Source: Halorubrum salinarum
GTDB lineage: Archaea; Halobacteriota; Halobacteria; Halobacteriales; Haloferacaceae
NCBI RefSeq assembly: GCF_013267195.1
Contig: NZ_CP053941.1
Span: 1,922,001 to 1,986,000 of the forward strand
Length of the DNA stretch: 64,000 nt
Reading direction: 5' to 3'
Positions 1 through 64,000 of the stretch are shown piece by piece; position 1 is the stretch's first letter; each line of letters begins with the position of its first letter. The notes beneath the pieces were generated by a model, which searched no databases, was not told where the DNA came from, and saw nothing but the letters and a program-made list of their open reading frames with translations. The position numbers and the translations under genes are program-made.

Positions 1-879
1 AACGACCGGCTCGCAGCCGCGGTCCGCGAGGGCTACGGCCGCCTCCTCCCGGACGGCCGCGAGCCGGTCGCCGCGGTCGACGTGTCGCTCCCGCCCGCCC
101 GCGTCGATCCGAACGTCCACCCGGCGAAGCAGGAGGTGGGGCTCCGCGACGCCGACGCGGTCGCGGACGCGGTGGCGTCGGTCGTCGGGGACGCGCTCAC
201 CGGCGCCGACCTCCGGCGCGCCGCGGACGTCGCCACCGACCTCGACAGCGCCCTCGAACCGGTCGGCGAGGGGGACGGCTCGCGGGCCGGCGCCTTCGCC
301 GACGCCGAGCCGATCGGCGTCTTCCGCGACCTCTACGTCCTCGTCGAGTCCGGCGACGAGCTCCTCGTGGTCGACGGCCACGCCGCCCACGAGCGCGTGA
401 ACTACGAGCGGCTGGCGCGGGCGTTCGACGACGATCCGGTGCCGACCGCGCCGCTGGACCCGCCCGCGACCGTCTCGCTGTCGACCGACGAGGCGGCGGC
501 CGCGCGGGCGCACGCCGACGACCTCGCCGCGCTCGGCTTCGAGACCGAGCCGTTCGGGGGCGGCACGCGCCGCCTCCGGACCGTCCCCGCGCCGTTCGGC
601 CGGACCGCCGACGCGGACGCCTTCCGCGACGCGCTCGCGGCGCTCTCGGCGGCCGACTCGGGGACGGCGCGGGACGCGCGCGACGACCTGCTCGCCGACC
701 TCGCGTGTCACCCGTCGTTGAAGCGGGGCGACTTCGCCGGCCTCGGCGACGGCGACCTCCGGAACCTGCTCGACCGCCTCGGCGAGTGCGACCGGCCGTA
801 CGCCTGCCCGCACGGCCGACCGACCGTCCTCTCCGTCGACGCGGCGACGTTCGCGGCCGGGTTCGGGCGGGACCGGTGA
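1..879 (+). CDS. mutL: DNA mismatch repair protein MutL, C-terminal part (5' end outside window)
   Basis: The frame is open from the first base, so the gene begins outside the window. Visible codons 36-46 read DPNVHPAKQEV, the conserved end of the MutL N-terminal ATPase module. The C-terminal endonuclease-type domain follows: the metal-binding motif, usually DQHAxxE, reads DGHAAHERVNYE (near codon 125), and CPHGRPT occurs near the C-terminus. MutL couples MutS mismatch recognition to strand nicking. The Gln-to-Gly change in the metal motif is visible; whether nicking is retained cannot be judged from sequence. mutS is not in the window and probably lies upstream. Confidence 0.93.
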   Translation, partial: NDRLAAAVREGYGRLLPDGREPVAAVDVSLPPARVDPNVHPAKQEVGLRDADAVADAVASVVGDALTGADLRRAADVATDLDSALEPVGEGDGSRAGAFADAEPIGVFRDLYVLVESGDELLVVDGHAAHERVNYERLARAFDDDPVPTAPLDPPATVSLSTDEAAAARAHADDLAALGFETEPFGGGTRRLRTVPAPFGRTADADAFRDALAALSAADSGTARDARDDLLADLACHPSLKRGDFAGLGDGDLRNLLDRLGECDRPYACPHGRPTVLSVDAATFAAGFGRDR

Positions 880-956
880 GGAAGCCGGGGCGCTCGGGGC
901 TCGGACGGGGGTCCCTGACCGATACCTATTAACACGATGGGACCGCGGGTACTCGC

Positions 957-1478
957 ATGGGAAAGCGGACCGAGGTGACGCGGGGGTCGCTGCCGGCGGA
1001 GCGGTCGGCCGGCCGGTTCTCGGGCCCCGACGGCCTCCGCGACGTCGTCGAGCGGATCCTCGCGTGGCTTCGGGAGCGGCGCGGATCCGGCCTGGAGCGC
1101 GTCTCGACGGCGACGACGATGCGGAACGTCGTCGACACGGACGCGCTCGCGGAGGAGACGCCACAGAAGTGGAGCGTCCTCCACGACGTGGTCACCTACG
1201 GCGCGGACTCGCTCACGGACGTGCTCGTCTTCAGGCACGACCCGAGCAGACAGGACCTCGTGGTGATGCCGGAGCGGAACACCGAGCCGGAAGGCGAGAT
1301 CAGCTTCTACCACGCCGACCGCACGAAGGGGGCGCGCCACCTCCTGTCGATCGGCGCCGACTCGCTCACGGCGGCGCTAAGCTACGTCTTAGAGCGCATC
1401 GAGCGGTTCGAGCGCCTGTTCACCGGCCGCGGCTCGGAGCTGCCGAGCGGCTACACGGGACCGTCGGAAGACCTGTAA
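957..1478 (+). CDS. Uncharacterised haloarchaeal protein, 173 aa
   Basis: I do not recognise a named domain. The protein is soluble, with a basic and amphipathic N-terminal 50 residues and a compact, conserved-looking core from about residue 75 (SVLHDVVTYGADSLTDVLVF) to 150 that ends in a helix rich in Arg and Glu. A TATA-like tattaac at 926-932 lies about 27 bp upstream of the ATG, which fits a leaderless transcript and supports this start. It stands between mutL and the convergent MscS gene. It is probably a lineage-specific haloarchaeal protein; the function is unknown. Confidence 0.75.
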   Translation: MGKRTEVTRGSLPAERSAGRFSGPDGLRDVVERILAWLRERRGSGLERVSTATTMRNVVDTDALAEETPQKWSVLHDVVTYGADSLTDVLVFRHDPSRQDLVVMPERNTEPEGEISFYHADRTKGARHLLSIGADSLTAALSYVLERIERFERLFTGRGSELPSGYTGPSEDL

Positions 1479-1518
1479 GCGCGGCCGCGGACCGCGAGCC
1501 GACGCACGCCGAGCGTTC

Positions 1519-2754
1519 TCATACCGACCCGTCCCGCGAGCGGCCGTCGCCGTCCCCGTCGATCCGCTCGACGCGCTCGATCGTCTCCTCCGCCTCCGCC
1601 GTCTCGGGCGGGTACGAGACGGTCCGCTGCGGGTAGGGGATCGAGATGCCGGCGTCGGCGAAGCGCTCTTGGATCCGCTCGACCGCGATCGCCTTCGAGC
1701 GCCACCGCGCCTGGGGCGTCGGCGGGTCGATCCAGAACCGGAGGTCGAGGAGGATCGCCGAGTCGCCGAACCCCGACGGGATCGCGTACGGCTGCGGGTT
1801 GTTCGCGATCGTGTCGATCCCGGAGAGCACGTCCTCGGCTATCCCGGCCGCCTCGTCGGGGTCGTCGTCGTACCCGATCCCGACCTCCATGTGGATCCGG
1901 AGCCGCCCCTCCCGGCTCCGGTTCGTGATCGCCTGGTTGGCGACGAGGTCGTTGGGCACCACGACGTACTCCCCGTCGAAGTTCCGCATGTGGGTGTTTA
2001 TGATCGTGATGTCGGTGACGAACCCCTCCTCGTTGCCGATCTCGACCCAGTCGCCGATCTCGAACGGGCGGGCGAACATCAGCACGAAGCCGGCGATGAG
2101 CGACCCCAGCGTCTGTCGGGCCGCCATCCCGAGCACGATCCCGAGGAACCCGGCGCCGACGAGGAGGCCGCCGAGGTTCACGCCCCAGATGCCGAGGACC
2201 GTGATCCCGGCGAGCACCAGCAGCCCGACCTGCGCGAGCCGGGTGAGCAGCTGTTCCTGGTGGGCCGTGATCCGGTCGCTGTCCGCCGACAGCTCGCCGA
2301 CGTACGTCTCCACCACGTCGCTGACGACGTAGGCGCCGCCGAGCAGCACCGCCGTGACGACGACCTGCGCGCCGACCCTGGCGGCGTTCTCCGCGACGGG
2401 CAACACCGCGACCACGAGTCCGAAGCGCCCCCACAGCGTCAACACGGCGACGCCCGCAAGCGCGAACAGCGCGAGCTGTAAGAGCCCGACCGCCAGCCGC
2501 AGGATGAACGAGGTCGGGACCCCCTCGCGGAACGTCTCGATCGCGCCCTCGGTCGATTCCGCCATGCGATCGTCGAGGAGCCGCTCGATCCAGGCCGCGG
2601 CGGTCCGCTCGACGGCGCGGACGGCCTTCGGCAGCAGCAACCAGCCGACCGCGAGCGTTCCGAGGACGATGGCGGCGGTGACCGCCAGCCGCCCCTCCGT
2701 GCTCGAGATGTCGCTCAGCACCGCCCCGACTCGTGCGCCCAGTCCGCCGATCAC
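1519..2754 (-). CDS. Mechanosensitive ion channel, MscS family
   Basis: This 411-aa membrane protein has several hydrophobic segments in its N-terminal half. The MscS pore helix and beta domain follow, seen in the run from about residue 210 (QTLGSLIAGFVLMFARPFEIGDW) through NTHMRNFDGEYVVVPN and the C-terminal alpha/beta part ending near SIPYPQRTVSYPPE. It should open under membrane tension to release solutes during hypo-osmotic shock, which matters to a salt-in organism. The start is GTG and no better downstream Met precedes the first transmembrane segment. The last 25 residues are acidic and variable. Confidence 0.9.
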   Translation of the reverse strand: MIGGLGARVGAVLSDISSTEGRLAVTAAIVLGTLAVGWLLLPKAVRAVERTAAAWIERLLDDRMAESTEGAIETFREGVPTSFILRLAVGLLQLALFALAGVAVLTLWGRFGLVVAVLPVAENAARVGAQVVVTAVLLGGAYVVSDVVETYVGELSADSDRITAHQEQLLTRLAQVGLLVLAGITVLGIWGVNLGGLLVGAGFLGIVLGMAARQTLGSLIAGFVLMFARPFEIGDWVEIGNEEGFVTDITIINTHMRNFDGEYVVVPNDLVANQAITNRSREGRLRIHMEVGIGYDDDPDEAAGIAEDVLSGIDTIANNPQPYAIPSGFGDSAILLDLRFWIDPPTPQARWRSKAIAVERIQERFADAGISIPYPQRTVSYPPETAEAEETIERVERIDGDGDGRSRDGSV

Positions 2755-2860
2755 GGTCGTCCGTTCGCGGCCGGTCGGATAACGGCTCCGACGCGAGTCT
2801 CAGTCGGGAGAATCGGCGCGGCCGCTCCGGAGTCGGGGGCCGCGGGAGCCTGGTGGTCCC

Positions 2861-4159
2861 TCACCGCCCTCGGCGGAGTTCCTCTATCAGCTGTTCGATG
2901 AGCGCCGACTGCCGGTCGAGGCGCTCGGACTGCGCCTCGACGGTGCGGCGCAGCGCCGCGACCTCGCTCGCGAGGTCGGCGTCCTCGACCCCGGCGCTCT
3001 CGAACGGCGACCCGTCGAAGGCGTCGTCCCCGCGGACGGGGCCCTCCGCGTCGGTCTCGGCCGCGACGGCCTCGGCGTCGCCGACGGCGTCCCCGGTCAC
3101 CGACTCGGCGCCGGTCGCGTCCGCCGAGCGCCCCTCGGCGCCGACCGCCGACGCGGACTCGCCGGCGGTCTCCGAGTCGACCCCTTCGGCGGTCGACGCC
3201 GGCTCCGCCGCGTCCGCGGCCAGCGGGTCGGTCGCTGCGTCGTCGACGCCCGCGTCCGCGGCGAGGGGATCCGCGTCCAGCGGGTCGTCGCCCGACGCCG
3301 ACCCCGCCGACGCCGAGGCCGCGGTCTCGGCCGAGTCGGCGCCGTCGTCCCCGGAAGCGGGGTCCGTCTCGGTCGAGCGGCCGGCGCCGCCCGTCGCGTC
3401 CCCCGCCTCGGGGCTCTCCGCGTCGGCCTCGGCGTCCGCGGCGGGCGACGCCGAGAGCGGGTCGGGCCCCTCGCCGAAGTCGGTCGTGCCGCCCGGATCG
3501 GCGTCCGCGGCCGGCTCCTCGGCCTCGGCGGCGACGCGGAACTCCTCGAGGCTGTCGACGCCGTGGAACGAACACACCGCGTCGGCGAGCGTCTCCCGGA
3601 CCGCCCGGGCGGACTCGTTGGGGGCCTTGAACCGCTCCGAGCGGCCGTCGTGGACGAGGACGACCGCGGTGGCCACGGTCCCCTCCTCGAAGTCGAGGCC
3701 GGTGATGTCCTCGTAGTGGAACTCCTCGAAGTCGGCGTCCCAGACGGCCGAGCCGACGTGTTTGACCAGCCGCTCGCTGGTGACGATGAGGGTGAGCTCG
3801 GAGAAGCGGAAGGTGCGGACGACCGTCTCCCCGGGGCCGGTGACGCCGCCCGCCGAGAGGACGCCGGCGAGGACCGGGTGGAGCACGTCGTCGACGCGCT
3901 TGGCGGGGACCGAGAGCGTCTCGTCGCCGTCGAGGCCGTACCCGAGGGTGATCTTCGCCTTGCGGCGGCCCGTCGAGACGTCGATCCGCTCGACGTCGTG
4001 GCCGTACTCGTCGACGGACTCGTCGGACAGGAGCCCGTCGCCGCGGAAGACGAGGGTCCGGGTGGGCGTGACCGCGAGTCGATCGTCGCCGCCCAGCGGC
4101 ACCTCGGCGACGACGTCCTCGTCGCCGACGGTCGCCGCGAGCAGTTCGGGGAGGCTCAT
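2861..4159 (-). CDS. PH-like domain protein with long acidic low-complexity region and C-terminal coiled coil
   Basis: The first 200 residues hold two similar beta-rich units, around [20 protein letters not shown] and the region beginning [16 protein letters not shown]. They resemble haloarchaeal PH-like proteins (DUF7115-like, from memory). Residues 200-390 are almost entirely Ala, Asp, Glu, Ser and Gly. The last 35 residues form a heptad-like helix ([20 protein letters not shown]), probably an oligomerisation coiled coil. A TATA-like tttatg about 25 bp upstream of the ATG at 4159 makes that the leaderless start; the in-frame ATG at 4186 falls inside this TATA element. The function is unknown; a scaffold or membrane-associated role is a guess. 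Confidence 0.75.
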
Positions 4160-4406
4160 ACGCCCGGGATACGCCGCGCCCGGCATAAATCCGCTGGGTC
4201 GGCCGCGAGCGGGCCGCGAACCCGTCCGTCGCGGTCGCGTCCGCGAGCGCGCTCTGCCCGCCGAACACCGCCGGCCCCCGCGCGAAATCGCCGTCTTCCC
4301 CTGCGGGAACGGCGGGGAAGCGGCCGCCCGCAGCGATCTGCGATCGGTTCACAACCCTCCGACGGATGGGAAGGTTAAAGAGTCTCATCGCGGTACGAAA
4401 AGGTGA

Positions 4407-4560
4407 GGCCGGGTGGCTTAGCTGGACATAGCGCCGCACTCATAGGGTTCGGAGATTCGGTGCGGTGACGCCTTGGAAGCGTCCGCGTCCTTCCCGTGGC
4501 TCCGCCGAGCCTCGGACCTGGGACATGCGGAGATCGTGGGTTCGGAGCCCACCCCGGCCA
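4407..4560 (+). tRNA. tRNA-Met (CAT), elongator, with an 80-nt intron
   Basis: Acceptor ggccggg (4407-4413) pairs with cccggcc (4553-4559), followed by discriminator A4560. The anticodon stem is ccgca (4434-4438) with tgcgg (4526-4530), and anticodon CAT is at 4441-4443. The T arm is gtggg ttcggag cccac. An intron at 4445-4524 interrupts the anticodon loop after position 37, the canonical archaeal site. A bulge-helix-bulge can be drawn: ctca pairs with tggg, the 5' bulge is tag (cut after ta), the 3' bulge is aca (cut after ac), and the inner helix is ggttc with ggacc. Haloarchaeal elongator tRNA-Met genes are known to carry an intron here. A box-A-like ttaaag lies about 32 bp upstream. CCA is not encoded. 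Confidence 0.95.
4445..4524 (+). other. Archaeal tRNA intron (bulge-helix-bulge type)
   Basis: The 80-nt intron is bounded by two 3-nt bulges (4443-4445 and 4523-4525) separated by a 4-bp central helix. This is the substrate form for the archaeal tRNA splicing endonuclease EndA. No convincing box C/D guide motif was found inside it. Confidence 0.88.
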
Positions 4561-5387
4561 TATATATTTGTTGTTACGTACCGTAAGAAACATCATAGCG
4601 AGGACATTGGTTAGCCTCAATGCTCATCTGTTTCCGTGAAAGTGAACGGCCTCGAGGCCGCGGCGGAGCCTGTCCGGGAGAAGACCGGCATACCGACTCA
4701 GGCGAGAGAGTTCGTTGGCACGACTGACGCGCCGCCGGCCAAAGTCTGCGCCGAGCCCAGGTGGACTGAGCGCGTCTGCCCGAACACGCTCGCGTCGATC
4801 AAGTTCGATTCCGTCGATAGCGAACCCGTCTGGGAGCTCGGATCCTGCGCGTACCGACCTGAGAAATTTTTCGGAATATAACTTTCATCTTCTGCTCACG
4901 CTGGTGGCAGGCAGGCGTAAGACCCAACCGTGGCCGCATTACGAACAGTCGCGCGTGGTGAGCGCCAGTCCATCACTATCGTAACAATGGCTGGAATAAT
5001 GCGTTCCAAGATCACCTCGCTGTTCGCGAGTGACGAGCGATTTATATTAGTTACACAGCGTGAATAACAAGCCGATTTGCTTGTAAACTCGAAAGACTTG
5101 TGCGATACAGGGCAATTCAATCACCACACAGTACGACGTTTTGAATCAATATGGCAGCAATGTCGCAGACGACACGGGTAGCCCCTACCAAAGAACTAGT
5201 ACCGTGTCGCCTGGAGGGCTAACAGCCCATCAATGGTTCAACTACAGAGTCTTATTAGAATTTTGATCTTATGTCGTTTAAATATCTCAGGTTTTCAGTA
5301 CCAGTGTTAGACGAAAAGTTTAATTTGGCGGAAAGGGCACGCATTGTGCTTGTGCCATGTTGTCAGGCAATCGTGTTTCCCACAAAA
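4561..5387. other. AT-richer intergenic region between tRNA-Met and the S-layer gene
   Basis: Together with the csg promoter this gap spans about 1 kb and is visibly lower in GC than the rest of the window. It contains an 81-codon GTG-start open frame (4636-4881) with haloarchaeal-looking codons, containing SVDSEPVWELGSCAYRPEKF; I do not recognise it, and it may be a gene remnant. From about 4880 to 5387 no open frame looks coding. Several TATA-like strings occur (tttatatta near 5041, tttaattt near 5320). No transposase, terminal inverted repeats or tRNA-tail duplication was found. Confidence 0.5.
4636..4881 (+). pseudogene. Possible gene remnant or small ORF, 81 aa, unrecognised
   Basis: This GTG-start frame has third positions mostly G or C in its first two thirds, unlike the surrounding AT-rich DNA, so it may be or have been coding. 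Three cysteines (near residues 38, 47 and 70) are present without a zinc-ribbon spacing. No promoter is convincing. It could be the stub of a gene cut by past insertion beside the tRNA. Low confidence. Confidence 0.25.
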
Positions 5388-5395
5388 CATATATA
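5388..5395 (+). promoter_or_regulatory. Candidate TATA box of the S-layer gene
   Basis: The string catatata follows an A-rich cacaaaa that could serve as the TFB-recognition element. A start near 5415-5420 would give a leader of about 140 nt before the ATG at 5559. Haloarchaeal S-layer transcripts are known for leaders of roughly 100 nt or more, so a leadered mRNA is plausible. No Shine-Dalgarno sequence is evident before the ATG. Confidence 0.45.
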
Positions 5396-5558
5396 CAAGA
5401 CAGTGGAACGGCAAATTGCCCTACCCGCAGTAATGCGATGCCAAGTGTGAGTAATCCGAGCCTCGCCACCGCGCAGTTTGATGACGATGCTGTCGCCTGT
5501 GGAAGCATAGTAGGCACGGACAAAGCGTGGGTGTCGCGATGCGGAACACAACAACACA

Positions 5559-8500
5559 ATGACAAACGACAATAGCACACGCAAGAAGGCTAACGCGGTC
5601 TTCTTCGCGGCGGTCATGGTTGTTTCCATGGTCGCGGCAGGCTTCGCTGCGGCTCCCGCCGCAGCGGCCGCAACCGGCGTCACGATTGACGACGGTGACT
5701 CGGTGTATTCACCGGGCCAAGACGTATCGTTCACTGTAACCGACGATAACAGCGGGGGAGACGACGTTCAGTACTTCCTCGACCTTGACAACGATGGCGA
5801 GTTCGACGATGGTGAGCCCAACAGTTCCGTGGCCGCCAGCGGTGGCACGTCTGGTGTTCAGACGCTGACCATCCCGTCGGACGCATCTGAGGGTGCTGCG
5901 CAGGTCGGTGCCATCCAGAACGCCTCGTACGATGATGGAGACGCTGCGGAAGCAACCGCAGACATCACCATCGATACGACGGCTGACGAGCCGCGCAAAG
6001 CGACTCACTACGTCAACCCGTCGGACACCGCAGTCCTTGAGGTTGCGTACGATAACGAGATTCAGGTCGACACCGCTAACGCGGTAGTCGATGTTGGTCT
6101 GAGCAACGGTACTATCGTTACCGTTAATTCCCAGTCCGCGTTCTCGAGTCCGAACCCCGGACAGATTGTTGTCCAGACTGGCGGAGTCTACAACAACGTC
6201 CAGAACGTCTCCGTTGAAGCTGGTGTTACTGACCTTGCCGACAACGACGTGAGCGATGACGACTTCGATGTCACGTTCGCGCCGTCTACGGTCGATACGA
6301 CGCTTAACAGCGTCTCTGAGTCGGACTTCTTCGAGGCGTTCGCTGGTGAGAACGTTGCGCTTGAGGGCGCAGAAGACGACGCGTTCGACATTGACGGGCC
6401 TGGTGTGAGCCGGACCCGTGGTACCGGCTCGAACAGCCAGGTCTACGTTCTCGACACGGACGACTTCGAGACTGGCGAGTACAACATCACCAACGACAAC
6501 GGTGATGAGACAGTGCTCGAAATCAGCAGCCTCGGTCTCGAAGTTGAGGCCGACGAAGAGAACTTCACGACGAGCGACGCCGTGACCGCGACGGTCACGT
6601 CCGACGCGATCAACCGTGACATCACGGCTGACCTGCTCGACTCCGACGGAGATGTTGTCGACACGGTCGAGACCACGATCGACAGTGACGGCGAGGTCGT
6701 CGTCGACTTCGGTACCCAGAGCGAGACGGGTACCTACACGGTCGAAGTCACCGACGACAACTCGGCGGTCACCGCCGAGTCTGGTGAGTTCGACGTTAAC
6801 GAGGCTCCTGAGGGTGACATCACCTTCGAGGAGAGCTTCGTGACCGAAGAGCGCGGTGACGTTGCGAACATCACGATCAACTTCCAGGGCGACCTGGAGA
6901 CCGCGTACCTCACCATCGGTGACGACGACGAGGTTGGTTACGAGACCAACGTCACCGTCGAATCCGGTGGCGAGGACAGCGTCACGGTCGGCTTCAACAC
7001 CTACATCGCTGGCAACACCAGCGCCTCCGGTGTCTCCGGCAGTGATGTCGCGTTCCTCGCTGACTCGGACAGCGACGCGACGGTCACCTTCGAAAACGAG
7101 TCCGAGACGGACCTCAACAACATGCTCGCGGCGGGCACGTACCCCGTCGAGATGAGTGACACGAGCTTCGTCGCGACCGCCAACGGTAACTCCGACGCGG
7201 TCGGTGACCTCGAGCTCAACGAGCGCTCCGTCGAGGGCTTCCAGCTGTGGACCTCCTCGGCTGACGTCTTCGAGGATGTCGAGACGGTCACCGACATCAC
7301 GAACGGTGTCGAGAACGGCACGGTCGTCGAGACCGACACGCTCACCGAGAGCGACGTTCTCGTCCACGAGCTCACCGCGACCGGCCTCGAGGGTCCCCTC
7401 GAGCTGAACGGTGACCTCGAGACGCTGGTTGACAATGGTGCCATCGACATCCGCATCCGGCAGACGGCCGACACGACCGCGCCGAACTCGCCGCGCAAGA
7501 CCGCCGACGTCACGTCGATGTTCGACGACGGCGACATCACGGTCATCTCGACTGAGGGCAACTACTTCATCGCCTTCAACGAGAACAACCTCGACCTCAG
7601 CAGCGACATCGCTGACGAGGACGCCTTCGAGGTCCGCGTCCAGGTCCGGGACGAGCGCCTGCTCGACCCCGACGAGGACGCGCTTGACGACGCCGACGGT
7701 CTCGAGGAGTTCTACGAGACCGCCACGGCGACGTTCACGTACGAGGACGCGACGGGCGAATTCGACACGCCGGTCGAAGTGCAGGCCGCCGAGAACCAGT
7801 CCATCACGGGCACGACGAACGTCGCGCCCGGGCAGGAGTTCAACGTGCGCGTGCGCTCCGACTCGGGTGTCTCGCCCGGCTTCGTCCAGACCGCCGAGGG
7901 CGTGACCGTCCAGGCCGACGGCACGTTCGAGGCGTCGGGTCTCGACCTGAGCGAGGCCTCGGTGAACGACACGTTCACCGTGACCGCGCAGCAGGCGACC
8001 TTCGAGGCTGAGGAAGACGGTACGGTCGTCGAGACGGTTGGCGAGGCCGCCTTCCTCGAAGTCTCCGAGCTGAACCCGCAGGACGTGACCGCGACGGTCG
8101 GCGACGCGCTGACCGTGACGGCCACGGTCGAGAACACTGGTGGCCAGGAGGTCACCCAGACTGTCGAGTTCCGCGTCGGCGGTGACGCGGTCGCCAGTCA
8201 GGAGGTCACCCTCGCGGGTGGCGAGTCCACCACGGTCGAGTTCGCGGACGTCGACACGTCCGGTCTCGACGCTGGTGAGTACGAGCACGGCGTCTTCACG
8301 GACGACGATGAGCAGACCGCCACGCTCACCCTCGAAGAGGGTGGCGACGGCTCCGACGGTTCGGACGGGTCCGACGGGTCCGACGGTTCGGACGGGTCCG
8401 ACGGGTCCGACGGCTCCGACGGCAGCGACGGTTCGGACGGGTCCGACGGCTCCGACGGTAGTGACGGGTCCGACGGCTCCTCCGACAGCGAGACGCCTGG

Positions 8501-8570
8501 CTTCGGTGCCATCGTCGCGCTCGTCGCGCTCATCGCCGCTGCGCTGCTCGCGACCCGCCGCAACGAGTAA
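5559..8570 (+). CDS. csg: Major cell surface (S-layer) glycoprotein with PGF-CTERM anchor
   Basis: This 1003-aa protein forms the paracrystalline cell wall. Residues 1 to about 35 are a signal peptide with an Ala-rich cleavage region. The long mature part is acidic and rich in Asp, Thr and beta-strand patterns, with many N-x-S/T sequons for AglB glycosylation. Residues about 926-972 are a Gly-Ser-Asp linker in place of the Thr-rich spacer of Haloferax. The C-terminus has PGF (about 980-982), a hydrophobic helix and the basic tail ATRRNE, which is the PGF-CTERM signal for archaeosortase ArtA processing and lipid attachment. The first 900-1000 bases use many T-ending codons, while the 3' part is strongly GC-ending, suggesting a mosaic origin. 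Confidence 0.93.
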   Translation: MTNDNSTRKKANAVFFAAVMVVSMVAAGFAAAPAAAAATGVTIDDGDSVYSPGQDVSFTVTDDNSGGDDVQYFLDLDNDGEFDDGEPNSSVAASGGTSGVQTLTIPSDASEGAAQVGAIQNASYDDGDAAEATADITIDTTADEPRKATHYVNPSDTAVLEVAYDNEIQVDTANAVVDVGLSNGTIVTVNSQSAFSSPNPGQIVVQTGGVYNNVQNVSVEAGVTDLADNDVSDDDFDVTFAPSTVDTTLNSVSESDFFEAFAGENVALEGAEDDAFDIDGPGVSRTRGTGSNSQVYVLDTDDFETGEYNITNDNGDETVLEISSLGLEVEADEENFTTSDAVTATVTSDAINRDITADLLDSDGDVVDTVETTIDSDGEVVVDFGTQSETGTYTVEVTDDNSAVTAESGEFDVNEAPEGDITFEESFVTEERGDVANITINFQGDLETAYLTIGDDDEVGYETNVTVESGGEDSVTVGFNTYIAGNTSASGVSGSDVAFLADSDSDATVTFENESETDLNNMLAAGTYPVEMSDTSFVATANGNSDAVGDLELNERSVEGFQLWTSSADVFEDVETVTDITNGVENGTVVETDTLTESDVLVHELTATGLEGPLELNGDLETLVDNGAIDIRIRQTADTTAPNSPRKTADVTSMFDDGDITVISTEGNYFIAFNENNLDLSSDIADEDAFEVRVQVRDERLLDPDEDALDDADGLEEFYETATATFTYEDATGEFDTPVEVQAAENQSITGTTNVAPGQEFNVRVRSDSGVSPGFVQTAEGVTVQADGTFEASGLDLSEASVNDTFTVTAQQATFEAEEDGTVVETVGEAAFLEVSELNPQDVTATVGDALTVTATVENTGGQEVTQTVEFRVGGDAVASQEVTLAGGESTTVEFADVDTSGLDAGEYEHGVFTDDDEQTATLTLEEGGDGSDGSDGSDGSDGSDGSDGSDGSDGSDGSDGSDGSDGSDGSDGSSDSETPGFGAIVALVALIAAALLATRRNE
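8345..8480 (+). repeat. Tandem 9-bp-type repeat encoding the (Asp-Gly-Ser)n linker of csg
   Basis: About fifteen near-identical units of the type gacggctcc, gacggttcg or gacgggtcc encode DGS. The mixed synonymous codons show the unit has diverged slightly. Such arrays change length by slippage and set the distance between the S-layer body and the membrane anchor. Confidence 0.85.
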
Positions 8571-8638
8571 CATCGTTGCCTGACGGTCGCGACTCGTAGC
8601 TTCCAACCATCGGCCCTCGCGGGCCGACCCACACGCGG

Positions 8639-8692
8639 TCTTTCTTTATCGCGCTGCTCGCTGAGCGACAGCGAGCGGTGGCGCTCGCGAGC
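8639..8692 (+). terminator. Putative csg terminator: T-rich tract and hairpin
   Basis: A T-rich tract tctttcttta about 70 bp after the csg stop fits archaeal intrinsic termination. It is followed by a perfect 8-bp hairpin, gctcgctg (8656-8663) with cagcgagc (8669-8676), and a gctcgcgagc palindrome. Confidence 0.4.
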
Positions 8693-8728
8693 GTGTTCTA
8701 TGACTCTCGAAGGGAACGACGACGACGG

Positions 8729-9190
8729 CTACGCGCCGTCGAGAAGCGCGTCTCGAGCCCGCTTCAAGTCTGCGACGTCGTACGCGTCGTTGCCGCCCTG
8801 GTCGCCGTGACCCTCCTTCACGAGATCGCGGAACGCACCCTTCACGGTTGGTTCGGGCGCATCTGGTGCGACGCCGAGAACCTCGTGGGGGTCCCGATCA
8901 GGCTTGGGCTCGACGGCGATCACGTCCAGATCCTCCCCGGACTCTCGTCGCCCGACGGGAGGCGTGCCGTCTCGAACTCCGAATCTGCGGTCGTCACTCC
9001 ACACCGCTCGGCGAGGCGCTTCCGGCGTGCGTACAACGCGATCGCCCGGGCGTTCTCCAACTGCGTCGCCCACCGGTCACAGGCGATCGCGGGCGATCGC
9101 ATAGCCCTCGTCGGCGGGCCGGTCCTCGCGCCGGAAGCGCGCCACAACGCCGACGTCGAGCCCGACGACGCGAGCGCCGCACCGTGCTCA
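8729..9190 (-). pseudogene. Decayed J-domain (DnaJ-like) protein gene, frameshifted and truncated
   Basis: Pieces of one protein lie in alternating minus-strand frames. First is GLDVGVVARFRREDRPADEG; then, after a 10-bp duplication around 9083-9100 (tandem gcgatcgc copies), CDRWATQLENARAIALY and SEFETARLPSGDESP; then, after an apparent 1-base loss near 8938-8943, the J domain beginning DRDPHEVLGVAPDAPE and ending KRARDALLDGA at 8729. The J-domain signature HPD has become HGD (in KEGHGDQGG). The N-terminal part of the haloarchaeal family is missing upstream. Two shifts, a missing start and loss of HPD make this a pseudogene. I recall intact homologues in haloarchaea. Confidence 0.7.
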
Positions 9191-9274
9191 GGGAGTCGGG
9201 CTCACGGGAACGTCCCCCACGATATGTATGCGATTTGAACAGATGTTTAGGCGACCGGCCGAAGCGATCGACAG

Positions 9275-9433
9275 ATGCGGATCGCATTCGACTGTTCGTG
9301 CGGGACAGCGATCGACACGACGGCGACGGACGACGAGGGGATGACCGAGTGGGTGGCCTGCGACGACTGCGGCGCGGAGTTCAGCGTCACGGTCACGCTG
9401 ACGCGCCACCCGGGGGAGCGGCGCGCCGCCTGA
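9275..9433 (+). CDS. Small CxC...CxxC zinc-binding protein, 52 aa
   Basis: This short frame encodes a compact protein with Cys7-Ser-Cys9 near the N-terminus and Cys29-Asp-Asp-Cys32 in the middle (WVACDDCGAEF). That gives four thiols that could hold one zinc, as in many tiny haloarchaeal zinc-finger proteins. The beta-strand-like FSVTVTLT follows the second knuckle. Codon third positions are strongly G/C in this frame. The role is unknown; nucleic-acid or protein binding is an inference from size and fold. The next gene is convergent. Confidence 0.7.
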   Translation: MRIAFDCSCGTAIDTTATDDEGMTEWVACDDCGAEFSVTVTLTRHPGERRAA

Positions 9434-9516
9434 GGCGGTCGGGACGCGGTCCGGAACGAACGCGTCGCGCACGAGCACGAACGGCGGCGAGGGGCCGCCG
9501 ACCGACGGAGATTCTG

Positions 9517-10011
9517 TTACACCGGTACGGCCTCGCCCGCGACGAGCGCGGCCGCGGCGACGGCGACGCCGAGTCCCAGCAGCGCGTAGTTCGCGAGCGG
9601 GTTCGCCACGGTGACCAGATCGAGCGTGTACTCGGTGTCTCGCAGGGGCGCGAACGGTCGGACCCCCATCGGCGTCAGCGCGTCCGCGAGGAGGTGCGAG
9701 CCGATCGTCACGACGCCGAAGAGGAACCCGGCGCCGCCGAAGAAGAGCGCCTCGACGAGTCCGCTCCGAAGACCGACCGCCAGCCCGGCGGCCCCGAAGG
9801 CGATCCCGACGAGCAGCGCGAACCAGACGGTGTGGGTGATCCCCCGGTGTTTGACGAAGGGAACTCGCATGTCGAGGTCGGGGACCATCGCCAGCGAGGC
9901 GACCCCGACGGCGCCGGCGGCGCCGACCTCGATCGAGGCGAGGGCGGTGACGAGGAACCCGAGCGGGGCGTAGACGACGAGCGAGGCTCCGACGTGGCCC
10001 TTCCGGTACAC
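9517..10011 (-). CDS. Membrane-bound metal-dependent hydrolase, DUF457/YdjM type
   Basis: This 164-aa protein has about four transmembrane segments. Conserved polar residues are GHVGAS near residue 5, PDLDMR near 44, KHRGITHT near 54-61 and the GSHLLADALTPMG block near 104-116. Together they form the His/Asp metal site typical of the DUF457 (LexA-regulated YdjM) family. The substrate is unknown. It is convergent with the small zinc protein and divergent from the CBS gene. Confidence 0.85.
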   Translation of the reverse strand: MYRKGHVGASLVVYAPLGFLVTALASIEVGAAGAVGVASLAMVPDLDMRVPFVKHRGITHTVWFALLVGIAFGAAGLAVGLRSGLVEALFFGGAGFLFGVVTIGSHLLADALTPMGVRPFAPLRDTEYTLDLVTVANPLANYALLGLGVAVAAAALVAGEAVPV

Positions 10012-10120
10012 GCTCCGGAGTGCGGGTCCGTCCCCTAAGTCCGTTGCGTCGCCCGCCGCGCGCCCGGCGTCCGCGCCCCGGGGGCGAAACGCCTACGGCC
10101 TCCCGCGGTGACCGTCCGGT

Positions 10121-10621
10121 ATGTCCCTGACTGCCCGCGACCTGATGGAGCCGGACGTGAAGACCGTCTCGCCCGACGACGACGTCGCCGAGGTGTTCAA
10201 GCGGTTCGCCCGCTACGCGTTCAGCGGCTTCCCGGTCGTCGACGACGATGACAGGGTGGTGGGCGTGATCACCGAGTCGGACCTCGTCGACCTCTTCGAA
10301 CCCGAGGACGAGACGCTGTGGATCCCCATCGGGCTCCCGCCGTTCGTGGACACGCTCTCGTATCAGGTGAAGCGCCCGTGGGCCGACCTCGACCTCGGCG
10401 TGGACCTGATCCGCAACGCCGACCGCCCCATCTCCGAGGTGATGAGCCCCGACGTGGCGACGGTGACGCCGGACGCGAGCGTCGACGACGTGCTCGACCT
10501 GCTCGTCGGCGACGATCCGGATATCAATCGCGTGCCCGTGGTCGACGACGACGGCCGGATCGTCGGGATCATCGCGCGGCAGGACGTGATCCGCGCGTTC
10601 CGCGACCGCCGACTGGAATAG
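10121..10621 (+). CDS. Two-CBS-domain protein
   Basis: This 166-aa stand-alone Bateman module has CBS1 at about residues 8-62 (LMEPDVKTVSPDDDVAEV through GVITESDLVDLF) and CBS2 at about 105-163 (VMSPDVATVTPDASVDDV through IIARQDVIRAF). Such pairs bind adenosine nucleotides or S-adenosyl ligands and act as sensors. A 40-residue linker separates them. No partner gene is fused or adjacent, so the regulated target cannot be named. Confidence 0.9.
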   Translation: MSLTARDLMEPDVKTVSPDDDVAEVFKRFARYAFSGFPVVDDDDRVVGVITESDLVDLFEPEDETLWIPIGLPPFVDTLSYQVKRPWADLDLGVDLIRNADRPISEVMSPDVATVTPDASVDDVLDLLVGDDPDINRVPVVDDDGRIVGIIARQDVIRAFRDRRLE

Positions 10622-10734
10622 GTCGAATCGGGTTCTCGTCGCGGACCTTTCGGCACTGTCGCCTCGGGCTCAACGGTGAGCCCCTCCACAGCCCTAGTCG
10701 CTCGATGGTTCGTGCGTTGCGTCGCGGCGAACGC

Positions 10735-11075
10735 CGTCAAAGCCCCAGCCGCGAGGCGGCCGCACGCTCGCTGCGGTCCTCAGTCGGTCGCTCCCGCTCC
10801 CTCCCTGCGGTCCTTACGTCGCCTGCGCCCGCCTCGCGGCTGCCCCTTTGAGTCCCTCCGCGCACCACCGGAAGACGGTCCTGCTCGCTCACTCCGTTCG
10901 CTGCGCGGGCTGCGACTTCCGTGCCCCCTGCTCGCTCCGCTCGCGGGAACGCAACCGCACAGCACCTCATACCTCCCCAGCCTCGTCGGTGACCCTCCGC
11001 TTCGCTCCGGGCCACCGACTCCCTCGCGCGTGCTGACTCGCGGCCTGTCGGCCGCTCGCAGGCACGCGCCGGCCA
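10735..11075 (-). repeat. Three-hairpin intergenic repeat, copy 1
   Basis: Read on the minus strand it runs tggccgg, stem 1, gaggga, stem 2, gaggctggggaggt, a variable insert, actcaaagggg, stem 3, gggctttg. Stem 1 outer: 11026-11033 with 11062-11069 (8 bp). Stem 1 inner: 11040-11045 with 11050-11055, flanked on both sides by GA. Stem 2: 10985-10991 with 11013-11019. Stem 3: 10746-10759 with 10829-10842 (14 bp). The linkers are identical or nearly identical to copy 2, while stem sequences differ and still pair. It fills the gap between the CBS gene and the amidohydrolase. No real protein is encoded; open frames through it are shadows. Confidence 0.85.
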
Positions 11076-11177
11076 TATGTTGGTGGAACGACCTCGTTCG
11101 GTCGCGCCGACGGGACGCGATCGCCGGCGGCGCCGAGGGACAGCCTCTTAGGAGTCGACCGTCAGGAACGGACGGAC

Positions 11178-12503
11178 ATGCTGATCGCCGGAACCGTCGT
11201 CGCCGACTCCGAGACCGTCATCCCCGACGGCGCCGTCGTCGTCGAGGGGAACACGATCGCCGCGGTCGGCGAGGAGTCCGCCCTCCGCGACCGCTACCCC
11301 GACCACGAGCGCCGCGCGTTCGACCTCGTCGCGCCCGGCCTCGTCGGCGGCCACGTCCACTCGGTCCAGTCGCTGGGCCGGGGGATCGCCGACGACGCCG
11401 CCCTCCTCGACTGGCTCTTCGACGCCGTCCTCCCGATGGAGGCCGCGATGGACGCCGAGGCGACTCGGGCGGCCGCCGAACTGGGCTACCTGGAGTGTCT
11501 CGAATCGGGGACGACGACCGTCGTCGACCACCTCTCGGTGAACCACGCCGACGAGGCGTTCGAGGCCGCGATCGAGACCGGGATCCGCGCGCGGCTCGGG
11601 AAGGTGCTGATGGACCGGGACTCCCCCGACGGCCTGCTGGAGGAGACCGACGCCGCGCTCGCCGAGAGCGAGGCCCTCATCCGCGAGTACCACGGCGCCG
11701 CCGACGGCCGCGTCCGCTACGCGGTGACGCCGCGGTTCGCCGTCACCTGTACCGAGGCCTGCCTGCGCGGCTGCCGCGAGCTGGCCGACCGCTACGACGG
11801 CGTGACGATCCACACCCACGCCAGCGAGAACGAGGACGAGATAGCGACCGTCGAGGCCGACACCGGGAAGCGGAACGTCCTCTGGCTCGACGAGGTCGGG
11901 CTGACGGGCCCGGACGTGACGCTCGCGCACTGCGTCCACACCGACGAGCGCGAGCGCGAGGTGCTCGCCGACACCGGAACGGTCGTCACGCACTGCCCCT
12001 CCTCGAACATGAAGCTCGCCTCTGGGATCGCCCCGGTCCAGGACTACCTCGACCGCGGGATCCCCGTCGCGCTCGGCAACGACGGCCCGCCGTGTAACAA
12101 CACGCTCGACCCGTTCACGGAGATGCGGCAGGCGAGCCTCCTCGGCAAGGTCGACGCCCGCGACCCGACGCGCCTCCCGGCCGCGACCGTGCTGGAGATG
12201 GCGACCGAGAACGGCGCCCGCGCCGCCGGCTTCGACCGCCTCGGCGCCCTCCGCGAGGGGTACCGCGCCGACGTGATCGGGATCACGACCGACCTGACCC
12301 GGGCGACCCCGATCCACGACCCGCTCTCGCACCTGGTGTACGCCGCGCACGGCGACGACGTGACCTTCGCAATGGTCGACGGCGAGGTCCGCTACGCCGA
12401 CGGCGAGCACGTCGGGGTCGACGCCGCCGCGGTCCGCGAGCGCGCGACGCGACACGCGGAGCGCGTGGCCGAGACGGCTGGCATCGACGTCGCCGAACCG
12501 TAG
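11178..12503 (+). CDS. Amidohydrolase, MTA/SAH (5'-deoxyadenosine) deaminase-like
   Basis: This 441-aa TIM-barrel amidohydrolase has metal-site motifs in order: GGHVHS (His59, His61), IHTHASEN with its His near 214, AHCVHTDE, and LGNDGPPCNNT with the catalytic Asp near 300. The arrangement matches the deaminase branch of subtype III amidohydrolases (5-methylthioadenosine/S-adenosylhomocysteine deaminase, atrazine chlorohydrolase relatives). The likely role is deamination of an adenosine derivative in S-adenosylmethionine by-product salvage; guanine or cytosine analogues are also possible. The N- and C-terminal beta-sandwich segments are complete. Confidence 0.88.
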   Translation: MLIAGTVVADSETVIPDGAVVVEGNTIAAVGEESALRDRYPDHERRAFDLVAPGLVGGHVHSVQSLGRGIADDAALLDWLFDAVLPMEAAMDAEATRAAAELGYLECLESGTTTVVDHLSVNHADEAFEAAIETGIRARLGKVLMDRDSPDGLLEETDAALAESEALIREYHGAADGRVRYAVTPRFAVTCTEACLRGCRELADRYDGVTIHTHASENEDEIATVEADTGKRNVLWLDEVGLTGPDVTLAHCVHTDEREREVLADTGTVVTHCPSSNMKLASGIAPVQDYLDRGIPVALGNDGPPCNNTLDPFTEMRQASLLGKVDARDPTRLPAATVLEMATENGARAAGFDRLGALREGYRADVIGITTDLTRATPIHDPLSHLVYAAHGDDVTFAMVDGEVRYADGEHVGVDAAAVRERATRHAERVAETAGIDVAEP

Positions 12504-12634
12504 CCTCGCCGCCGGCCGGTCCCGCCTGCTGCCCCGTAACCGAAGCGAGCGGCGGTAAAAGCGGCTTTATCCGCGTAAATCCGGACGGAGTATCTCCGGT
12601 TTATACCCGTACACGGCCCGTGGATCAGTCTACC

Positions 12635-13735
12635 ATGACGGACCCATCGCGAACGACGAGCGGGCAGGAGGAGGCAACGACGGGCGACGGTCGTCAGACG
12701 GCCGGGACCGCCGACGGGTTCCGTCGCCGGGAGGTCGTCGCCCTCGGCGCCGGCGCGAGCGCGACGCTGCTCGCCGGCTGTGCCGGCGACGGATCGCTCC
12801 CGTCGTCCGGCGGGTCAGACGGATCCGACGGTTCGGACGGCTCCGGCGGGTCGGGCGATTCGGACGGTTCGACGACGCTCACGGGCGACTTCCGGCTCCT
12901 GATCAGCGACGCGCCCGCCGATATCGACGACTTCGACCGGTTGGACGTCACCCTCGACCGGGCTCGTGTCTTCGAGGCTCAGAATGGTGGTGACGACGAC
13001 GAGACCGAATCGGACGGAGATGACGACGGTGACGACGACGAGTCCGCGGAGAACGCCACGGACGTCGACGGCGGCGACGGTGAGTCGCTGAACGGAACGG
13101 CGGACCAGGACGACGGGGCAAACGAAACGGCGGACGCGGACGACGACGGGGACGAATCGGATGACGGAGACGACTCGGACGACGGAGACGACTCGGACGA
13201 CGCGGACGAGTCCGACGAGGACGACCGCGGGTTCACCATCGTCGACCTCGACGGCGCGACGGTCGACCTCACGCGGGTGATCGAGGACGACGCCATCGCC
13301 GTCTTCGACGGGGAGATCCCGGCTGGAAGCTACGAGAAGATCGAACTCGACGTCTCCGCGGTGGAGGGGATCGTCGACGGCGGCGAGGTCGACGTGAAGC
13401 TCCCGAGCGAGAAGCTCCAGATCACCACCGAGTTCGAGGTCACGCCGGACGAGGGGGTCGACTTCGTCTTCGACATCAACGTCGTCAAGCGCGGGAAGAA
13501 CAACGGATACATCCTCAAGCCCGTCATCTCGGGCAGCGGCGTCGCGGGTCGCGACGTCGACGTCAACGAGATCGACGACGAGGAAGGTGACGACGAGGGC
13601 GACGACGACGGTGAGGAGACGGCTGCGGACGGCTCCGACGGCGACGGCTCGGGCGGTGACGGTTCCGACGGCGGCGACGCTCCCGCCGGTAACGAGACGG
13701 ACGACGCCGAGAACGGGACCGCGACCGGGAGCTAA
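12635..13735 (+). CDS. DUF4382 lipoprotein with internal acidic insert
   Basis: The ATG at 12635 follows a tttata element (about 12599) by roughly 30 bp, favouring it over the in-frame GTG at 12620. A RRREV signal, hydrophobic helix and LAGC lipobox indicate Tat export and lipid anchoring. A Gly-Ser-Asp linker precedes the DUF4382 domain, which starts TGDFRLLISDAP. The domain is split after about 30 residues by an 80-residue run of Asp, Glu, Ser and Gly, then resumes at FTIVDLDGATVDL and ends near ILKPVISGSG. A second acidic low-complexity tail follows. The function is unknown; DUF4382 proteins are surface beta-sandwiches. Confidence 0.85.
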   Translation: MTDPSRTTSGQEEATTGDGRQTAGTADGFRRREVVALGAGASATLLAGCAGDGSLPSSGGSDGSDGSDGSGGSGDSDGSTTLTGDFRLLISDAPADIDDFDRLDVTLDRARVFEAQNGGDDDETESDGDDDGDDDESAENATDVDGGDGESLNGTADQDDGANETADADDDGDESDDGDDSDDGDDSDDADESDEDDRGFTIVDLDGATVDLTRVIEDDAIAVFDGEIPAGSYEKIELDVSAVEGIVDGGEVDVKLPSEKLQITTEFEVTPDEGVDFVFDINVVKRGKNNGYILKPVISGSGVAGRDVDVNEIDDEEGDDEGDDDGEETAADGSDGDGSGGDGSDGGDAPAGNETDDAENGTATGS

Positions 13736-14137
13736 CTACGAGGAGCGCTCTGCCGACGACGCGACCGCGGAGGGGGACTGCGCCCACCGCATCGCGGCGT
13801 CGTCGTCGTTGAACGCCTCGGTGTCGACGCCCTCGACGTCGATGGTCCGCTTGAGGAAGCGCCGCTTCGAGCGCTGCCCGACGACGGCGAAGCGGTCGAC
13901 GCCGCGCGCGACCGCGATCTGCGCGGACTCGCGGAGGGCCCGCCGGCCGGCGTCGGAGCACGGGCGGCTGGTCCGGACGACGATCACGACGGCGTCGATC
14001 GCGTCGGGATCGGTCGCGGTCCGCCAGCGATCGAGGAGCGCCTCGCCGTCCGCGGGGCTCAGCCCAGTCCCGTGAGGGAACTCGACCACGAGGACCTCGT
14101 CCTCGACCCGCAGCAGCCAGCGCTCGCTCGGTTCCAT
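13736..14137 (-). CDS. STAS/SpoIIAA-like small protein
   Basis: A 133-aa protein beginning MEPSERWLLRVEDEVLVVEF. An alternation of short strands and helices with VVIVVRTSRPCSDAGRRALR and DRFAVVGQRSKRRFLK suggests a STAS-like fold; this is an inference from pattern, not a recognised family signature. A ttatacc element about 28 bp upstream supports the ATG at 14137 as a leaderless start rather than the ATG at 14152. It converges on the DUF4382 gene with their stop codons adjacent. Confidence 0.65.
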   Translation of the reverse strand: MEPSERWLLRVEDEVLVVEFPHGTGLSPADGEALLDRWRTATDPDAIDAVVIVVRTSRPCSDAGRRALRESAQIAVARGVDRFAVVGQRSKRRFLKRTIDVEGVDTEAFNDDDAAMRWAQSPSAVASSAERSS

Positions 14138-14374
14138 GCCACTCTCTCTCACGTACTAGGGTATAAATTACACCTTCCGATTATCGTATCGGATACTGGC
14201 CTCCTCGGGCGGAGCGATCCGGCGGCCCCTCCGTGCGAGCCCGCGGAGCGGAGCGGCCGTCGGCGCCGTATCGGCGCCGCGTCGGCCGGCGGCGACGCCG
14301 GCGTCGGTTATCGACCAACGAGATTCGACTCGCGTGCGAGCGGTTCCCGCGGCGCCGGTCGCCCGCCGAGGAGG

Positions 14375-15133
14375 TCAGTCTCGCCGGCCAACTCCCTCGT
14401 CGAGCGCGTCGACGACCGCGGTCGCGAGCGCCTCGAACGACGCCTCGTCGGGGACGACGTCGACGCGGAGCCCCCGGTCGCGGGCCGTCTCCGCGGTCGG
14501 CGGGCCGATGACGCCGACGACCGCGTCCGCCAGCCCGGCCCGGGCCGCCTCGTCGACGCCGCGGTCGGTGGCCGCCGCGAGGAAGTTGTCGACCGTGAGC
14601 GAGGAGGTGAACGCGACCGCGTCGAGGTCGCCGGCCGCGGCCGCCTCCGCCGAGTCGCCGGCGTCGGCCGGCCGCGCGAGCCGGTAGAGCACGGTCTCGG
14701 TCACGTCGGCGCCGGCCTCGCGGAGGCCGTCGAGGAGCACGTCGCTCCCGTGGTCCGAGCGCGCGACGACGACGCGCTCGCCCGCGACGCGCGCCTCCAG
14801 CGCGGCGACGAGCCCGGCCGAGGTGTACTCCTCCGGGACGACGTCCACCGTCCAACCGGCCTCGCGGGCGGCCGCGGCGGTCGCCGGCCCGATCGCGGCG
14901 AGGTCGGCGTCGCCGGGCTCCCAGCCGGCCTCGGCGGCGAGTTCGACCCCGGTCTTGCTCGTGAGCACGACGAGCGGCGCGTCGGCCGGGACCGCGCCCG
15001 TCGGTTCGACTTCGAGCATCGGGTCCGGCACCGGCTCCGTGCCGAGCTCGCGGAGCAGCTCGACGGCCGACTCGATCCGCTCGTCGTCGGGGCGGAAGAC
15101 GGCCACGCGCGGCCGGTCGGCGCGCCCGCTCAC
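14375..15133 (-). CDS. hemD: Uroporphyrinogen-III synthase
   Basis: This 252-aa protein has the two-lobed HemD pattern: RVAVFRPDDERIESAVELL at the start, VVLTSKTGVE near residue 56, AIGPATAAAAREAGW near 80, AFTSSLTVDNF near 175 and a second IGPPTAETARDRGL near 207. It cyclises hydroxymethylbilane to uroporphyrinogen III with inversion of ring D. Its ATG overlaps the stop of the methyltransferase by 4 bases (ATGA), so the two are translationally coupled in an operon with hemC. Confidence 0.93.
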   Translation of the reverse strand: MSGRADRPRVAVFRPDDERIESAVELLRELGTEPVPDPMLEVEPTGAVPADAPLVVLTSKTGVELAAEAGWEPGDADLAAIGPATAAAAREAGWTVDVVPEEYTSAGLVAALEARVAGERVVVARSDHGSDVLLDGLREAGADVTETVLYRLARPADAGDSAEAAAAGDLDAVAFTSSLTVDNFLAAATDRGVDEAARAGLADAVVGVIGPPTAETARDRGLRVDVVPDEASFEALATAVVDALDEGVGRRD

Positions 15134-16014
15134 GCCCCCTCACCGCCGCTCGCGTCGCCCTCGTCCTCGCCGTCGCTCGCCGACCGAACGGGCGCCGAGC
15201 CGGCGTTCTCGAGGAAGGTCACGACGCGGTCGCGGGTCGCGGCCACGTCGCCGATCACGGTGATCGCCGGCGGCTCGATCCCCGCCTCGTCGCGGGCGTC
15301 GACGATGGTGTCGAGCGTGCCGGTCGCGACGCGCATGCCGGGCCAGGTGGCGCGCTCGACGAGGGCGACGGGCGTGTCGCCGTCGAGGCCGGCGTCGCGG
15401 AGTTCCGCGGTGTACGCCGGCAGCTTCCCGACGCCCATCAGCACGACGATGGTCCCGCCGGTCGCCGCGAGCGCCTCCCAGTCGACGGCCGACTCCTCCT
15501 TCGTCGGGTCCTCGTGGCCGGTGACGAATGAGACGGAGGAGGCGTGGTCGCGGTGGGTCACCGGGATCCCGGCGACCGCGGGGCCGGCGATGGCCGAGGT
15601 GACGCCGGGGACGACCTCGAAGGGAATTCCCTCGGCCGCGAGGTGCTCGGCCTCCTCGCCGCCGCGGCCGAAGACGAACGGGTCTCCACCCTTCAGCCGG
15701 ACGACGCGGTTCCCCTCGCGGGCCAGCTCGACCATGCGCCGGTTGGTGTACTCCTGGGGCGTCCACTCGCCGCCGGCGCGTTTCCCCACGTCCTCCCGCT
15801 TCTCCTCGGGGATCTCGCCGAGGATCTCGGGGCCGGGGAGCTTGTCGTGGAGGACCACGTCGGCCGACTCGATCAGGCGCTTCGCCTTGACGGTGAGCAG
15901 GTCCGTGTCGCCCGGGCCGGAGCCGACGAGGAAGACGGTGCCGACGCCGTCGTCGCGTCGCCGCGTCGGCGGCTCCTCGGCGTCCTCGCCGGGGGTCGCG
16001 CCGCCGTCAGTCAT
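15130..16014 (-). CDS. cobA: Uroporphyrinogen-III C-methyltransferase (SUMT)
   Basis: A 294-aa SAM-dependent methylase that makes precorrin-2, the branch point to siroheme, cobalamin and the archaeal siroheme-dependent heme route. Signatures seen are FLVGSGPGDTDLLTVKA near residue 28, RLKGGDPFVFGRGGEEA near 104, the PGVTSAIAGPA loop and PVTHRDHASSVSFVTGH. The first 25 residues are acidic and variable. Its start overlaps the hemC stop by 8 bases. With hemC and hemD this operon takes porphobilinogen to precorrin-2. Confidence 0.93.
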   Translation of the reverse strand: MTDGGATPGEDAEEPPTRRRDDGVGTVFLVGSGPGDTDLLTVKAKRLIESADVVLHDKLPGPEILGEIPEEKREDVGKRAGGEWTPQEYTNRRMVELAREGNRVVRLKGGDPFVFGRGGEEAEHLAAEGIPFEVVPGVTSAIAGPAVAGIPVTHRDHASSVSFVTGHEDPTKEESAVDWEALAATGGTIVVLMGVGKLPAYTAELRDAGLDGDTPVALVERATWPGMRVATGTLDTIVDARDEAGIEPPAITVIGDVAATRDRVVTFLENAGSAPVRSASDGEDEGDASGGEGA

Positions 16015-17170
16015 CGGTCTCCGCCTCCTCGCGCGCCTCGGCGATCAGGTCGTCGGCGCCGCGGTCGGCGAGGTCCGCGGCGAACTCGGCCGCCGCGGTC
16101 GCGTGCGACCGGATGGGCAGGTCGCGGGTCCCGGCCACCTCCTCGGTGCCGTCCGTCGAGAGCACCCGCGCGCGGACGTGGACGTGCTCGCCCTGGACCA
16201 TCGCGGCGACGCCGATCGGCGCGACGCAGCCGCCGTTGAGCTCGCCGAGGACCGTCCGCTCGACGGTGACCGCCACGCGGGTCCGCGGGTGGTCGACCGC
16301 GTCGCGGACCGCCTCGACCACGTCCGGGTCGCTCGCGGTGACCGCGATGGCGCCCTGGCCGGCCGCGGGGACGAACTCCTCGCGCGGGAGCCGCGTCGTC
16401 TCCACCTCGTGGAAGAGGTTCGAGCGGCGTAGCCCCGCCTCGGCGAGCACGACCGCGTCGTACTCCGTCTCGACCTTGCGCTCCATCGCCGCGCGTTCGA
16501 GGTCGGACAGCGAGTCGAACCACTCCTCGACGCTGCGCTCGAACTCCTCGTCGACCTCGTCGCCCGCGTCGTCTTCCGCACCCTCTCCGGCGGCGTCCTC
16601 GCCGTCCGCGTCGCCCTCGCCGCCCCCCTCGGCGGTCAGCGCGTTCTCCTCGCCCGACGCGATCAGTCGGCGCTCGTGTTCCGCCTGGAGGCCGGGCGCG
16701 AGCAGCTTCTCCAGCCGCGTGTCGACGTTGCCGCGGATCGGCTCGACGGTGAGGTCCGGGCGGGCCGCGCGGATCTGCGCGCCCCGGCGGAGCGAGCCAG
16801 TCCCCACGACGGCGCCCGACGGGAGGTCCTCGATGCCCAGCCCGTCCGGGTGGACGAGCACGTCGCCGGAGGGGGCGCGCTCGGGGACGCCCGCGACGAC
16901 GAGGTCCGCCATCTCCTCGGTCGGGAGGTCCTTCAGCGAGTGGACCGCGAGGTCGGCGTCGCCGCCGAGCACCTCCTCGTCGAGGGCGCGCACGAACGCG
17001 CCCGTCTTCCCGAGCCGGTGGATCAGTTCGTCGGGGATCTGGTCGCCGCGCGTCTCCACCTGCCGGAGCTCCACGTCGCGGCGCCGGCTCGACAGCGCCT
17101 CGCGGACGGTCTCGGCCTGCCGGAGGGCCAGGTCCGACCCGCGGGTCGCGAGCCTGAGCGTTTCGGTCAT
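16007..17170 (-). CDS. hemC: Hydroxymethylbilane synthase (porphobilinogen deaminase)
   Basis: The start is MTETLRLATRGSDLALRQAE at 17170; an in-frame extension upstream has no support. The 387-aa protein shows the substrate and cofactor arginines in GTGSLRRGAQIRAARPD and EPIRGNVDTRLEKL, and YDAVVLAEAGLRR. The C-terminal domain carries the dipyrromethane-cofactor cysteine in LNGGCVAPIG. Between the TRLEKL and YDAVVL motifs is an insertion of roughly 75-80 residues, very acidic in its middle (DADGEDAAGEGAEDDAG). Bacterial enzymes lack it; I recall similar insertions in haloarchaeal HemC. It is the first gene of the hemC-cobA-hemD operon. Confidence 0.93.
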   Translation of the reverse strand: MTETLRLATRGSDLALRQAETVREALSSRRRDVELRQVETRGDQIPDELIHRLGKTGAFVRALDEEVLGGDADLAVHSLKDLPTEEMADLVVAGVPERAPSGDVLVHPDGLGIEDLPSGAVVGTGSLRRGAQIRAARPDLTVEPIRGNVDTRLEKLLAPGLQAEHERRLIASGEENALTAEGGGEGDADGEDAAGEGAEDDAGDEVDEEFERSVEEWFDSLSDLERAAMERKVETEYDAVVLAEAGLRRSNLFHEVETTRLPREEFVPAAGQGAIAVTASDPDVVEAVRDAVDHPRTRVAVTVERTVLGELNGGCVAPIGVAAMVQGEHVHVRARVLSTDGTEEVAGTRDLPIRSHATAAAEFAADLADRGADDLIAEAREEAETDD

Positions 17171-17346
17171 ACGCGGACCGAGGTCCCCCGCGTTCAAAAG
17201 CGCACCAGTTCGGCCGCCTCGCGGCGCCTCGGCGACCGCGGCGCCGACGCGCGCGTTCCGGCTCGCTCGCGCCCGTCCTCGCGTACCGAGGCAACTCCGG
17301 CCACGGTCACGGGCCATTTATCCGTCCGCCCCGAAGCGCGGACGAG

Positions 17347-18435
17347 ATGGCACGCGCGAGCGTCGGGGCCCGGCTCCACTTCGGCTTCTGTAACCTCAGC
17401 CTCTCCCACGAGCGGCTGTACGGCGCCCTCGGCGTCGGGCTCGCGGCGCCCCGCGCGGTCGTCGACGCGGAGCCGGCCTCGGCGGTCCGCGTGACGGTCG
17501 ACGAGACCGCGGGGACCCCCGCCGAGTCGACCGAATCCGCCGTGGCGGTGCGCGACGACGTCCGCGGGTACGCGACCGCGGCCGCCGACCTGCTCGGCGT
17601 CGACGGCGCCCGGGTCGCGGTCCGCGAGTCGCTCCCGCGGCACGCCGGCCTCGGCAGCGGGACGCGGCTGGCGGCGGCGACGCTCGCCGCTGTCGCGGCC
17701 GCTCACGGCGAGCCGCCCCGGGTCCGCGAGCGCGCCCCGGCCCTCGGCCGCGGCGGGCGCTCCGGCGTGGGCGTCGCGACGTTCGAGGACGGGGGGTTCG
17801 TCCTCGACGCCGGGCACCCGACGGCGCGCTTCACCACCGACCGCCCCGCCGACGGCGAGTGGACCGTCCCGCCGGTGGCCGCCCGCCACCGAGTCCCCGA
17901 CGACTGGCGGTTCCTGCTCGTCGAGCCCGACGCGGACGCCGGCCGGAGCGGGCCGGCCGAGGACGACGCGATGCGCGCCGCGGTCGAGCGCGCGGACCCG
18001 GCCCTCGCCGACCGGATCGGCGGGATCGTCACCCGGCGCGTTCTCCCCGCGGTCGCGACGGGCGACGCGGAGGCGTTCGGGGCCGCGGTCGCGGAGATCG
18101 GCCGGCTCAACGGCGCGTGGTACGCCGACGAGCAGGGCGGCGTGTACCGGCCGCCCGTCGGCGCGGTCGTCGACTCGCTGTCGGGCGCCGCGTCCGTGTT
18201 CGGCGCCGGGCAGTCCTCGTGGGGACCGACCGTCTACGGCGTCACCGACGCGGCCCGCGCGGACGCGGCGCTGGCGGCGGGCGAGAGCGCGCTCGATCGG
18301 GCCGGCGTCGACGGCGAGGTGTCGGTCGTCCGGGCGTCGAACGACGGGGCGCGGATCGACGCGGCGGGCGGGACGGACCCCCTGTCGGCCGACCCGGAGA
18401 GGGGTAACACTAAGCCCCGCGGCGACGGGGCGTAA
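17347..18435 (+). CDS. Beta-RFAP synthase family protein (GHMP kinase superfamily)
   Basis: A 362-aa protein beginning ASVGARLHFGFCNLS, typical of beta-ribofuranosylaminobenzene 5'-phosphate synthase. The GHMP glycine/serine loop reads LPRHAGLGSGTRLAAATLAA (about 97-118), and the C-terminal region has GVYRPPVGAVVD and FGAGQSSWGPTVYG. In methanogens this enzyme starts methanopterin synthesis from PRPP and p-aminobenzoate. Haloarchaea keep homologues, probably for a pterin-type one-carbon carrier. A TATA-like atttatcc lies about 30 bp upstream of the ATG. A RecA-like ATPase follows 3 bp later, probably co-transcribed. Confidence 0.85.
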   Translation: MARASVGARLHFGFCNLSLSHERLYGALGVGLAAPRAVVDAEPASAVRVTVDETAGTPAESTESAVAVRDDVRGYATAAADLLGVDGARVAVRESLPRHAGLGSGTRLAAATLAAVAAAHGEPPRVRERAPALGRGGRSGVGVATFEDGGFVLDAGHPTARFTTDRPADGEWTVPPVAARHRVPDDWRFLLVEPDADAGRSGPAEDDAMRAAVERADPALADRIGGIVTRRVLPAVATGDAEAFGAAVAEIGRLNGAWYADEQGGVYRPPVGAVVDSLSGAASVFGAGQSSWGPTVYGVTDAARADAALAAGESALDRAGVDGEVSVVRASNDGARIDAAGGTDPLSADPERGNTKPRGDGA

Positions 18436-18438
18436 GGC

Positions 18439-19275
18439 ATGTCCAGTGTTCCGTTCGGGGTCGCGCGCCTCGACTCCATCCTCGGCGGCGGGGCGCCGTC
18501 CGGCAGCGTCGTGCTGCTCGCCGGCGAGGCGGGCGCCGGCGCCCGGGAGTTCGCGTACACCAGCGCGGCGATGAACTCGCTGGCGCACGCCGACGAGGAG
18601 TTGTTCGACCTCTACTACGGCGACGTCGACGACGGCGCGGCCCTGCCCGAGTCGGTCCACTACCTCTCCTTTACCGCCGACACGGAGGCGATCACCCGGG
18701 AGATGGGGTACACGATGGCCGACGAGATCGTCGACGCGGCGGTCGACGGGATCTCCTTCCGGGACCTCTCGCCGGAATACTTCCAGCTGTCGCCCGTGCC
18801 GCGCGACTGGTACGAGACGGAGACGGCGTCGATCACCGAGCTCGGCGACCGCGGGGAGTACGAGGACGTGCTCACCGCCTTCGGCGACTACCTCTCCGAG
18901 CACGGCGAGCGGAGCCTCGTCTGTATCGACTCCGTCACCGACCTCGTCTCGATGGTCTCCGACGACACCGACTGGAGCGACGTCGCCATGGTGATGAAGG
19001 GACTGAAGAAGGCGGCCTACGAGTGGGACGCCTTAGTCCTCGTGTTGGTGAACTCCGAGGCGCTCCGCGACCGCGAGTTCGGCACCCTGATGGACGCCGC
19101 GGGCGGGACCCTCCAGTTCTCGTGGGAGAGCGGCGGCTCCCAGCGCGCCCGGACGATGTTCGTCCGCGAGTTCCGCGGCGTGCTTTCGCGGCTGGAGGCC
19201 GAGAACATCGTCCGCTTCGAGACCGAGATCCACGAGGGCGGCTTCGACATCAGCGACGTGCGGAAGATCCGGTAG
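18439..19275 (+). CDS. RecA/KaiC-superfamily HTR-like protein
   Basis: A 278-aa protein with a RecA-like core. It starts FGVARLDSILGGGAPSG, the usual KaiC/GvpD entry, but the P-loop reads GEAGAGARE instead of GxxGxGKT/S, so the Walker A lysine is missing. The Walker B-like LVCIDSVTDLVSM is near residue 158. Haloarchaeal HTR-like proteins of this type are usually annotated as RecA-superfamily ATPases linked to signal transduction. Without the P-loop Lys and Thr it may bind but not hydrolyse nucleotide. It starts 3 bp after the beta-RFAP synthase gene. Confidence 0.82.
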   Translation: MSSVPFGVARLDSILGGGAPSGSVVLLAGEAGAGAREFAYTSAAMNSLAHADEELFDLYYGDVDDGAALPESVHYLSFTADTEAITREMGYTMADEIVDAAVDGISFRDLSPEYFQLSPVPRDWYETETASITELGDRGEYEDVLTAFGDYLSEHGERSLVCIDSVTDLVSMVSDDTDWSDVAMVMKGLKKAAYEWDALVLVLVNSEALRDREFGTLMDAAGGTLQFSWESGGSQRARTMFVREFRGVLSRLEAENIVRFETEIHEGGFDISDVRKIR

Positions 19276-19386
19276 CCCCCGCCCCGACGCCGGGGCGGAC
19301 GGCCGCCGGCTATCGATTCGGAGAACGACGCGACAGGTTACTTATGTCTCGCCGCTCAACGGCAGGTAGATGACGGAGGATCCGCG

Positions 19387-20367
19387 ATGAGCGACCACGA
19401 CCCGGCGACGGCCGCCCTCGACGCCGCGGCCGAGGACGCCGGCGTGAGCCGCGAGGAGCTCCTCAAGCGCGCGCTCGTCGCGCTCGCGGAGTCCGAGGGG
19501 ATCGACGTCCCCGACGCCGAGGAGGTGGCGGCGGTCGAGGCCCGCCTCGACGACCTCGACGCCGAGCTCGACGAGAAGGTCACCGACCTCCGCCAGCGGT
19601 TCGTCGACCTCTACCGCGAGGTCGAGTCGCTCGACGCCGGCGGGGACGGCGCGGGGGACGCGGCCGCGGCGCGGATCGACGACCTCGCCGACGAGCTGGA
19701 GGAGGTCGCGGCCCGGCTCGACCGCCTCGACGCGGCCGTCGCCGACGCGCCGAGCGCGGACCGCGTCGACGAGCTCCGCGACCGACTGGACGCGCTCGAC
19801 GACCGGGTCGACGAGCTGGACGCCGTCCGCGACCGGGTGGACGAGTTCGGGGACCGCCTCGACGATGTGGACGGGCGGGTCGATGCGGTGGACGGCCGGG
19901 TCGACGACGTGGACGACCGCCTCGACGGCGTCGAAGCGGACCTCGACGCGATATCCGCGGACGACCTGTCCGACATCGACGACAAGCTCTCGCGGGTCGC
20001 GAACGCGGTCGTCAGGGTCAAGCGCCGGCTCGACGCGGCGGAGCGCGACCGCGCCGACCGCGAGCGCCTCGACGCGCTGACGCGCACGGCGAACCGGCAC
20101 GGGGTGCGGGCGGCCGACTGCGACCACTGCGGCGGGGGCGTCGAGCTGGGACTGCTGTCGGCCCCCGAGTGCCCCCACTGCGGGCGCCGGTTCGAGGACC
20201 TGGAGCCGAACACCGGCTTCCTCGGTACGTCGAAGCTCCTCGTCGGGGACCGGCCCGCCATCGACGGCGATGTCGCGGACGGCGCCAGCGGCGACGAAAC
20301 GAGCGGGGCGAGGGGCCGGACGAGCACCGCCGCGAGCGACGGCGGAGCGGACGGTGACCGCCGATGA
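19387..20367 (+). CDS. Coiled-coil protein with C-terminal zinc ribbon
   Basis: The 326-aa protein has an N-terminal helical segment resembling a short DNA- or protein-binding module (VSREELLKRALVALAESEG). A long heptad region follows at about residues 45-225, with recurrent DRVDELDA- and DDVDGRVDAV-type repeats. A Cys4 zinc ribbon then reads CDHCGGG ... CPHCGRRFEDLEPNTGF near 245-278. The last 40 residues are low complexity. It overlaps the next gene by 4 bases. The function is unknown; the architecture suggests an oligomeric adaptor. Confidence 0.8.
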   Translation: MSDHDPATAALDAAAEDAGVSREELLKRALVALAESEGIDVPDAEEVAAVEARLDDLDAELDEKVTDLRQRFVDLYREVESLDAGGDGAGDAAAARIDDLADELEEVAARLDRLDAAVADAPSADRVDELRDRLDALDDRVDELDAVRDRVDEFGDRLDDVDGRVDAVDGRVDDVDDRLDGVEADLDAISADDLSDIDDKLSRVANAVVRVKRRLDAAERDRADRERLDALTRTANRHGVRAADCDHCGGGVELGLLSAPECPHCGRRFEDLEPNTGFLGTSKLLVGDRPAIDGDVADGASGDETSGARGRTSTAASDGGADGDRR

Positions 20368-21026
20368 GCGACGACCGCTCCGACGACGACGCGGCCGAAT
20401 ACGATCCGTTCGGCGACGACGGTTCGGAGGACGGCCCGTTCGACGACGAGACGTTCGCCGAGGGACCGGGCGACGAGGCCGGCGACGGCCTCGACGGGCC
20501 CGACGCGGGCGGGGTCGACGACCCGTTCGCGGCCCTGGGCGAGGGGGTCGGAGACGACGCCGGACCCGACCGAGACGAGGGCCGTTCCGGCGACCGCGGC
20601 GACACGCCGCCCAGCGCGGACCCGGAACCGGGCGCGCCCGCGGACGACCCGTTCGCCGAACTGGACGCGGACGCGGCCGACGGGCCGACCGACGGGGACC
20701 CCTTCGAGTCGATGGGGAGCGGGGACGTCGGCGAAGAGGACGTGTGGGCGGCGCTCGACGAGGGAACCGCCGTCGGGGCCGACGCGACCGACCTCGGCGA
20801 CACGGACGGCCCGACTCCCGGGACGCCGGGCGCGGCGGCGACCGGCGACGAGCGCGTGGTCGACAAGCGGAGCTACTGCCAGCGCTGTCCGCACTTCGCG
20901 GCGCCCCCGGAGACGGCGTGTACCCACGAGGGGACGGAGATAGTGGAGTCGGTCGACTTCTCGCAGTTCCGCGTCCGCAACTGTCCGATGGTCGAGGCGG
21001 ACGACCCCGCCTTCGACGGCGAGTGA
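20364..21026 (+). CDS. Acidic protein with C-terminal cysteine-rich (zinc-ribbon-like) domain
   Basis: A 220-aa protein. The first 165 residues are very acidic, with short DPFGDD, DPFAAL, DPFAEL and DPFESM repeats that look like linear binding motifs. The last 45 residues carry four cysteines in CQRCPHFAAPPETACTHEG and RNCPMV, a likely metal site. The ATGA overlap with the coiled-coil/zinc-ribbon gene upstream suggests the two proteins work together. The function is not known. Confidence 0.78.
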   Translation: MSDDRSDDDAAEYDPFGDDGSEDGPFDDETFAEGPGDEAGDGLDGPDAGGVDDPFAALGEGVGDDAGPDRDEGRSGDRGDTPPSADPEPGAPADDPFAELDADAADGPTDGDPFESMGSGDVGEEDVWAALDEGTAVGADATDLGDTDGPTPGTPGAAATGDERVVDKRSYCQRCPHFAAPPETACTHEGTEIVESVDFSQFRVRNCPMVEADDPAFDGE

Positions 21027-21114
21027 CCGGAAGCGGTTTCGCTTCGACCGCCGAGTACCCGCCGCCGATTTCTGAACACGTTCAAGCCTGACCGCCCGGT
21101 ACGTCGTCAGTACC

Positions 21115-22206
21115 GTGGGAGGGTTCGGTTTCGAGGGGCGTCGGTCCGTCGAGCTCGGTCCGGGAGCGGTCACCGGGGCGATAGGGGATTCGATTACGGT
21201 GATCCCGCTCGTCGTCGCGCTGGCGCTGCTGACGGATGTCTCGCTGCCCCACGCGCTCGCCGCGTTCGGCGCGTTCCAGGTCGTCTGGGGGGTCCGGTAC
21301 GGACTGCCGGTGTCCGTGGAGCCGATGAAGGCGCTCGCCGCGCTCGCCATCGCCGGCGCGCTCACGTACGCCGAACTCGCGCTCGCGGGGGTGGTACTCG
21401 GCGTCGTCCTCCTCGCTATCGGACGCACCGGCACGCTCGCGTACGTCGAGCGGTGGATCGGCGAGCCGGTCGTCCGCGGCGTCCAGTTCGCGGTGGGCCT
21501 CGTCCTCCTGGAGACGGGACTCGGTCTCGCGGTCGAGGACCCGCTCGTCGCGCTCGCCGGGGTCGCGGTCGCCGGCGGGGTCGCGCTCGCGGGCCACGGG
21601 AAGGCGAGCACGCTGGCCGTCGCCGCCGTCGGCGTCGCGACCGCCCTCGTCGTCGCCGGCGTGCCGACGCCCCGCCTTCCCGGTGCGCCGCCGACGCCGG
21701 CGTTCGGGGCGGCGCTCACGCGGGCGGCGTTCGACGGTGCGGTCGCGCAGCTGGCGATGACCATCGGCAACGCCGCGCTGGCGACCTCCCTCCTCTTCTC
21801 GGACCTGCTCGACGCGGAGGTGACGCCCGACGAGCTGTCGACGAGCATGGGCGTGACGAACCTGATCGCCGTGCCGCTCGGCGGCGTCCCCATGTGTCAC
21901 GGCTGCGACGGGGTGGCCGGCAAGTACGCCTTCGGCGCGCGCACCGGCGGCGCGAACGTCGTGCTCGGCGTCGGCTACCTCGTCGCCGCCCTCTTCGCCA
22001 CGCCCGCGCTGATCGCGGCGTTCCCGCTGGCGATGCTCGGCGCGCTCCTCGCGATCGTCGCCGTCTCCCTCGCGCGCAACGTCACCGACTCCGACAACCG
22101 TGCGCTCTCGGTCGGGATCGGCCTCCTCGCGTTGGCGACGAACCTCGGCGTCGCGTTCCTCGTCGGGATAGCAGTCCACCTCGCGACAGAACGAGTCGGC
22201 GGATAA
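21115..22206 (+). CDS. Molybdate/sulfate transporter-like protein, MOT1 family
   Basis: A 363-aa protein with about ten hydrophobic segments. Diagnostic motifs of the SulP-related MOT1 group are present: GAVTGAIGDSITVIPLVVAL near residue 18, SVEPMKALAALAIAGALTYA near 69, and GGVPMCHGCDGVAGKYAFGA near 260. It probably imports molybdate; sulfate is an alternative. The start is GTG at 21115, just before the family's typical N-terminal block. No molybdenum cofactor gene adjoins it; the CinA-like gene is far away. Confidence 0.87.
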   Translation: MGGFGFEGRRSVELGPGAVTGAIGDSITVIPLVVALALLTDVSLPHALAAFGAFQVVWGVRYGLPVSVEPMKALAALAIAGALTYAELALAGVVLGVVLLAIGRTGTLAYVERWIGEPVVRGVQFAVGLVLLETGLGLAVEDPLVALAGVAVAGGVALAGHGKASTLAVAAVGVATALVVAGVPTPRLPGAPPTPAFGAALTRAAFDGAVAQLAMTIGNAALATSLLFSDLLDAEVTPDELSTSMGVTNLIAVPLGGVPMCHGCDGVAGKYAFGARTGGANVVLGVGYLVAALFATPALIAAFPLAMLGALLAIVAVSLARNVTDSDNRALSVGIGLLALATNLGVAFLVGIAVHLATERVGG

Positions 22207-22230
22207 CGCGCCGTGAGTGCGGTGATTTCC

Positions 22231-22490
22231 GTGGCCGGTGGCGCGTGCCGACGAGCGCCCGCAGGGCGCGAGTCGCACGCGCGAGGGAGTCGCTGGCGGT
22301 GCCAGCCGCCAGCGACGAGGCTGGGGAGGTGTGAGGTGCGGTTGCCGTGCGGTGCGGGGCGGACTCAAAGGGGCAGCCGCGAGGGCGACGTAGGCGACGC
22401 AAGCACTGGAACGAGGAAGCGAACGCAGTGAGCGGCCGAGTGAAGCGCGCAGCGAGCGTACGTCGCCCTCGCGGCTGGGGCTTTGGCGGT
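22231..22490 (+). repeat. Three-hairpin intergenic repeat, copy 2
   Basis: Plus-strand copy of the element at 10735-11075. Stem 1 outer: 22241-22248 with 22275-22282. Stem 1 inner: gcgccc (22255-22260) with gggcgc (22264-22269), flanked on both sides by GA. Linker gaggga is at 22283-22288. Stem 2: 22289-22299 with 22306-22316 (11 bp, 6-nt loop). Linker 22317-22373 contains gaggctggggaggt and actcaaagggg. Stem 3: 22374-22392 with 22459-22477 (19 bp). The tail is gggctttg. All stems are perfect or nearly so and differ in sequence from copy 1 while still pairing. It starts just after the MOT1 stop and ends 200 bp before tfs. Confidence 0.85.
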
Positions 22491-22688
22491 GTCCGTCGCC
22501 GATTCGCACTCGACCATCGATAAGTAAGCGGCCGGGGCTCTCGGAGAGGCGACGACGATGGCAGTTCCTGATACGTCGACTCCGAGCTCGGTGCCGAGGG
22601 TCATTGATAGGATCCCTTCGGTCCACACGTCCTCGTCTCGGCCGCACCCACCGGACCTATACCGCTCGATCCCCTGTCTTCCACGTAT

Positions 22689-23018
22689 ATGCAGTTCTGT
22701 GACGACTGCGGCTCGATGATGGTCTCTCGCGACGGGGAGATGGTGTGTCAGAACGACGACTGCGGCGCCACGACCGAGCGCGACGAGGCGCTCGCCGCCG
22801 AGTTCGAGTCGACGACCGAACAGACCGGCGACGAGGTGATCGAGACGGAGGAGGGCGCGAGCTTCGAGGGGAAGCCCACCGCCGACGACGTCGTCTGCGA
22901 CGAGTGCGGCCACGGCGAGGCGTGGTACACGATCAAACAGACCGGCGCCGCCGACGAGCCGCCGACGCGCTTTTTCAAGTGTAAGGAGTGCGGCCACCGC
23001 TGGCGCGGGTACAGCTGA
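22689..23018 (+). CDS. tfs: Transcription factor S (TFS, RNA polymerase cleavage factor)
   Basis: A 109-aa protein with two zinc ribbons. The N-terminal ribbon has Cys4, Cys7, Cys20 and Cys25, like RPB9. The C-terminal ribbon has Cys70, Cys73, Cys98 and Cys101, with the essential acidic pair Asp89-Glu90 before PPTRFFKC. That is the TFIIS-type hairpin that inserts into the polymerase pore and stimulates cleavage of backtracked RNA. A cctatacc TATA-like element about 30 bp upstream fits a leaderless ATG at 22689. Confidence 0.95.
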   Translation: MQFCDDCGSMMVSRDGEMVCQNDDCGATTERDEALAAEFESTTEQTGDEVIETEEGASFEGKPTADDVVCDECGHGEAWYTIKQTGAADEPPTRFFKCKECGHRWRGYS

Positions 23019-23023
23019 CCGCG

Positions 23024-23563
23024 ATGGACGCGGCCCCATCGCGGCGACGACCCCTCCGCGCGTCCGCCATTCGCGCGCTCGTGGCGCTCGCAGTCGTCGC
23101 CCCCGCGGCCTTTCTCCTCGGCCGCGCGGTCGGGTTCTGGCGCGTGCGGCTCGCGGTCGGCAAGCTGCTCGCGCTGCTGCCCGAGGAGGGCGCTCCGGAC
23201 CACGTCCGGGTGCTGCCGCCGCCCGCGGACGAGTACGCCGGGACGGTCCCGACGAGCCCCGCGGAGACCCGCGCGATGCTCCCCGACCGGGGCTTCTCGG
23301 AGCTGATCCGAGCGTACTTCCACGCCTACGAGCGCGACGGGGAGACGGTCCACGAGGTGGGCAGCTTCGTCCACCGCCCCGAGGGGCTCACCGGCGACTG
23401 GCAGGTCCACGTCCGGCTGTTCCCCGCGCCCGACGGCTCGACGGAGGTTTGGGCCCACTGGGAGCGGAACCCGTACGTGGCCCCGCTGGCGCACCTGCGG
23501 ATGGAGGGGTACGACCCCGCCCGCGGCGAGCGGATGGCGGCCGAACTGATCGACGAACTCTGA
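23024..23563 (+). CDS. Uncharacterised membrane-anchored protein, 179 aa
   Basis: Starts MDAAPSRRRPLRASAIRALV, five bases after the tfs stop, so it is probably co-transcribed with tfs. Residues 13-35 form one transmembrane segment with a basic N-terminal side. The rest is a soluble domain with EVGSFVHRPEGLTGDWQVHV and EVWAHWERNPYVAPLAHLRM, conserved-looking aromatic and charged residues. No named family recognised. Confidence 0.72.
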   Translation: MDAAPSRRRPLRASAIRALVALAVVAPAAFLLGRAVGFWRVRLAVGKLLALLPEEGAPDHVRVLPPPADEYAGTVPTSPAETRAMLPDRGFSELIRAYFHAYERDGETVHEVGSFVHRPEGLTGDWQVHVRLFPAPDGSTEVWAHWERNPYVAPLAHLRMEGYDPARGERMAAELIDEL

Positions 23564-23777
23564 CGCGCGCGCCGCGTCCGCGGCGCGACTCCGGCGGCCC
23601 ACGCCTCGATCACGGTCCGCGGTAACTAGTCACAGTACAACGATGGTCACAGCACCGCAGTCGGGCGATTAATTCGATTTGAACGGAATTGGGGCCGTAA
23701 ACTCGACCGAAACGCGGCTGAATTCCGGCGTAGCGTTTGGACGGTTCATGTGGGTCGGGCAGGGAGGGGAAGGCACG

Positions 23778-25022
23778 ATGAACACCGAACGCGTCGCACT
23801 GGTCGCGGTCTCGCTGGCGCTCGTCGTCGGCGGGCTCGCGACGCTGCTCGCACCGACCGTCGTCTCCGGACCGGGGACCGCCCCCGCGCAGGCGGCGGCG
23901 ACCACCGCGATCGAGGGCGGCGGTCTCGCCCCGCTGTTCGGGGTCGCCCTCTGGGGCGTGACGCTGCTGTTCGGCGCGACCGCGGCCGTCTGGTTCGTGC
24001 TCGTCGCGATCGTGGGCGCGGGCCACGAGACGCCCCCGAACGAGTACGGCCTCGACGAGGTACAGGTCCGGATCATGACCGTCGACGCCGCCGAGGTCGT
24101 CCAGGAGACGGTCGACTCCCTGCCGGACGGGCTCGACGATGTCCACGTCATCGCGGAGGCCGACATCGACGTGCGCGGGGCGACGGTCCACGTCGTCCCC
24201 GAGGAGTTCTCGTGTCGCGCGGTCCGTAAGGGCCGCGCTCAGGAGTGGGCCCGGCGGGCGCTCGACTGCCGGAAGGAGTTCGCGCTGTACCTCGACGAGG
24301 ACAGCGTCGTCGAGTCGCTGGACGGGCTGCCGGACGCCGACATCGTCCAGCTGCGCGAGAAGCCCCGCCGCACGGAGTCGAGCCTCAGCTACCTGGCCGA
24401 CGTGTACCGCATGGGCGTCCAGATCGAACAGCGGGCGTTCGCGCGCCTCTCGATCCCGCTGTTCGCGTGGGGCGGCGGCATCGCGGTCCGCACGTCGGTC
24501 GAAAACGAGGTCACGTGGGACCGCGAGACGCTCGTCGAGGACACGGCCTTCGTCTGGGCGGCCTTCCGCGAGCGCGACGTGACGTTCGCGCTGTCGGACG
24601 CGGTCTGCCGGAACGAGGCCCCGCCCTCGCTGTACGAGATCCTCCAGCAGCGCCGCCGCTGGGCGGCCGGGAACGTCCGGGCGTCCGCGATGCTCCCCTT
24701 CCGGTACGAGCTGCTGACCAGGGTCCGCAACTACGCGTGGGCGCTCTCGCCGATCGTCACCCTGCTCGTCGTCCCGCTGTCGCTGCTCAGCGTGACGGTC
24801 GTCTACAGCGAGCTCTTCTTCGCCGCGTCGATGGGGCTGGCGCTGTGTACCCTCGGCTGGTTCCTGCTCGGCGTCCGCTACTACGGCGCCGACCACCGGC
24901 ACTGGGCGCTCGCGGTCCCGCTGGCGCCGCTCATCACCGTCGTCCACTCGATGGGGACGGTCGCCGGGATCCTCAACCCCCCGGAGTCGTTCCGCGTGAC
25001 GACGAAGGTCGGAAGCGACTGA
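23778..25022 (+). CDS. Membrane glycosyltransferase, GT2 family
   Basis: A 414-aa protein starting MNTERVALVAVSLALVVGG, with two N-terminal transmembrane segments. The GT-A core shows LYLDEDSVVESL (the DxD-like metal motif), the acceptor acid in VEDTAFVWAAF and the QxxRW-type motif QQRRRWAAGN. Three or four transmembrane helices follow. This is the plan of processive or membrane-coupled GT2 enzymes (cellulose/hyaluronan synthase-like). It might build a surface glycan or S-layer oligosaccharide, but no agl cluster adjoins. An in-frame upstream extension to 23679 uses a weak TTG start and is not preferred. Confidence 0.85.
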   Translation: MNTERVALVAVSLALVVGGLATLLAPTVVSGPGTAPAQAAATTAIEGGGLAPLFGVALWGVTLLFGATAAVWFVLVAIVGAGHETPPNEYGLDEVQVRIMTVDAAEVVQETVDSLPDGLDDVHVIAEADIDVRGATVHVVPEEFSCRAVRKGRAQEWARRALDCRKEFALYLDEDSVVESLDGLPDADIVQLREKPRRTESSLSYLADVYRMGVQIEQRAFARLSIPLFAWGGGIAVRTSVENEVTWDRETLVEDTAFVWAAFRERDVTFALSDAVCRNEAPPSLYEILQQRRRWAAGNVRASAMLPFRYELLTRVRNYAWALSPIVTLLVVPLSLLSVTVVYSELFFAASMGLALCTLGWFLLGVRYYGADHRHWALAVPLAPLITVVHSMGTVAGILNPPESFRVTTKVGSD

Positions 25023-25029
25023 GACGGTC

Positions 25030-25137
25030 CGTCGAATCGGACGATCGCTTCCGGCCGGCTCGGACGGTCGATCCGGCCGACTCGGACGCTCTCTGATCGG
25101 TCGACTCGGGCGATCTCCGATCGGTCGGTTCAGCCGT
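25030..25137. repeat. Short degenerate direct repeats after the glycosyltransferase gene
   Basis: The gap between the convergent genes holds several imperfect copies of tcgg(a/t)cg(a/g)t and gatcggtcg-type words, spaced about 20-30 bp. Nothing else is seen. It may simply reflect decayed sequence. Confidence 0.35.
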
Positions 25138-25785
25138 TCAGTCCGCCGCGAGCCGCTCTCCGAGGAACGCCGCGGCCGCCTCGCCCACCGTTCCGCTCCG
25201 CCCGACGAAGAAGTGGTCCGACTCGAACGCGACCGTCTCGATCCCCAGTTCCCCCGCGCGCTCGACCACGGGCTCCCAGTCGGCCGTCGAGTCCCGGGTC
25301 GCGTACAGCACGCGCGTCGGCACGCCGCGCTCGGCGAGGTCGCCGAGCGCCGCGACCGTGTCGACGTCGGGGTTCAGACGGGCCGTCGGCGCGAGCGCGC
25401 AGACGCCCGCGAGGTCGGGTCGCGAGGCGGCCGCGACGAGCGCGACCGTGCCGCCGAACGAGAAGCCGAAGAGGCCGACGCGGTCGTAGCGCTCGCGCGC
25501 CCAGCCGACCGCCGCGTCCGCGTCGGTGGTCTCGCCGTACCCCTCGTCCCAGTCGCCGTAGTCGAACCGGAGGCAGTCGACCCCGCGGTCGGTCAGGGCG
25601 TCGCTCACGGCGCGCAGCCGCTCGTCGCCGCGGTGGCCGCGCTGCTGCGGGTGCGGCGGACAGGCGACGACGACCGCGTCCGCGCGCGGCGCGTCGTCGG
25701 AACCTTCTCGGGCGCCGTCGCTCGCGGCGGTATCGAGCGTGGCGCGCACGTCGCGGCCGCCGGGGATCAGGACGGTGTCGCTCAC
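25138..25785 (-). CDS. Alpha/beta hydrolase
   Basis: A 215-aa serine hydrolase with an oxyanion region around VVACPPHPQQRGHRGDERL. The nucleophile elbow is GFSFGG (Ser109), the acid is probably Asp in LYATRDSTADW, and the catalytic His is in FESDHFFVG near the C-terminus. The size and motifs resemble the dienelactone hydrolase/KANL3 group of small alpha/beta hydrolases. The substrate is unknown. Confidence 0.88.
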   Translation of the reverse strand: MSDTVLIPGGRDVRATLDTAASDGAREGSDDAPRADAVVVACPPHPQQRGHRGDERLRAVSDALTDRGVDCLRFDYGDWDEGYGETTDADAAVGWARERYDRVGLFGFSFGGTVALVAAASRPDLAGVCALAPTARLNPDVDTVAALGDLAERGVPTRVLYATRDSTADWEPVVERAGELGIETVAFESDHFFVGRSGTVGEAAAAFLGERLAAD

Positions 25786-25819
25786 TGGGTCCGGACTCCG
25801 CGGTCGCCGTCGTTCCCGC

Positions 25820-26218
25820 TCACGGGACCTGCGTCACGCGGTCGACGTTATCGAGGGCGGCGAGGTCGGCCGCGAGCGCCTCCTGGTCGACGCCCGCCTC
25901 GTAGTAGAACACGATGTCGAAGGCGCCGTCGCGGAGGAGCTGCTGGCACTCCCAGACGAACTCCTCGCCGTCGAGTGTCAGCCCCTGGAACTGGTTCGAC
26001 GAGAAGTTCGTGTCGTCGTTGCCCGCCTCGATGTACGTCTCGCCCTTGTCGGCGTGGTCGGCGATGACGTCGTTGGCGGCGACCGTCAGCTCGTGCATCT
26101 CCAAGTCCTGCTGGCCGTCGAGGTCCGTATGGACGATACAGCCCACCAGCTCGATGTCGCCGGGCTCTAAGAGGGCCTTCGTACGGGTGTATAGGTCGGC
26201 GTCGACGGTCTCGCTCAT
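25820..26218 (-). CDS. DUF5778 family protein
   Basis: A 132-aa acidic protein starting MSETVDADLYTRTKALLEPG, with the well-formed central block TYIEAGNDDTNFSSNQFQGL and EFVWECQQLLRDGAFDIVFY. I recall this as a haloarchaeal domain of unknown function (DUF5778). It lies 34 bp upstream of the alpha/beta hydrolase gene on the same strand and may be co-transcribed with it. Confidence 0.82.
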   Translation of the reverse strand: MSETVDADLYTRTKALLEPGDIELVGCIVHTDLDGQQDLEMHELTVAANDVIADHADKGETYIEAGNDDTNFSSNQFQGLTLDGEEFVWECQQLLRDGAFDIVFYYEAGVDQEALAADLAALDNVDRVTQVP

Positions 26219-26291
26219 GGGTTACCGTTCCGGCTCCCGTAATAAACGGGTGACGGTTCACCGGGCGGAGGGCGCCGGACGACGACGCGCC

Positions 26292-27215
26292 TCAGCGCCG
26301 GAGCGACACGACGACGCCGTCCCCGCTCGCGTCGGCCTCGACCAGGCCGTCGTCCGCGAGGTCGTCGACGAGTCCCCGGAGCCACTCCCGGCCGTGGTCG
26401 CCGTCGGGCGCGTAGTCGACGCGGATCCGGTGGCCGAGCGCGTCCAGCTCCATCTCCTCGTGCTCGCCGAGCAGGCGGACGATCCGGCCGCGGAACTGCC
26501 GGCGGCTCCCCTCGAAGCTCGGCTGCTCCGGCACGTCGGGCGCGGTGAAGTCGCCGGTCTGGTAGGCGTGGCACCACTCGCGCCACGGGCAGCCCGCCTC
26601 GTCGCAGCGCGGCTTCTTCCCGCAGGCGACGCCGCCGAGCTCCATGACCGCGTTGTTCCAGACCCGGGACTCGCCCGCGGGCATGAGCGCCGAGGCGATC
26701 CGCTCGAACGCGTCGTCGTCGTCCGGGGCGTCGAACGCGCGGTACAGCACCCGCTTCACGTTGGTGTCGACGACGGCGTCGCCGTTATTGAACGCGAACG
26801 ACGCCACCGCGTTGGCGGTGTACGGGCCGACGCCCATCAGCTCGCGCAGCCCCTCCGGGTCCTGCGGGAACGCCCCCTCGTAGTCGTCCTCGACCTGCCC
26901 GGCCGCCTCTTGGAGGTACTTCGCGCGGTTGTTGTACCCCAGCGAGTGGTCGGACCAGAAGGCGACCACGTCGGCGCGGTCGGCCGCGGCGAGGGCGGCC
27001 GTCGTCGGCCACTCGTCGAGGAAGTCCTCCCACGCCGGCACGACCCGGTCGAGCTGGGTCTGCTGGCTCATCACCTCGCTGACGAGGACCTCGTAGGGGT
27101 CCTCCGTGCGGCGCCACGGGAAGTCCCGGTGGTCCGCCTCGTACCAGTCGACGAGCGCGCCGCGGACCGCGTCGAGGTCGGCCGGGAGCTCGGGAATGCC
27201 CTCCGCGTCGGTCAT
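26292..27215 (-). CDS. mutY: A/G-specific adenine glycosylase
   Basis: A 307-aa HhH-GPD enzyme that removes adenine mispaired with 8-oxoguanine. The catalytic Glu is in SEVMSQQTQLDRV. The helix-hairpin-helix plus Asp is LMGVGPYTANAVASFAF...VVDTNVKR. The Fe-S cluster loop CGKKPRCDEAGCPWREWC has four cysteines with spacing C-x5-C-x4-C-x5-C rather than the usual x6/x2/x5. The bacterial NUDIX-like C-terminal domain is replaced by a short region with a QFRGRIVRLL motif. It is complete and typical of haloarchaeal MutY in length. Confidence 0.92.
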   Translation of the reverse strand: MTDAEGIPELPADLDAVRGALVDWYEADHRDFPWRRTEDPYEVLVSEVMSQQTQLDRVVPAWEDFLDEWPTTAALAAADRADVVAFWSDHSLGYNNRAKYLQEAAGQVEDDYEGAFPQDPEGLRELMGVGPYTANAVASFAFNNGDAVVDTNVKRVLYRAFDAPDDDDAFERIASALMPAGESRVWNNAVMELGGVACGKKPRCDEAGCPWREWCHAYQTGDFTAPDVPEQPSFEGSRRQFRGRIVRLLGEHEEMELDALGHRIRVDYAPDGDHGREWLRGLVDDLADDGLVEADASGDGVVVSLRR

Positions 27216-27240
27216 GCGGATCGCTCCGGCCGGCGGCGGT

Positions 27241-27885
27241 TTATCCGTGCTGGTCCCCGTCGGCGACGACGGGCTCCATCGTCCGCGGGTCGCGGTCGGG
27301 GCCGGGGTACGCCCCGCCGACGGCGTCCGGGTACAGCTTCGCGGGGTCGAACACCGTCGCGAACGCGCGCGGCTCCCGGACGCTCACGGGGAGTCGGTCG
27401 CGGAGCCCGGCCGCGGCCCCCGGCCCGGTCAGCGACGGGTCGAGGCTCACGACCTGCATCGCGCCGCCCCGGTACGCGGACGCCAGCGCGGGGTGGTCGC
27501 CCGGGGGCTGGGCCACCGGCTCGCGCCACTCCCCGGCCGCCGCGCGCCAGTCCGCCGCCAGGTCGGGGTCCGACAGCGACGCGATCACGGCCTCGGCGTC
27601 GTCGAGGAGCGGGTCGCTGGCGACGAGCGTCGTCCACGCGTGCGACCGGAGCGCGTCGAGCGCCTCGCGTGCGGCCCCGCCGAGGAGGAGGTCGGCCGCG
27701 AGCGCGCCGGCGTCGGCGACGACGCGCGCCGGACTGGGGTCGGGAGGCTCGGGGACCGCGTCGCCGCCGGAGGAGTCCCCGGCCGCCCGCGCCGCTCGCA
27801 CGTCGTCGAGGGCGCGCCGCATGTCCGCCTCGTCGCGGTCGCCGCCGAGCGCGGCCGCGCGCTCGAACAGGTCGCCGAAGGTCAT
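27241..27885 (-). CDS. Uncharacterised protein, possibly PIN-like (DUF7384-like)
   Basis: A 214-aa protein starting MTFGDLFERAAALGG. The central region RVVADAGALAADLLLGGAAR followed by a helix and TTLVASDPLLDDAEAVIASL resembles the N-terminal Asp strand and following helices of PIN-type nucleases. The C-terminal part has HPALASAYRGGAMQVVSLDP and ATVFDPAKLYPDAVGG. The PIN assignment is an inference from pattern. It lies 25 bp upstream of mutY on the same strand and is divergent from the nitrilase gene. Confidence 0.65.
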   Translation of the reverse strand: MTFGDLFERAAALGGDRDEADMRRALDDVRAARAAGDSSGGDAVPEPPDPSPARVVADAGALAADLLLGGAAREALDALRSHAWTTLVASDPLLDDAEAVIASLSDPDLAADWRAAAGEWREPVAQPPGDHPALASAYRGGAMQVVSLDPSLTGPGAAAGLRDRLPVSVREPRAFATVFDPAKLYPDAVGGAYPGPDRDPRTMEPVVADGDQHG

Positions 27886-28003
27886 GTATCCCGGTCGGCG
27901 CCGGGGGCGTATCGTCCTTGCGGCCGCGGCCGGGCAGAGCGCGCGGCCCGGCCGGGTCCAGCGAGCCCGGACGTTATTTGTCGCTCGGATCGAACCCGAC
28001 GGC

Positions 28004-28846
28004 GTGAGCGACCGATCCGCAGCCGACCCGACCGTCGCCGTCCCGCAGGTCCCGGTCGACGACCTCCGCGTCGACGTGAACGCCGACCGACTCCGGCGCC
28101 GCGCGGCCGACCTGCCGACCGGGGTCGACCTCGCCGTCTTCCCCGAGTACGCGCTCACGGGGTTCGCGGCCGACGAGCGACTCCGCGAGGCCGCGCTCTC
28201 CCGCGACGCCGCGCGCGAACGGCTCGAATCCGTCGCGCGGGCGGCGAACGCGGCGGTGATCGCGGGCTACGCCGAGCGCGACGGGGAGAGCGTCTACAAC
28301 GCGACCGCGTACGTTCCCCCGCCGGACCGCGGCGCGGACGGCGGACCGACGGACGAAGCGCGCGACGGCCCGGGCGGGTTCGCCGTCTACCGCAAGCGAC
28401 ACCTGTGGGACGACGAGGCCGAGTGGGTCGAGCCCGGCGAGGAGCGCGCCGTCGTCGAGACGGCCGCCGGACCGACCGGCCTGCTGACCTGCTACGACCT
28501 CAACTTCGTCGCGGAGAGCGCGTGGTTCGCGGAGCGCGCGGTCGACGCGCTCGTCGTCGTCGGCGCGTGGCCCGCCGACCACGTCGCCAACTGGCGGCTC
28601 CTGTGTCGCGCCCGCGCGCTCGACGGCGTCAGGTGGGTCGTCGGGGCGGGCCGCACCGGGAGCGCCGGCGGCGGGCGCGTGCCGGACGAGGCGGCGTACG
28701 CCGGCAACTCCCTCGTCGCGCGCCCGGACGGCGCGGTCGCGGCCGAACTCGACCGGGACGCGTCGACGCTGACCGCGACGCTCGACCGCGAAACCCTCGC
28801 CGCGCAGCGAGACCTCGTCGGCGCTATCGGCAAAAATAGAAAATAA
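28004..28846 (+). CDS. Carbon-nitrogen hydrolase (nitrilase superfamily)
   Basis: A 280-aa protein with the Glu-Lys-Cys triad: Glu48 in FPEYALTG, Lys131 in YRKRHLWDD, Cys163 in LTCYDLNF. It hydrolyses a C-N bond of an amide or nitrile; the substrate is unknown. The GTG start at 28004 begins VSDRSAADPTVAVPQVPVDD, the expected first beta strand. The stop codon lies inside an AT-rich inverted repeat (28839-28851). Confidence 0.88.
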   Translation: MSDRSAADPTVAVPQVPVDDLRVDVNADRLRRRAADLPTGVDLAVFPEYALTGFAADERLREAALSRDAARERLESVARAANAAVIAGYAERDGESVYNATAYVPPPDRGADGGPTDEARDGPGGFAVYRKRHLWDDEAEWVEPGEERAVVETAAGPTGLLTCYDLNFVAESAWFAERAVDALVVVGAWPADHVANWRLLCRARALDGVRWVVGAGRTGSAGGGRVPDEAAYAGNSLVARPDGAVAAELDRDASTLTATLDRETLAAQRDLVGAIGKNRK

Positions 28847-28873
28847 TTTTCTTATGTCGAAAAAGTAGTTTTC
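28839..28873. promoter_or_regulatory. Two tandem AT-rich inverted repeats upstream of dpsA (candidate operator)
   Basis: GAAAATAATTTTC (28839-28851) and GAAAAAGTAGTTTTC (28859-28873) are both dyads of GAAAA/TTTTC, with starts exactly 20 bp (two helical turns) apart. The second ends 10 bp before the TATA-like actattaag at 28883. The position fits a dimeric regulator controlling dpsA. The first also supplies a T-rich stop signal for the nitrilase gene. Confidence 0.55.
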
Positions 28874-28882
28874 TCAGTAGGA

Positions 28883-28917
28883 ACTATTAAGTGGGTCGCG
28901 CGCGTATACTGAGGTGA
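28883..28917 (+). promoter_or_regulatory. dpsA core promoter and Shine-Dalgarno
   Basis: TATA-like actattaag (28883-28891) lies about 32 bp upstream of the ATG at 28919. The sequence gaggtga at 28911-28917, immediately before the ATG, is a strong Shine-Dalgarno match, rare in this window, though its spacing is very short. Confidence 0.5.
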
Positions 28918-28918
28918 A

Positions 28919-29467
28919 ATGAGTACCCAGAAGCAGGCCCGTCAGCGATACGGCGACGTTCACGAGAGCGAAGCGCTCCGCGTCCCCGAGGAGAAGGCCG
29001 AACAGCTCGTCGACGCGCTCAACAGCGACCTCGCGGCGACGTACGTGCTCTACCACCAGATCAAAAAGCACCACTGGCTCGTCGAGGGCGCCGAGTTCCT
29101 CGACATCCACGAGTACCTCGGCGAGGTCGCGGCCGACCTCGAAGAGGGCGCCGACGTGCTCGCCGAGCGCGCGCAGGCGCTCGGCGGCGTGCCGCTCTCG
29201 GGCGGCGCGAACTACGAGGAGCACGCGCCGGTGACCCCCGAGGACGCCGACGCCTACGACATCCGCACCTCGCTCGAACACGACCTCGAGATGTTCGGCG
29301 ACATCACCGAGCAGCTCCGCGAGCACATCCAGCTCGCCAACAACCTCGGCGACTACAACACCGAAGAGCAGCTCCGCGACATCCTCGGCGACGTCGAGGA
29401 ACACGGCCACCACATCGAGCACTACCTCGAAGACGACACCCTCGTCACGAGCGAGACGCTCGAATAA
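28919..29467 (+). CDS. dpsA: DNA starvation/iron-storage protein DpsA (ferritin-like)
   Basis: A 182-aa protein with the Dps four-helix fold. The inter-subunit ferroxidase ligands lie in YHQIKKHHWLVEGAEFLDIH and the E/D-rich segment EYLGEVAADLEEGADVLAER. The C-terminal helix ends EEHGHHIEHYLEDDT. DpsA oxidises and stores Fe(II) and protects DNA from hydroxyl radicals. The haloarchaeal N-terminal extension MSTQKQARQRYGDVHES is present. Two tandem dyads and a TATA box upstream suggest regulation by iron or oxidative state. Confidence 0.95.
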   Translation: MSTQKQARQRYGDVHESEALRVPEEKAEQLVDALNSDLAATYVLYHQIKKHHWLVEGAEFLDIHEYLGEVAADLEEGADVLAERAQALGGVPLSGGANYEEHAPVTPEDADAYDIRTSLEHDLEMFGDITEQLREHIQLANNLGDYNTEEQLRDILGDVEEHGHHIEHYLEDDTLVTSETLE

Positions 29468-29605
29468 GCCGGCCGCGGCGGACCGCTTCCGGGCCGTTCC
29501 GGAGTCCGATCCTTCGACTTTTCTGACACCGCCGAGCGACGCCGCCGGCCGCGCTCGTGCCGACCGTGCTTCCGCTGACCGCGTTCCTCCCGACCGCGCT
29601 CCCGA

Positions 29606-30151
29606 TCAGTCGAGGTCCGGCGCCCGCTCGCCGGCCGGAATCACGATCTCCAGCCAGTTCTCCTCGGGCGGGAGCGGACAGGAGAACGTGTCGCTGTACG
29701 CGCAGAAGGGGCTGTACGCGAGGTTGAAGTCGACCGTGACGGCGTCGCCGTCCTCGAGGTCGCCCTCGGGCTCCAGTTCCATGTACCGCCCCTGGTAGTA
29801 CGTCTGCTGGCCGGTCGTCTTGTCGCGGAAGGGGACGAAGATGGCGCCGTCGTCGCCCGCCTGTCGGTAGCCCGCGAGCGTGTGCTCCTCGCCATCGACC
29901 TCGAACGCGAACGTGACGACCCGGAGGTACCGGACCGGGTTGCTCGCGGTCGTCTCCATCTCGACCGGCTCGGGGTCGTCGTGGACCGTGACCGTCGCCT
30001 CGACGCGGTAGTCCGGGTCCGGCGGGAAGTAGTCGAGCCCGTCGAACTCGTCGCGGTCCTCCGGCGGGATCGGCGACTGCGGGTGGTCGTCGAAGAACTC
30101 GTCTTTCTCCCGTCGATTCGCGCGGAGCCGCTCGGCGTAGTCCTCGCTCAT
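29606..30151 (-). CDS. DUF1684 family protein
   Basis: A 181-aa soluble protein. It begins with RANRREKDEFFDDHPQSPIP. The core has YQGRYMELEPEGD and the diagnostic DUF1684 block DFNLAYSPFCAYSDTFSCPL near residues 143-162, followed by PPEENWLEIVIPAGE. The family is widespread in bacteria and haloarchaea and has no settled biochemical role. The sequence appears complete. Confidence 0.88.
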   Translation of the reverse strand: MSEDYAERLRANRREKDEFFDDHPQSPIPPEDRDEFDGLDYFPPDPDYRVEATVTVHDDPEPVEMETTASNPVRYLRVVTFAFEVDGEEHTLAGYRQAGDDGAIFVPFRDKTTGQQTYYQGRYMELEPEGDLEDGDAVTVDFNLAYSPFCAYSDTFSCPLPPEENWLEIVIPAGERAPDLD

Positions 30152-30218
30152 GGCCGGACGGACGGGCGCCGGCGGTTTCAGGGCCGCGGTTCGGCCGCCC
30201 TCCCGACCCGCGACGCCC

Positions 30219-30920
30219 TCACAGCGCCTGGAGGTCCGCGAGGCAGTCGTCGAGGTCGCGGTTCGACGTGGCCAGCGAGACGCCGTCGACGCGGGCGAGG
30301 TCGGCGGCGTGGTCCCACAGGTCGCCGTCCTCGATGCCGTGGAGCACGACCGCGTTCGGCGTCGGGCTCACGACCCGCAGCGCCACGAGCGGCGACTCGC
30401 CGCGCGTCACCCGCGTGAACACGAGCGCGCGGTTCGTCGACTGGCCGTACAGCCGGTAGAACTCCTCGCTGGAGAGCCGCGTGATCGCCTGGATCGAGTC
30501 GATGACGGTGTGGCCGTTCACGTGGTCGTGGTCGCCGCGGACGACCTCCGTCGCGCCCATCGCCTCGTAGAAGTCCTCCAGGGGGACCGCCGTCGAGTAC
30601 TCGCGGAGGTCGTGGACGATGTCGCTCTCGAACCCGGCCGAGAGCACCCGGGCGTGCTGGCGGAGGCGGCCGCCGCCGCGGCGCTCGTCGATGTCGAGCA
30701 GCCCCTCGACCGTGCGGCGGACGACGCCGATCCCCGGGCTCTCGCGGCGACCGCTCTCGTAGTCGGAGACGACCGACGAGGAGACGCCGAGCTGGTCGGC
30801 AAGTTCCGTCTGCGAGACGTCGAAGTCGGTCCGCCACTTCCGGAGGGTCGCCCCCGGATCGTCGCTCAGCGTTATCTCGCCGGCGATCCGGCGGGAGAGC
30901 TCCTCGCGTGCGTCGCTCAT
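30219..30920 (-). CDS. Transcriptional regulator with N-terminal XRE-type HTH (COG1709-like)
   Basis: A 233-aa protein. Residues about 25-65 form a lambda-repressor-type HTH (FDVSQTELADQLGVSSSVVS followed by DYESGRRESPG). The remaining 160 residues are a conserved archaeal sensor-like domain with HDHVNGHTVIDSIQAITRLS and FYRLYGQSTNRALVFTRVTR. Archaeal COG1709 proteins have this layout. The ligand and regulon are unknown; the nearest gene upstream is the DUF7521-like membrane gene. Confidence 0.85.
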   Translation of the reverse strand: MSDAREELSRRIAGEITLSDDPGATLRKWRTDFDVSQTELADQLGVSSSVVSDYESGRRESPGIGVVRRTVEGLLDIDERRGGGRLRQHARVLSAGFESDIVHDLREYSTAVPLEDFYEAMGATEVVRGDHDHVNGHTVIDSIQAITRLSSEEFYRLYGQSTNRALVFTRVTRGESPLVALRVVSPTPNAVVLHGIEDGDLWDHAADLARVDGVSLATSNRDLDDCLADLQAL

Positions 30921-30984
30921 GGCGTGAACGGACGACCGAGCGCCGCAAAAGGGTACCGTTCGTCGCGCGTCGAACGCCCTCGAC

Positions 30985-31263
30985 TCACTCCAGGTACAGC
31001 GAGTAGACGATGACCGCGAACCCGACCGCCGTGAGGAGGCCGTCGATGGCGATGCCGACGGTCAGGTTCGCGCCGATGATCTGGTGAGAGACGCCGCCCA
31101 GCAGCGCCCCGACGGTGACGATGCCGAAGCCGACGCCCAGCTCGCGCAGCGACCGGTCGCCGGTCCGATCGTACGCACGGAGCGCGTAGTAGGTGATGCT
31201 GCCACCGAGCACCAGGATGGCGGTCTTTGCGACGATGATAGTCAGGTCGATGTAGGGGTTCAT
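30985..31263 (-). CDS. Small three-helix membrane protein (DUF7521-like)
   Basis: A 92-aa protein starting MNPYIDLTIIVAKTAILVLG with three hydrophobic segments. Its ATG overlaps the TGA of the winged-helix gene (ATGA), so translation is coupled. Haloarchaeal genomes often pair a small wHTH regulator with such a membrane protein; one possibility is that the membrane protein senses a signal and controls the regulator. Confidence 0.75.
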   Translation of the reverse strand: MNPYIDLTIIVAKTAILVLGGSITYYALRAYDRTGDRSLRELGVGFGIVTVGALLGGVSHQIIGANLTVGIAIDGLLTAVGFAVIVYSLYLE

Positions 31264-31658
31264 GTTTCCTCTCGTAGCTCCGACCACAGGTCGGCCAGTC
31301 GCTCGTCTCGGGTCCGCTCGGGCCGAGAGAACTCCACGTCGAACTCGCGGCGGTCCGCGTCGCCCTCCTCGCCGTCGTCGATCGAGACGGTGACGGCGTC
31401 GAACGACACCGAGTACCGCGTCGTGTGCTGCCCGTCCCGCCGGATGTCCGTCGACTCCGAGAGCAGGGAGGCGTCGGTGAGCTTCTCCAGTTTCCGGTAG
31501 GTCGTCGACAGGGGGATGTCGCACTCCTCGGAGAGCTCGCTCGCGGTCTTCGGCTCGGTGAGCGCCGCGACGATCCGACGGGCCGCGTCGTCGGCCAGCG
31601 CGTCGAGCACCTCGTCGACCGACGGCGGCTCCGGCTCTCGCGACGGGTCCCGCACCAT
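31260..31658 (-). CDS. ArsR-like winged-helix regulator
   Basis: A 132-aa protein. Residues 14-78 are a winged helix: DEVLDALADDAARRIVAALT, then the recognition helix region CDIPLSTTYRKLEKLTDASL and a wing with RRDGQHTTRYSV. The C-terminal 50 residues are acidic with a beta strand and a helix. It is coupled by 4-base overlap to the following small membrane protein. The target is unknown. Confidence 0.85.
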   Translation of the reverse strand: MVRDPSREPEPPSVDEVLDALADDAARRIVAALTEPKTASELSEECDIPLSTTYRKLEKLTDASLLSESTDIRRDGQHTTRYSVSFDAVTVSIDDGEEGDADRREFDVEFSRPERTRDERLADLWSELREET

Positions 31659-31835
31659 GCGTGACGGTTCGGCCCCCGGAACTTAAACCATCGAACTTCG
31701 GTCCGAGCGGCGACCGATCGCACGAGGGCGCGGCCGACGACCGCCCGGAACCGTCGCAGGGTCGGCCCGCGCGACGCTGAAGTCGGCCCGCGCGATGCCG
31801 CCCGTTTTTGTACGGCCGCGGCGTACCGCGGGCCG

Positions 31836-33467
31836 ATGGACACGTGGAAGCGGCGGGTCGTGTTGTACGCGGTCTTCCTCGGGGGGATGATAGCGTTCAC
31901 CGCCGTCACGTATCAGTACGGGATGCGGGCGTACGAGAACGACCCGCGGACCCTGATCGAGTCGTTCCGCTTCGCGGTCGAGATGTTCTCCACCACCGGG
32001 TTCGGCGGCGACGCGCCGTGGCGGAGCCCCGAGATGAACGCGTACATCGCCGTGATGGACCTCGTCGGGATGGCGCTGATCTTCGGGGCGCTCCCCGTCG
32101 TCGCGACCCCGCTCCTCGAGTCCGCGTTCGCGACGAGCGTCCCGCGGTCGCTGGAGCCGGACCTGGAGGGACACGTCGTCGTCGCGTCCGACACCACGCG
32201 CTCCGACGCGCTCTTAGACGAGTTCGAGTCGGAGGACGTCCCGTACGCCGTCGTGGAGCGCGATCCGGACCGGGCGCTGGCGCTGTACGAGGCGGGCCAC
32301 AGGGTGGTTCGGGCCGACCCCGAGACGACCGAGGGGCTCGAGAGGGCACGCCTCGGGGCGGCGCGCGCCCTGGTCACCGACGTCTCCGACCGCGTGGACG
32401 CGAGCATCGTCCTCGCGGCGAAGGAGCTGTCGACGGACGTCCGCGCGATAAGCGTCGTCGAGGACCCGAGCCGCGAGCGGTACCACCGGCTCGCCGGCGC
32501 GGACGAGGTGCTCTCCCCGCGGTCGCTGCTCGGCGAGCGCCTCGCCTCGAAGGTCACGACCGCGCTCCGGACCGACCTCGACGAGGCGGTCGCGGTCGGC
32601 GACCTGCGGATCGCGGAGATATCGGTCCACCACGGGAGCGGCCTCGCCGGGTCGACGCTCGCCGGCAGCGCCATCGGCGAGCGCACCGGCGTCGACGTGA
32701 TCGGCGCGTGGTTCGACGGCTCGTTCGAGGCGGCGCCGCCGCCGGACGCGACGCTGTCGGCCGGGACGGTCCTCCTCGTCTCGGGGACGGAAGAGCAGGT
32801 GGAGCGGCTCGTCGACCTGACCAACTCGGCGGCCCGGCGGTTCGGCGCGGGCGAGACCGTCGTCGTTGGACACGGACAGGTCGGACGGACCGTCGCGAGC
32901 GCCCTCGAAGCGGGCGACGTCCCGGTGACAGTCGTCGACCGCGAGGACGGGGAGGCGATCGACGTGGTCGGGGACGCGACCGACCCGGAGACGCTGCGGG
33001 AGGCCGGCGTCACCGACGCGCGGACCGTCGTCCTCGCGCTCCCCGACGACACGACCGCCGAGTTCGCGACGCTCGTGGTCCGCGACCTGGCGCCGAACGT
33101 GGAGCTGCTCGCGCGGGTCGAGGACCCGGAGAGCGTGCCGAAGATGCACCGCGCCGGCGCCGACTACGTGCTCTCGCTGTCGACGGTGACCGGGCGGATG
33201 TCGGCGTCGGCCGTGTTCACGGACCGCGACGTGCTCTCGCTCGACACGCACGTCGAGGTCGTCAGGAGCGAGGCGTCGGTCCTGGCCGGCCGGACCGTCG
33301 GGCAGGCGGCCGTCCGCGAGACCACCGGCTGTACCGTCATCGCCATCGAGCGCGGCGGCGACCTCATCACCGACGTGGGCCCCGAGACGCGGATCGAGCG
33401 CGGCGACGAGCTCGTCCTCGCCGGCACCGACGAGGGGGTCCGGTCGTTCGAGCGCGCGTTCGCCTGA
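31836..33467 (+). CDS. K+ channel-like protein with two RCK (TrkA-N/TrkA-C) modules
   Basis: A 543-aa protein. Residues 8-28 and 68-92 are transmembrane helices flanking a pore loop with filter-like STTGFGGD (52-59), a variant of TVGYGD. First RCK unit: HVVVASDTTRSDALLDEF onward, without GxGxxG, followed by a TrkA-C domain near 250-315. Second unit: VVVGHGQVGRTVASALEAG with the dinucleotide-binding GHGQVG, then a second TrkA-C domain near 460-540. It resembles haloarchaeal Pch-type potassium channels. Gating by NAD(H), ATP or similar ligands is typical of RCK domains. Only two membrane helices per subunit means a tetramer. Confidence 0.87.
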   Translation: MDTWKRRVVLYAVFLGGMIAFTAVTYQYGMRAYENDPRTLIESFRFAVEMFSTTGFGGDAPWRSPEMNAYIAVMDLVGMALIFGALPVVATPLLESAFATSVPRSLEPDLEGHVVVASDTTRSDALLDEFESEDVPYAVVERDPDRALALYEAGHRVVRADPETTEGLERARLGAARALVTDVSDRVDASIVLAAKELSTDVRAISVVEDPSRERYHRLAGADEVLSPRSLLGERLASKVTTALRTDLDEAVAVGDLRIAEISVHHGSGLAGSTLAGSAIGERTGVDVIGAWFDGSFEAAPPPDATLSAGTVLLVSGTEEQVERLVDLTNSAARRFGAGETVVVGHGQVGRTVASALEAGDVPVTVVDREDGEAIDVVGDATDPETLREAGVTDARTVVLALPDDTTAEFATLVVRDLAPNVELLARVEDPESVPKMHRAGADYVLSLSTVTGRMSASAVFTDRDVLSLDTHVEVVRSEASVLAGRTVGQAAVRETTGCTVIAIERGGDLITDVGPETRIERGDELVLAGTDEGVRSFERAFA

Positions 33468-33585
33468 CCGGTTCGCGCCGCAGGTCTCGCCCGTGCCACC
33501 GCCTCCGCCGCCGATCCCGCCCGCGCCGCCGCTTCCGCCGGGCCGAGTCGAACGCTTCAAGTATTCGCTGGCTGTTCGTACCCGT

Positions 33586-33957
33586 ATGAAAGACCAGGGA
33601 CGCTCCGCGCGCAAGCGGACCGGCGGCCGACTCAAGCACGCCTCGAACAAGAAGCGCCACCAGCTCGGCCGCGAGCCCGCCGAGACCACGGTCGGCGAGA
33701 CGCGACTCCAGTACATCGACTCCCGCGGCACGGACAAGAAGGTCCGCGCGCTCTCGACGAACGTCGCGCAGGTCGCCGACGACGGCGAGGTCAGCGAGGC
33801 CGAGATCGAGAACGTCGTCGACAACCCCGCGAACGTCAACTACGCCCGCCGGAACATCGTCACCAAGGGCGCCATCATCGAGACGTCCGCCGGCCGCGCC
33901 CGCGTCACCTCGCGCCCCGGACAGACCGGCCAGGTCAACGCGGTCCTGCTCGACTGA
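33586..33957 (+). CDS. rps8e: 30S ribosomal protein S8e
   Basis: A 123-aa archaeal/eukaryotic ribosomal protein starting MKDQGRSARKRTGGRLKHAS, a strong family signature, and ending ARVTSRPGQTGQVNAVLLD. The ATG at 33586 is preferred over an in-frame Pro-rich extension (33493 onward) that lies in the intergenic DNA. It stands alone between the channel gene and rnhB. Confidence 0.96.
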   Translation: MKDQGRSARKRTGGRLKHASNKKRHQLGREPAETTVGETRLQYIDSRGTDKKVRALSTNVAQVADDGEVSEAEIENVVDNPANVNYARRNIVTKGAIIETSAGRARVTSRPGQTGQVNAVLLD

Positions 33958-34007
33958 GCCCGCGCCCTTTCTGAAGGTATTTCCCCCCGCACGCCCACCA
34001 GCCACGC

Positions 34008-34718
34008 GTGTACCTCGGCGTCGACGAGGCCGGCAAGGGGCCCGCCCTGGGACCGATGGTGGCGGCGGCGGTGCTCGCCGACCCCGCGAGCCTGCCGGCC
34101 GACGTGGACGACTCGAAGCGCGTCGCGCCGGCTCGCCGGGAGGCGCTGGCCGCGGCCCTCCGAGACGACCCGGCCGTCGCCGTCGGCGTCGCCCGCGTCG
34201 AGTCCGCCGAGATCGACCGGCCGGACACCGACATGAACACGCTCACCGTCCGCGGACAGGCGCGGGCGGTCCGGGCCGCGCTCGCCGACCGTCCCCCGGA
34301 AGTCGCCGAACCGGTCCGCGTCGTCGCCGACGCGGGCGACACCAGCGAGGAGCGGTTCGCGGAGCGGCTCGCGCGCTTCGTCGCCGAGGGCGGCGAGGCG
34401 GACTCCGCCGCGGGGGCCGACCGCGTCCCGTCGGTCGACGTGACCGCCGCCCACGGCGCCGACGAGGACGACCCCGTCGTCGGCGCGGCGAGCGTCGTCG
34501 CGAAGGTGGAGCGGGACGCCGCGATGGCCGCGATCGACGCCGCGTATCCAGCGTACGACGACCTCGGCAGCGGCTACCCGAGCGACCCGGCCACCAGGGC
34601 GTTCCTCGCGGCGTACGTCGGCGACAACGGGGCGCTGCCGGGCTGTGCGCGAGCGTCGTGGGCGACCTGCGAGGACGCGCTCGCCGCCGCCGAGCAGTCG
34701 GCGCTCGACGAGTTCTGA
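34008..34718 (+). CDS. rnhB: Ribonuclease HII
   Basis: A 236-aa protein starting with GTG and MYLGVDEAGKGPALGPMV, the RNase HII active-site strand (Asp6, Glu7); the usual GRG is GKG. Further acidic residues lie in VVADAGDTSEERF and the family block VVGAASVVAKVERDAAM; GSGYPSDPATRAFL follows. It removes RNA from RNA-DNA hybrids and single ribonucleotides from DNA. It starts 50 bp after rps8e. Confidence 0.93.
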   Translation: MYLGVDEAGKGPALGPMVAAAVLADPASLPADVDDSKRVAPARREALAAALRDDPAVAVGVARVESAEIDRPDTDMNTLTVRGQARAVRAALADRPPEVAEPVRVVADAGDTSEERFAERLARFVAEGGEADSAAGADRVPSVDVTAAHGADEDDPVVGAASVVAKVERDAAMAAIDAAYPAYDDLGSGYPSDPATRAFLAAYVGDNGALPGCARASWATCEDALAAAEQSALDEF

Positions 34719-34800
34719 CCGCCGCGCCGAGGAAAATCAGGTCCGACCGCCGCGCCGAAGAAAAATCGGATTTCGCCCGCCGCGCGGGCGCCGCGGGATT
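34717..34800. terminator. Convergent-gene spacer with 28-bp direct repeat and hairpin
   Basis: gaccgccgcgccga occurs at 34717-34730 and again at 34745-34758, each followed by a short A-run and atc; the pair is spaced 28 bp. A gcccgc-cgc-gcgggc hairpin follows near 34770. The A/T-rich runs could end transcription of rnhB and, read on the other strand, of the secreted-protein gene. Confidence 0.4.
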
Positions 34801-34810
34801 CACCGCCGCG

Positions 34811-35278
34811 TCAGAGGAAGAATCCCTTGAACGCGTTGATGACCGCCCACTTGAGCTGTTCGATAGGCTGGCCGCTCTCGCCGCTGATGGCGATGTCGTC
34901 GTTCGCCACCGCGTCCCGGAACGCCGTCGCCGGGTCGTCGGCGTCGACGATCCCCCGGATCGTCTCACGGTCGGTCGTTATCTTCCTGACGGCGTCGTCG
35001 CTCGGGCTCTCCGACAGTCCGGTGATGCGGTTCCGGTCGTCCATCGTCACCGCGTAGGTGACCGTCGAGTCGCCGTCCTCGACGTAGATGTTGCTGGTCC
35101 CCGCGAGGTTGATCGGCCCGAGGTTGATGCCGTCGACGTTGTCGTTGTACGTCGGCACCATCTCCTCCAGCGACTCGTACAGGTCGTCGCCCGACGACTG
35201 CGCGACCGCGCCGCCGGTGGCGGCGACGAGGGGCAGCAGCGCCACGGCGAGCACGAACGGACCGCGTGTGAGCTTCAT
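34811..35278 (-). CDS. Secreted protein of unknown function, 155 aa
   Basis: Starts MKLTRGPFVLAVALLPLVAA, a Sec signal peptide with likely cleavage after VAQ (near residue 27). The mature protein is acidic and has INLAGTSNIYVEDGDSTVTY near residues 56-75 and EQLKWAVINAFKGFFL at the end. A tttatata element lies about 27 bp upstream of the ATG, so a leaderless start at 35278 is well supported. No family recognised. Confidence 0.75.
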   Translation of the reverse strand: MKLTRGPFVLAVALLPLVAATGGAVAQSSGDDLYESLEEMVPTYNDNVDGINLGPINLAGTSNIYVEDGDSTVTYAVTMDDRNRITGLSESPSDDAVRKITTDRETIRGIVDADDPATAFRDAVANDDIAISGESGQPIEQLKWAVINAFKGFFL

Positions 35279-35376
35279 TGCTACCGTGAGGCGCCGTGAG
35301 TATATAAACGGTTCAGGAGACCGCGTCTCCCGCCCGACGGGCGCGATTCCGCCTCGCGCACGCGGCAGCGCCGGCT

Positions 35377-36078
35377 TCAGAACAGTCCGGCCGCGAATCC
35401 GCCGACCGCCCCCACGAACGTCTCCCACACCGAGAAGCCGGTCGCGATCGCCAACACGGTGTCCGCGCCGAAGAAGGCGAACAACAGCGCGGATCCCAGG
35501 TGCGCGAGCCGCATGTCGATCCGGCCCGCGAACGTGTGGAAGAAGTACGCGTTCGCGAGGCTCACCGGGACGATCGCGAGCATCTCGCCGACCCAGATGG
35601 CGGAGGTCGCGCCGTACTGGACGCTCAGCCCGATGGTCACCAGCTGGGTCTTGTCGCCGAACTCGCCCGTCGCGGTGAGCGCGAAGATGGGCAGGAAGCC
35701 GCCGAGGGACCCGGAGTACCTGTCGAGCGGTCCGGGGAGCGAGAGCTCCTCGAACGGGTCGCCCCCGTCATCGTCGCGCTCGGCCGCGGGGGACGCGCCG
35801 CGCGGCGGCGCGGAGCGGTACAGGGCCGCCGCGAAGGCGAAGAACAGCGTCGCGGTCACGGCGTCGAGCGCGACCGGCGGGAGCGCCGACTGGAGCGCCC
35901 GGCCGAACGCGATCTCGACCGCGGTCCAGCCGGCGAACGCCGAGCTCGCGGCGGCGACGACGACCTTCGGGTCGTACTTCGTCGCGAGCCCGGCGATCAT
36001 CAGTTGGACCTTCTCGCCGGGCAGCACCGCGAGCTGGGCCACGAGGGCGACGACGACGATCTCGGCGTAGCCGGGCAT
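35377..36078 (-). CDS. TMEM165/GDT1 (UPF0016) family cation exchanger
   Basis: A 233-aa protein with six hydrophobic segments in two halves. The second half has the family motif ExGDKTQ in TGEFGDKTQLVTIGLS. The first half has the degenerate PGEKVQLMIAGLA, where the GD is replaced by K. An acidic loop (near 95-120) links the halves. Family members exchange Ca2+ or Mn2+ for protons. It lies downstream of secD on the same strand with about 60 bp between. Confidence 0.85.
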   Translation of the reverse strand: MPGYAEIVVVALVAQLAVLPGEKVQLMIAGLATKYDPKVVVAAASSAFAGWTAVEIAFGRALQSALPPVALDAVTATLFFAFAAALYRSAPPRGASPAAERDDDGGDPFEELSLPGPLDRYSGSLGGFLPIFALTATGEFGDKTQLVTIGLSVQYGATSAIWVGEMLAIVPVSLANAYFFHTFAGRIDMRLAHLGSALLFAFFGADTVLAIATGFSVWETFVGAVGGFAAGLF

Positions 36079-36140
36079 GCGTCACTCGCCTCCTCTCTGT
36101 CGGCGGGCCGGCGTGGGACCCCGGCCGACGCCGGCTCGGC

Positions 36141-37745
36141 TCACCTGACCGTCAGCAGGCGACGCAGGATGTCGCCGTACGCCGGGCGGGTGATCAGCAC
36201 GCCGACCAGCACGCCGAGGACGGTGAAGATGGCGAACCCGGAGAGGTCGCCGAGCGACAGCACCATCAGCGGCGACATCGCGATGATGGTCGTCGCCGCC
36301 GCGGCGCCGATGACCCAGAACGCCCGCCGGAACCGGGAGTCGAACACCTTCCGGGAGTTCACGTCGCCCTCGCTCATCACCTCGTCGGCGATGATGACGA
36401 GGTCGTCGACCCCGGTCCCGACCACCGCGATGAAGCCGGCGATCACCGCGAGTTCGAGCGGGTAGCCGAGCAGCGCCGCGAAGCCGAGGAGCGCGTACAC
36501 CTCCGTCAGCGCGGTGACGATCATCGGGAGGGCGACGCGGGGCTCGCGGTAGCGGAGGAACACCATTCCGGAGACGGCGAACACGGAGAGGACGCCGATG
36601 ATCAGCGAGTACGTCCGGAAGTTCTCCCCCTGCGAGGCCGAGATAGACGAGGAGGTCCCTTCGCCGCTGATGTCGAGGTCGGCCGGGAGCGCGCCGGCGC
36701 GGAGGTTCAGCGAGATGGTCTGCGCCTCCGCGAACTCGCCGGTCGTGAGGCGGAAGTTCCCGGTGTCGGCCCACGAGCCAGCCGCCATGCTGTCGGCGAG
36801 GCCGGGGTCCATCCCGAAGGAGTTGACGACCTCTCCGTCGACGACGAGCAGGAGACACGGGTTCCGGTCGCCGTTCACCACTTCGATGTCACCGGTCTCG
36901 GGGTTGTACCCGCACCGGTCCGCCTGGGTCTGGTACGCGTCCTGGAACCCGCGCTGGGCGACGGCGTCTTGGAAGCTGTGCGCCGGCGACTGGCCGTTCT
37001 CGGCGGTGTTCCGGACGGTGACCGGCACGTACGCACCCGTGCCGCGGTCGCTCTGTGCCGCGGTCCCGATCTCCTCGAAGTCGTCCTGGATCAGCGCGCC
37101 CTCCTGAACGGCGGTCCCGTTGCCGTCGGGGTACGCGATGTCGATCCGGACGGTCCCGCGCTCTTCGAGGAGGTCGATAACCTCCTGGCGCCCCTGTCCG
37201 GGCACCTCGACGAGGATGAAGTACTCGCCGGTGATCGACTGGACCTGCTGGACGCTCCCGCCCGAGAGGCCCGCCTCGTTGATCTTCCCTTGGATGACCT
37301 CCATCGTCTCGTCGCGGGTCTCTTGGGTGACGCCCTCGCGGATGTCGCCGTACTCGTACCCGCTCGCGTCCATCGCCGCGCGGAACTGGGACTCGGTCAC
37401 GGACGGCTCCGTGACCTCCACCGCGCCCTCCTCGGGGACGACGCCGACGTTCCGGACCGACGCGTTGTCGAGCTCGGCCGCGACCGCCTCGGCGACCGTT
37501 CCCGGGGTGTCACCCCCGAACGCCACGTCCGTCGCGGTGTATCCCGACAGCGGCGCGCGGACACGCGTCCCGCCGGCCAGGTCGAGCCCGTACTGGAGGT
37601 TCGTGATCCCCTGGCGGGCCTCGCTCGCGTTCTCGCCGGGCGCCGGCTCCGGCCCGAACCCGGGGCCGAACAGCGTCACCGTCGACCCGACCACGACGAG
37701 GACGAGCAGCAGGATCCGCCAGTTCTCCTTGATCGGTTCGAGCAT
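36141..37745 (-). CDS. secD: Protein-export membrane protein SecD
   Basis: A 534-aa protein: one N-terminal transmembrane helix, a large extracytoplasmic P1 region (about 40-350, with YGLDLAGGTRVR near residue 53, the standard D1 motif) and five C-terminal helices carrying FIAVVGTGVDDLVIIADEV and ILGVLVGVLITRPAYGDIL-like RND motifs. With SecF it uses the ion gradient to aid translocation; archaea have no SecA. Its ATG shares a base with the secF stop codon, so the two are coupled. Confidence 0.95.
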   Translation of the reverse strand: MLEPIKENWRILLLVLVVVGSTVTLFGPGFGPEPAPGENASEARQGITNLQYGLDLAGGTRVRAPLSGYTATDVAFGGDTPGTVAEAVAAELDNASVRNVGVVPEEGAVEVTEPSVTESQFRAAMDASGYEYGDIREGVTQETRDETMEVIQGKINEAGLSGGSVQQVQSITGEYFILVEVPGQGRQEVIDLLEERGTVRIDIAYPDGNGTAVQEGALIQDDFEEIGTAAQSDRGTGAYVPVTVRNTAENGQSPAHSFQDAVAQRGFQDAYQTQADRCGYNPETGDIEVVNGDRNPCLLLVVDGEVVNSFGMDPGLADSMAAGSWADTGNFRLTTGEFAEAQTISLNLRAGALPADLDISGEGTSSSISASQGENFRTYSLIIGVLSVFAVSGMVFLRYREPRVALPMIVTALTEVYALLGFAALLGYPLELAVIAGFIAVVGTGVDDLVIIADEVMSEGDVNSRKVFDSRFRRAFWVIGAAAATTIIAMSPLMVLSLGDLSGFAIFTVLGVLVGVLITRPAYGDILRRLLTVR

Positions 37746-38629
37746 TACCGGGCCACCCCCTCGAACTTGTACCAGCGAAGCAGCGAGACGTTCAGCAGGT
37801 ACGTGTTCATCAGGTCGGCACAGAGGCCCACCGAGAGGATGATCCCGATGTCACGGAGGAGCCCGACCCCGAACACCGAGGCGACGACGGCCATCACGAC
37901 CATCGCGGCGATGGAGGTGAGCGTCATCGTCACCCCGGTCCGCATCGCGCGGCTGACCGACTCGTAGAACTCGCCGGTCCGGCGCAGCACGGAGTCGTTC
38001 AAGAGGATGTCCGAGTCGACGCTGTACCCGATGATCATCAAAAGCGCCGCGATCGTTCCGAGCGTCATCTGGATGCCGAGGAGGTTCATCGTCGCGATCG
38101 GTATCACGAGGTCGGAAAACGCGGACGCGACGACCGCGATGGAGGGAACGAACGTCCGGAACAGCGCGAACACCAGCACGCTCATCCCGAGGAACGCGAG
38201 CGCCACGCCGAACAGCGCGGTCCGCGCGGTGTCGCTCGCGAAGCTCGGCGACACCTGGTCGACCGCGGTCGTCGTCAGGCCGGCCGCCTCCGCCTGGTCC
38301 TGGAGGTCGTTCGCGAGCCCCTCCGGGTCGTCCTCGGCCGCCTGGAACGTCACGACGACCACGTCGTCGCCGGGGATCGTCCGGACCGAGTCGGGCTCGC
38401 GGTCGAAGGCCGTCCGGATCTGCTGTTCGACGTCCCCGTTCGCCTCGTCCGCGACTCGCAGCTCGACGCCGCCGGTGAACTCCAGTCCGAGGTTCGCCGG
38501 CGCACCGGTGGCCACGACCCAGCCGCCGATGATCGCCAGCGCGAGGACCAGAAAGGCGAGCGGCACCGCCGCGAGCTGCCGGTTCGAGTAGTCGGTGTAG
38601 TTGACCTCCGGCACCTCGATCGCTACCAT
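37745..38629 (-). CDS. secF: Protein-export membrane protein SecF
   Basis: A 294-aa six-helix RND-type protein. Motifs seen: NLGLEFTGGVELRV (near 48), VVASAFSDLVIPIATMNLLG and IIGYSVDSDILLNDSVLRRT, the signature with the conserved D-x-D, then TLTSIAAMVVMAVVASVFG. The order secF then secD on one transcript is the usual haloarchaeal arrangement, reversed relative to bacteria. Confidence 0.95.
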   Translation of the reverse strand: MVAIEVPEVNYTDYSNRQLAAVPLAFLVLALAIIGGWVVATGAPANLGLEFTGGVELRVADEANGDVEQQIRTAFDREPDSVRTIPGDDVVVVTFQAAEDDPEGLANDLQDQAEAAGLTTTAVDQVSPSFASDTARTALFGVALAFLGMSVLVFALFRTFVPSIAVVASAFSDLVIPIATMNLLGIQMTLGTIAALLMIIGYSVDSDILLNDSVLRRTGEFYESVSRAMRTGVTMTLTSIAAMVVMAVVASVFGVGLLRDIGIILSVGLCADLMNTYLLNVSLLRWYKFEGVAR

Positions 38630-38809
38630 AAATACCGCTTCCTCCGCGGGCGCGAATAAGCCTTCTTATCTGGGTGGCTGCGGCCTCTCGTCCGACGGTC
38701 CACGGGCTCGATACCGCGGCCGCTCGGCCCATTCAGAACGGCACTCCCGCTCGGCGGAAACGGTCCGCCGAGTCCGGCGGCGACTGAGCGACCGGGGCGC
38801 TCGCCGGGC

Positions 38810-39280
38810 CTACGGGAGGTACCGCACGGCGACGACGCCGGGCTCCGACCGGATTTCGACGCGGTTCACGCCGAGCCGGGCCGCGCGCGAGAGCGTCCCC
38901 TCGCGGTCGTCGATCACGTCCGCGACCGCCGCCTCCGTCTCCGACTCCGGCGGCGTCAACACGTGGACCTCGCCGACGCCCGCGCGCTCCTCGCGGGAGA
39001 GCTCTCCCGTCGCGGTCTCCGCGGCGAGCTCCCGCTCGTGGACGGTCGGCGGCTCCGGGCTCTCCTCTATCGACAGCGACCGGCGCTCCGCGACCTCGAT
39101 CACCTGATAGGTCACCTCCATCGGCGGGTCCGGGGCGACGGTCGCCTCGACGGCGTCGTCGACGTCGAGGCCGGGGTTCGAACTCAGCGTGTGGACCTGT
39201 CCGTCGTGGACGTCCTTCAGCACGGCCGAGTCGCTCTCGACGTGCGTGACGAGGAACGTGCTCTCCTTCTCGTCGGTCAT
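38810..39280 (-). CDS. DUF5812 family protein
   Basis: A 156-aa acidic protein starting MTDEKESTFLVTHVESDSAVL. The first 75 residues read as a small beta-barrel (DVHDGQVHTLSSNPGLDVDD, with ATVAPDPPMEVTYQVIEV following), while the last 60 contain DREGTLSRAARLGVNRVEIR. I recall the family as haloarchaeal and uncharacterised. The gene stands alone upstream of secF. Confidence 0.8.
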   Translation of the reverse strand: MTDEKESTFLVTHVESDSAVLKDVHDGQVHTLSSNPGLDVDDAVEATVAPDPPMEVTYQVIEVAERRSLSIEESPEPPTVHERELAAETATGELSREERAGVGEVHVLTPPESETEAAVADVIDDREGTLSRAARLGVNRVEIRSEPGVVAVRYLP

Positions 39281-39341
39281 TGCGTCCGGGTAGTCGCTCC
39301 GGCGCCTTGCGGCTTTCGAGCCGCGACCGGCGGGGCGCCGC

Positions 39342-39902
39342 TCACGCAGAGCCGCCGCCCTCGGTCGACTCGGCGGGGTCGGGGGAGCCGTCGGCGGCGC
39401 CGCCGCGGAGCCGGAAGTGCGTCGCGAAGACGGCGAGCCCGGCCGCGACCGGCGGGCCGAACCCGGCGAGCTGCGGGAGGTCGTACAGCGCGTTGACGAT
39501 CAGGGAGTCGCTCGGGTCCCGGAGCCCCTCGGGCGCCGAGATGATCATCCCGAGGTACAGCGAGAGCAGGAAGAGGAAGCCGGCGACGCCCATCCATCGG
39601 TCGTACGTCGCCGCGACGCGGTCGCCGCGGCGGTGGCGGCGGGCGACGAACAGGATCGGCGCGAGCAGCGGTCCGACGGCCGCGAGGCCGGCGACCACGT
39701 ACAGCGACCGCGAGAAGAGGAACGTCCCTCCCTGCGCCGAGGCGGTCTCGCCCATCCAGACGACCAAGGCGAGGGTGACGACGAGCGCGACGAACCCGGC
39801 GGCCAGCGCGCCGAGCGCGGCGTACGCGCGCATGGTCCACGACTCGGTCGCGCGGAACGCGTAGGGGATCGCGCCGAACACCCCGCGGTAGCTGTCTGCC
39901 AT
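39342..39902 (-). CDS. Haloarchaeal four-helix membrane protein of unknown function
   Basis: A 186-aa protein starting MADSYRGVFGAIPYAFRATE; the GTG one codon earlier is less likely. Hydrophobic segments lie at about 26-48, 64-84, 103-122 and 140-160. The C-terminal tail is Gly, Ser and acidic. No family motif recognised beyond general resemblance to haloarchaeal membrane DUFs. It is divergent from the cis-prenyltransferase-like gene, with about 80 bp between. Confidence 0.7.
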   Translation of the reverse strand: MADSYRGVFGAIPYAFRATESWTMRAYAALGALAAGFVALVVTLALVVWMGETASAQGGTFLFSRSLYVVAGLAAVGPLLAPILFVARRHRRGDRVAATYDRWMGVAGFLFLLSLYLGMIISAPEGLRDPSDSLIVNALYDLPQLAGFGPPVAAGLAVFATHFRLRGGAADGSPDPAESTEGGGSA

Positions 39903-39952
39903 CACCCGTGGTAGGCGCGTCGGCGAATTAAACCCCTCGTCGGCGGGAAGCC

Positions 39953-39960
39953 ATTTATAC
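39953..39960 (+). promoter_or_regulatory. TATA box of the cis-prenyltransferase-like gene
   Basis: atttatac lies 26 bp upstream of the GTG at 39982, the spacing expected for a leaderless transcript, and fixes that GTG as the start. Confidence 0.6.
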
Positions 39961-39981
39961 GCGCGGCCGGATCGACTCGAC

Positions 39982-40647
39982 GTGGGTCTCTACGACGCGT
40001 ACCTCGCGACGCGCCACCGCCTCCACGACGCCGAGCCGCCGGCGCACGTCGCCCTCGTGCTCACCGAGCGGGACCTCCTCGCCGACGGCGCCTTCGACAC
40101 GCTGTCGTCGGCGATCGGCTGGGCGTTCGAGTACGGCGCGGAGCGCGTCACCGTCTCGGTCTCCGTCCTCGACCGCGCGGTCGCCCCGACGCTCGTCCGG
40201 GAGCTACGTCGGCTCGACGCGCCGGAGCGGACCGTGGTCCGCGGTCCACAGGCCGACGAGGTGGACGGCGGGAGTTCGGATGCCGCGACGGACCGGGGCG
40301 CGGACGCGGTACCGGAATCCATCGACGCGCCGGTGAGGATCCTGGTCGGGCTCGGGGGCAAGGCGGAGTTCGCCGGCGCGGTCCGCGAACTGGCCGGCGA
40401 CGTCGCCGACGGCGAGGTGAGCCCCGAGGCGATCGACGAGACGGACATCGCCGAGCGGCTGCTGTTCCCCGAGGAGCCGGACCTCGTGATCAAGACCGGC
40501 GCCGAGCGGCTCTCCGACTTCGCCATCTGGCAGTCGGTGTACGCGGAGCTCTACTTCACCGACGTGAACTGGCGCGACTTCCGCCGGCGCGAGTACCTGC
40601 GCGCGGTGCTGGACTTCCAGGACCGCCAGCGCCGCTTCGGCAGGTGA
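39982..40647 (+). CDS. Cis-prenyltransferase (UppS) homologue with altered active site
   Basis: A 221-aa protein. The C-terminal third matches undecaprenyl diphosphate synthase: DLVIKTGAERLSDFAIWQ, then YAELYFTDVNWRDFRRREYL and the final RQRRFG. The N-terminal active-site motif, normally H-x-x-x-I-M-D-G-N-x-R-W, is here HVALVLTERDLLADG, so the metal-binding Asp and GNxRW are absent, and IRTSGE is changed to IKTGAE. It may be a non-catalytic partner of a second prenyltransferase, or have other activity. It would act on dolichol-type lipid carriers for glycosylation. Confidence 0.82.
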   Translation: MGLYDAYLATRHRLHDAEPPAHVALVLTERDLLADGAFDTLSSAIGWAFEYGAERVTVSVSVLDRAVAPTLVRELRRLDAPERTVVRGPQADEVDGGSSDAATDRGADAVPESIDAPVRILVGLGGKAEFAGAVRELAGDVADGEVSPEAIDETDIAERLLFPEEPDLVIKTGAERLSDFAIWQSVYAELYFTDVNWRDFRRREYLRAVLDFQDRQRRFGR

Positions 40648-40677
40648 CCGACCCAGCCCGGCGCCGCCGCCCCCGAC

Positions 40678-41844
40678 CTACCAGACGAACCTGAAGAGCA
40701 CGGCGAACGTCACCAGCGCGCCGACCGTCGAGAGGATCGGCACGACGTTCTGCATCAGCACGACGCGCGCGCTCGTCCCGGGATTGAACAGGTCGGACGC
40801 GGAGGGCACGTCGCTCGCGTCGCCCTCGCCGATCTCCGGCATCTCGTCGGCCGCCAGCGCGCCGACGGAGACGGTCGGCTCCTTCTCGCCGCTTATCCCC
40901 TGTCGCACGGTCACCGTGCGGGTCGCCCGTCCCCAGCCGAGCCCGACGATCGACATCGTCGCGATGATGACGAACGAGGCGGGGATGCCGACCGCCGAGA
41001 GGCTGATCACGATCCCCGAGGAGACGACCGCGACGACGATGGCGGCCGTCAGCGGGAGGTCGGTGATGTCGTTGCCGAGCGTGTCGAGCGTCCGCCGGGC
41101 GATGGTGAACGCGCCGACCGCGACCGCCGCGCTCCCGAGGAGGATCATCGGCGTCATCTCCACGCCGTCGAGCGCGACGAGCGGCGCGATGGCGTTCGCG
41201 ATGTTCGAGGTGCCCGAGGAGAACGCCATCAGACAGCCGATGGAGATGACGACGACTCCGCCCGTCAGCTCGCGCCGCGTCGTGTTCGGGCCGAGGACCG
41301 GCCGCGGGATCAGCCCCGACCGGTCGAGTTCGAACAGCGCGCCCTCGGTGCTCTCGATGGCCACCCAGCGGTCGATCGCCGAGTAGAAGTAGCGGCCGAC
41401 GACGCCCGACACCCAGAACCCGATGATCGGCGCGACGAGCCACCAGATCGCGATCTCGCCCATCACGGCCCAGTCGAGGGTGTTCGTCGCGATCCCGAGC
41501 CCGGCGATGGCGCCGACCGCCGTCATCGACGTCGACGCCGGCACCCCGGCGAAGTTGCCGACGAACAGCGCGCCGCCGATGAAGAAGAGGACGATGATGC
41601 TCGTCTCCAGCGTGAACACGTTCGCGCCGGTGACGAGGTCCTCGCCGAGGGTGGTCACCACGCGCTGCCCCAGCGTCCCCGCGCCGACGAAGAAGAACAC
41701 CGACATCAGCGCCGCCGCGCCCGCCTTCGATATCACGTCCGCGCCGACCGCCGGCCCGAACGCCGGTCCCGTCGTCGCCCCACCGATGTTGTATCCGACG
41801 AACGCCGCGACCGCGACGCCGACGAGAAGAAGCGGCTCAACCAT
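40678..41844 (-). CDS. Inorganic phosphate transporter, PiT family
   Basis: A 388-aa protein starting MVEPLLLVGVAVAAFVGYNI with about ten hydrophobic segments. The two inverted PiT repeats are visible: GYNIGGATTGPAFGPAVG in the first, AFSSGTSNIANAIAPLVAL in the second. The usual GANDVANA signature is altered in both, as I recall for haloarchaeal PiT proteins. It would import phosphate with H+ or Na+. A cytoplasmic loop with the acidic segment EMPEIGEGDASDVPSASDLF precedes the last helix. An upstream in-frame ATG at 41865 adds seven unsupported residues. Confidence 0.87.
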   Translation of the reverse strand: MVEPLLLVGVAVAAFVGYNIGGATTGPAFGPAVGADVISKAGAAALMSVFFFVGAGTLGQRVVTTLGEDLVTGANVFTLETSIIVLFFIGGALFVGNFAGVPASTSMTAVGAIAGLGIATNTLDWAVMGEIAIWWLVAPIIGFWVSGVVGRYFYSAIDRWVAIESTEGALFELDRSGLIPRPVLGPNTTRRELTGGVVVISIGCLMAFSSGTSNIANAIAPLVALDGVEMTPMILLGSAAVAVGAFTIARRTLDTLGNDITDLPLTAAIVVAVVSSGIVISLSAVGIPASFVIIATMSIVGLGWGRATRTVTVRQGISGEKEPTVSVGALAADEMPEIGEGDASDVPSASDLFNPGTSARVVLMQNVVPILSTVGALVTFAVLFRFVW

Positions 41845-41998
41845 ATACCCGAACAGAACACACACGCGCTGTTAAACGGACGGGGTCTGCCGCTGACGGG
41901 CCCGCCCATCGGCGATGACATCTGCGCGGTTCGATCGGGGGACGCGCTGTCCGCACACAGATGTCTCTCGGTGATTTTGCTCACATCGTTCGCAAAAA

Positions 41999-42045
41999 GC
42001 ACCGGCCGAGACTCTCGCGAGCGCAGCGAGCGAGAGTCAGGTCGG
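41999..42045. repeat. Partial duplication of the tRNA-Gly 3' end with adjoining hairpin
   Basis: gcaccggccgaga at 41999-42011 repeats 42064-42076, the 3' end (acceptor and T stem) of the minus-strand tRNA-Gly, 65 bp downstream of the tRNA. It is followed by a 9-bp hairpin, gactctcgc with gcgagagtc, around an 11-14 nt loop. Confidence 0.6.
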
Positions 42046-42062
42046 GGGACGACTGAAAGGAG

Positions 42063-42133
42063 TGCACCGGCCGAGATTTGAACTCGGGTTGCAACCATGG
42101 CAAGGTTGCGTGATACCACTACACTACCGGTGC
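42063..42133 (-). tRNA. tRNA-Gly (GCC)
   Basis: On the minus strand GCACCGG pairs with CCGGTGC and the discriminator is A. The D arm is GTGTAGTGGTATCAC, the anticodon arm CAACC-TTGCCAT-GGTTG with anticodon GCC, and the T arm GAG-TTCAAAT-CTC with closing pairs. It is 71 nt with no intron and no encoded CCA. A cttaagtga box-A-like element is about 35 bp upstream. Confidence 0.95.
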
Positions 42134-42222
42134 GTGCTTCGCATCCCGCAATTGAACGGAGACTCACTTAAGTCTGTCACATCGGGACGGCGGGCGGACG
42201 CGGTCGGCGCTCGCCGCGCCGG

Positions 42223-42930
42223 TCACCGGTCGCGCAGTCGGGCGATGTCCCCCGCGTGCGTGTCGTGAAGCTCGGCGAACGCCGCGGCCTCCGCCCGTTC
42301 CTGCGCCTCGCCCTCGCGGCGGTCGCGGATCCGGCGTTTGATCGCCGCGAGCGCGTCGGCCTCGCCCGCCGCGATATCGTCGGCCACCGAGCGCGGGTCG
42401 TCGACGACGCGCGAGACGAGCCCGGTCCGCAGCGCCGCCTCGGCGTCGAGGACCTGCCCCGAGAGCGCGAAGTCGAGCGCCTCGCCCTCGCCCATGACGC
42501 GCGGGAGCCTGACCGTGCCGCCCCACGCGCCGAACAGCCCGAGCGAGACGCCCGGCTCGCCGAGCGTCGCCCGCGGGGTGGCGACCCGGACGTCCGCCGC
42601 CAGCGCCAACTCGACGCCGCCGCCGCGGGCCGGGCCGTCGATCCCGCAGACGACGACTGACGGCGACTCCTCGACGGCGGCGACCGCGCGCTGCCCCCGC
42701 CGCGCGAACGCCTCCGGGTCGTCGAGCGCGGCGACCGCGTCGAGGTCGGCGCCCGCGCAGAAGGCGTCGCCGGCGCCGCGGAGGTACGTCACCGGCGGGG
42801 CGTCTCCGTCCGCGGGCGCTTCGAACGCCTCGCGCAGGGCGGTCAGGTCCGCCGGCCGGAGCGCGTTGCGCGCCTCGGGGCGGTCGAGCGTGACGACGCG
42901 CACGTCGCCGTCGGTTCGGGTTCGGATCAC
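42223..42930 (-). CDS. Enoyl-CoA hydratase/isomerase family protein
   Basis: A 235-aa crotonase. Motifs: VRVVTLDRPEARNALRPADL, the oxyanion-hole block GAGDAFCAGADLDAVAAL and GIDGPARGGGVELALAADV, with Glu in GEPGVSLGLFGAWGG. The GTG start at 42930 gives the usual length; an upstream ATG at 42990 would overlap the divergent gene's start. It could hydrate enoyl-CoA or act on other acyl-CoA thioesters. Confidence 0.87.
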   Translation of the reverse strand: MIRTRTDGDVRVVTLDRPEARNALRPADLTALREAFEAPADGDAPPVTYLRGAGDAFCAGADLDAVAALDDPEAFARRGQRAVAAVEESPSVVVCGIDGPARGGGVELALAADVRVATPRATLGEPGVSLGLFGAWGGTVRLPRVMGEGEALDFALSGQVLDAEAALRTGLVSRVVDDPRSVADDIAAGEADALAAIKRRIRDRREGEAQERAEAAAFAELHDTHAGDIARLRDR

Positions 42931-42989
42931 GAGACGGAATCCCGTTCGTTTCCAAAGGTCTTTGCCCTTCGCTCGTCTACGAAACGACA

Positions 42990-43655
42990 ATGGACGATGC
43001 CGCGCGAGCGCGTGACGCCGCGCGCGAGGCGCTCGCGGACGTCGAACCCGAACAGCTCCGCGAGGCCCTCGACGCCCGGATCGGCGACGCGGCGGTGACC
43101 CCCGGCGTGCTGGCGCTGGTCACCGCCCGCGCGCTGGAACCGGCCGTCGACCTCGGGGACGTGGCCGACCGCGCCGCGGGCGTGCAGCTCATCTACAAGG
43201 GGCTGCGCCTCACCCGGACGGTCGCTCACGACGAGCCGTGGGTGACGGCGCCGACCGCCGCCGCCGACATCGACGCGGACATGGACATCCTCGCGGCCGA
43301 CGTGCTCGTCTCCCGCGGCTTCTCGCTTCTGGCCTGTACCGACGCCGCCCGGCCCGCCGTCGACGTGGTGCGCGCGTTCGGCCGCGACCAGACGCTCCGC
43401 GACCGCGAGGACACGGACGCCGAGACGGCGGCCGAACTCGACCGCAATCTGGAGGTGGACGCGATGGAGCTCGCCGTCGTCGCGGGCACCACCGCCGTCG
43501 GCGGCGACCCGCCCGCGGAACTGCTCGAATACGCCCGCGACCTCGCGGCCGACTGCGACGGCGAGTTTCCGCCCGCGGGCCGCGCGCTGCCCGAGGCGAC
43601 CGCAGACCGCATCGCCGACATCTCGGAGCGGGCCGTCAGCGCGACCGACCGGTGA
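42990..43655 (+). CDS. Uncharacterised helical protein (DUF7114-like)
   Basis: A 221-aa all-helical acidic protein starting MDDAARARDAAREALADVEP. It contains QLIYKGLRLTRTVAHDEPW near residue 68 and the Asp-rich DIDADMDILAADVLVSRGFS near 90-109, followed by RPAVDVVRAFGRDQTLRD. The spacing loosely recalls trans-prenyltransferase-like helical bundles, but no intact DDxxD is present, so function is open. It is divergent from the enoyl-CoA hydratase gene and ends about 100 bp before tRNA-Thr. Confidence 0.72.
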   Translation: MDDAARARDAAREALADVEPEQLREALDARIGDAAVTPGVLALVTARALEPAVDLGDVADRAAGVQLIYKGLRLTRTVAHDEPWVTAPTAAADIDADMDILAADVLVSRGFSLLACTDAARPAVDVVRAFGRDQTLRDREDTDAETAAELDRNLEVDAMELAVVAGTTAVGGDPPAELLEYARDLAADCDGEFPPAGRALPEATADRIADISERAVSATDR

Positions 43656-43752
43656 CCCGCGCGGCGACCCTCCGCGACGGCGCGGGATTCCCCGACGCCG
43701 CGCCGCCGGATCGAAACCCATAAAGTCGAATCCGGTCAACGACTGATTGCGC

Positions 43753-43824
43753 GCCTGGGTAGCTTAGCGGTAAAGCGCGTCCTTGGTAAGGACGAGACCC
43801 CGAGTTCAAATCTCGGCCTAGGCT
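43753..43824 (+). tRNA. tRNA-Thr (GGT)
   Basis: Acceptor GCCTGGG pairs with CCTAGGC (one G-U) and the discriminator is T. The anticodon arm is CGTCC-TTGGTAA-GGACG with anticodon GGT. The D arm is GCTTAGCGGTAAAGC and the T arm CGAG-TTCAAAT-CTCG. It is 72 nt with no intron. A cataaagtc box-A-like element is about 31 bp upstream. Confidence 0.95.
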
Positions 43825-43942
43825 TCCTCCCCTCCTCGCTTCCCGAGCGACCTCGCCGGCTCGATGGCCGTCCGTTCCGGGACTCGATCGCCACGCCGCA
43901 GTACGCGCTTTTTTGTTCTCCACGCCGCGACCGACACACCAC

Positions 43943-44944
43943 ATGGGCAAACACGAACGCGCGTGGGTCGAGGCCACCGAGCGGCTGACCGCGCGGCTCG
44001 CGAACGGCGCGGACCCGGACGAGGAACTGGTCGAGGCGGGCCGGCCCGACCTCGCCGAGGCGCTGGCCGACCGGCTCCGGAGCGACTTCCCGGACGCGAC
44101 CGCGGTGCGCCACGCCGGCAACTCCTACGACTCGCTCGGCGACCTGATCGTCGAGACGCCGGACGGCGAGACGTTCGTCGAGGCCAAGTTCGTCGCCAGC
44201 GGCGGCACGCGGGCGAACCTCGGGCAGGACACCCTGACGGAGTTCGGCCTGTTCGAGGACGCCACCGCGTGGAGCGACTTCCGCGAGGAGATCGGCTTCC
44301 CCGAGGACCGCGAGGCCCTGCTGCGGGAGTTCGACGGCTACCCGGACGACGTCCGCGACTGGTCGTACAAGTCTGCGGTGTACGACCGCGCGAAACACCT
44401 CAAGAACGTCCTCGACGTGTCCCGGGGACAGAACACGGGCTCGCGGGCGGACGAGGTGCTCGCCGACCCGGACGCGACGGAGAAAGAGCGCGAGGCGGCC
44501 CGGATCGTCAACGCGATCCTTGAGCTCGACCGCGAGGAGAAGCTGGCCTACTTCGACCACCTCCGCGAGGCCGAGCAGAACCCCCGCAACGTCGAGACGT
44601 TCGCGCACCTGATCGTCTGCGGCTACCACACCGCGGACGCGCTCGACGAGCACTTCGACGACGACCTCAAGGACATCAAGCGGCTGCTGGAGACGGACTC
44701 CTACCGCCTCTACGAGGTGAACAGGAACAGCGGAGCGGTGAGCGTCGAGAACCCCTCGGCGCTGCTCGCCGGCTTCGAGTGGGAGGACACGCGCGTCGAG
44801 ATTCCAGATGACGGGACCTCCGTGAGCGTGGTGACGGGCCCGCCGGGGAACCGGCGGCGCGTGCTGAACATCGCGTACAACTGGAAGAACAAGTTCCAGG
44901 GGATCCAGACGCCGTCGATGAACGTCTTCGTCCCCGAGGCGTAG
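43943..44944 (+). CDS. Stand-alone PD-(D/E)XK nuclease-like protein
   Basis: A 333-aa protein starting MGKHERAWVEATERLTARLA. A PD-(D/E)XK core is visible: Asp67 in SYDSLGDLIVE, then Glu80-x-Lys82 in TFVEAKF, followed by a helix with GTRANLGQDTLTEFGLF. This order and spacing (D-x12-E-x-K) match type II restriction-like endonucleases; the GTxANxxQDxLT segment recalls restriction enzymes I have seen. The remaining 230 residues are helical then beta-rich, unrecognised, and include VLNIAYNWKNKFQGI near the end. No methyltransferase or helicase is adjacent. It lies 120 bp after tRNA-Thr, a common integration target. Confidence 0.7.
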   Translation: MGKHERAWVEATERLTARLANGADPDEELVEAGRPDLAEALADRLRSDFPDATAVRHAGNSYDSLGDLIVETPDGETFVEAKFVASGGTRANLGQDTLTEFGLFEDATAWSDFREEIGFPEDREALLREFDGYPDDVRDWSYKSAVYDRAKHLKNVLDVSRGQNTGSRADEVLADPDATEKEREAARIVNAILELDREEKLAYFDHLREAEQNPRNVETFAHLIVCGYHTADALDEHFDDDLKDIKRLLETDSYRLYEVNRNSGAVSVENPSALLAGFEWEDTRVEIPDDGTSVSVVTGPPGNRRRVLNIAYNWKNKFQGIQTPSMNVFVPEA

Positions 44945-45023
44945 GGCCGCCCGGAGGCGCCGCGCCCGCGGCGCGACCCCCGCCGACCCGCACGCTTTTG
45001 CGCTCGGACGCCAAGGGTCGACC

Positions 45024-45962
45024 ATGCAACGCGGCCGCCGGAAGCCGGACTGGCTGAAGTCGCGCCCGCCGTCCGGGAGTCGGTTCACCGAGATCAAGTC
45101 CACCCTCCGCGACCACGACCTCCACACGGTCTGCGAGGAGGCGAACTGCCCGAACATGGGCGAGTGCTGGTCGGGGCAGGACGGCCCCGGCACGGCGACG
45201 TTCATGCTGCTCGGCGACCGCTGCTCGCGCGGGTGTAACTTCTGTGACGTCGAGACGGGCGGGATGGAGCCGCTCGACCCCGACGAGCCCGCGAACGTCG
45301 CGGACGCGGTCGCCGAGATCGGACTCGACTACGTCGTCTTGACCTCCGTCGACCGCGACGACCTCGCGGACGGCGGGTCCGCGCAGTTCGCCGAGACGAT
45401 ACGCGAAATCAAGCGCCGCGACCCTGAGGTGCTCGTCGAGACGCTCATCCCGGACTTCCAGGGCGACCCGGAGGCGATCCGGCGGATCATCGACGCGGAG
45501 CCGGACGTGATCGCGCACAACGTCGAGACGGTCGAGCGGCTCCAGTGGCCGGTCCGGGACCGGCGCGCGAACTACGAGCAGTCCCTGTCGGTCCTCGATC
45601 AGGTCGACCGCGAGTCCGACATCCACACGAAGACGAGCCTCATGCTCGGCGTCGGCGAGTACGACCACGAGGTGTACCGGACGCTCGGCGACCTCCGCGA
45701 GGTCGGCGTCGACGTGGTCACCTTCGGCCAGTACCTCCAGCCCTCGCGCTCGCACCTCGACGTGTTCGAGTACGTCCACCCGGACGTCTTCGAGACGTGG
45801 CGCCGGGTCGCCGAGGAGGAGTTCGACTTCCTCTACTGCGCGTCGGGCGCCATGGTCCGGTCGTCGTACAAGGCGGGCGAGCTGTTCGTCGAGGCGCTGC
45901 TGCGCGAGGGGCGGTCGCCGGAGGCGGCGCGGCGCCACGCGCGGGCGGCGGGCGGCGACTGA
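45024..45962 (+). CDS. lipA: Lipoyl synthase (radical SAM)
   Basis: A 312-aa enzyme. The auxiliary cluster cysteines Cys37, Cys42 and Cys48 lie in CEEANCPNMGEC. The radical-SAM cluster Cys67, Cys71 and Cys74 lie in CSRGCNFC. The C-terminal serine ligand motif VRSSYKAGE is present. It inserts two sulfurs into octanoyl groups on 2-oxoacid dehydrogenase or GcvH proteins. No lipB/lplA is in the window. Confidence 0.95.
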   Translation: MQRGRRKPDWLKSRPPSGSRFTEIKSTLRDHDLHTVCEEANCPNMGECWSGQDGPGTATFMLLGDRCSRGCNFCDVETGGMEPLDPDEPANVADAVAEIGLDYVVLTSVDRDDLADGGSAQFAETIREIKRRDPEVLVETLIPDFQGDPEAIRRIIDAEPDVIAHNVETVERLQWPVRDRRANYEQSLSVLDQVDRESDIHTKTSLMLGVGEYDHEVYRTLGDLREVGVDVVTFGQYLQPSRSHLDVFEYVHPDVFETWRRVAEEEFDFLYCASGAMVRSSYKAGELFVEALLREGRSPEAARRHARAAGGD

Positions 45963-46019
45963 CGCTCCGGCCCCGTCAGAGCTGTCAGGCGGTTTCGAGG
46001 ATTCTTGTCCGAACAGCGA

Positions 46020-46029
46020 GTTATTTACC
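46020..46029 (+). promoter_or_regulatory. Candidate TATA box of the liv operon
   Basis: gttatttacc lies about 40 bp upstream of the livH ATG. The stretch between them (ctcggtgactcaccctgggtcagtgagacg) holds related gtgactcac and gtcagtgag half-words that could be a weak operator. Confidence 0.45.
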
Positions 46030-46065
46030 TCTCGGTGACTCACCCTGGGTCAGTGAGACGTACAC

Positions 46066-47187
46066 ATGGGAACAACTGACTCGTCGATCGTCGACTCGGC
46101 GCGGGCCCGGCCGGGGCTTCTCCTCGTCACTCTCCTCGGCGGCCTGCTCCTCGTCGACCTCGCGGCGAAGCTCGCCGGGGTCGGCCTCGGCCCGATCGGT
46201 GGGTCGATCTCGGTCGACCGGCTCGGCTCGAACCTCTGGAACGGCGTCGTCATCGGCCTCGTGATCGGGCTCGCGGGAATCGGGCTCTCGATGACGTACA
46301 GCATCCTCTCGTTCGCGAACTTCTCGCACGGGGACCTCGTCAGCGTCGGCGCGTTCTCCGGGTGGGGCGTGGCGTTCCTGATCGCGGGGTTCGGCGACGT
46401 GCCGGTCCGCGCGCTCCTGACCGTCCGCGACGCGGGGAACGCCTCGCCGGGCGACATCGGCGCGCACATCCTCACGACGCCCGCCGCCATCCTCGTCGGG
46501 CTGGTGGCGGCGTTCGTCGTCACCGCGCTGCTCGCGGTGGCGCTCGACCGGGGGTTCTACAAGCCGATGCGCGACCGCGACGGGATCGCGCTGCTCATCG
46601 CCTCCATCGGCGCGGCGCTCATCGTCCGGTACCTGCTCCAGTTCGGCTACGGCTCCGACCGGCGCGGGGTCACCGCCAGCGTCGAGCAGTCGAACCTCGC
46701 GTTCGACCCGCTCGGGCTGTCGGTGAACGCGCACGAACTCACCATCCTCGTCGCCGCGGTCGGGCTGATGCTCGCGATGCACGGAATGCTCCAGCACACG
46801 AAGCTCGGGACGGCGATGCGGGCGATGGCCGACAACAAGGACCTCGCGCTCATCACCGGCATCCCGGCCGAGCGAGTCGTCACCGCGACGTGGATCATCG
46901 GCGGCGGGCTCGCGGGCGCGTCCGGCTACCTCTACGTCCTGCTCCGCGGGACGATCCAGTTCGACTTCGGCTGGCTCCTGCTCCTGCTGATCTTCGCGGC
47001 CGTGATATTGGGCGGGATCGGATCCGTCTACGGCGCCATCGCCGGCGGCCTCGTCATCGGCGTCGTGTTCACCACCTCGACGATCTGGATCCCGTCCGAC
47101 TTCAACCAGGCCGCGGCGTTCGGCGTGATGATCCTCATGCTCCTGTTGCGCCCCGAGGGGCTCTTCGGCGGGGTGACGACGACATGA
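46066..47187 (+). CDS. livH: Branched-chain amino acid ABC transporter permease LivH
   Basis: A 373-aa membrane protein with about eight helices. LivH-type motifs are GIGLSMTYSILSFANFSHGD near residue 65, LLIASIGAALIVRYLLQFGY, and GTAMRAMADNKDLALITGIP, the loop contacting LivF/LivG. It overlaps livM by 4 bases (ATGA). First gene of livHMGF. Confidence 0.93.
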   Translation: MGTTDSSIVDSARARPGLLLVTLLGGLLLVDLAAKLAGVGLGPIGGSISVDRLGSNLWNGVVIGLVIGLAGIGLSMTYSILSFANFSHGDLVSVGAFSGWGVAFLIAGFGDVPVRALLTVRDAGNASPGDIGAHILTTPAAILVGLVAAFVVTALLAVALDRGFYKPMRDRDGIALLIASIGAALIVRYLLQFGYGSDRRGVTASVEQSNLAFDPLGLSVNAHELTILVAAVGLMLAMHGMLQHTKLGTAMRAMADNKDLALITGIPAERVVTATWIIGGGLAGASGYLYVLLRGTIQFDFGWLLLLLIFAAVILGGIGSVYGAIAGGLVIGVVFTTSTIWIPSDFNQAAAFGVMILMLLLRPEGLFGGVTTT

Positions 47188-48527
47188 GCGACGCCGACGC
47201 GCCCGGCGACTCCGGGTCCGGACCGAGCGCGCCCGAGGCGCCCGAGAGCGCGATGGCGGCGCTCGCCGAGGCCGCCCGGGAGAGCGACCTCGGCCTCGTC
47301 GTCGGGACGCTGCTCGCGATCTACGCGGCCGCGACGCTGCTGACGTTCACCGACGGGCTCAACAGCGTCGTCGGGCTCATGGAGACGCTGACGTTCCTCG
47401 GGATCGTCTACGCGCTCACCGCGCTCGCCCTGAACCTCCAGTGGGGGTACACCGGCCTGTTCAACATCGGCGTCGCCGGCTTCATGGCCGTCGGCGTCTA
47501 CACGATGGGGATGGTCGTCCGCTCGCCGGACCCCGCGTTCGGCCCGCCCGGACTCGGCCTGCCGCTCCCGGTGGGGATCGCCGCGGGCGTCGCGATGGCG
47601 GCCGTGCTCGGCGCCGTCGCCGCCCTGCCCGCGCTGCGGCTCAAAGCCGACTACCTCGCCATCGTCACGCTCGGGCTCTCGGAGATCATCCGCCTGTCGC
47701 TCCAGTCGAGCGCCTTCGACAACTTCCTGCGCGACACGGTCGGCGCCGGAACGGGCGGCGGTCGCGGGATGGGCATGCCCGACAACCCGGTCCGCGAGCT
47801 GTTCCTCGTCGACGGGCAGGCGGGGACGCCGACCGCGTTCGGCGAGTTCGTCTTCGGCGTCTTCGGCGCCGACGGGCTCGGCATCTCCAACCCGATCCTC
47901 ATCGGCTGGGGGTACATCGCCGTCCTCGCCGCCTTCCTGGTCGGGTTCTACCTCCTGGTCGAACGCCTCGGCCGCTCGCCGTTCGGCCGGACGATGAAGG
48001 CGATCCGGGAGGACGAGCTCGTCGCCGACTCGCTCGGCAAGGACGTGAACCTCGTGAAGATCAAGGTGTTCGTCATCGGCTGTGCCCTGATGGGGCTCGC
48101 GGGCATCCTCTGGTTCGGCAGCCAGGGGAACGTCTCGCCGACGCCGCAGTTCCGCCCCCTGCTCACGTTCTACGTGTTCATCGCGGTGATCATCGGCGGG
48201 TCGGGGTCGAACACCGGCTCGGTCCTCGGCGGCATCGTCTTCGCCGCGGTCCTGTTCGAGGGGCCGCGCCGCGTCGGCGGGGTCGTCCGCGGGCTCATCG
48301 ACGCGGAGACGCCGCCGTCGTTCGCCGACGCGGTCGTCTCGCTCGACCCGGTGACGTTCCTCGCGTACGCGACCGACAACATCGCGCCGCTCCAGTTCGT
48401 CTTCCTCGGGCTGGTCCTGGTGTTCATCATCCACCGGCGCCCGGAGGGGATCCTCGGCGACCGGATCGAGACGGCCGCGGCCGTCGACCTCTCGGAGCGG
48501 CCCGACGGGGGTGAGGCCGATGAGTAG
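47184..48527 (+). CDS. livM: Branched-chain amino acid ABC transporter permease LivM
   Basis: A 447-aa membrane protein with an acidic N-terminal 35 residues. Core motifs are NLQWGYTGLFNIGVAGFMAV, the segment LKADYLAIVTLGLSEIIRLS, and the ATPase-contact loop GRTMKAIREDELVADSLGKD. The ATG at 47184 overlaps livH by 4 bases; livG overlaps its end by 8 bases. Confidence 0.93.
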   Translation: MSDADAPGDSGSGPSAPEAPESAMAALAEAARESDLGLVVGTLLAIYAAATLLTFTDGLNSVVGLMETLTFLGIVYALTALALNLQWGYTGLFNIGVAGFMAVGVYTMGMVVRSPDPAFGPPGLGLPLPVGIAAGVAMAAVLGAVAALPALRLKADYLAIVTLGLSEIIRLSLQSSAFDNFLRDTVGAGTGGGRGMGMPDNPVRELFLVDGQAGTPTAFGEFVFGVFGADGLGISNPILIGWGYIAVLAAFLVGFYLLVERLGRSPFGRTMKAIREDELVADSLGKDVNLVKIKVFVIGCALMGLAGILWFGSQGNVSPTPQFRPLLTFYVFIAVIIGGSGSNTGSVLGGIVFAAVLFEGPRRVGGVVRGLIDAETPPSFADAVVSLDPVTFLAYATDNIAPLQFVFLGLVLVFIIHRRPEGILGDRIETAAAVDLSERPDGGEADE

Positions 48528-49422
48528 CGACGTTCCGGAGGCGGACGACGCGGCCCGGGTCGCCGACGCGGTCGACGCGGCGGACGCCCCCGAGGACGAA
48601 CCCGAGGCGAACGACAGCGCGGTCGAGGAGGCCGCGAAGCACGTCCCGTCCGGGGCGCCCCCGCTCCGCGTGGAGGGGCTCGTCAAGCGGTTCGGCGGCG
48701 TCACCGCCGTCGACGGCGCCTCCTTCGAGGTCGAGGCCGGGTCGCTGACCGGCCTCATCGGGCCGAACGGCGCCGGGAAGTCGACCACGTTCAACTGTAT
48801 CACCGGCGTCCACGAGCCGACCGCGGGCACGGTGACCTTCGAGGGCGAGGACATCACCGGGCTCAGGCCCCACGAGATCGCGCGCAAGGGGCTGGTTCGG
48901 ACCTTCCAGATCGCCCGGGAGCTCTCCGAGATGACCGTCCTGGAGAACCTCATGCTCGCGCCGCAGGGCCAGGTCGGCGAGTCCGCGATCCGGGCCGTGA
49001 CGCCCGGCCTCCGCGGCGCGGTGATCGAAGAGGAGACCGACATCCGCGAGCGGGCCTGGGAGACGCTGGAGTTCTTCGAGATCGACCACCTCGCGCACGA
49101 GCACGCGGGGAACCTCTCCGGCGGCCAGCGGAAGCTGCTGGAGATGGCCCGCGCGCTGATGACCGACCCCGAGATGGTGCTGCTCGACGAGCCGCTCGCC
49201 GGGGTCAACCCGACCCTCCAGGAGAAGCTCTTGGACCGGGTCCACGACCTGCGCGCGGACGGCTACACCTTCCTGCTCGTCGAACACGACATGGACGTCA
49301 TCATGAACAACTGCGAACGCGTCATCGTCATGCATCAGGGCAGCGTGCTCGCCGAGGGGACCGGCGACGAGATACGGAACGACGAGCGGGTCATCGAGGC
49401 GTACCTGGGTGAGGACCTATGA
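48520..49422 (+). CDS. livG: Branched-chain amino acid ABC transporter ATP-binding protein LivG
   Basis: A 300-aa ATPase. The first 45 residues are acidic and dispensable-looking. Walker A is GPNGAGKST (81-89), the signature is LSGGQRK, Walker B is MVLLDEPLAGVNP, and the H-loop is VEHDMD. The ATG at 48520 overlaps livM; it overlaps livF by 4 bases at its end. Confidence 0.95.
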   Translation: MSSDVPEADDAARVADAVDAADAPEDEPEANDSAVEEAAKHVPSGAPPLRVEGLVKRFGGVTAVDGASFEVEAGSLTGLIGPNGAGKSTTFNCITGVHEPTAGTVTFEGEDITGLRPHEIARKGLVRTFQIARELSEMTVLENLMLAPQGQVGESAIRAVTPGLRGAVIEEETDIRERAWETLEFFEIDHLAHEHAGNLSGGQRKLLEMARALMTDPEMVLLDEPLAGVNPTLQEKLLDRVHDLRADGYTFLLVEHDMDVIMNNCERVIVMHQGSVLAEGTGDEIRNDERVIEAYLGEDL

Positions 49423-50213
49423 CCGCCGACGGCGCGGCGGGCGAGGCGGCGGACGCCGACGAGCCGGCGGCAGACGCGGCCGCCGGAACGACCCACACGA
49501 TCGACGGGGACGCGATCCTCCGGATCCGGGACCTCGACGCCGGCTACGGCGACCTCCAGATCCTCTCCGACGTGGCCCTCGACGTCGCCGACGAGGAGTA
49601 CGTGACCATCGTCGGCCCCAACGGGGCCGGCAAGTCGACGGTGATGAAGACCGTCTTCGGGCTCACGACGCACATGGGCGGCACCGTCGAGTTCGAGGGG
49701 GCGCAGATCCAGGGGCTCGCGCCCGAGCAGATCATCCGCGAGGGGATCGGCTTCGTCCCGCAGACGGACAACGTGTTCCCCGGGCTCAGCGTCCGCGAGA
49801 ACCTTGAGATGGGCGCCTACATCCTCGACGAGGTGCCCGAAGACCAGATCGAGACGATCTACGACCGGTTCCCGATCCTCCGGGAGCGCAGCGACCAGAA
49901 GGCGGGGACGCTCTCCGGCGGCCAGCGGCAGATGGTCGCGATGGGCCGGGCGCTCATGCTCGACCCGGACCTCCTGCTGCTCGACGAGCCCTCGGCGGGG
50001 CTCGCCCCCGACCTCGTCGCCGACATGTTCGACCGGATCGACCGGATCAACGAGAGCGGGACGGCCGTGCTGATGGTCGAACAGAACGCGAAGGAGGCGC
50101 TGCGCCGCTGCGACCGCGGCTACGTGCTGGTGAACGGCGCGAACCGCTACACCGACCGCGGCGACGTGCTGCTCGCCGACGAGGACGTGCGGCGCGACTT
50201 CCTCGGCGGGTGA
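49419..50213 (+). CDS. livF: Branched-chain amino acid ABC transporter ATP-binding protein LivF
   Basis: A 264-aa ATPase with Walker A GPNGAGKST (66-74), LSGGQRQ signature, Walker B LLLLDEPSAGLAP and the H-loop Gln variant VEQNAKEAL. The pairing with LivG as a heterodimer is typical. Last gene of the livHMGF transcript. Confidence 0.95.
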   Translation: MTADGAAGEAADADEPAADAAAGTTHTIDGDAILRIRDLDAGYGDLQILSDVALDVADEEYVTIVGPNGAGKSTVMKTVFGLTTHMGGTVEFEGAQIQGLAPEQIIREGIGFVPQTDNVFPGLSVRENLEMGAYILDEVPEDQIETIYDRFPILRERSDQKAGTLSGGQRQMVAMGRALMLDPDLLLLDEPSAGLAPDLVADMFDRIDRINESGTAVLMVEQNAKEALRRCDRGYVLVNGANRYTDRGDVLLADEDVRRDFLGG

Positions 50214-50303
50214 ACCGCGGTCGACCGCGGCTCGCGCGACTCTGAACGGCGTCGATGACGCCGCTCGGGGAAGGCTTATCAGGTGCGCCGTCGCAGTGAG
50301 GCC

Positions 50304-50696
50304 GTGCCCTCTCGACGAGCGGTCCTCGGCGCTGTCGGCGTCGCGGCGGTCGGCTCGCTCGGCGGCTGTTCGCGCCTCTCCTCCGACGCCGAGCGCGTCG
50401 GGCTGACCGTGTTCAACCAGACGGACGCGACCTACACCGTCGAGATAGGATTCTTCGACGACGACGCCCCGGAGCCGGCGGCGCGGGCGTACGAGTCCGC
50501 CCTCGACGTGGGCCCCGGCGGCGAGGCGGCGCGCGACGCGGTCGCCGAGGTCGGGCGGTACCTCGTCCGCTACCGGGCCTACGAGGACGGGTCCAGGCTG
50601 ACCGATCAGGGCAACGTCCACTTCGTCCCCGACGGCGACGGGAGCGAGCGGCTCACCTTCGACGTTCGAGAGTCGGGCGTACTGACGACGCGGTGA
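50304..50696 (+). CDS. Small lipoprotein, 130 aa
   Basis: The GTG at 50304 starts VPSRRAVLGAVGVAAVGSLG with a GGC lipobox: a twin-arginine lipoprotein signal. A cttatc element about 28 bp upstream supports this start over the in-frame GTG at 50283. The mature part has GLTVFNQTDATYTVEIGFFD and a beta-sandwich-like pattern. It lies between livF and the convergent livK; a role in the liv system is possible but unproven. Confidence 0.75.
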   Translation: MPSRRAVLGAVGVAAVGSLGGCSRLSSDAERVGLTVFNQTDATYTVEIGFFDDDAPEPAARAYESALDVGPGGEAARDAVAEVGRYLVRYRAYEDGSRLTDQGNVHFVPDGDGSERLTFDVRESGVLTTR

Positions 50697-50738
50697 CGAC
50701 GCCCTCCGTCGCGCGGGCGAGCGCCGCGGCTCACGTCG

Positions 50739-50757
50739 GATGAAAAATCGGGGAAAG
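50739..50757 (-). terminator. T-rich terminator of the permuted livK
   Basis: On the minus strand ccccgatttttcatc follows the livK stop by about 20 bases; the T5 run is a typical archaeal terminator. Confidence 0.4.
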
Positions 50758-50771
50758 GTTCGGTCGGTTCC

Positions 50772-52172
50772 CTACTGGTTCAGCACGCTCGACCACTGGC
50801 TGGTGTACGTCGCCTGGTTCGGCTCGAAGGAGACGCGCTGGGTGATCGTCCCGTCGCGCTCCTGGAAGGCGTTCACGTACGCCTCCTCCAGCGACTGGCC
50901 GTATGCGTCGTTGAGGTACAGCGTGCCGGACGACGAGGCGCCGACGGTGTCGCCGACGGCGAGGTCGGCCATCGCCGGCCCCTGGAGCAGGTCCGAGGGC
51001 GCGGTCCGGAAGATGTAGCCGTTGTCCTCTAAGTCCGTCACGTTCGGGTCGGTCGAGGACGGCGAGATACCCACGACGCCGTTCGGGATGAACACCTGGT
51101 CCGAGACCTGGAGGTTGACGTTCGACGAGGCCGGGCCGACGACCGCGCCGAAACCGGCGTTGACGAGGGCGTTCGCGCCGGAGATCCCCGCCTGCGGGTC
51201 GGTCTGCGTGTCCTCGACTCTCGTCTCGACGTCGACGTTGATGCCGGCGTCGTTGACCTGGGTGGCCGCGAGCAGCGCGCCGTCGCGGATCGGGACGCCG
51301 AGCGGGCCGAGGTCGCCCGTCTCCGGCATCAACACGCCGATCCGGGCAGTGAACGAGTCGACGCCCACGGGGTCGGCCGCGGTCGCGTTCCGGTCCTCCT
51401 CGCTGAGCTCGTTCCCGAACTCGACGGTGTCGAGCGTGACGAGGTCGCCGTCCTGGAAGTCGATGATGTCGTAGGCCGCGGTCGCGATGTCGCCGTTGGC
51501 GTCGAAGTTGACGCTGGAGGACGCGCCCACGTAGTGGACGGGGTCGCCCCCGGCGACCGTCTCGACGGCCTCGGGCAGGTCCGCGGGGCCGAACTCCTCG
51601 CCGCCGGGGTTGGCGACGGTGCGGACGCGGTCGCGGATCGCCTGGCCGCTGTTCTCGCCCGCGGCGGTCGCCGCGAGGATCTCGACCGCCATCGCGTCGT
51701 ACGCCTGCGCGGTGAACACGCCCGGCTCCTCGCCGTACGCCTCCTGGTACGACTCGGTGAAGAACTCCGCGCCGGGGCCGCCCGCGGAGGGCGCGGTGCC
51801 GATGACGTTGTTCATGTCGTTGTCGACCTCGCCGGGCAGGTCGCTGTCGATGAGCCCGTCGGGGACGATGATGTCGAGGTCGGGCGCGCTGTCGGCGAAC
51901 TCCGAGTAGAAGTCGCGGAACAGCTGGATCCCGGACTGCGGGAACCCGACGACCATCACGGCGTCGGGGACGTTGTTCTGGTCCCCGCCGTCGCCGCCGT
52001 CGGACCCGTCGGATCCGTCCCCGCCGTCCATCCCGTCGCCGCCGTCGGACCCGTCGGATCCGTCCCCGCCGCCGCCGCCGTCACCGCTCTCCGTCGAGCA
52101 ACCCGCGAGCCCCGCAATGCCGACCGCGCCGGCGCCCTTGAGTACGTCGCGTCGCTGGATTCTTCGCTTCAT
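50772..52172 (-). CDS. Branched-chain amino acid ABC substrate-binding lipoprotein, circularly permuted LivK
   Basis: A 466-aa protein starting MKRRIQRRDVLKGAGAVGIA: Tat-type signal with lipobox Cys25, then a Gly-Asp-Ser linker to about residue 65. In normal LivK-type proteins the linker leads into the RIGVLMPxTG strand and the YTSQ...DAVMVVGFPQSG segment comes midway. Here the linker leads directly into QNNVPDAVMVVGFPQSGIQL (about 65-84), runs through the usual C-terminal half to GASSSVNFDANGDI and DTVEFGNE (about 253), crosses a new 20-residue linker, and only then begins FTARIGVLMPETGDLGPLG (274 on). It ends in YTSQWSSVLNQ. Both halves are intact and in frame. Convergent with livHMGF. A ttataa element is about 28 bp upstream of the ATG. 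Confidence 0.9.
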   Translation of the reverse strand: MKRRIQRRDVLKGAGAVGIAGLAGCSTESGDGGGGGDGSDGSDGGDGMDGGDGSDGSDGGDGGDQNNVPDAVMVVGFPQSGIQLFRDFYSEFADSAPDLDIIVPDGLIDSDLPGEVDNDMNNVIGTAPSAGGPGAEFFTESYQEAYGEEPGVFTAQAYDAMAVEILAATAAGENSGQAIRDRVRTVANPGGEEFGPADLPEAVETVAGGDPVHYVGASSSVNFDANGDIATAAYDIIDFQDGDLVTLDTVEFGNELSEEDRNATAADPVGVDSFTARIGVLMPETGDLGPLGVPIRDGALLAATQVNDAGINVDVETRVEDTQTDPQAGISGANALVNAGFGAVVGPASSNVNLQVSDQVFIPNGVVGISPSSTDPNVTDLEDNGYIFRTAPSDLLQGPAMADLAVGDTVGASSSGTLYLNDAYGQSLEEAYVNAFQERDGTITQRVSFEPNQATYTSQWSSVLNQ

Positions 52173-52382
52173 TCTGTGAGCGTATACCATACGAGCCGTT
52201 ATAAGTGTATCCACGGTCACAAATACCACAGCACCGGGATTCGGACGCGTCAGACCGGCTTCGTCGCGTCCGCGTGCGCTTTACCGACAGGTTCGCCGAT
52301 CGGCGGCCGGCCGCGAACGGCGCGTCGTACCCGCTCGCTGATAGGAGACTGGTCGTCGCCGCCGGGCGCGGTCGCGTCCGCC

Positions 52383-54041
52383 TCAGTACCCCTGCGCGTT
52401 CCCGTCCTTCCGGGGCTCCGTGGCGGCCGAGAGGACCCCGTCCCGGCTCCGCGCGATCTGGGCGCCGCCGAACATGACCGGCGAGAGCGTCCGCACGTCG
52501 TGGTCCTTGCGGACGAGCTTCGCCGCGGCGTCGTCGTCGAAGTGCGGCTCCAGCGCCAGTTCGCCGCTCTCGCGGTAGCGCCACCGCGGCTCGTCGAGCG
52601 CGCGCTGGAGCGGCATCCCGTAGTCGACGAGGTTGGAGATCACCTGGACGTGGCCCTGCGGCTGCATGTACCCGCCCATCACGCCGAACGCCGCCCAGTC
52701 GTCCTCGTCGAACCGGACGACGCCCGGGATGAGCGTGTGGAAGGGCCGCTTGCCGGGTTCGAGGCTGTTCGGGTGGTCCGGGTCGAGCGAGAAGGACGCG
52801 CCGCGGTTCTGTAAGGCGATGCCGGTGTCGCCGGCGACGAGCCCGGAGCCGAAGCCGGCGAACCGGGAGTTGATGTACGAGACGACGTTGCCCGCCTCGT
52901 CCGCGACGGTGAGGAGGACGGTGTCGGCGTCCTCGGCGTTCGCGTTCGGCACGCCGAAGGAGACGTCGTGCGAGGCCGTCTCGCCGACGCCCGCGGCGCG
53001 CTCGCTCGCCCACTCGCTCGACGCGAGCGGCGGGATCGACTCGTACTCGGGGTCGGTGATGTAGCGGTGCCCGTCGTGGAACGCCCGCTTCATCGCCTCG
53101 GCGAAGTAGTGGACGCGCTCGGGCGAGTCGTAGTCGTACTCGCCGGCGCCGAGTTCGCTCGCGACGTTGAGCGCTTCCAGGGCGATCAGTCCCTGGTTGT
53201 TCGGCGGGAGCTCGTACACCTCGGCGCCGTTGTAGCTGGTCGAGACGGGGTCCGGCCACTCGACCTCGAAGTCGGCGAGGTCGTCGACGGTCATGAACCC
53301 GCCCTGCGACTGGACCTCGTCGGCGATGGCCTCCGCGATCTCGCCCTCGTACACCACGTCGGCGCCCTCCTCGGCGATCCGCCGCATCGACTCGCCGAGC
53401 CGCGGGAGCGTCACCGTCTGCCCGACGCCCGGCGGCTCGCCGTCGAAGAGGAACGCCTCGCGGGCGTGGTCGTCGGTGAAGAGCGCGTCGGCGCTCGCCC
53501 AGTAGGAGGCGATGACCTCGGACACCGGGTAGCCCTCGGTCGCGTAGCGGATGGCGGGCGCGAGCGCGTCCGCGAGGGTGAGCCGGCCCAGCTCCTCGAC
53601 GGTGGCCTCCCAGCCGCGGGCCGTCCCGGGCACCGTGACCGCGTGCGGGCCGTAGAACGGCATCCCGGCCTCGCCGGCGTCGTCGACCGCGTAGCCGCCG
53701 TCGTCGGGGTAGTACGAGTCGGCGTCGTCGTCCTCGGCGAGCGCCGCCTTGACGTTCTCTATCGTCGCGTCTGCGGGGGCGCCGCCGCACGAGCGCATCG
53801 CGCCGACCTCGCCGTCGGCGGTCCGGTACAGCGCGAACACGTCGCCGCCGAGCCCGGTCGAGGTGGGCTCGACGACGTTCAGCGCGGCCGCGGTCGCGAC
53901 CGCCGCGTCGAACGCGTTCCCGCCCTCGCGGAGGACTTCGATCCCCGCCTCGCTGGCGAGCGGCTGGCTGGTCGCCACCACGCCGCGCTGACCGTACACG
54001 GTCGATCGGCGCGACGTGAACCGGTCTAAGTCTGGCTCCAT
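52383..54041 (-). CDS. ggt: Gamma-glutamyltransferase
   Basis: A 552-aa Ntn-type hydrolase. N-terminal motif EAGIEVLREGGNAFDAAVAT (about 31-50) and GLGGDVFALY. The autocleavage/catalytic Thr is in DADTVLLTVADEAGNVVSYI (near 375), followed by NSRFAGFGSG and the C-terminal GGYMQPQGHVQVISNLVDYG. No signal peptide, so it is cytoplasmic as written. It transfers or hydrolyses gamma-glutamyl groups. Haloarchaea use gamma-glutamylcysteine as main thiol, so its breakdown is a plausible role (inference). Confidence 0.92.
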   Translation of the reverse strand: MEPDLDRFTSRRSTVYGQRGVVATSQPLASEAGIEVLREGGNAFDAAVATAAALNVVEPTSTGLGGDVFALYRTADGEVGAMRSCGGAPADATIENVKAALAEDDDADSYYPDDGGYAVDDAGEAGMPFYGPHAVTVPGTARGWEATVEELGRLTLADALAPAIRYATEGYPVSEVIASYWASADALFTDDHAREAFLFDGEPPGVGQTVTLPRLGESMRRIAEEGADVVYEGEIAEAIADEVQSQGGFMTVDDLADFEVEWPDPVSTSYNGAEVYELPPNNQGLIALEALNVASELGAGEYDYDSPERVHYFAEAMKRAFHDGHRYITDPEYESIPPLASSEWASERAAGVGETASHDVSFGVPNANAEDADTVLLTVADEAGNVVSYINSRFAGFGSGLVAGDTGIALQNRGASFSLDPDHPNSLEPGKRPFHTLIPGVVRFDEDDWAAFGVMGGYMQPQGHVQVISNLVDYGMPLQRALDEPRWRYRESGELALEPHFDDDAAAKLVRKDHDVRTLSPVMFGGAQIARSRDGVLSAATEPRKDGNAQGY

Positions 54042-54146
54042 ACGAACCCGTCCGGCGCCCGGGAGAATAAACCACCGACCGGATCTATCCGGTGTCCAGA
54101 GCCCCTAACCGGACCGCTCCCGCGTTTGCTCCTCCGGTCCGGCGGT

Positions 54147-54452
54147 TCAGGAGTGTTTGGCTGCGAGGACCTCGATCTCGTCGATCTGGGGGTCCTCGAC
54201 GAACAGCTCGTCGGCCCGGTCCATCAGCTCGGCGGCGATCTCGCCGTCGAGGTGCGCCTGCCGGCCCTCCTCGTCGGGGAACGTGTCGAAGATGCCGAAC
54301 GTGGTCTCGTCGAGCCGCAGCGCGAACCACGTCGTCGTCTTCTCCTCGGCCTCGGCCGCCGGGAGCGCGCCTTCGAGGAACGCGGCCACCTCGTCGGCCT
54401 TCTCGGGCTTCGCTTCGAGCCGTGCCTGGAGCGCGTACTCGGAGTCGGACAT
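54147..54452 (-). CDS. Antibiotic biosynthesis monooxygenase-like (ABM) protein
   Basis: A 101-aa dimeric ferredoxin-like fold protein starting MSDSEYALQARLEAKPEKAD. It has the ABM pattern: first strand, AAFLEGALPAAEAE helix, TTTWFALRLDETTFGIFDTF strand pair and HLDGEIAAELMDRADELF helix. A quinol monooxygenase-like or heme-degrading role is possible. The ATG at 54452 gives the family length. Confidence 0.82.
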   Translation of the reverse strand: MSDSEYALQARLEAKPEKADEVAAFLEGALPAAEAEEKTTTWFALRLDETTFGIFDTFPDEEGRQAHLDGEIAAELMDRADELFVEDPQIDEIEVLAAKHS

Positions 54453-54548
54453 TCCAGTGGATCGGCGGGCTGGGAGCCGTAAAACACCCGTGACACCGGG
54501 GATCCGATCGGTCGCGGAGCGGGTCGTCGCGGGCACCGACGGGCCCGC

Positions 54549-54752
54549 TCACTCCTCGAACTCGGCGTAGTGGCGCACCAGTCCGCACTCGGGACACATC
54601 ACCGTCGTCAGCTCCTTGCGCTCGTTCATTCCCAGTTTACCGAGCAGCCCCGACCGCTTCTCGCCGGTCTTGACGTGCGCGTTCCAGGCGTCGCCCATGC
54701 TGAACTCGACCTCCTCCATCGTGACGCCGCAGTCGGGACAGCGGTGGTCCAT
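54549..54752 (-). CDS. Small zinc-ribbon protein, 67 aa
   Basis: Begins MDHRCPDCGVTMEEVEFSMG and has CPECGLVRHYAEFEE near the end: two CPxCG knuckles (Cys5/Cys8 and Cys53/Cys56) forming one zinc ribbon with a 45-residue insert containing LLGKLGMNERKELTTVM. A typical haloarchaeal mini zinc-finger protein; role unknown. Confidence 0.85.
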   Translation of the reverse strand: MDHRCPDCGVTMEEVEFSMGDAWNAHVKTGEKRSGLLGKLGMNERKELTTVMCPECGLVRHYAEFEE

Positions 54753-55116
54753 GAACGCGGAATCACGCGGCGGCCTGAAAACGATTGTCTCGACTGTCGT
54801 TCAGCGAGCAGTAGCCGCCAACCGCCCGGTGCGGCGGTCCCGAGTGGCCGGCGTCTCCGCGTGTGGGCCGGAGCGGTCGATGTCCCCTCGAGACGCGGCG
54901 GAACTCCGGCGTCGCTCGGACGACGCCGTCCTCTCAGCGGGCGACAGACGCGGTTCGCAGGCGTCGCTGGCTGCCTCGACACCCCGTGATCGAAAGTCGG
55001 CCTCGGCACTCATAGGGCTCGTCGTCGCCGGGTGCCGAGTCCGGCTCGGAGCGGTGGTTCGTCATCGGCCGCTCGTCGGTAGTCGCGCCGTCGAATAAAA
55101 GGATCCGGCCGCGCCG
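54753..55116. other. Intergenic region without a recognised gene
   Basis: No feature with clear support. A 70-codon minus-strand frame (54801-55013, starting MSAEADFRSRGVEAASDACE) is very rich in Arg, Ser and Ala and lacks a promoter. It is not preferred as coding. Confidence 0.4.
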
Positions 55117-55383
55117 TCAGTGCGACGAGCCGGCGTACTCGTTCCAGCGGTCGGTGCCGTTCGCGATCCGCCGGGTGTCGGACGGGTCGAACGTCGCCGC
55201 CGCGTTCGCGACCGCCTCGGCGGCGGTCGGGAGATCCTCGGCGTCGGTGGTCGCGCCGTCTTCGGTCGGACTGGTCGATGGACCCGATCGGTCGGTCGCC
55301 GGTTCGGTCTCCGTCGCCTCGCGCGTGCTCGGACCGCCGGGACCGGTCGTCGTCCCCGCCGTCGAGCGTGCGTCAGTCGTGTA
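55117..55383 (-). pseudogene. Possible remnant of a secreted or lipoprotein gene (Thr/Pro/Ser-rich)
   Basis: An open minus-strand frame without start codon has haloarchaeal codon bias: a Thr/Pro/Ser-rich spacer (STREATETEPATDR, SGPSTSPTEDGATT) followed by DLPTAAEAVANAAATFDPSD and RRIANGTDRWNEYAGSSH. Such spacers follow lipoboxes or precede anchors in exported proteins. Upstream the frame is blocked by TAG and no signal peptide is present, so the 5' part seems lost or frameshifted. Confidence 0.35.
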
Positions 55384-55508
55384 CTACGGGTGGCACGGGT
55401 CCGATAAGGAGCGTATCCTTCATAATTGTTTATGTTAGTGTGAGGATCGCCGGCCGGGGCGGACGGGGCGGGTCGACCGCGCCGCGGTCGGCGCGGTGCC
55501 GGGCCGCC

Positions 55509-56165
55509 CTACCAGGCCGACCACGCGGTGAGCGTCTCGTCGCGGGCGTACACCCGCTTGAGGTCCTTCGCGTAGGCGAGGTCGCCGGCGTGGTCGAGCT
55601 TCTCGTGGCGGTACTCGGGGGCGTCCTCGCGGATCTGGAGCCCCTCGACGGTGAACTCCTCGTCGCCGAACTCCGTCGTCTCGCCGACGGTGAACTCGTA
55701 GTCGCCGGGGACGTTCACCCGGAGCGAGCGCGTCTGGTCCGCGTCGCCGTCCTTCGGGTGGAGGGTGACCGGGACCGCGACGTTGTCGACCGCCCGGGTC
55801 CACAGCGTCTCCACGTCGGTGATGTCGGCCTCCTCGGCGCGATTCTCGGGGCCGAGTTCGATCCCCGTGATCCGCACCTGCATCAGCGCGTCGTCGGTGT
55901 CGACGACGAACTCCTCGCCGGTGGCCACGTCGCCCTCGGCGGGCACGTCCATCGTCGTCGTGAACGAGTCGCCGTCCTGCGAGACGACGATGGTCACGGA
56001 GACGGTCTCCTCCTCCGGAATCTCGGCCTTGTGGGTGTGGTCGCACTCGGTACAGCGGACGGTGGCCTGCCCGCCCGGGCTCAGGACCTCGTGGACGGTC
56101 GGCTCGGCGGGCGAACACGACGGACAGGGGAGCCCGACGCGCGCGCCGGCTTCGGTGTCGCTCAT
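55509..56165 (-). CDS. HVO_0476-family zinc finger protein
   Basis: A 218-aa protein. The N-terminal zinc ribbon has CPSC near residue 14-17 and RCTECDHTHKAEIPEEETVS near 38. The rest is beta-rich with ITGIELGPENRAEEADITDV and a long conserved ETLWTRAVDNVAVPVTLHP. The C-terminus has HEKLDHAGDLAYAKDLKRVY. I recall it as the haloarchaeal HVO_0476 family. The function is unknown; RNA binding or translation-related is speculation. Confidence 0.85.
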   Translation of the reverse strand: MSDTEAGARVGLPCPSCSPAEPTVHEVLSPGGQATVRCTECDHTHKAEIPEEETVSVTIVVSQDGDSFTTTMDVPAEGDVATGEEFVVDTDDALMQVRITGIELGPENRAEEADITDVETLWTRAVDNVAVPVTLHPKDGDADQTRSLRVNVPGDYEFTVGETTEFGDEEFTVEGLQIREDAPEYRHEKLDHAGDLAYAKDLKRVYARDETLTAWSAW

Positions 56166-56332
56166 TGGGCGCTCGTACCCGCCGCGCCCGTAAATATCCG
56201 CCCCTGTGGGGGCGGTGTGGGTCGCGCTCGCGTGGCGCGCGGCGGCGCCGTCGCGGTTCCGCGGCCGCGCGCGCGCCGCCGAGGCCGCGCGGTAAGGAAA
56301 CTGGTTTACCGGAGTCCGCGGAACGGTCGCCC

Positions 56333-57193
56333 ATGATAGTACCCGGGTCCAGCTCGCAGCAGCTCGCGGCCGCGCTCGCGGCGGAGACGGACCGGGCGCT
56401 CGCGACCCCGACGTACGACCGGTTCCCCGACGGGGAGGGGCTCGCCGCGGTGCCCGACTTCGACGCCAAGGAGGCCGTGATCGTCGCCGCGACCGACTCC
56501 GACGAGGCGTGGGTCGAACTGCTCCAGCTCCAGGACGCCGTCCGCGAGGCCGGCGCGGCAGACGTGACCACCGTCGTCCCCTATATGGGCTACGCCCGAC
56601 AGGACGCCTCGTTCGGCGAGGGGGAGCCGGTCTCGGCCCGCGCGATGGCGCGGGCGATCTCGACCGGCACCGACCGCGTCGTCCTCGTCAACCCCCACGA
56701 GGCGACCGTCGCCGACTTCTTCGAGGTCCCCGCCGAGGCGGTCGACGCCGCGGGCGCCCTCGCCGATCCCCTTCCCGACGACCTCGACGACCCCCTGTTC
56801 CTCGCGCCCGACGAGGGAGCGATCGACGTGGCCGCCACCGTCCGCGACGCCTACGGCGCCGGCGAGACGGACTACTTCGAGAAGCACCGCGACCGCGAGA
56901 CGGGCGCCGTCGCGGTGTCGCCCTCCGACGCGCCCGTCGCCGACCGCGACGTGGTCGTCGTCGACGACATCATCGCGACCGGGTCGACGATGAGCGAGTC
57001 GGTCGCGGTCCTCACCGACCGCGGCGCCGCGAGCGTGCTGACCGCCTGCGTCCACCCGGTCCTCGCGGCCAACGCGGTGACGAAGCTCCGCGCCGCCGGC
57101 GTCGACCGGATCGTCGGCAGCGACACCGTCGAGCGCGGCTGTAGCGTCGTCAGCGCCGCGCCCGCCGTCGCTGACGCGCTGGACTCTCCGTAA
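56333..57193 (+). CDS. prs: Ribose-phosphate diphosphokinase (PRPP synthetase)
   Basis: A 286-aa archaeal class III-type enzyme starting MIVPGSSSQQLAAALAAETD. PPi and ribose-5-phosphate motifs are PYMGYARQDASFGEGEPVSA near residue 83 and VVVVDDIIATGSTM, the PRPP-binding loop, near 205-218. It makes PRPP for nucleotides, NAD and histidine, and for the beta-RFAP synthase family. A ggtttacc TATA-like element is about 27 bp upstream of the ATG. Confidence 0.95.
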   Translation: MIVPGSSSQQLAAALAAETDRALATPTYDRFPDGEGLAAVPDFDAKEAVIVAATDSDEAWVELLQLQDAVREAGAADVTTVVPYMGYARQDASFGEGEPVSARAMARAISTGTDRVVLVNPHEATVADFFEVPAEAVDAAGALADPLPDDLDDPLFLAPDEGAIDVAATVRDAYGAGETDYFEKHRDRETGAVAVSPSDAPVADRDVVVVDDIIATGSTMSESVAVLTDRGAASVLTACVHPVLAANAVTKLRAAGVDRIVGSDTVERGCSVVSAAPAVADALDSP

Positions 57194-57197
57194 CGGA

Positions 57198-57761
57198 TCA
57201 CCCGTCGCCGATCTCGCGGATCTCCTCTGCCGGATTCCCGCCGACTACCGTCCGCGCCGGCACGTCGTCGACCACGACGGCGCCCGCGGCGACGACCGCG
57301 CCGTCGCCGATCTCGACCCCCGGCGTGATCACCGCCCGCCCGCCGATCCAGACGTCGTCGCCGACCGTGACGGGGTCGCCGAACTCCACCCCAGCCGCCC
57401 GCTCGTCGGGGTCGATCGGGTGGGTCGCGGTGTACACGTGGACGCCCGGCCCGAGCAGGCAGTTCTCGCCGAACGCGACCGGCGCCACGTCGAGGAAGAC
57501 GCAGCCGTAGTTCGCGAAGAAGCCGTCGCCGACGCCGACGTTGTACCCGTAGTCGCAGCGGAACGGCGGCGCGACGGTCGCGTCGCCGCGGACCTCGCCG
57601 AACAGCTCCCCGAGCAGCCGCTCGCGGCGGTCGGTCTCCGTCGGAGCGGTGGCGTTGTACCGGCGGCAGCGCTCCTGCGCGCGCCGCCGGTCGGCGACCA
57701 GTTCGGGGGCCGACGGGTCGTACGCCTCGCCGGCGAGCATCCGCTCCTTCTCGCGTCCCAT
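57198..57761 (-). CDS. Maltose/galactoside O-acetyltransferase-like hexapeptide protein
   Basis: A 187-aa left-handed beta-helix protein. The N-terminal Maa domain EKERMLAGEAYDPSAPELVA is followed by hexapeptide coils with FRCDYGYNVGVGDGFFANYG, the catalytic His in YTATHPIDPDERA, WIGGRAVITPGVEIGDGAVV and VPARTVVGGNPA. It uses acetyl-CoA to acetylate a sugar; the true acceptor is unknown. Convergent with prs, 4 bp apart. Confidence 0.9.
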   Translation of the reverse strand: MGREKERMLAGEAYDPSAPELVADRRRAQERCRRYNATAPTETDRRERLLGELFGEVRGDATVAPPFRCDYGYNVGVGDGFFANYGCVFLDVAPVAFGENCLLGPGVHVYTATHPIDPDERAAGVEFGDPVTVGDDVWIGGRAVITPGVEIGDGAVVAAGAVVVDDVPARTVVGGNPAEEIREIGDG

Positions 57762-57857
57762 ACGCCTCCCGGCGCGGCGAGCGACAAAAGGGCTGTCCGT
57801 CGCCGCGCCCGGGAGCGGAGAGGGGGCTGAGCGGCGGCCGGGCGGCGGCCGCCCGCC

Positions 57858-58985
57858 TCAGACGATCTTCATCATCCGCGTCTCGAACTTCCCGACGCGG
57901 ACGCGGACCCAGCCCGCGAGCTCGTCGTCGAGGGCGGGGTCGTCGGTGTCGACGCGCAGCGCGCGCACGTCGTCCAGCTTCGCCCGCGACGCGACGATCC
58001 GGAGGTCGCAGCGCCGGATCACCGCCGGCGAGATCTGGGGGTTGCCGCGGCCGAAGACGAACCCTTGCCCGCCGATGGGGGAGACGACGATCACGTTCTC
58101 CTCGCCGAGCGCGTCGAGGATTTCGGCCTCCGTCGCGTCGCGGACGATCACCTCGCCGTCGCGCCACACGTCCACGCCGATCGGCGACGGCTCGAACCCC
58201 AACTCGTCCTTGATCGCGCCCACGGTCGACCCCGGACCGAGGACGAAGGTGACGCCCTCGCCGTCGCGCTCGCGAACGTCGGCGGCGACGCCCTCAGCCA
58301 GCGACTCGACGGTCCCGCTCGCGGTCTGTTTCGACGACTGGAGGTCCTCGGCGACGGGGACGTGCGCGACGCCGCGCAGCGTCGGGCTCACCTCCCCCTC
58401 GCGGTACGCGTCCTCGTCGATGTCCATCACCTCGCGGCGCTCCGTCCGCGAGAACGAGGCGGCGACCTCGGCGGCGTCCTCCGGCGAGACCGCGAACACC
58501 GACGAGTACACCTTCACCCCGGCGGGGACGCCGAGCATCGGCACGTCGGTTCCCTCCAGCGCGCCCGCGACGTCCGCGGCCGTGCCGTCGCCGCCGACGA
58601 ATAAGACGAGGTCGACCGGAGCGGCGGTCCCGTCGCCGTCGACCGCGCCGTCCCCGTCGAGCCCGGCGAACGCCCGCACGACGGCGGTCGTGTGCGCCGC
58701 GGTCGTGTCGGTCGGTCCCGGCGCGTCGCCCTCGAAGGGGTCGACGACCCGCGCCGGCTCGAAGCCGGCCTCGCGGACGACGGACTCGCCCATCGGGTCC
58801 GCGGCCACCGACACGACGGCGTCGGACGCGACCGCGGCCAGTCGGTCCAGCGCGCGGCGCGCTCGCTCGGGCGCGCGCTGTTCCGCGCCGCGCTCGACCG
58901 CCTCCGCCACCTTCCCGTCGGTGCCCTTCAGCCCGACGCGGCCGCCCATGCCGGCGACAGGATTCACCGCGATCCCCACGTGCAT
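57858..58985 (-). CDS. ATP-NAD kinase family protein (AcoX-like)
   Basis: A 375-aa protein starting MHVGIAVNPVAGMGGRVGLK. The NAD-kinase superfamily GGDGT motif is in LVLFVGGDGTAADVAGAL near residue 133, followed by LGVPAGVKVYSSVFAVSPED. The C-terminal region has VSPIGGQGFVFGRGNPQISP, typical of the AcoX-like subgroup (COG3199). It phosphorylates NAD or a related metabolite; the specific substrate is not established. Confidence 0.88.
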   Translation of the reverse strand: MHVGIAVNPVAGMGGRVGLKGTDGKVAEAVERGAEQRAPERARRALDRLAAVASDAVVSVAADPMGESVVREAGFEPARVVDPFEGDAPGPTDTTAAHTTAVVRAFAGLDGDGAVDGDGTAAPVDLVLFVGGDGTAADVAGALEGTDVPMLGVPAGVKVYSSVFAVSPEDAAEVAASFSRTERREVMDIDEDAYREGEVSPTLRGVAHVPVAEDLQSSKQTASGTVESLAEGVAADVRERDGEGVTFVLGPGSTVGAIKDELGFEPSPIGVDVWRDGEVIVRDATEAEILDALGEENVIVVSPIGGQGFVFGRGNPQISPAVIRRCDLRIVASRAKLDDVRALRVDTDDPALDDELAGWVRVRVGKFETRMMKIV

Positions 58986-59411
58986 GCCCGACGTTCACCG
59001 CGCCGGCCTCTTAAGCGAGCCGCGTCCGGTCGCGGCGCGCGGGGGCCGCCCCCGGCGACCCGGTCGGTCGGTTCATAAAGCCCCTCAACACGCGGACACG
59101 GGAACCAACAGGCGTCCGCTCGTCGTCATAGACGCCGATGGAACGAGCCCGCCATCGGCGACGTCAGCCGCTCGTCTCACCGGGACTGGATCCCTCCCTC
59201 GGTAGCTGCCACACGCCCACGCCTTCCGGTCCCGTTTTCGAACCCCTGTGACGCAGTCTCGAGACCGTCCTCGGTCCCGCGCCGACGGACAGGCTTGGAC
59301 CGGTCGCCGCCGGCACCCAGACTGGTCGACGACGGCGGAGACCCCGTCCGCGTGGCGGCGGCGTCCGTCGGAGAATCAATACTTAAGACGCCCCCAGAAC
59401 AACCGCGAGAC
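58986..59411. other. Intergenic region with possible small transcript
   Basis: A ttcataaag TATA-like element near 59072 could direct plus-strand transcription. About 60 bp further is a perfect 9-bp hairpin, cgccgatgg with ccatcggcg (near 59130-59157). A 37-codon ATG frame starts inside it but lacks features of a protein. A small noncoding RNA is possible. Nothing else is seen before the TATA-like aatacttaa at 59378. Confidence 0.3.
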
Positions 59412-59525
59412 ATGATCCTCGAAGCCGCCGTGACGGAGCCGTTGCCGATCAGCGCGACCGCGGGCGCGGTCCTGCTCGCGAGCCTCGCGCTCGTCGCCGT
59501 GTGGGTCGCGTACCTGTACCGCTAG
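59412..59525 (+). CDS. Single-pass mini membrane protein, 37 aa
   Basis: The frame encodes a 13-residue N-terminal part starting MILEAAVTEPLPISAT, one hydrophobic helix (AGAVLLASLALVAVWVAYLY) and a final Arg. A TATA-like aatacttaa (59378-59386) lies about 30 bp upstream of the ATG, as for a leaderless mRNA. Codon third positions are G/C-rich. Haloarchaea encode many such tiny membrane peptides; the role is unknown. Confidence 0.6.
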   Translation: MILEAAVTEPLPISATAGAVLLASLALVAVWVAYLYR

Positions 59526-59582
59526 GCCGCCCCGCTTCGCCGACCGCCCTCCCGCCGCTCCGGCCGATCGCTTCTCGGCCGC

Positions 59583-60281
59583 TCAGGCGGACCGCTCCTC
59601 GACCGCGTCCGCGTGCTCGCGGATCCACGCCGCCGCGCGCTCGGCCTCCGCCTCGCTCTCGGCGGTGATCTTCACCGTCACGACCTCGCCCGGGTAGGAG
59701 CCGACGCGCACGTCGAACCGCTCGCGCAGCGACGCGAACCGGTCGAGCAGTTCGCTCTCCGGCTCTTCCACGTCGACCGTGAGCACGTGGGTGAGCGTCC
59801 CCGCGAACTCCGATTCGACCAGTTCGAACATCGCCTTCATCTCCCCGGGCACGCCGGGGAGGACGTAGACGGACTCGACGACCGCGCCCGGCGCGACCCC
59901 GGCCTCGTTCGGCAGCGGGCGGCAGTCGGCCGGGAGGTGCGTCGTCTCCGCCGCGAGGTCGCCGCCGCTGTACCCCCGCTCGGCGAGCCACGCGGCCGCC
60001 TCCTCGTTCGCCGCCAGGTCGCGGCCGAACGCGGCCGCGACCGCCTCCATCGTCACGTCGTCGTGCGTCGGCCCGAGGCCGCCGGTGACGATCACCGCGT
60101 CGTACTCGGCGTGGTACTCGTTCACGACGCGCGCGATCTCGCTCACTTCGTCCGGCACGACGGTCACCCGTCGGACGGCGACGCCCCGCGCGTCGAGCCG
60201 GTCGCAGAGCCAGGTCGCGTTCGTGTTCTCGGTGTCTCCGACGAGGAGTTCGTCCCCGACGGTGACGACGGCGGCGTTCAT
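59583..60281 (-). CDS. CinA/MoaB-like molybdopterin-binding domain protein
   Basis: A 232-aa protein starting MNAAVVTVGDELLVGDTENT, the CinA N-terminal signature. Further motifs are VIVTGGLGPTHDDVTMEAVA near residue 63-82 and VYVLPGVPGEMKAMFELV near 138. The C-terminal nicotinamide-mononucleotide deamidase domain of bacterial CinA is absent, as in other archaeal homologues. It possibly binds molybdopterin or hydrolyses ADP-ribose-type nucleotides. Confidence 0.9.
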   Translation of the reverse strand: MNAAVVTVGDELLVGDTENTNATWLCDRLDARGVAVRRVTVVPDEVSEIARVVNEYHAEYDAVIVTGGLGPTHDDVTMEAVAAAFGRDLAANEEAAAWLAERGYSGGDLAAETTHLPADCRPLPNEAGVAPGAVVESVYVLPGVPGEMKAMFELVESEFAGTLTHVLTVDVEEPESELLDRFASLRERFDVRVGSYPGEVVTVKITAESEAEAERAAAWIREHADAVEERSA

Positions 60282-60356
60282 ACCCAGTTCAAGCGGCGCG
60301 CGGTAGAAAAGGACCGCGGCGGCGGCGACCGGACGGGACTCGACGCGACGCGAGCG

Positions 60357-61136
60357 TCAGAGCCAGCCGTCGTCGTCCTCGTCGTCGTAGACGCCCAGGC
60401 CGAGGTCGCGGCGGCGCTGGCGGAGCGCCTCCAGCTGTCGCCTGAAGTAGAGCGTCCCCGCCGCCGCGGCGACCACGCCCACGAGGAGGATGACGCCGAA
60501 CACCAGCAGGTCGCCCTCGCGGTACGACTGGACGACGATCGAGCCGCGGGACACCTCCTCCCAGACGATCCGGTCGCGGTCGCCGACCGTCTCGACCGCG
60601 TGGTCGCGCGGCGACACGTGGCCCACGATCGGGAACTCGGTGCTGAAGCCCGGCGGGAGCGTCACGGCGTACGACCCCTCGACGTACGCGCGCATGGTGA
60701 ACCGGCGCGGCGATCCGGCGCCCGAGAACGCCACTCGGCCGCCGCTCATGTCGTCCGCGAAGCGGATCCACGTCTCGTCGGTCGTCCGCTCTATCTCCCC
60801 GCCGCGGGCGCGGAACTCGCTGCCCGTGATCACCTCGCCGTCGGGGTACCGGTACCGGAACGCCTCGAACTCGAGCGGCTGGTCGCCCGCGTACGGCGTC
60901 TGCTCGTACAGCCGGATCTCCTCCCTGTCGCCGACCGCGTACACGACGGTGTAGCGCGCGTCGGTCGAGAGCTCGAACGCGGCGTCGCGGTCCGTGTCGA
61001 AGTCGTACTCCCGGGGCGGCTCGGCGTCCAGCGTCTCGTTCGTCACCTCGCCGCCGCCGGTCGCGTAGCCGAGGCAGCCGGCGCTGACCGCGAGGAGGGC
61101 GATCGCCGCCGCCGCGAGCGCGAAGCGTCTGTTCAC
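60357..61136 (-). CDS. DUF5803 membrane lipoprotein
   Basis: A 259-aa protein with a signal segment and SAGC lipobox (Cys about 21) and a beta-rich extracellular domain with YDFDTDRDAAFELSTDARYT and EFPIVGHVSPRDHAVETVGD. One transmembrane helix near 210-230 and a basic/acidic cytoplasmic tail follow. I recall it as haloarchaeal DUF5803. It follows DUF2110 by 13 bp in the tfe operon. Confidence 0.83.
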   Translation of the reverse strand: MNRRFALAAAAIALLAVSAGCLGYATGGGEVTNETLDAEPPREYDFDTDRDAAFELSTDARYTVVYAVGDREEIRLYEQTPYAGDQPLEFEAFRYRYPDGEVITGSEFRARGGEIERTTDETWIRFADDMSGGRVAFSGAGSPRRFTMRAYVEGSYAVTLPPGFSTEFPIVGHVSPRDHAVETVGDRDRIVWEEVSRGSIVVQSYREGDLLVFGVILLVGVVAAAAGTLYFRRQLEALRQRRRDLGLGVYDDEDDDGWL

Positions 61137-61149
61137 GTGTTACCTCCGG

Positions 61150-61845
61150 TTAGACCACACAGCGCATCTCAGCCGGGAGGTACGAGCCGATGGCGGCGAG
61201 CAGTCCCGGCGGGTCGGTCCCTTCGGCGCAGACGATGCTCTGTTCCAGCAGTCCGAGCCGCTCGACGGTGACGATATCCTGCGCGTGGCCCGCGCGGTTC
61301 ACCGTCGCGCGCGTCTCGCCTCGCGTCGCCGAGTTGACGTTCACCCGGCCGTCGCCGCGCTGCCAGTCGTACAGGCGGTCGCGCTCGGCGTCGGCCAGCC
61401 GGGACGGCTCCGCGTCCGGGTCGCCGGCGTCGCCGCCGTAGACGAACCGCATAGGTAGGTGCTGGACGAGGCCGAACCGCTCGACGACCTGCTCCGGCGA
61501 GCCGACGCCGAGGCCGAGCTCGTCGGCGGGCACGAACACGTCGACGCCTGCGTCGAGGGTGAACCCCACGTCGTCCCACGATTCGAGGGTGCCGACGTAC
61601 TCCTCGCCGGCGTCGAGCCCGCCGTCGTGGGCGACGATCTCGCCCCACGTCTCCGCGAGGACGTTGCGCGCGACCGGCGCGTCCTCGCCGGTCACGTCGA
61701 CCTGGACGAAGTCGTCGTCGCGCACGCCCACCTGCCAGTCGACGTCGAGCTCGCCGACGTCGTTGGCGACGAGCGAGTACATGCCGTCGAGCGCGCGGTC
61801 GCGGGCGTCGCCCTCGACGTAGCACTTGGTTGCGAGGACGACCAT
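61150..61845 (-). CDS. DUF2110 family protein
   Basis: A 231-aa protein starting MVVLATKCYVEGDARDRALD. It contains the block ARNVLAETWGEIVAHDGGLD near 58-77 and DVFVPADELGLGVGSPEQVV near 103. Its ATG overlaps the tfe stop codon, a pairing conserved in haloarchaea, so it is likely co-expressed with TFE. Function unknown; an RNA- or transcription-related role is only a context inference. Confidence 0.87.
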   Translation of the reverse strand: MVVLATKCYVEGDARDRALDGMYSLVANDVGELDVDWQVGVRDDDFVQVDVTGEDAPVARNVLAETWGEIVAHDGGLDAGEEYVGTLESWDDVGFTLDAGVDVFVPADELGLGVGSPEQVVERFGLVQHLPMRFVYGGDAGDPDAEPSRLADAERDRLYDWQRGDGRVNVNSATRGETRATVNRAGHAQDIVTVERLGLLEQSIVCAEGTDPPGLLAAIGSYLPAEMRCVV

Positions 61846-62369
61846 CAGCCGGTCACGTCCACGTTGAGCTCGTCGCGAAGCGCCGAGATGCGCTGGTCCA
61901 TCGCGTCGCGGAGCCGGTCGTTGTCCATCGCGTCGAGGGGGGAGCCGCACTCGGGGCACTCGAAGCCGAAGTCCATCGCCTCGCCGAACTCGAAGCGGAT
62001 CGAACACACCTCACAGAGGTAGAACTCGTGGGTGCGCTCGTACTCCTCGCGCTCCTCTAAGGCCTCGAGCAGCCGGTACATCTCCTCCTGGAGGTTCTCC
62101 GGGATGTTGTCGTAGTGGAACGTCCACAGGTACGTGAGCCACCCGGAGTCCTCGTCGCGGACGCGGCGGTACGTCGCCAGGTCGTTCTCGTATAGGATGA
62201 ACAGCGCGCGCCGCACGTCGTTGAGCTCTAAGCCGAGCTCCTCGGCCAGCTCCTCGTCGGTGACCTCGCCGTCGGGCGGCGCGGCCGCGACCGGCATCCC
62301 CGTCGGCCCCACCAGCTCGTGGAGGTACTTCTGGATGACGGGGTCGTTCAGTAGATCCTCAAAAGCCAT
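61845..62369 (-). CDS. tfe: Transcription initiation factor E, alpha subunit (TFE)
   Basis: A 174-aa protein starting MAFEDLLNDPVIQKYLHELV. It has an N-terminal winged helix (TDEELAEELGLELNDVRRAL and LYENDLATYRRVRDEDSGWL), a helical linker and a C-terminal zinc ribbon with CEVCSIRFEFGEA and CPECGSPLDAMDND. TFE stabilises the open promoter complex with TBP and TFB. First gene of tfe-DUF2110-DUF5803. Confidence 0.96.
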   Translation of the reverse strand: MAFEDLLNDPVIQKYLHELVGPTGMPVAAAPPDGEVTDEELAEELGLELNDVRRALFILYENDLATYRRVRDEDSGWLTYLWTFHYDNIPENLQEEMYRLLEALEEREEYERTHEFYLCEVCSIRFEFGEAMDFGFECPECGSPLDAMDNDRLRDAMDQRISALRDELNVDVTG

Positions 62370-62519
62370 TACGGGAAACTGGTGGAGGAATCCGGTTAAA
62401 ACCTCCGAAAGGCGCGGTCGCGACGCTCCCGCTCCGCCCCGCCGAACGGCGCCCGGTCCGCCGCCGACCGACCCGCCGGTCCGGCAGAGCTTTACGGGCC
62501 GTGGCTCACACTCGCCCGT

Positions 62520-63485
62520 ATGGCTGACTCGGTGGACGGGCGGGGGCGACGCGCGCTCGGTGCCCTCGCGCTCCTCGCCGTCCCGACGGTGTTGGCGGCG
62601 GTGCCGCTGGTCGCGCTCGCCGCGCTGCTCGGCCCCGGCGGGCTCGGCGCGCTCCCGTTCGGCGCGGTCGGCGGCCTGCTCGCCGCGGCCGTCGTCGGAC
62701 CGGCTGCGTCCGCGCTGCTCGGCCCGGTCCTCGTCGACAGGCGGATCGCGCGGCTCCCCGACGCCGACCTCGACGAGCGCCGCGCCGACTTCGTCGCCGA
62801 CCGCGTCGCGTCGCTCGCGGCCGAGGTCGGCGTCGACCCGCCCGAGGTGACCGCGGTCCGCGTCGACGCCGCGAACGTCGCCGTCGCGGACGGCTACCGC
62901 GGGTCGCGACTGGTGGTCTCGACGCGGCTGCTCGCCCTCCCGAAGGCCGACCGAGACGCCGCGCTGCGCCACGCGCTCGTCCGGCTCCGGACGCGGCAGG
63001 CGCTGCTCGCGACCGCGACGCTCCCGGCGCTGGCGGCCGTCGAGACGGCGGCGCTGCTCGCGACGCTGCTCGTCGGACGCCGCGGGGACCGCACCGCCGC
63101 GGACCGGCGCGTCAACCGGATCCACGGGTACGAGCCGGACCGCGAGCGCGTCCCGTCGTGGGCGTACGCCGCCGCCGGCGTGCTCTGCTGGCTGCTGCTC
63201 CTCCCGGCGTGGATCCCGGCGACGGTCGGCGACCGGTTCGCCGTCGCCGGCGGGCGGCGCGCCGCGGACGCGCTGGTCGCGCGCGCCGGCGCCGCGGAGC
63301 GCGAGGGGCTCGGCAACGCCGTCGCGTTCGCCGGCGACGCCGCGGGCGCCGGCGACTGGCCGCCGCTCCTCGACCGCCTCTCGCTCGTCTCCATGGCCGA
63401 CGCCGAGACGGGCCGCGTGCGCGGGACGAGCCGCCAGGAGGCCAGAACGCGGCTCGCGCGGCTCCGCTCGAAGCGGGCGCTGTAA
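62520..63485 (+). CDS. M48 (HtpX-like) peptidase homologue lacking HEXXH
   Basis: A 321-aa membrane protein. Two N-terminal helices (about 12-35 and 43-70) precede a region like HtpX: NVAVADGYRGSRLVVSTRLL (about 119-138). The zinc motif that should follow reads ALRHALVRLR (about 148-157): HEXXH is reduced to H151-A-L-V-R155, losing the catalytic Glu and second His. Two further helices lie near 162-182 and 218-236. It looks intact but proteolytically dead by motif. Confidence 0.78.
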   Translation: MADSVDGRGRRALGALALLAVPTVLAAVPLVALAALLGPGGLGALPFGAVGGLLAAAVVGPAASALLGPVLVDRRIARLPDADLDERRADFVADRVASLAAEVGVDPPEVTAVRVDAANVAVADGYRGSRLVVSTRLLALPKADRDAALRHALVRLRTRQALLATATLPALAAVETAALLATLLVGRRGDRTAADRRVNRIHGYEPDRERVPSWAYAAAGVLCWLLLLPAWIPATVGDRFAVAGGRRAADALVARAGAAEREGLGNAVAFAGDAAGAGDWPPLLDRLSLVSMADAETGRVRGTSRQEARTRLARLRSKRAL

Positions 63486-63501
63486 GCGAGACGCCCCGGG
63501 G

Positions 63502-64000
63502 TCAGGGCCGCGCCGGGACCTCCAATCGGATCGTCGTCCCGCCCTCGTCGGTGTCGACGTCGAACTCGCCGCCCGCCTTCGCCACGACCCAGTACATGAG
63601 CCAGATGCCGAGGCGATCGGCGTGGGTCAGCGAGGTCTCGCCCGCCTCCAACACCTGCGTCTCGTGGTCCGGGATCCCGGGGCCGTCGTCGTCGACCTCG
63701 ACGGTGACCCACCCCTCGGGGCGCCGCTCGACGCGCACCTCGACCGACGGCGACTGCGCGTCGTTGTGCTTCACCGCGTTCTCGACCGCCTCCGCGACGG
63801 CGACGGCGAGGCCGACGACCGCCACCTCGATCGGGTCGTCGTCCGGGAACGACAGCGTCACCTCGGCGTCCGGGTAGCGGCTGTGGATCCGGTTCCGGAT
63901 CTCGACCAGCTCGTCGCGGAGGTCGATCGGCGCGTCGAGCGCGGAGGCCGAGACCGTCTCGTCGACCGTCTGAACCGCCTCTGCGATCCCCGTGAGGTCC
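63502..64000 (-). CDS. Sensor histidine kinase, C-terminal HATPase part (5' end outside window)
   Basis: The frame is open to the window edge. Visible residues run from DLTGIAEAVQTVDETVSASA to the end. N box: AEAVENAVKHND. G1: VEVDDDGPGIPDHE. The G2-like region TSLTHADRLGIWLMYWVVAK is followed by GGEFDVDTDEGGTTIRLEVP. The phosphoacceptor His box is upstream. HATPase activity is expected; the signal domain is not visible. Confidence 0.88.
   Translation of the reverse strand, partial: DLTGIAEAVQTVDETVSASALDAPIDLRDELVEIRNRIHSRYPDAEVTLSFPDDDPIEVAVVGLAVAVAEAVENAVKHNDAQSPSVEVRVERRPEGWVTVEVDDDGPGIPDHETQVLEAGETSLTHADRLGIWLMYWVVAKAGGEFDVDTDEGGTTIRLEVPARP

What the first reader, a model, noticed from the sequence alone, without database searches (positions are those of the whole stretch)
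50772..52172. Circularly permuted LivK substrate-binding protein
The domain order of this lipoprotein is second-half then first-half. After the signal, lipobox and linker comes the segment normally in the middle (NNVPDAVMVVGFPQSG), running to the usual C-terminus (about residue 253). A 20-residue bridge follows, then the usual N-terminal strand (FTARIGVLMPETG, residue 274) through YTSQWSSVLNQ, where a stop codon sits. In the unpermuted ancestor SSVLNQ would run directly into NNVPDAV, so the old join has become the new termini; the CAG codon is shared by both new ends (linker ...DQ|NNV and ...LNQ|stop). Both halves and all reading frames are intact, so it is not a simple rearranged pseudogene. 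Circular permutation of a type I periplasmic binding protein in a native operon context would be unusual and informative about folding and linker evolution.
Basis: partly seen in the sequence, partly recalled or inferred. Interest (0 to 1): 0.85.

Follow-up and report, generated by a model that had tools for sequence, protein, structure and literature searches.

The report
Repeatedly circularly permuted LivK binding protein
In salt-loving archaea the amino-acid-catching protein of a Liv-type transporter has had its two halves swapped in order, and family trees indicate that this swap arose several separate times at the same spot in the protein, which makes it an unusual natural experiment in protein folding and evolution.

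Summary
The CDS at 50772-52172 (-) encodes a 466-aa Tat lipoprotein whose mature part reads [middle to usual C-terminus] - 24-aa bridge - [usual N-terminus to middle]. It is not an assembly artefact. The same order is found in about 25 named Halorubrum, Natronomonas and Halohasta assemblies, and as one collinear match in at least 146 of 391 sampled haloarchaeal genomes. AlphaFold predicts a confident type I (Venus flytrap) fold (pLDDT 92.6). Both halves are under purifying selection.

The more important result is recurrence. Normal-order and permuted genes occupy the same orthologous locus, convergent with livFGMH. Trees of the N half, the C half, both joined, and the separate LivHMGF transporter all scatter the permuted genes into at least three clades. 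A single clade is rejected (AU p = 0.002 for the binding protein, 6e-5 for the transporter). The window's clade is sister to a normal-order Halorarius protein. All clades broke at the same helix/strand loop but carry unlike bridges. Archaeal outgroups are normal-order.

Natural permutation of a type I binding protein has a precedent (Treponema TpMglB-2), but with a different break. Parallel permutation at one loop within one transporter locus is, as far as I could find, undescribed.

The parts
50772..52172 (-). CDS of the circularly permuted LivK-type substrate-binding lipoprotein (466 aa)
   Evidence: open frame; Peripla_BP_6 E 4.9e-32 in two stretches; same order in relatives
52098..52172 (-). 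Tat signal with lipobox, residues 1-25 (RRDVLKG...LAGC)
   Evidence: sequence; Pfam TAT_signal 0.00064, below its cut-off
51978..52097 (-). low-complexity D/G/S linker (residues 26-65), the membrane tether
   Evidence: sequence; variable among relatives
51417..51977 (-). usual C-terminal half (residues 66-252), now placed first
   Evidence: half-wise tblastn and HMM
51345..51416 (-). bridge (residues 253-276, GNELSEEDRNATAADPVGVDSFTA) joining the old C-terminus to the old N-terminus; conserved within this clade and unlike the bridges of the other permuted clades
50775..51344 (-). usual N-terminal half (residues 277-466), now placed last; ends in the helix YTSQWSSVLNQ
46066..47187 (+). livH-like permease of the partner ABC importer
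   Evidence: NCBIfam LivH/UrtB-like, below equivalog cut-offs
47184..48527 (+). livM-like permease
   Evidence: NCBIfam LivM E 4.9e-33, below cut-off
48511..49422 (+). livG-like ATPase
   Evidence: NCBIfam LivG E 5.7e-74, below cut-off
49419..50213 (+). livF-like ATPase; gene convergent with the permuted livK in most relatives
   Evidence: NCBIfam LivF E 7.8e-66, below cut-off; synteny

Best explanation
The gene encodes a working, naturally circularly permuted LivK-type (HAAT family, type I fold) substrate-binding lipoprotein. It delivers an amino-acid-like ligand to the LivHMGF importer encoded next to it. Shown computationally: the order of the halves, an intact frame, purifying selection, a confident predicted type I fold, and the same order in many genomes. 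Also shown: the permuted order sits at the orthologous locus in at least three separate clades, always cut at the same loop of lobe 2 between the helix after the second strand and the third strand, with clade-specific bridges of about 20-26 residues. Inferred: each permutation began as a tandem livK duplication that fused by read-through of the old stop, with the outer halves then lost. Also inferred: the protein still closes around ligand as in LivK, with its lipid tether moved from lobe 1 to lobe 2.
For: Swapped order in one ORF in L009-L036 and L051, normal order in L037-L050. 122 CN and 83 NC ORFs, no NCNC or half-only intermediates. At least 146 of 391 haloarchaeal genomes carry a collinear permuted match. 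Independent trees of the N half and the C half each need 4 label changes. In the careful rooted tree, 0% of bootstrap trees have one change and 5-95% have four; the window's clade is sister to normal-order L037 at 100/97. AU tests: all-CN p 0.002, A+D 0.010, B+D 0.0023. The LivH+M+G+F tree is from different genes: 3 changes forced, AU all-CN 6e-5, A+D 5e-7, B+D 2e-5, A+B 0.017. The locus arrangement is the same for both orders. Outgroup archaea are N-C. AF2 pLDDT 92.6, pTM 0.87. Foldseek aligns about 194 columns (TMq 0.40) of the permuted model to LivK but 382 columns (TMq 0.81) of normal-order L037. dN/dS 0.08-0.27 in both halves.
Against: Three independent cuts in exactly the same loop are unlikely without a structural or mechanistic reason, which I could not identify. 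The binding-protein data alone do not reject A and B as one clade (p 0.16), and C (L104) cannot be told from A (p 0.40). The transporter genes are linked to the binding protein, so they are not a fully independent witness. No duplication intermediate was found. Function and ligand are untested.
Confidence: 0.8

Rival explanations
1. The permutation arose once, and both halves of some permuted genes were later overwritten by gene conversion from normal-order paralogues, so that trees of the halves mimic several origins.
For: Identical cut loop in all clades; A and B are not separated by the binding-protein AU test; several genomes carry both a permuted and a normal-order gene.
Against: Both halves AND the four transporter genes of the window's clade agree on the same normal-order sister, L037. 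Conversion would have to replace both halves from the donor that matches the transporter. Bridges differ between clades, and the D bridge ends in the SFEA motif that, among the normal-order proteins printed, precedes the N half only in L037.
Confidence: 0.12
2. Only two origins: A, B and C share one permutation and D (the window's clade) is the second.
For: AU A+B p 0.16 and A+C p 0.40 on the binding protein.
Against: AU A+B p 0.017 on the transporter, unlike bridges in A and B, 3 changes forced by starred branches.
Confidence: 0.2
3. Assembly artefact, rearranged pseudogene or misread tandem duplication at this locus.
For: None found.
Against: Same order in dozens of independent assemblies, some on near-complete chromosomes; intact frames; dN/dS well below 1.
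Confidence: 0.01

Closest known systems
LivK/LivJ-type substrate-binding proteins (HAAT family, Peripla_BP_6 PF13458; e.g. T. maritima LivK 3td9, Brucella 4n0q)
   Same: Both halves are homologous; predicted type I fold; lipoprotein partner of a LivHMGF importer.
   Different: Order of the halves is swapped; new termini in lobe 2; extra bridge of about 24 aa; tether on another lobe.
TpMglB-2 (Tp0684) and relatives, proposed 'Type Ic / Cluster Bc' permuted sugar-binding proteins (PMC4990184)
   Same: Natural circular permutation of a lipid-anchored type I binding protein, conserved in a group of species.
   Different: Sugar-binding subfamily in treponemes and Gram-positives; N-lobe strands 1-3 moved to the C-terminus (cut in the N lobe). 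Here the cut is in the C lobe, in a HAAT protein of archaea, and recurs in several clades at an orthologous locus.
Glycine-betaine-binding proteins, molybdate-binding proteins and CysB, reported as a circular-permutation family (PMC2395249)
   Same: Solute-binding proteins related by circular permutation.
   Different: Members share under 24% sequence identity and the relation is structural; here orthologues of about 65% identity differ in order.
DNA methyltransferases and transhydrogenases (PMC3320104)
   Same: Textbook cases of permuted families; the review cites independent fusions for transhydrogenases and duplication intermediates for methyltransferases.
   Different: No intermediates seen here; permutation within a single two-lobed domain, repeated at one loop.

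Membership tests
LivK-type HAAT substrate-binding protein (PF13458) | Sequence match over both parts of the family profile | tested here: met
   Peripla_BP_6 112 bits (cut-off 31.7), two stretches; both half HMMs hit
LivK-type HAAT substrate-binding protein (PF13458) | Usual order of the halves (N then C) | tested here: not met
   C half before N half
LivK-type HAAT substrate-binding protein (PF13458) | Two-lobed type I fold | tested here: met
   AF2 model with the LivK elements in swapped order; Foldseek half-match to LivK
LivK-type HAAT substrate-binding protein (PF13458) | Encoded with LivHMGF-type transporter genes | tested here: met
   window 46066-50213; conserved in relatives
LivK-type HAAT substrate-binding protein (PF13458) | Binds an amino acid or amide | not testable with these tools
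   needs a binding assay
Type Ic / Cluster Bc (TpMglB-2-like) | Circularly permuted type I binding protein | tested here: met
   definition in PMC4990184
Type Ic / Cluster Bc (TpMglB-2-like) | Cut in the N lobe, strands 1-3 moved to the C-terminus, fourth hinge crossing | tested here: not met
   Here the cut lies in lobe 2 before the strand PDAVMVVGF
Type Ic / Cluster Bc (TpMglB-2-like) | Glucose/galactose-binding (MglB) relationship | tested here: not met
   PDB sequence matches are leucine/branched-chain amino acid binders and mGluRs

The most novel reading that the evidence does not exclude
Parallel evolution by circular permutation: within one orthologous haloarchaeal transporter locus the binding protein switched from normal to permuted order at least three times, each time at the same loop. 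This would mean the loop, or the tether position it creates, is favoured by folding, secretion or docking to the permease.
Probability: 0.7. Interest if true: 0.82.

Novelty: new variant of a known kind. Interest (0 to 1): 0.72.

Why it matters
Natural circular permutants are usually recognised between remote homologues. Here both orders coexist among orthologues of about 65% identity at one locus, in many culturable haloarchaea, with several independent origins. That makes testable whether permutation changes folding, ligand closure or docking, and why one loop is used repeatedly. It also warns that order-dependent annotation misses such proteins: this one scores 59 against a cut-off of 477 for the NCBIfam model and matches only in its N half.

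Tried and rejected
Artefact and pseudogene readings: rejected. The shared-CAG trace of the event: rejected as coincidence. A single origin: tested and rejected for all-CN, A+D and B+D. L104 as a fourth origin: not supported, since it can join A and joins B in the transporter tree. Duplication intermediates (NCNC, half-only neighbouring ORFs): none among the fetched loci. Literature on permuted binding proteins in haloarchaea: no relevant paper among the three hits. Permuted forms outside Halobacteria: in the same phylum only normal order seen. A search of a bacterial phylum could not be run because the tool needs a genome handle. Coordinates of the models were not available, so a topology-independent structural superposition was not done.

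Full report
WHAT IS THERE. The minus-strand CDS 50772-52172 is one intact frame of 466 aa. It has a Tat signal with lipobox (residues 1-25), a D/G/S linker (26-65), the usual C-terminal half of a LivK-type binding protein (about 66-252), a bridge (253-276) and the usual N-terminal half (277-466). Pfam Peripla_BP_6 matches at 112 bits in two stretches, and its best stretch aligns profile 2-186 to residues 276-463. In native order, phmmer against the PDB matches only the N half of leucine-type binders. After swapping the halves back, the match to T. maritima LivK 3td9 becomes one alignment over residues 3-320, across the old join.

IT IS NOT AN ARTEFACT. The same order in one ORF occurs in named Halorubrum, Natronomonas sp. 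LN261 and Halohasta salina assemblies and in MAGs. In 391 haloarchaeal genomes a permuted query found collinear full-length matches in at least 146 genomes (counted from the truncated listing), and a normal-order query likewise found many normal-order genes. Among fetched loci I counted 122 C-N and 83 N-C ORFs and no intermediates. dN/dS between Halorubrum orthologues is 0.08-0.27 in both halves.

STRUCTURE. AlphaFold2 with 67 permuted sequences gives pLDDT 92.6 and pTM 0.87. The normal-order Halorarius relative gives 91.8 and 0.91. Their secondary-structure elements are the same list with the halves exchanged. Foldseek, which keeps chain order, aligns about 194 columns of the permuted model to LivK-type structures (TMq about 0.40) but 382 columns of the normal model (TMq 0.81). 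The cut lies in the C lobe, in the short loop between the helix YTSQWSSVLNQ and the strand PDAVMVVGF.

RECURRENCE. A tree of the joined halves needs four changes of order. The N-half and C-half trees, built separately, each need four. A careful rooted tree has 0% of bootstrap trees with a single change and 5-95% with four. Permuted clades: A (broad), B (one genus-level group, g29, and a neighbour), C (L104 alone) and D (the window). D is sister to normal-order Halorarius L037 and nested among normal-order genes. AU tests reject all permuted genes as one clade (p 0.002), A+D (0.010) and B+D (0.0023), but not A+B (0.16) or A+C (0.40). Outgroups from the same phylum are all normal-order, so normal order is the likely ancestral state.

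SAME LOCUS. In both orders the binding-protein gene is usually convergent with livF-livG-livM-livH. The concatenated LivHMGF proteins, which are different genes, give a tree with three forced changes. It has the same sister pair (L037 and D) and places L104 with B. AU: all 6e-5, A+D 5e-7, B+D 2e-5, A+B 0.017. The simplest reading is in-place permutation at least three times: A, B(+C), D. Two is the minimum that the binding-protein data alone demand.

JUNCTIONS. Every clade is cut within a few residues of the same loop. Bridges are of similar length (about 20-26 aa) but unlike between clades: A ...GPSADESPGGLGREV, B ...IPQPEPQGSGSGADRTV, D ...NATAADPVGVDSFEA. The D bridge ends in SFEA, which among the normal-order proteins printed occurs before the N half only in L037, its sister. 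Within D the bridge is well conserved.

MECHANISM. Inferred: tandem duplication, in-frame fusion through the old stop and loss of the outer halves (the permutation-by-duplication model, PMC3320104). Adjacent tandem permuted copies in L102 and L103 show that such duplications happen. Why the same loop was used each time is not explained. Possible reasons are a fold-tolerant site, or selection on where the lipid tether attaches. Function as the binding protein of the LivHMGF importer is inferred from family and synteny; the ligand is unknown.

KNOWN RELATIVES. TpMglB-2 is the closest precedent for a permuted type I binding protein, with a cut in the other lobe and in another subfamily (PMC4990184). 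Glycine-betaine-binding and molybdate-binding proteins have been reported as a permutation family (PMC2395249). I found no report of permuted LivK proteins in haloarchaea, but the library searched lacks most subscription papers.

Noticed in passing
window 52383-54041 (-): A gamma-glutamyltransferase gene (TIGR00066, above its cut-off) lies directly upstream of the permuted livK on the same strand in most Halorubrum relatives but was not seen there in the other genera compared; it may hint at the transported substrate.
   Followed up: partly
L036, L051, L123, L125 and L150: In some Halorubrum species a clade-A or a normal-order livK-livFGMH operon, instead of the clade-D operon, lies within a few kb of ggt, as if whole operons of different types replace each other at one place.
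   Followed up: partly
L102 and L103: Two adjacent tandem permuted livK genes in two genomes of one genus; their inner N|C junction would give back a normal-order protein if fused.
   Followed up: no
G065:C2:2081264-2082157: A Halorubrum-group genome has a permuted match ending at query residue 298 in a 368-aa frame: possibly a truncated or decaying copy.
   Followed up: no
window 50283-50696 (+): Small lipoprotein-like ORF (137 aa) between livF and livK with no NCBIfam match; found only in the window's own genome among the loci compared.
   Followed up: no
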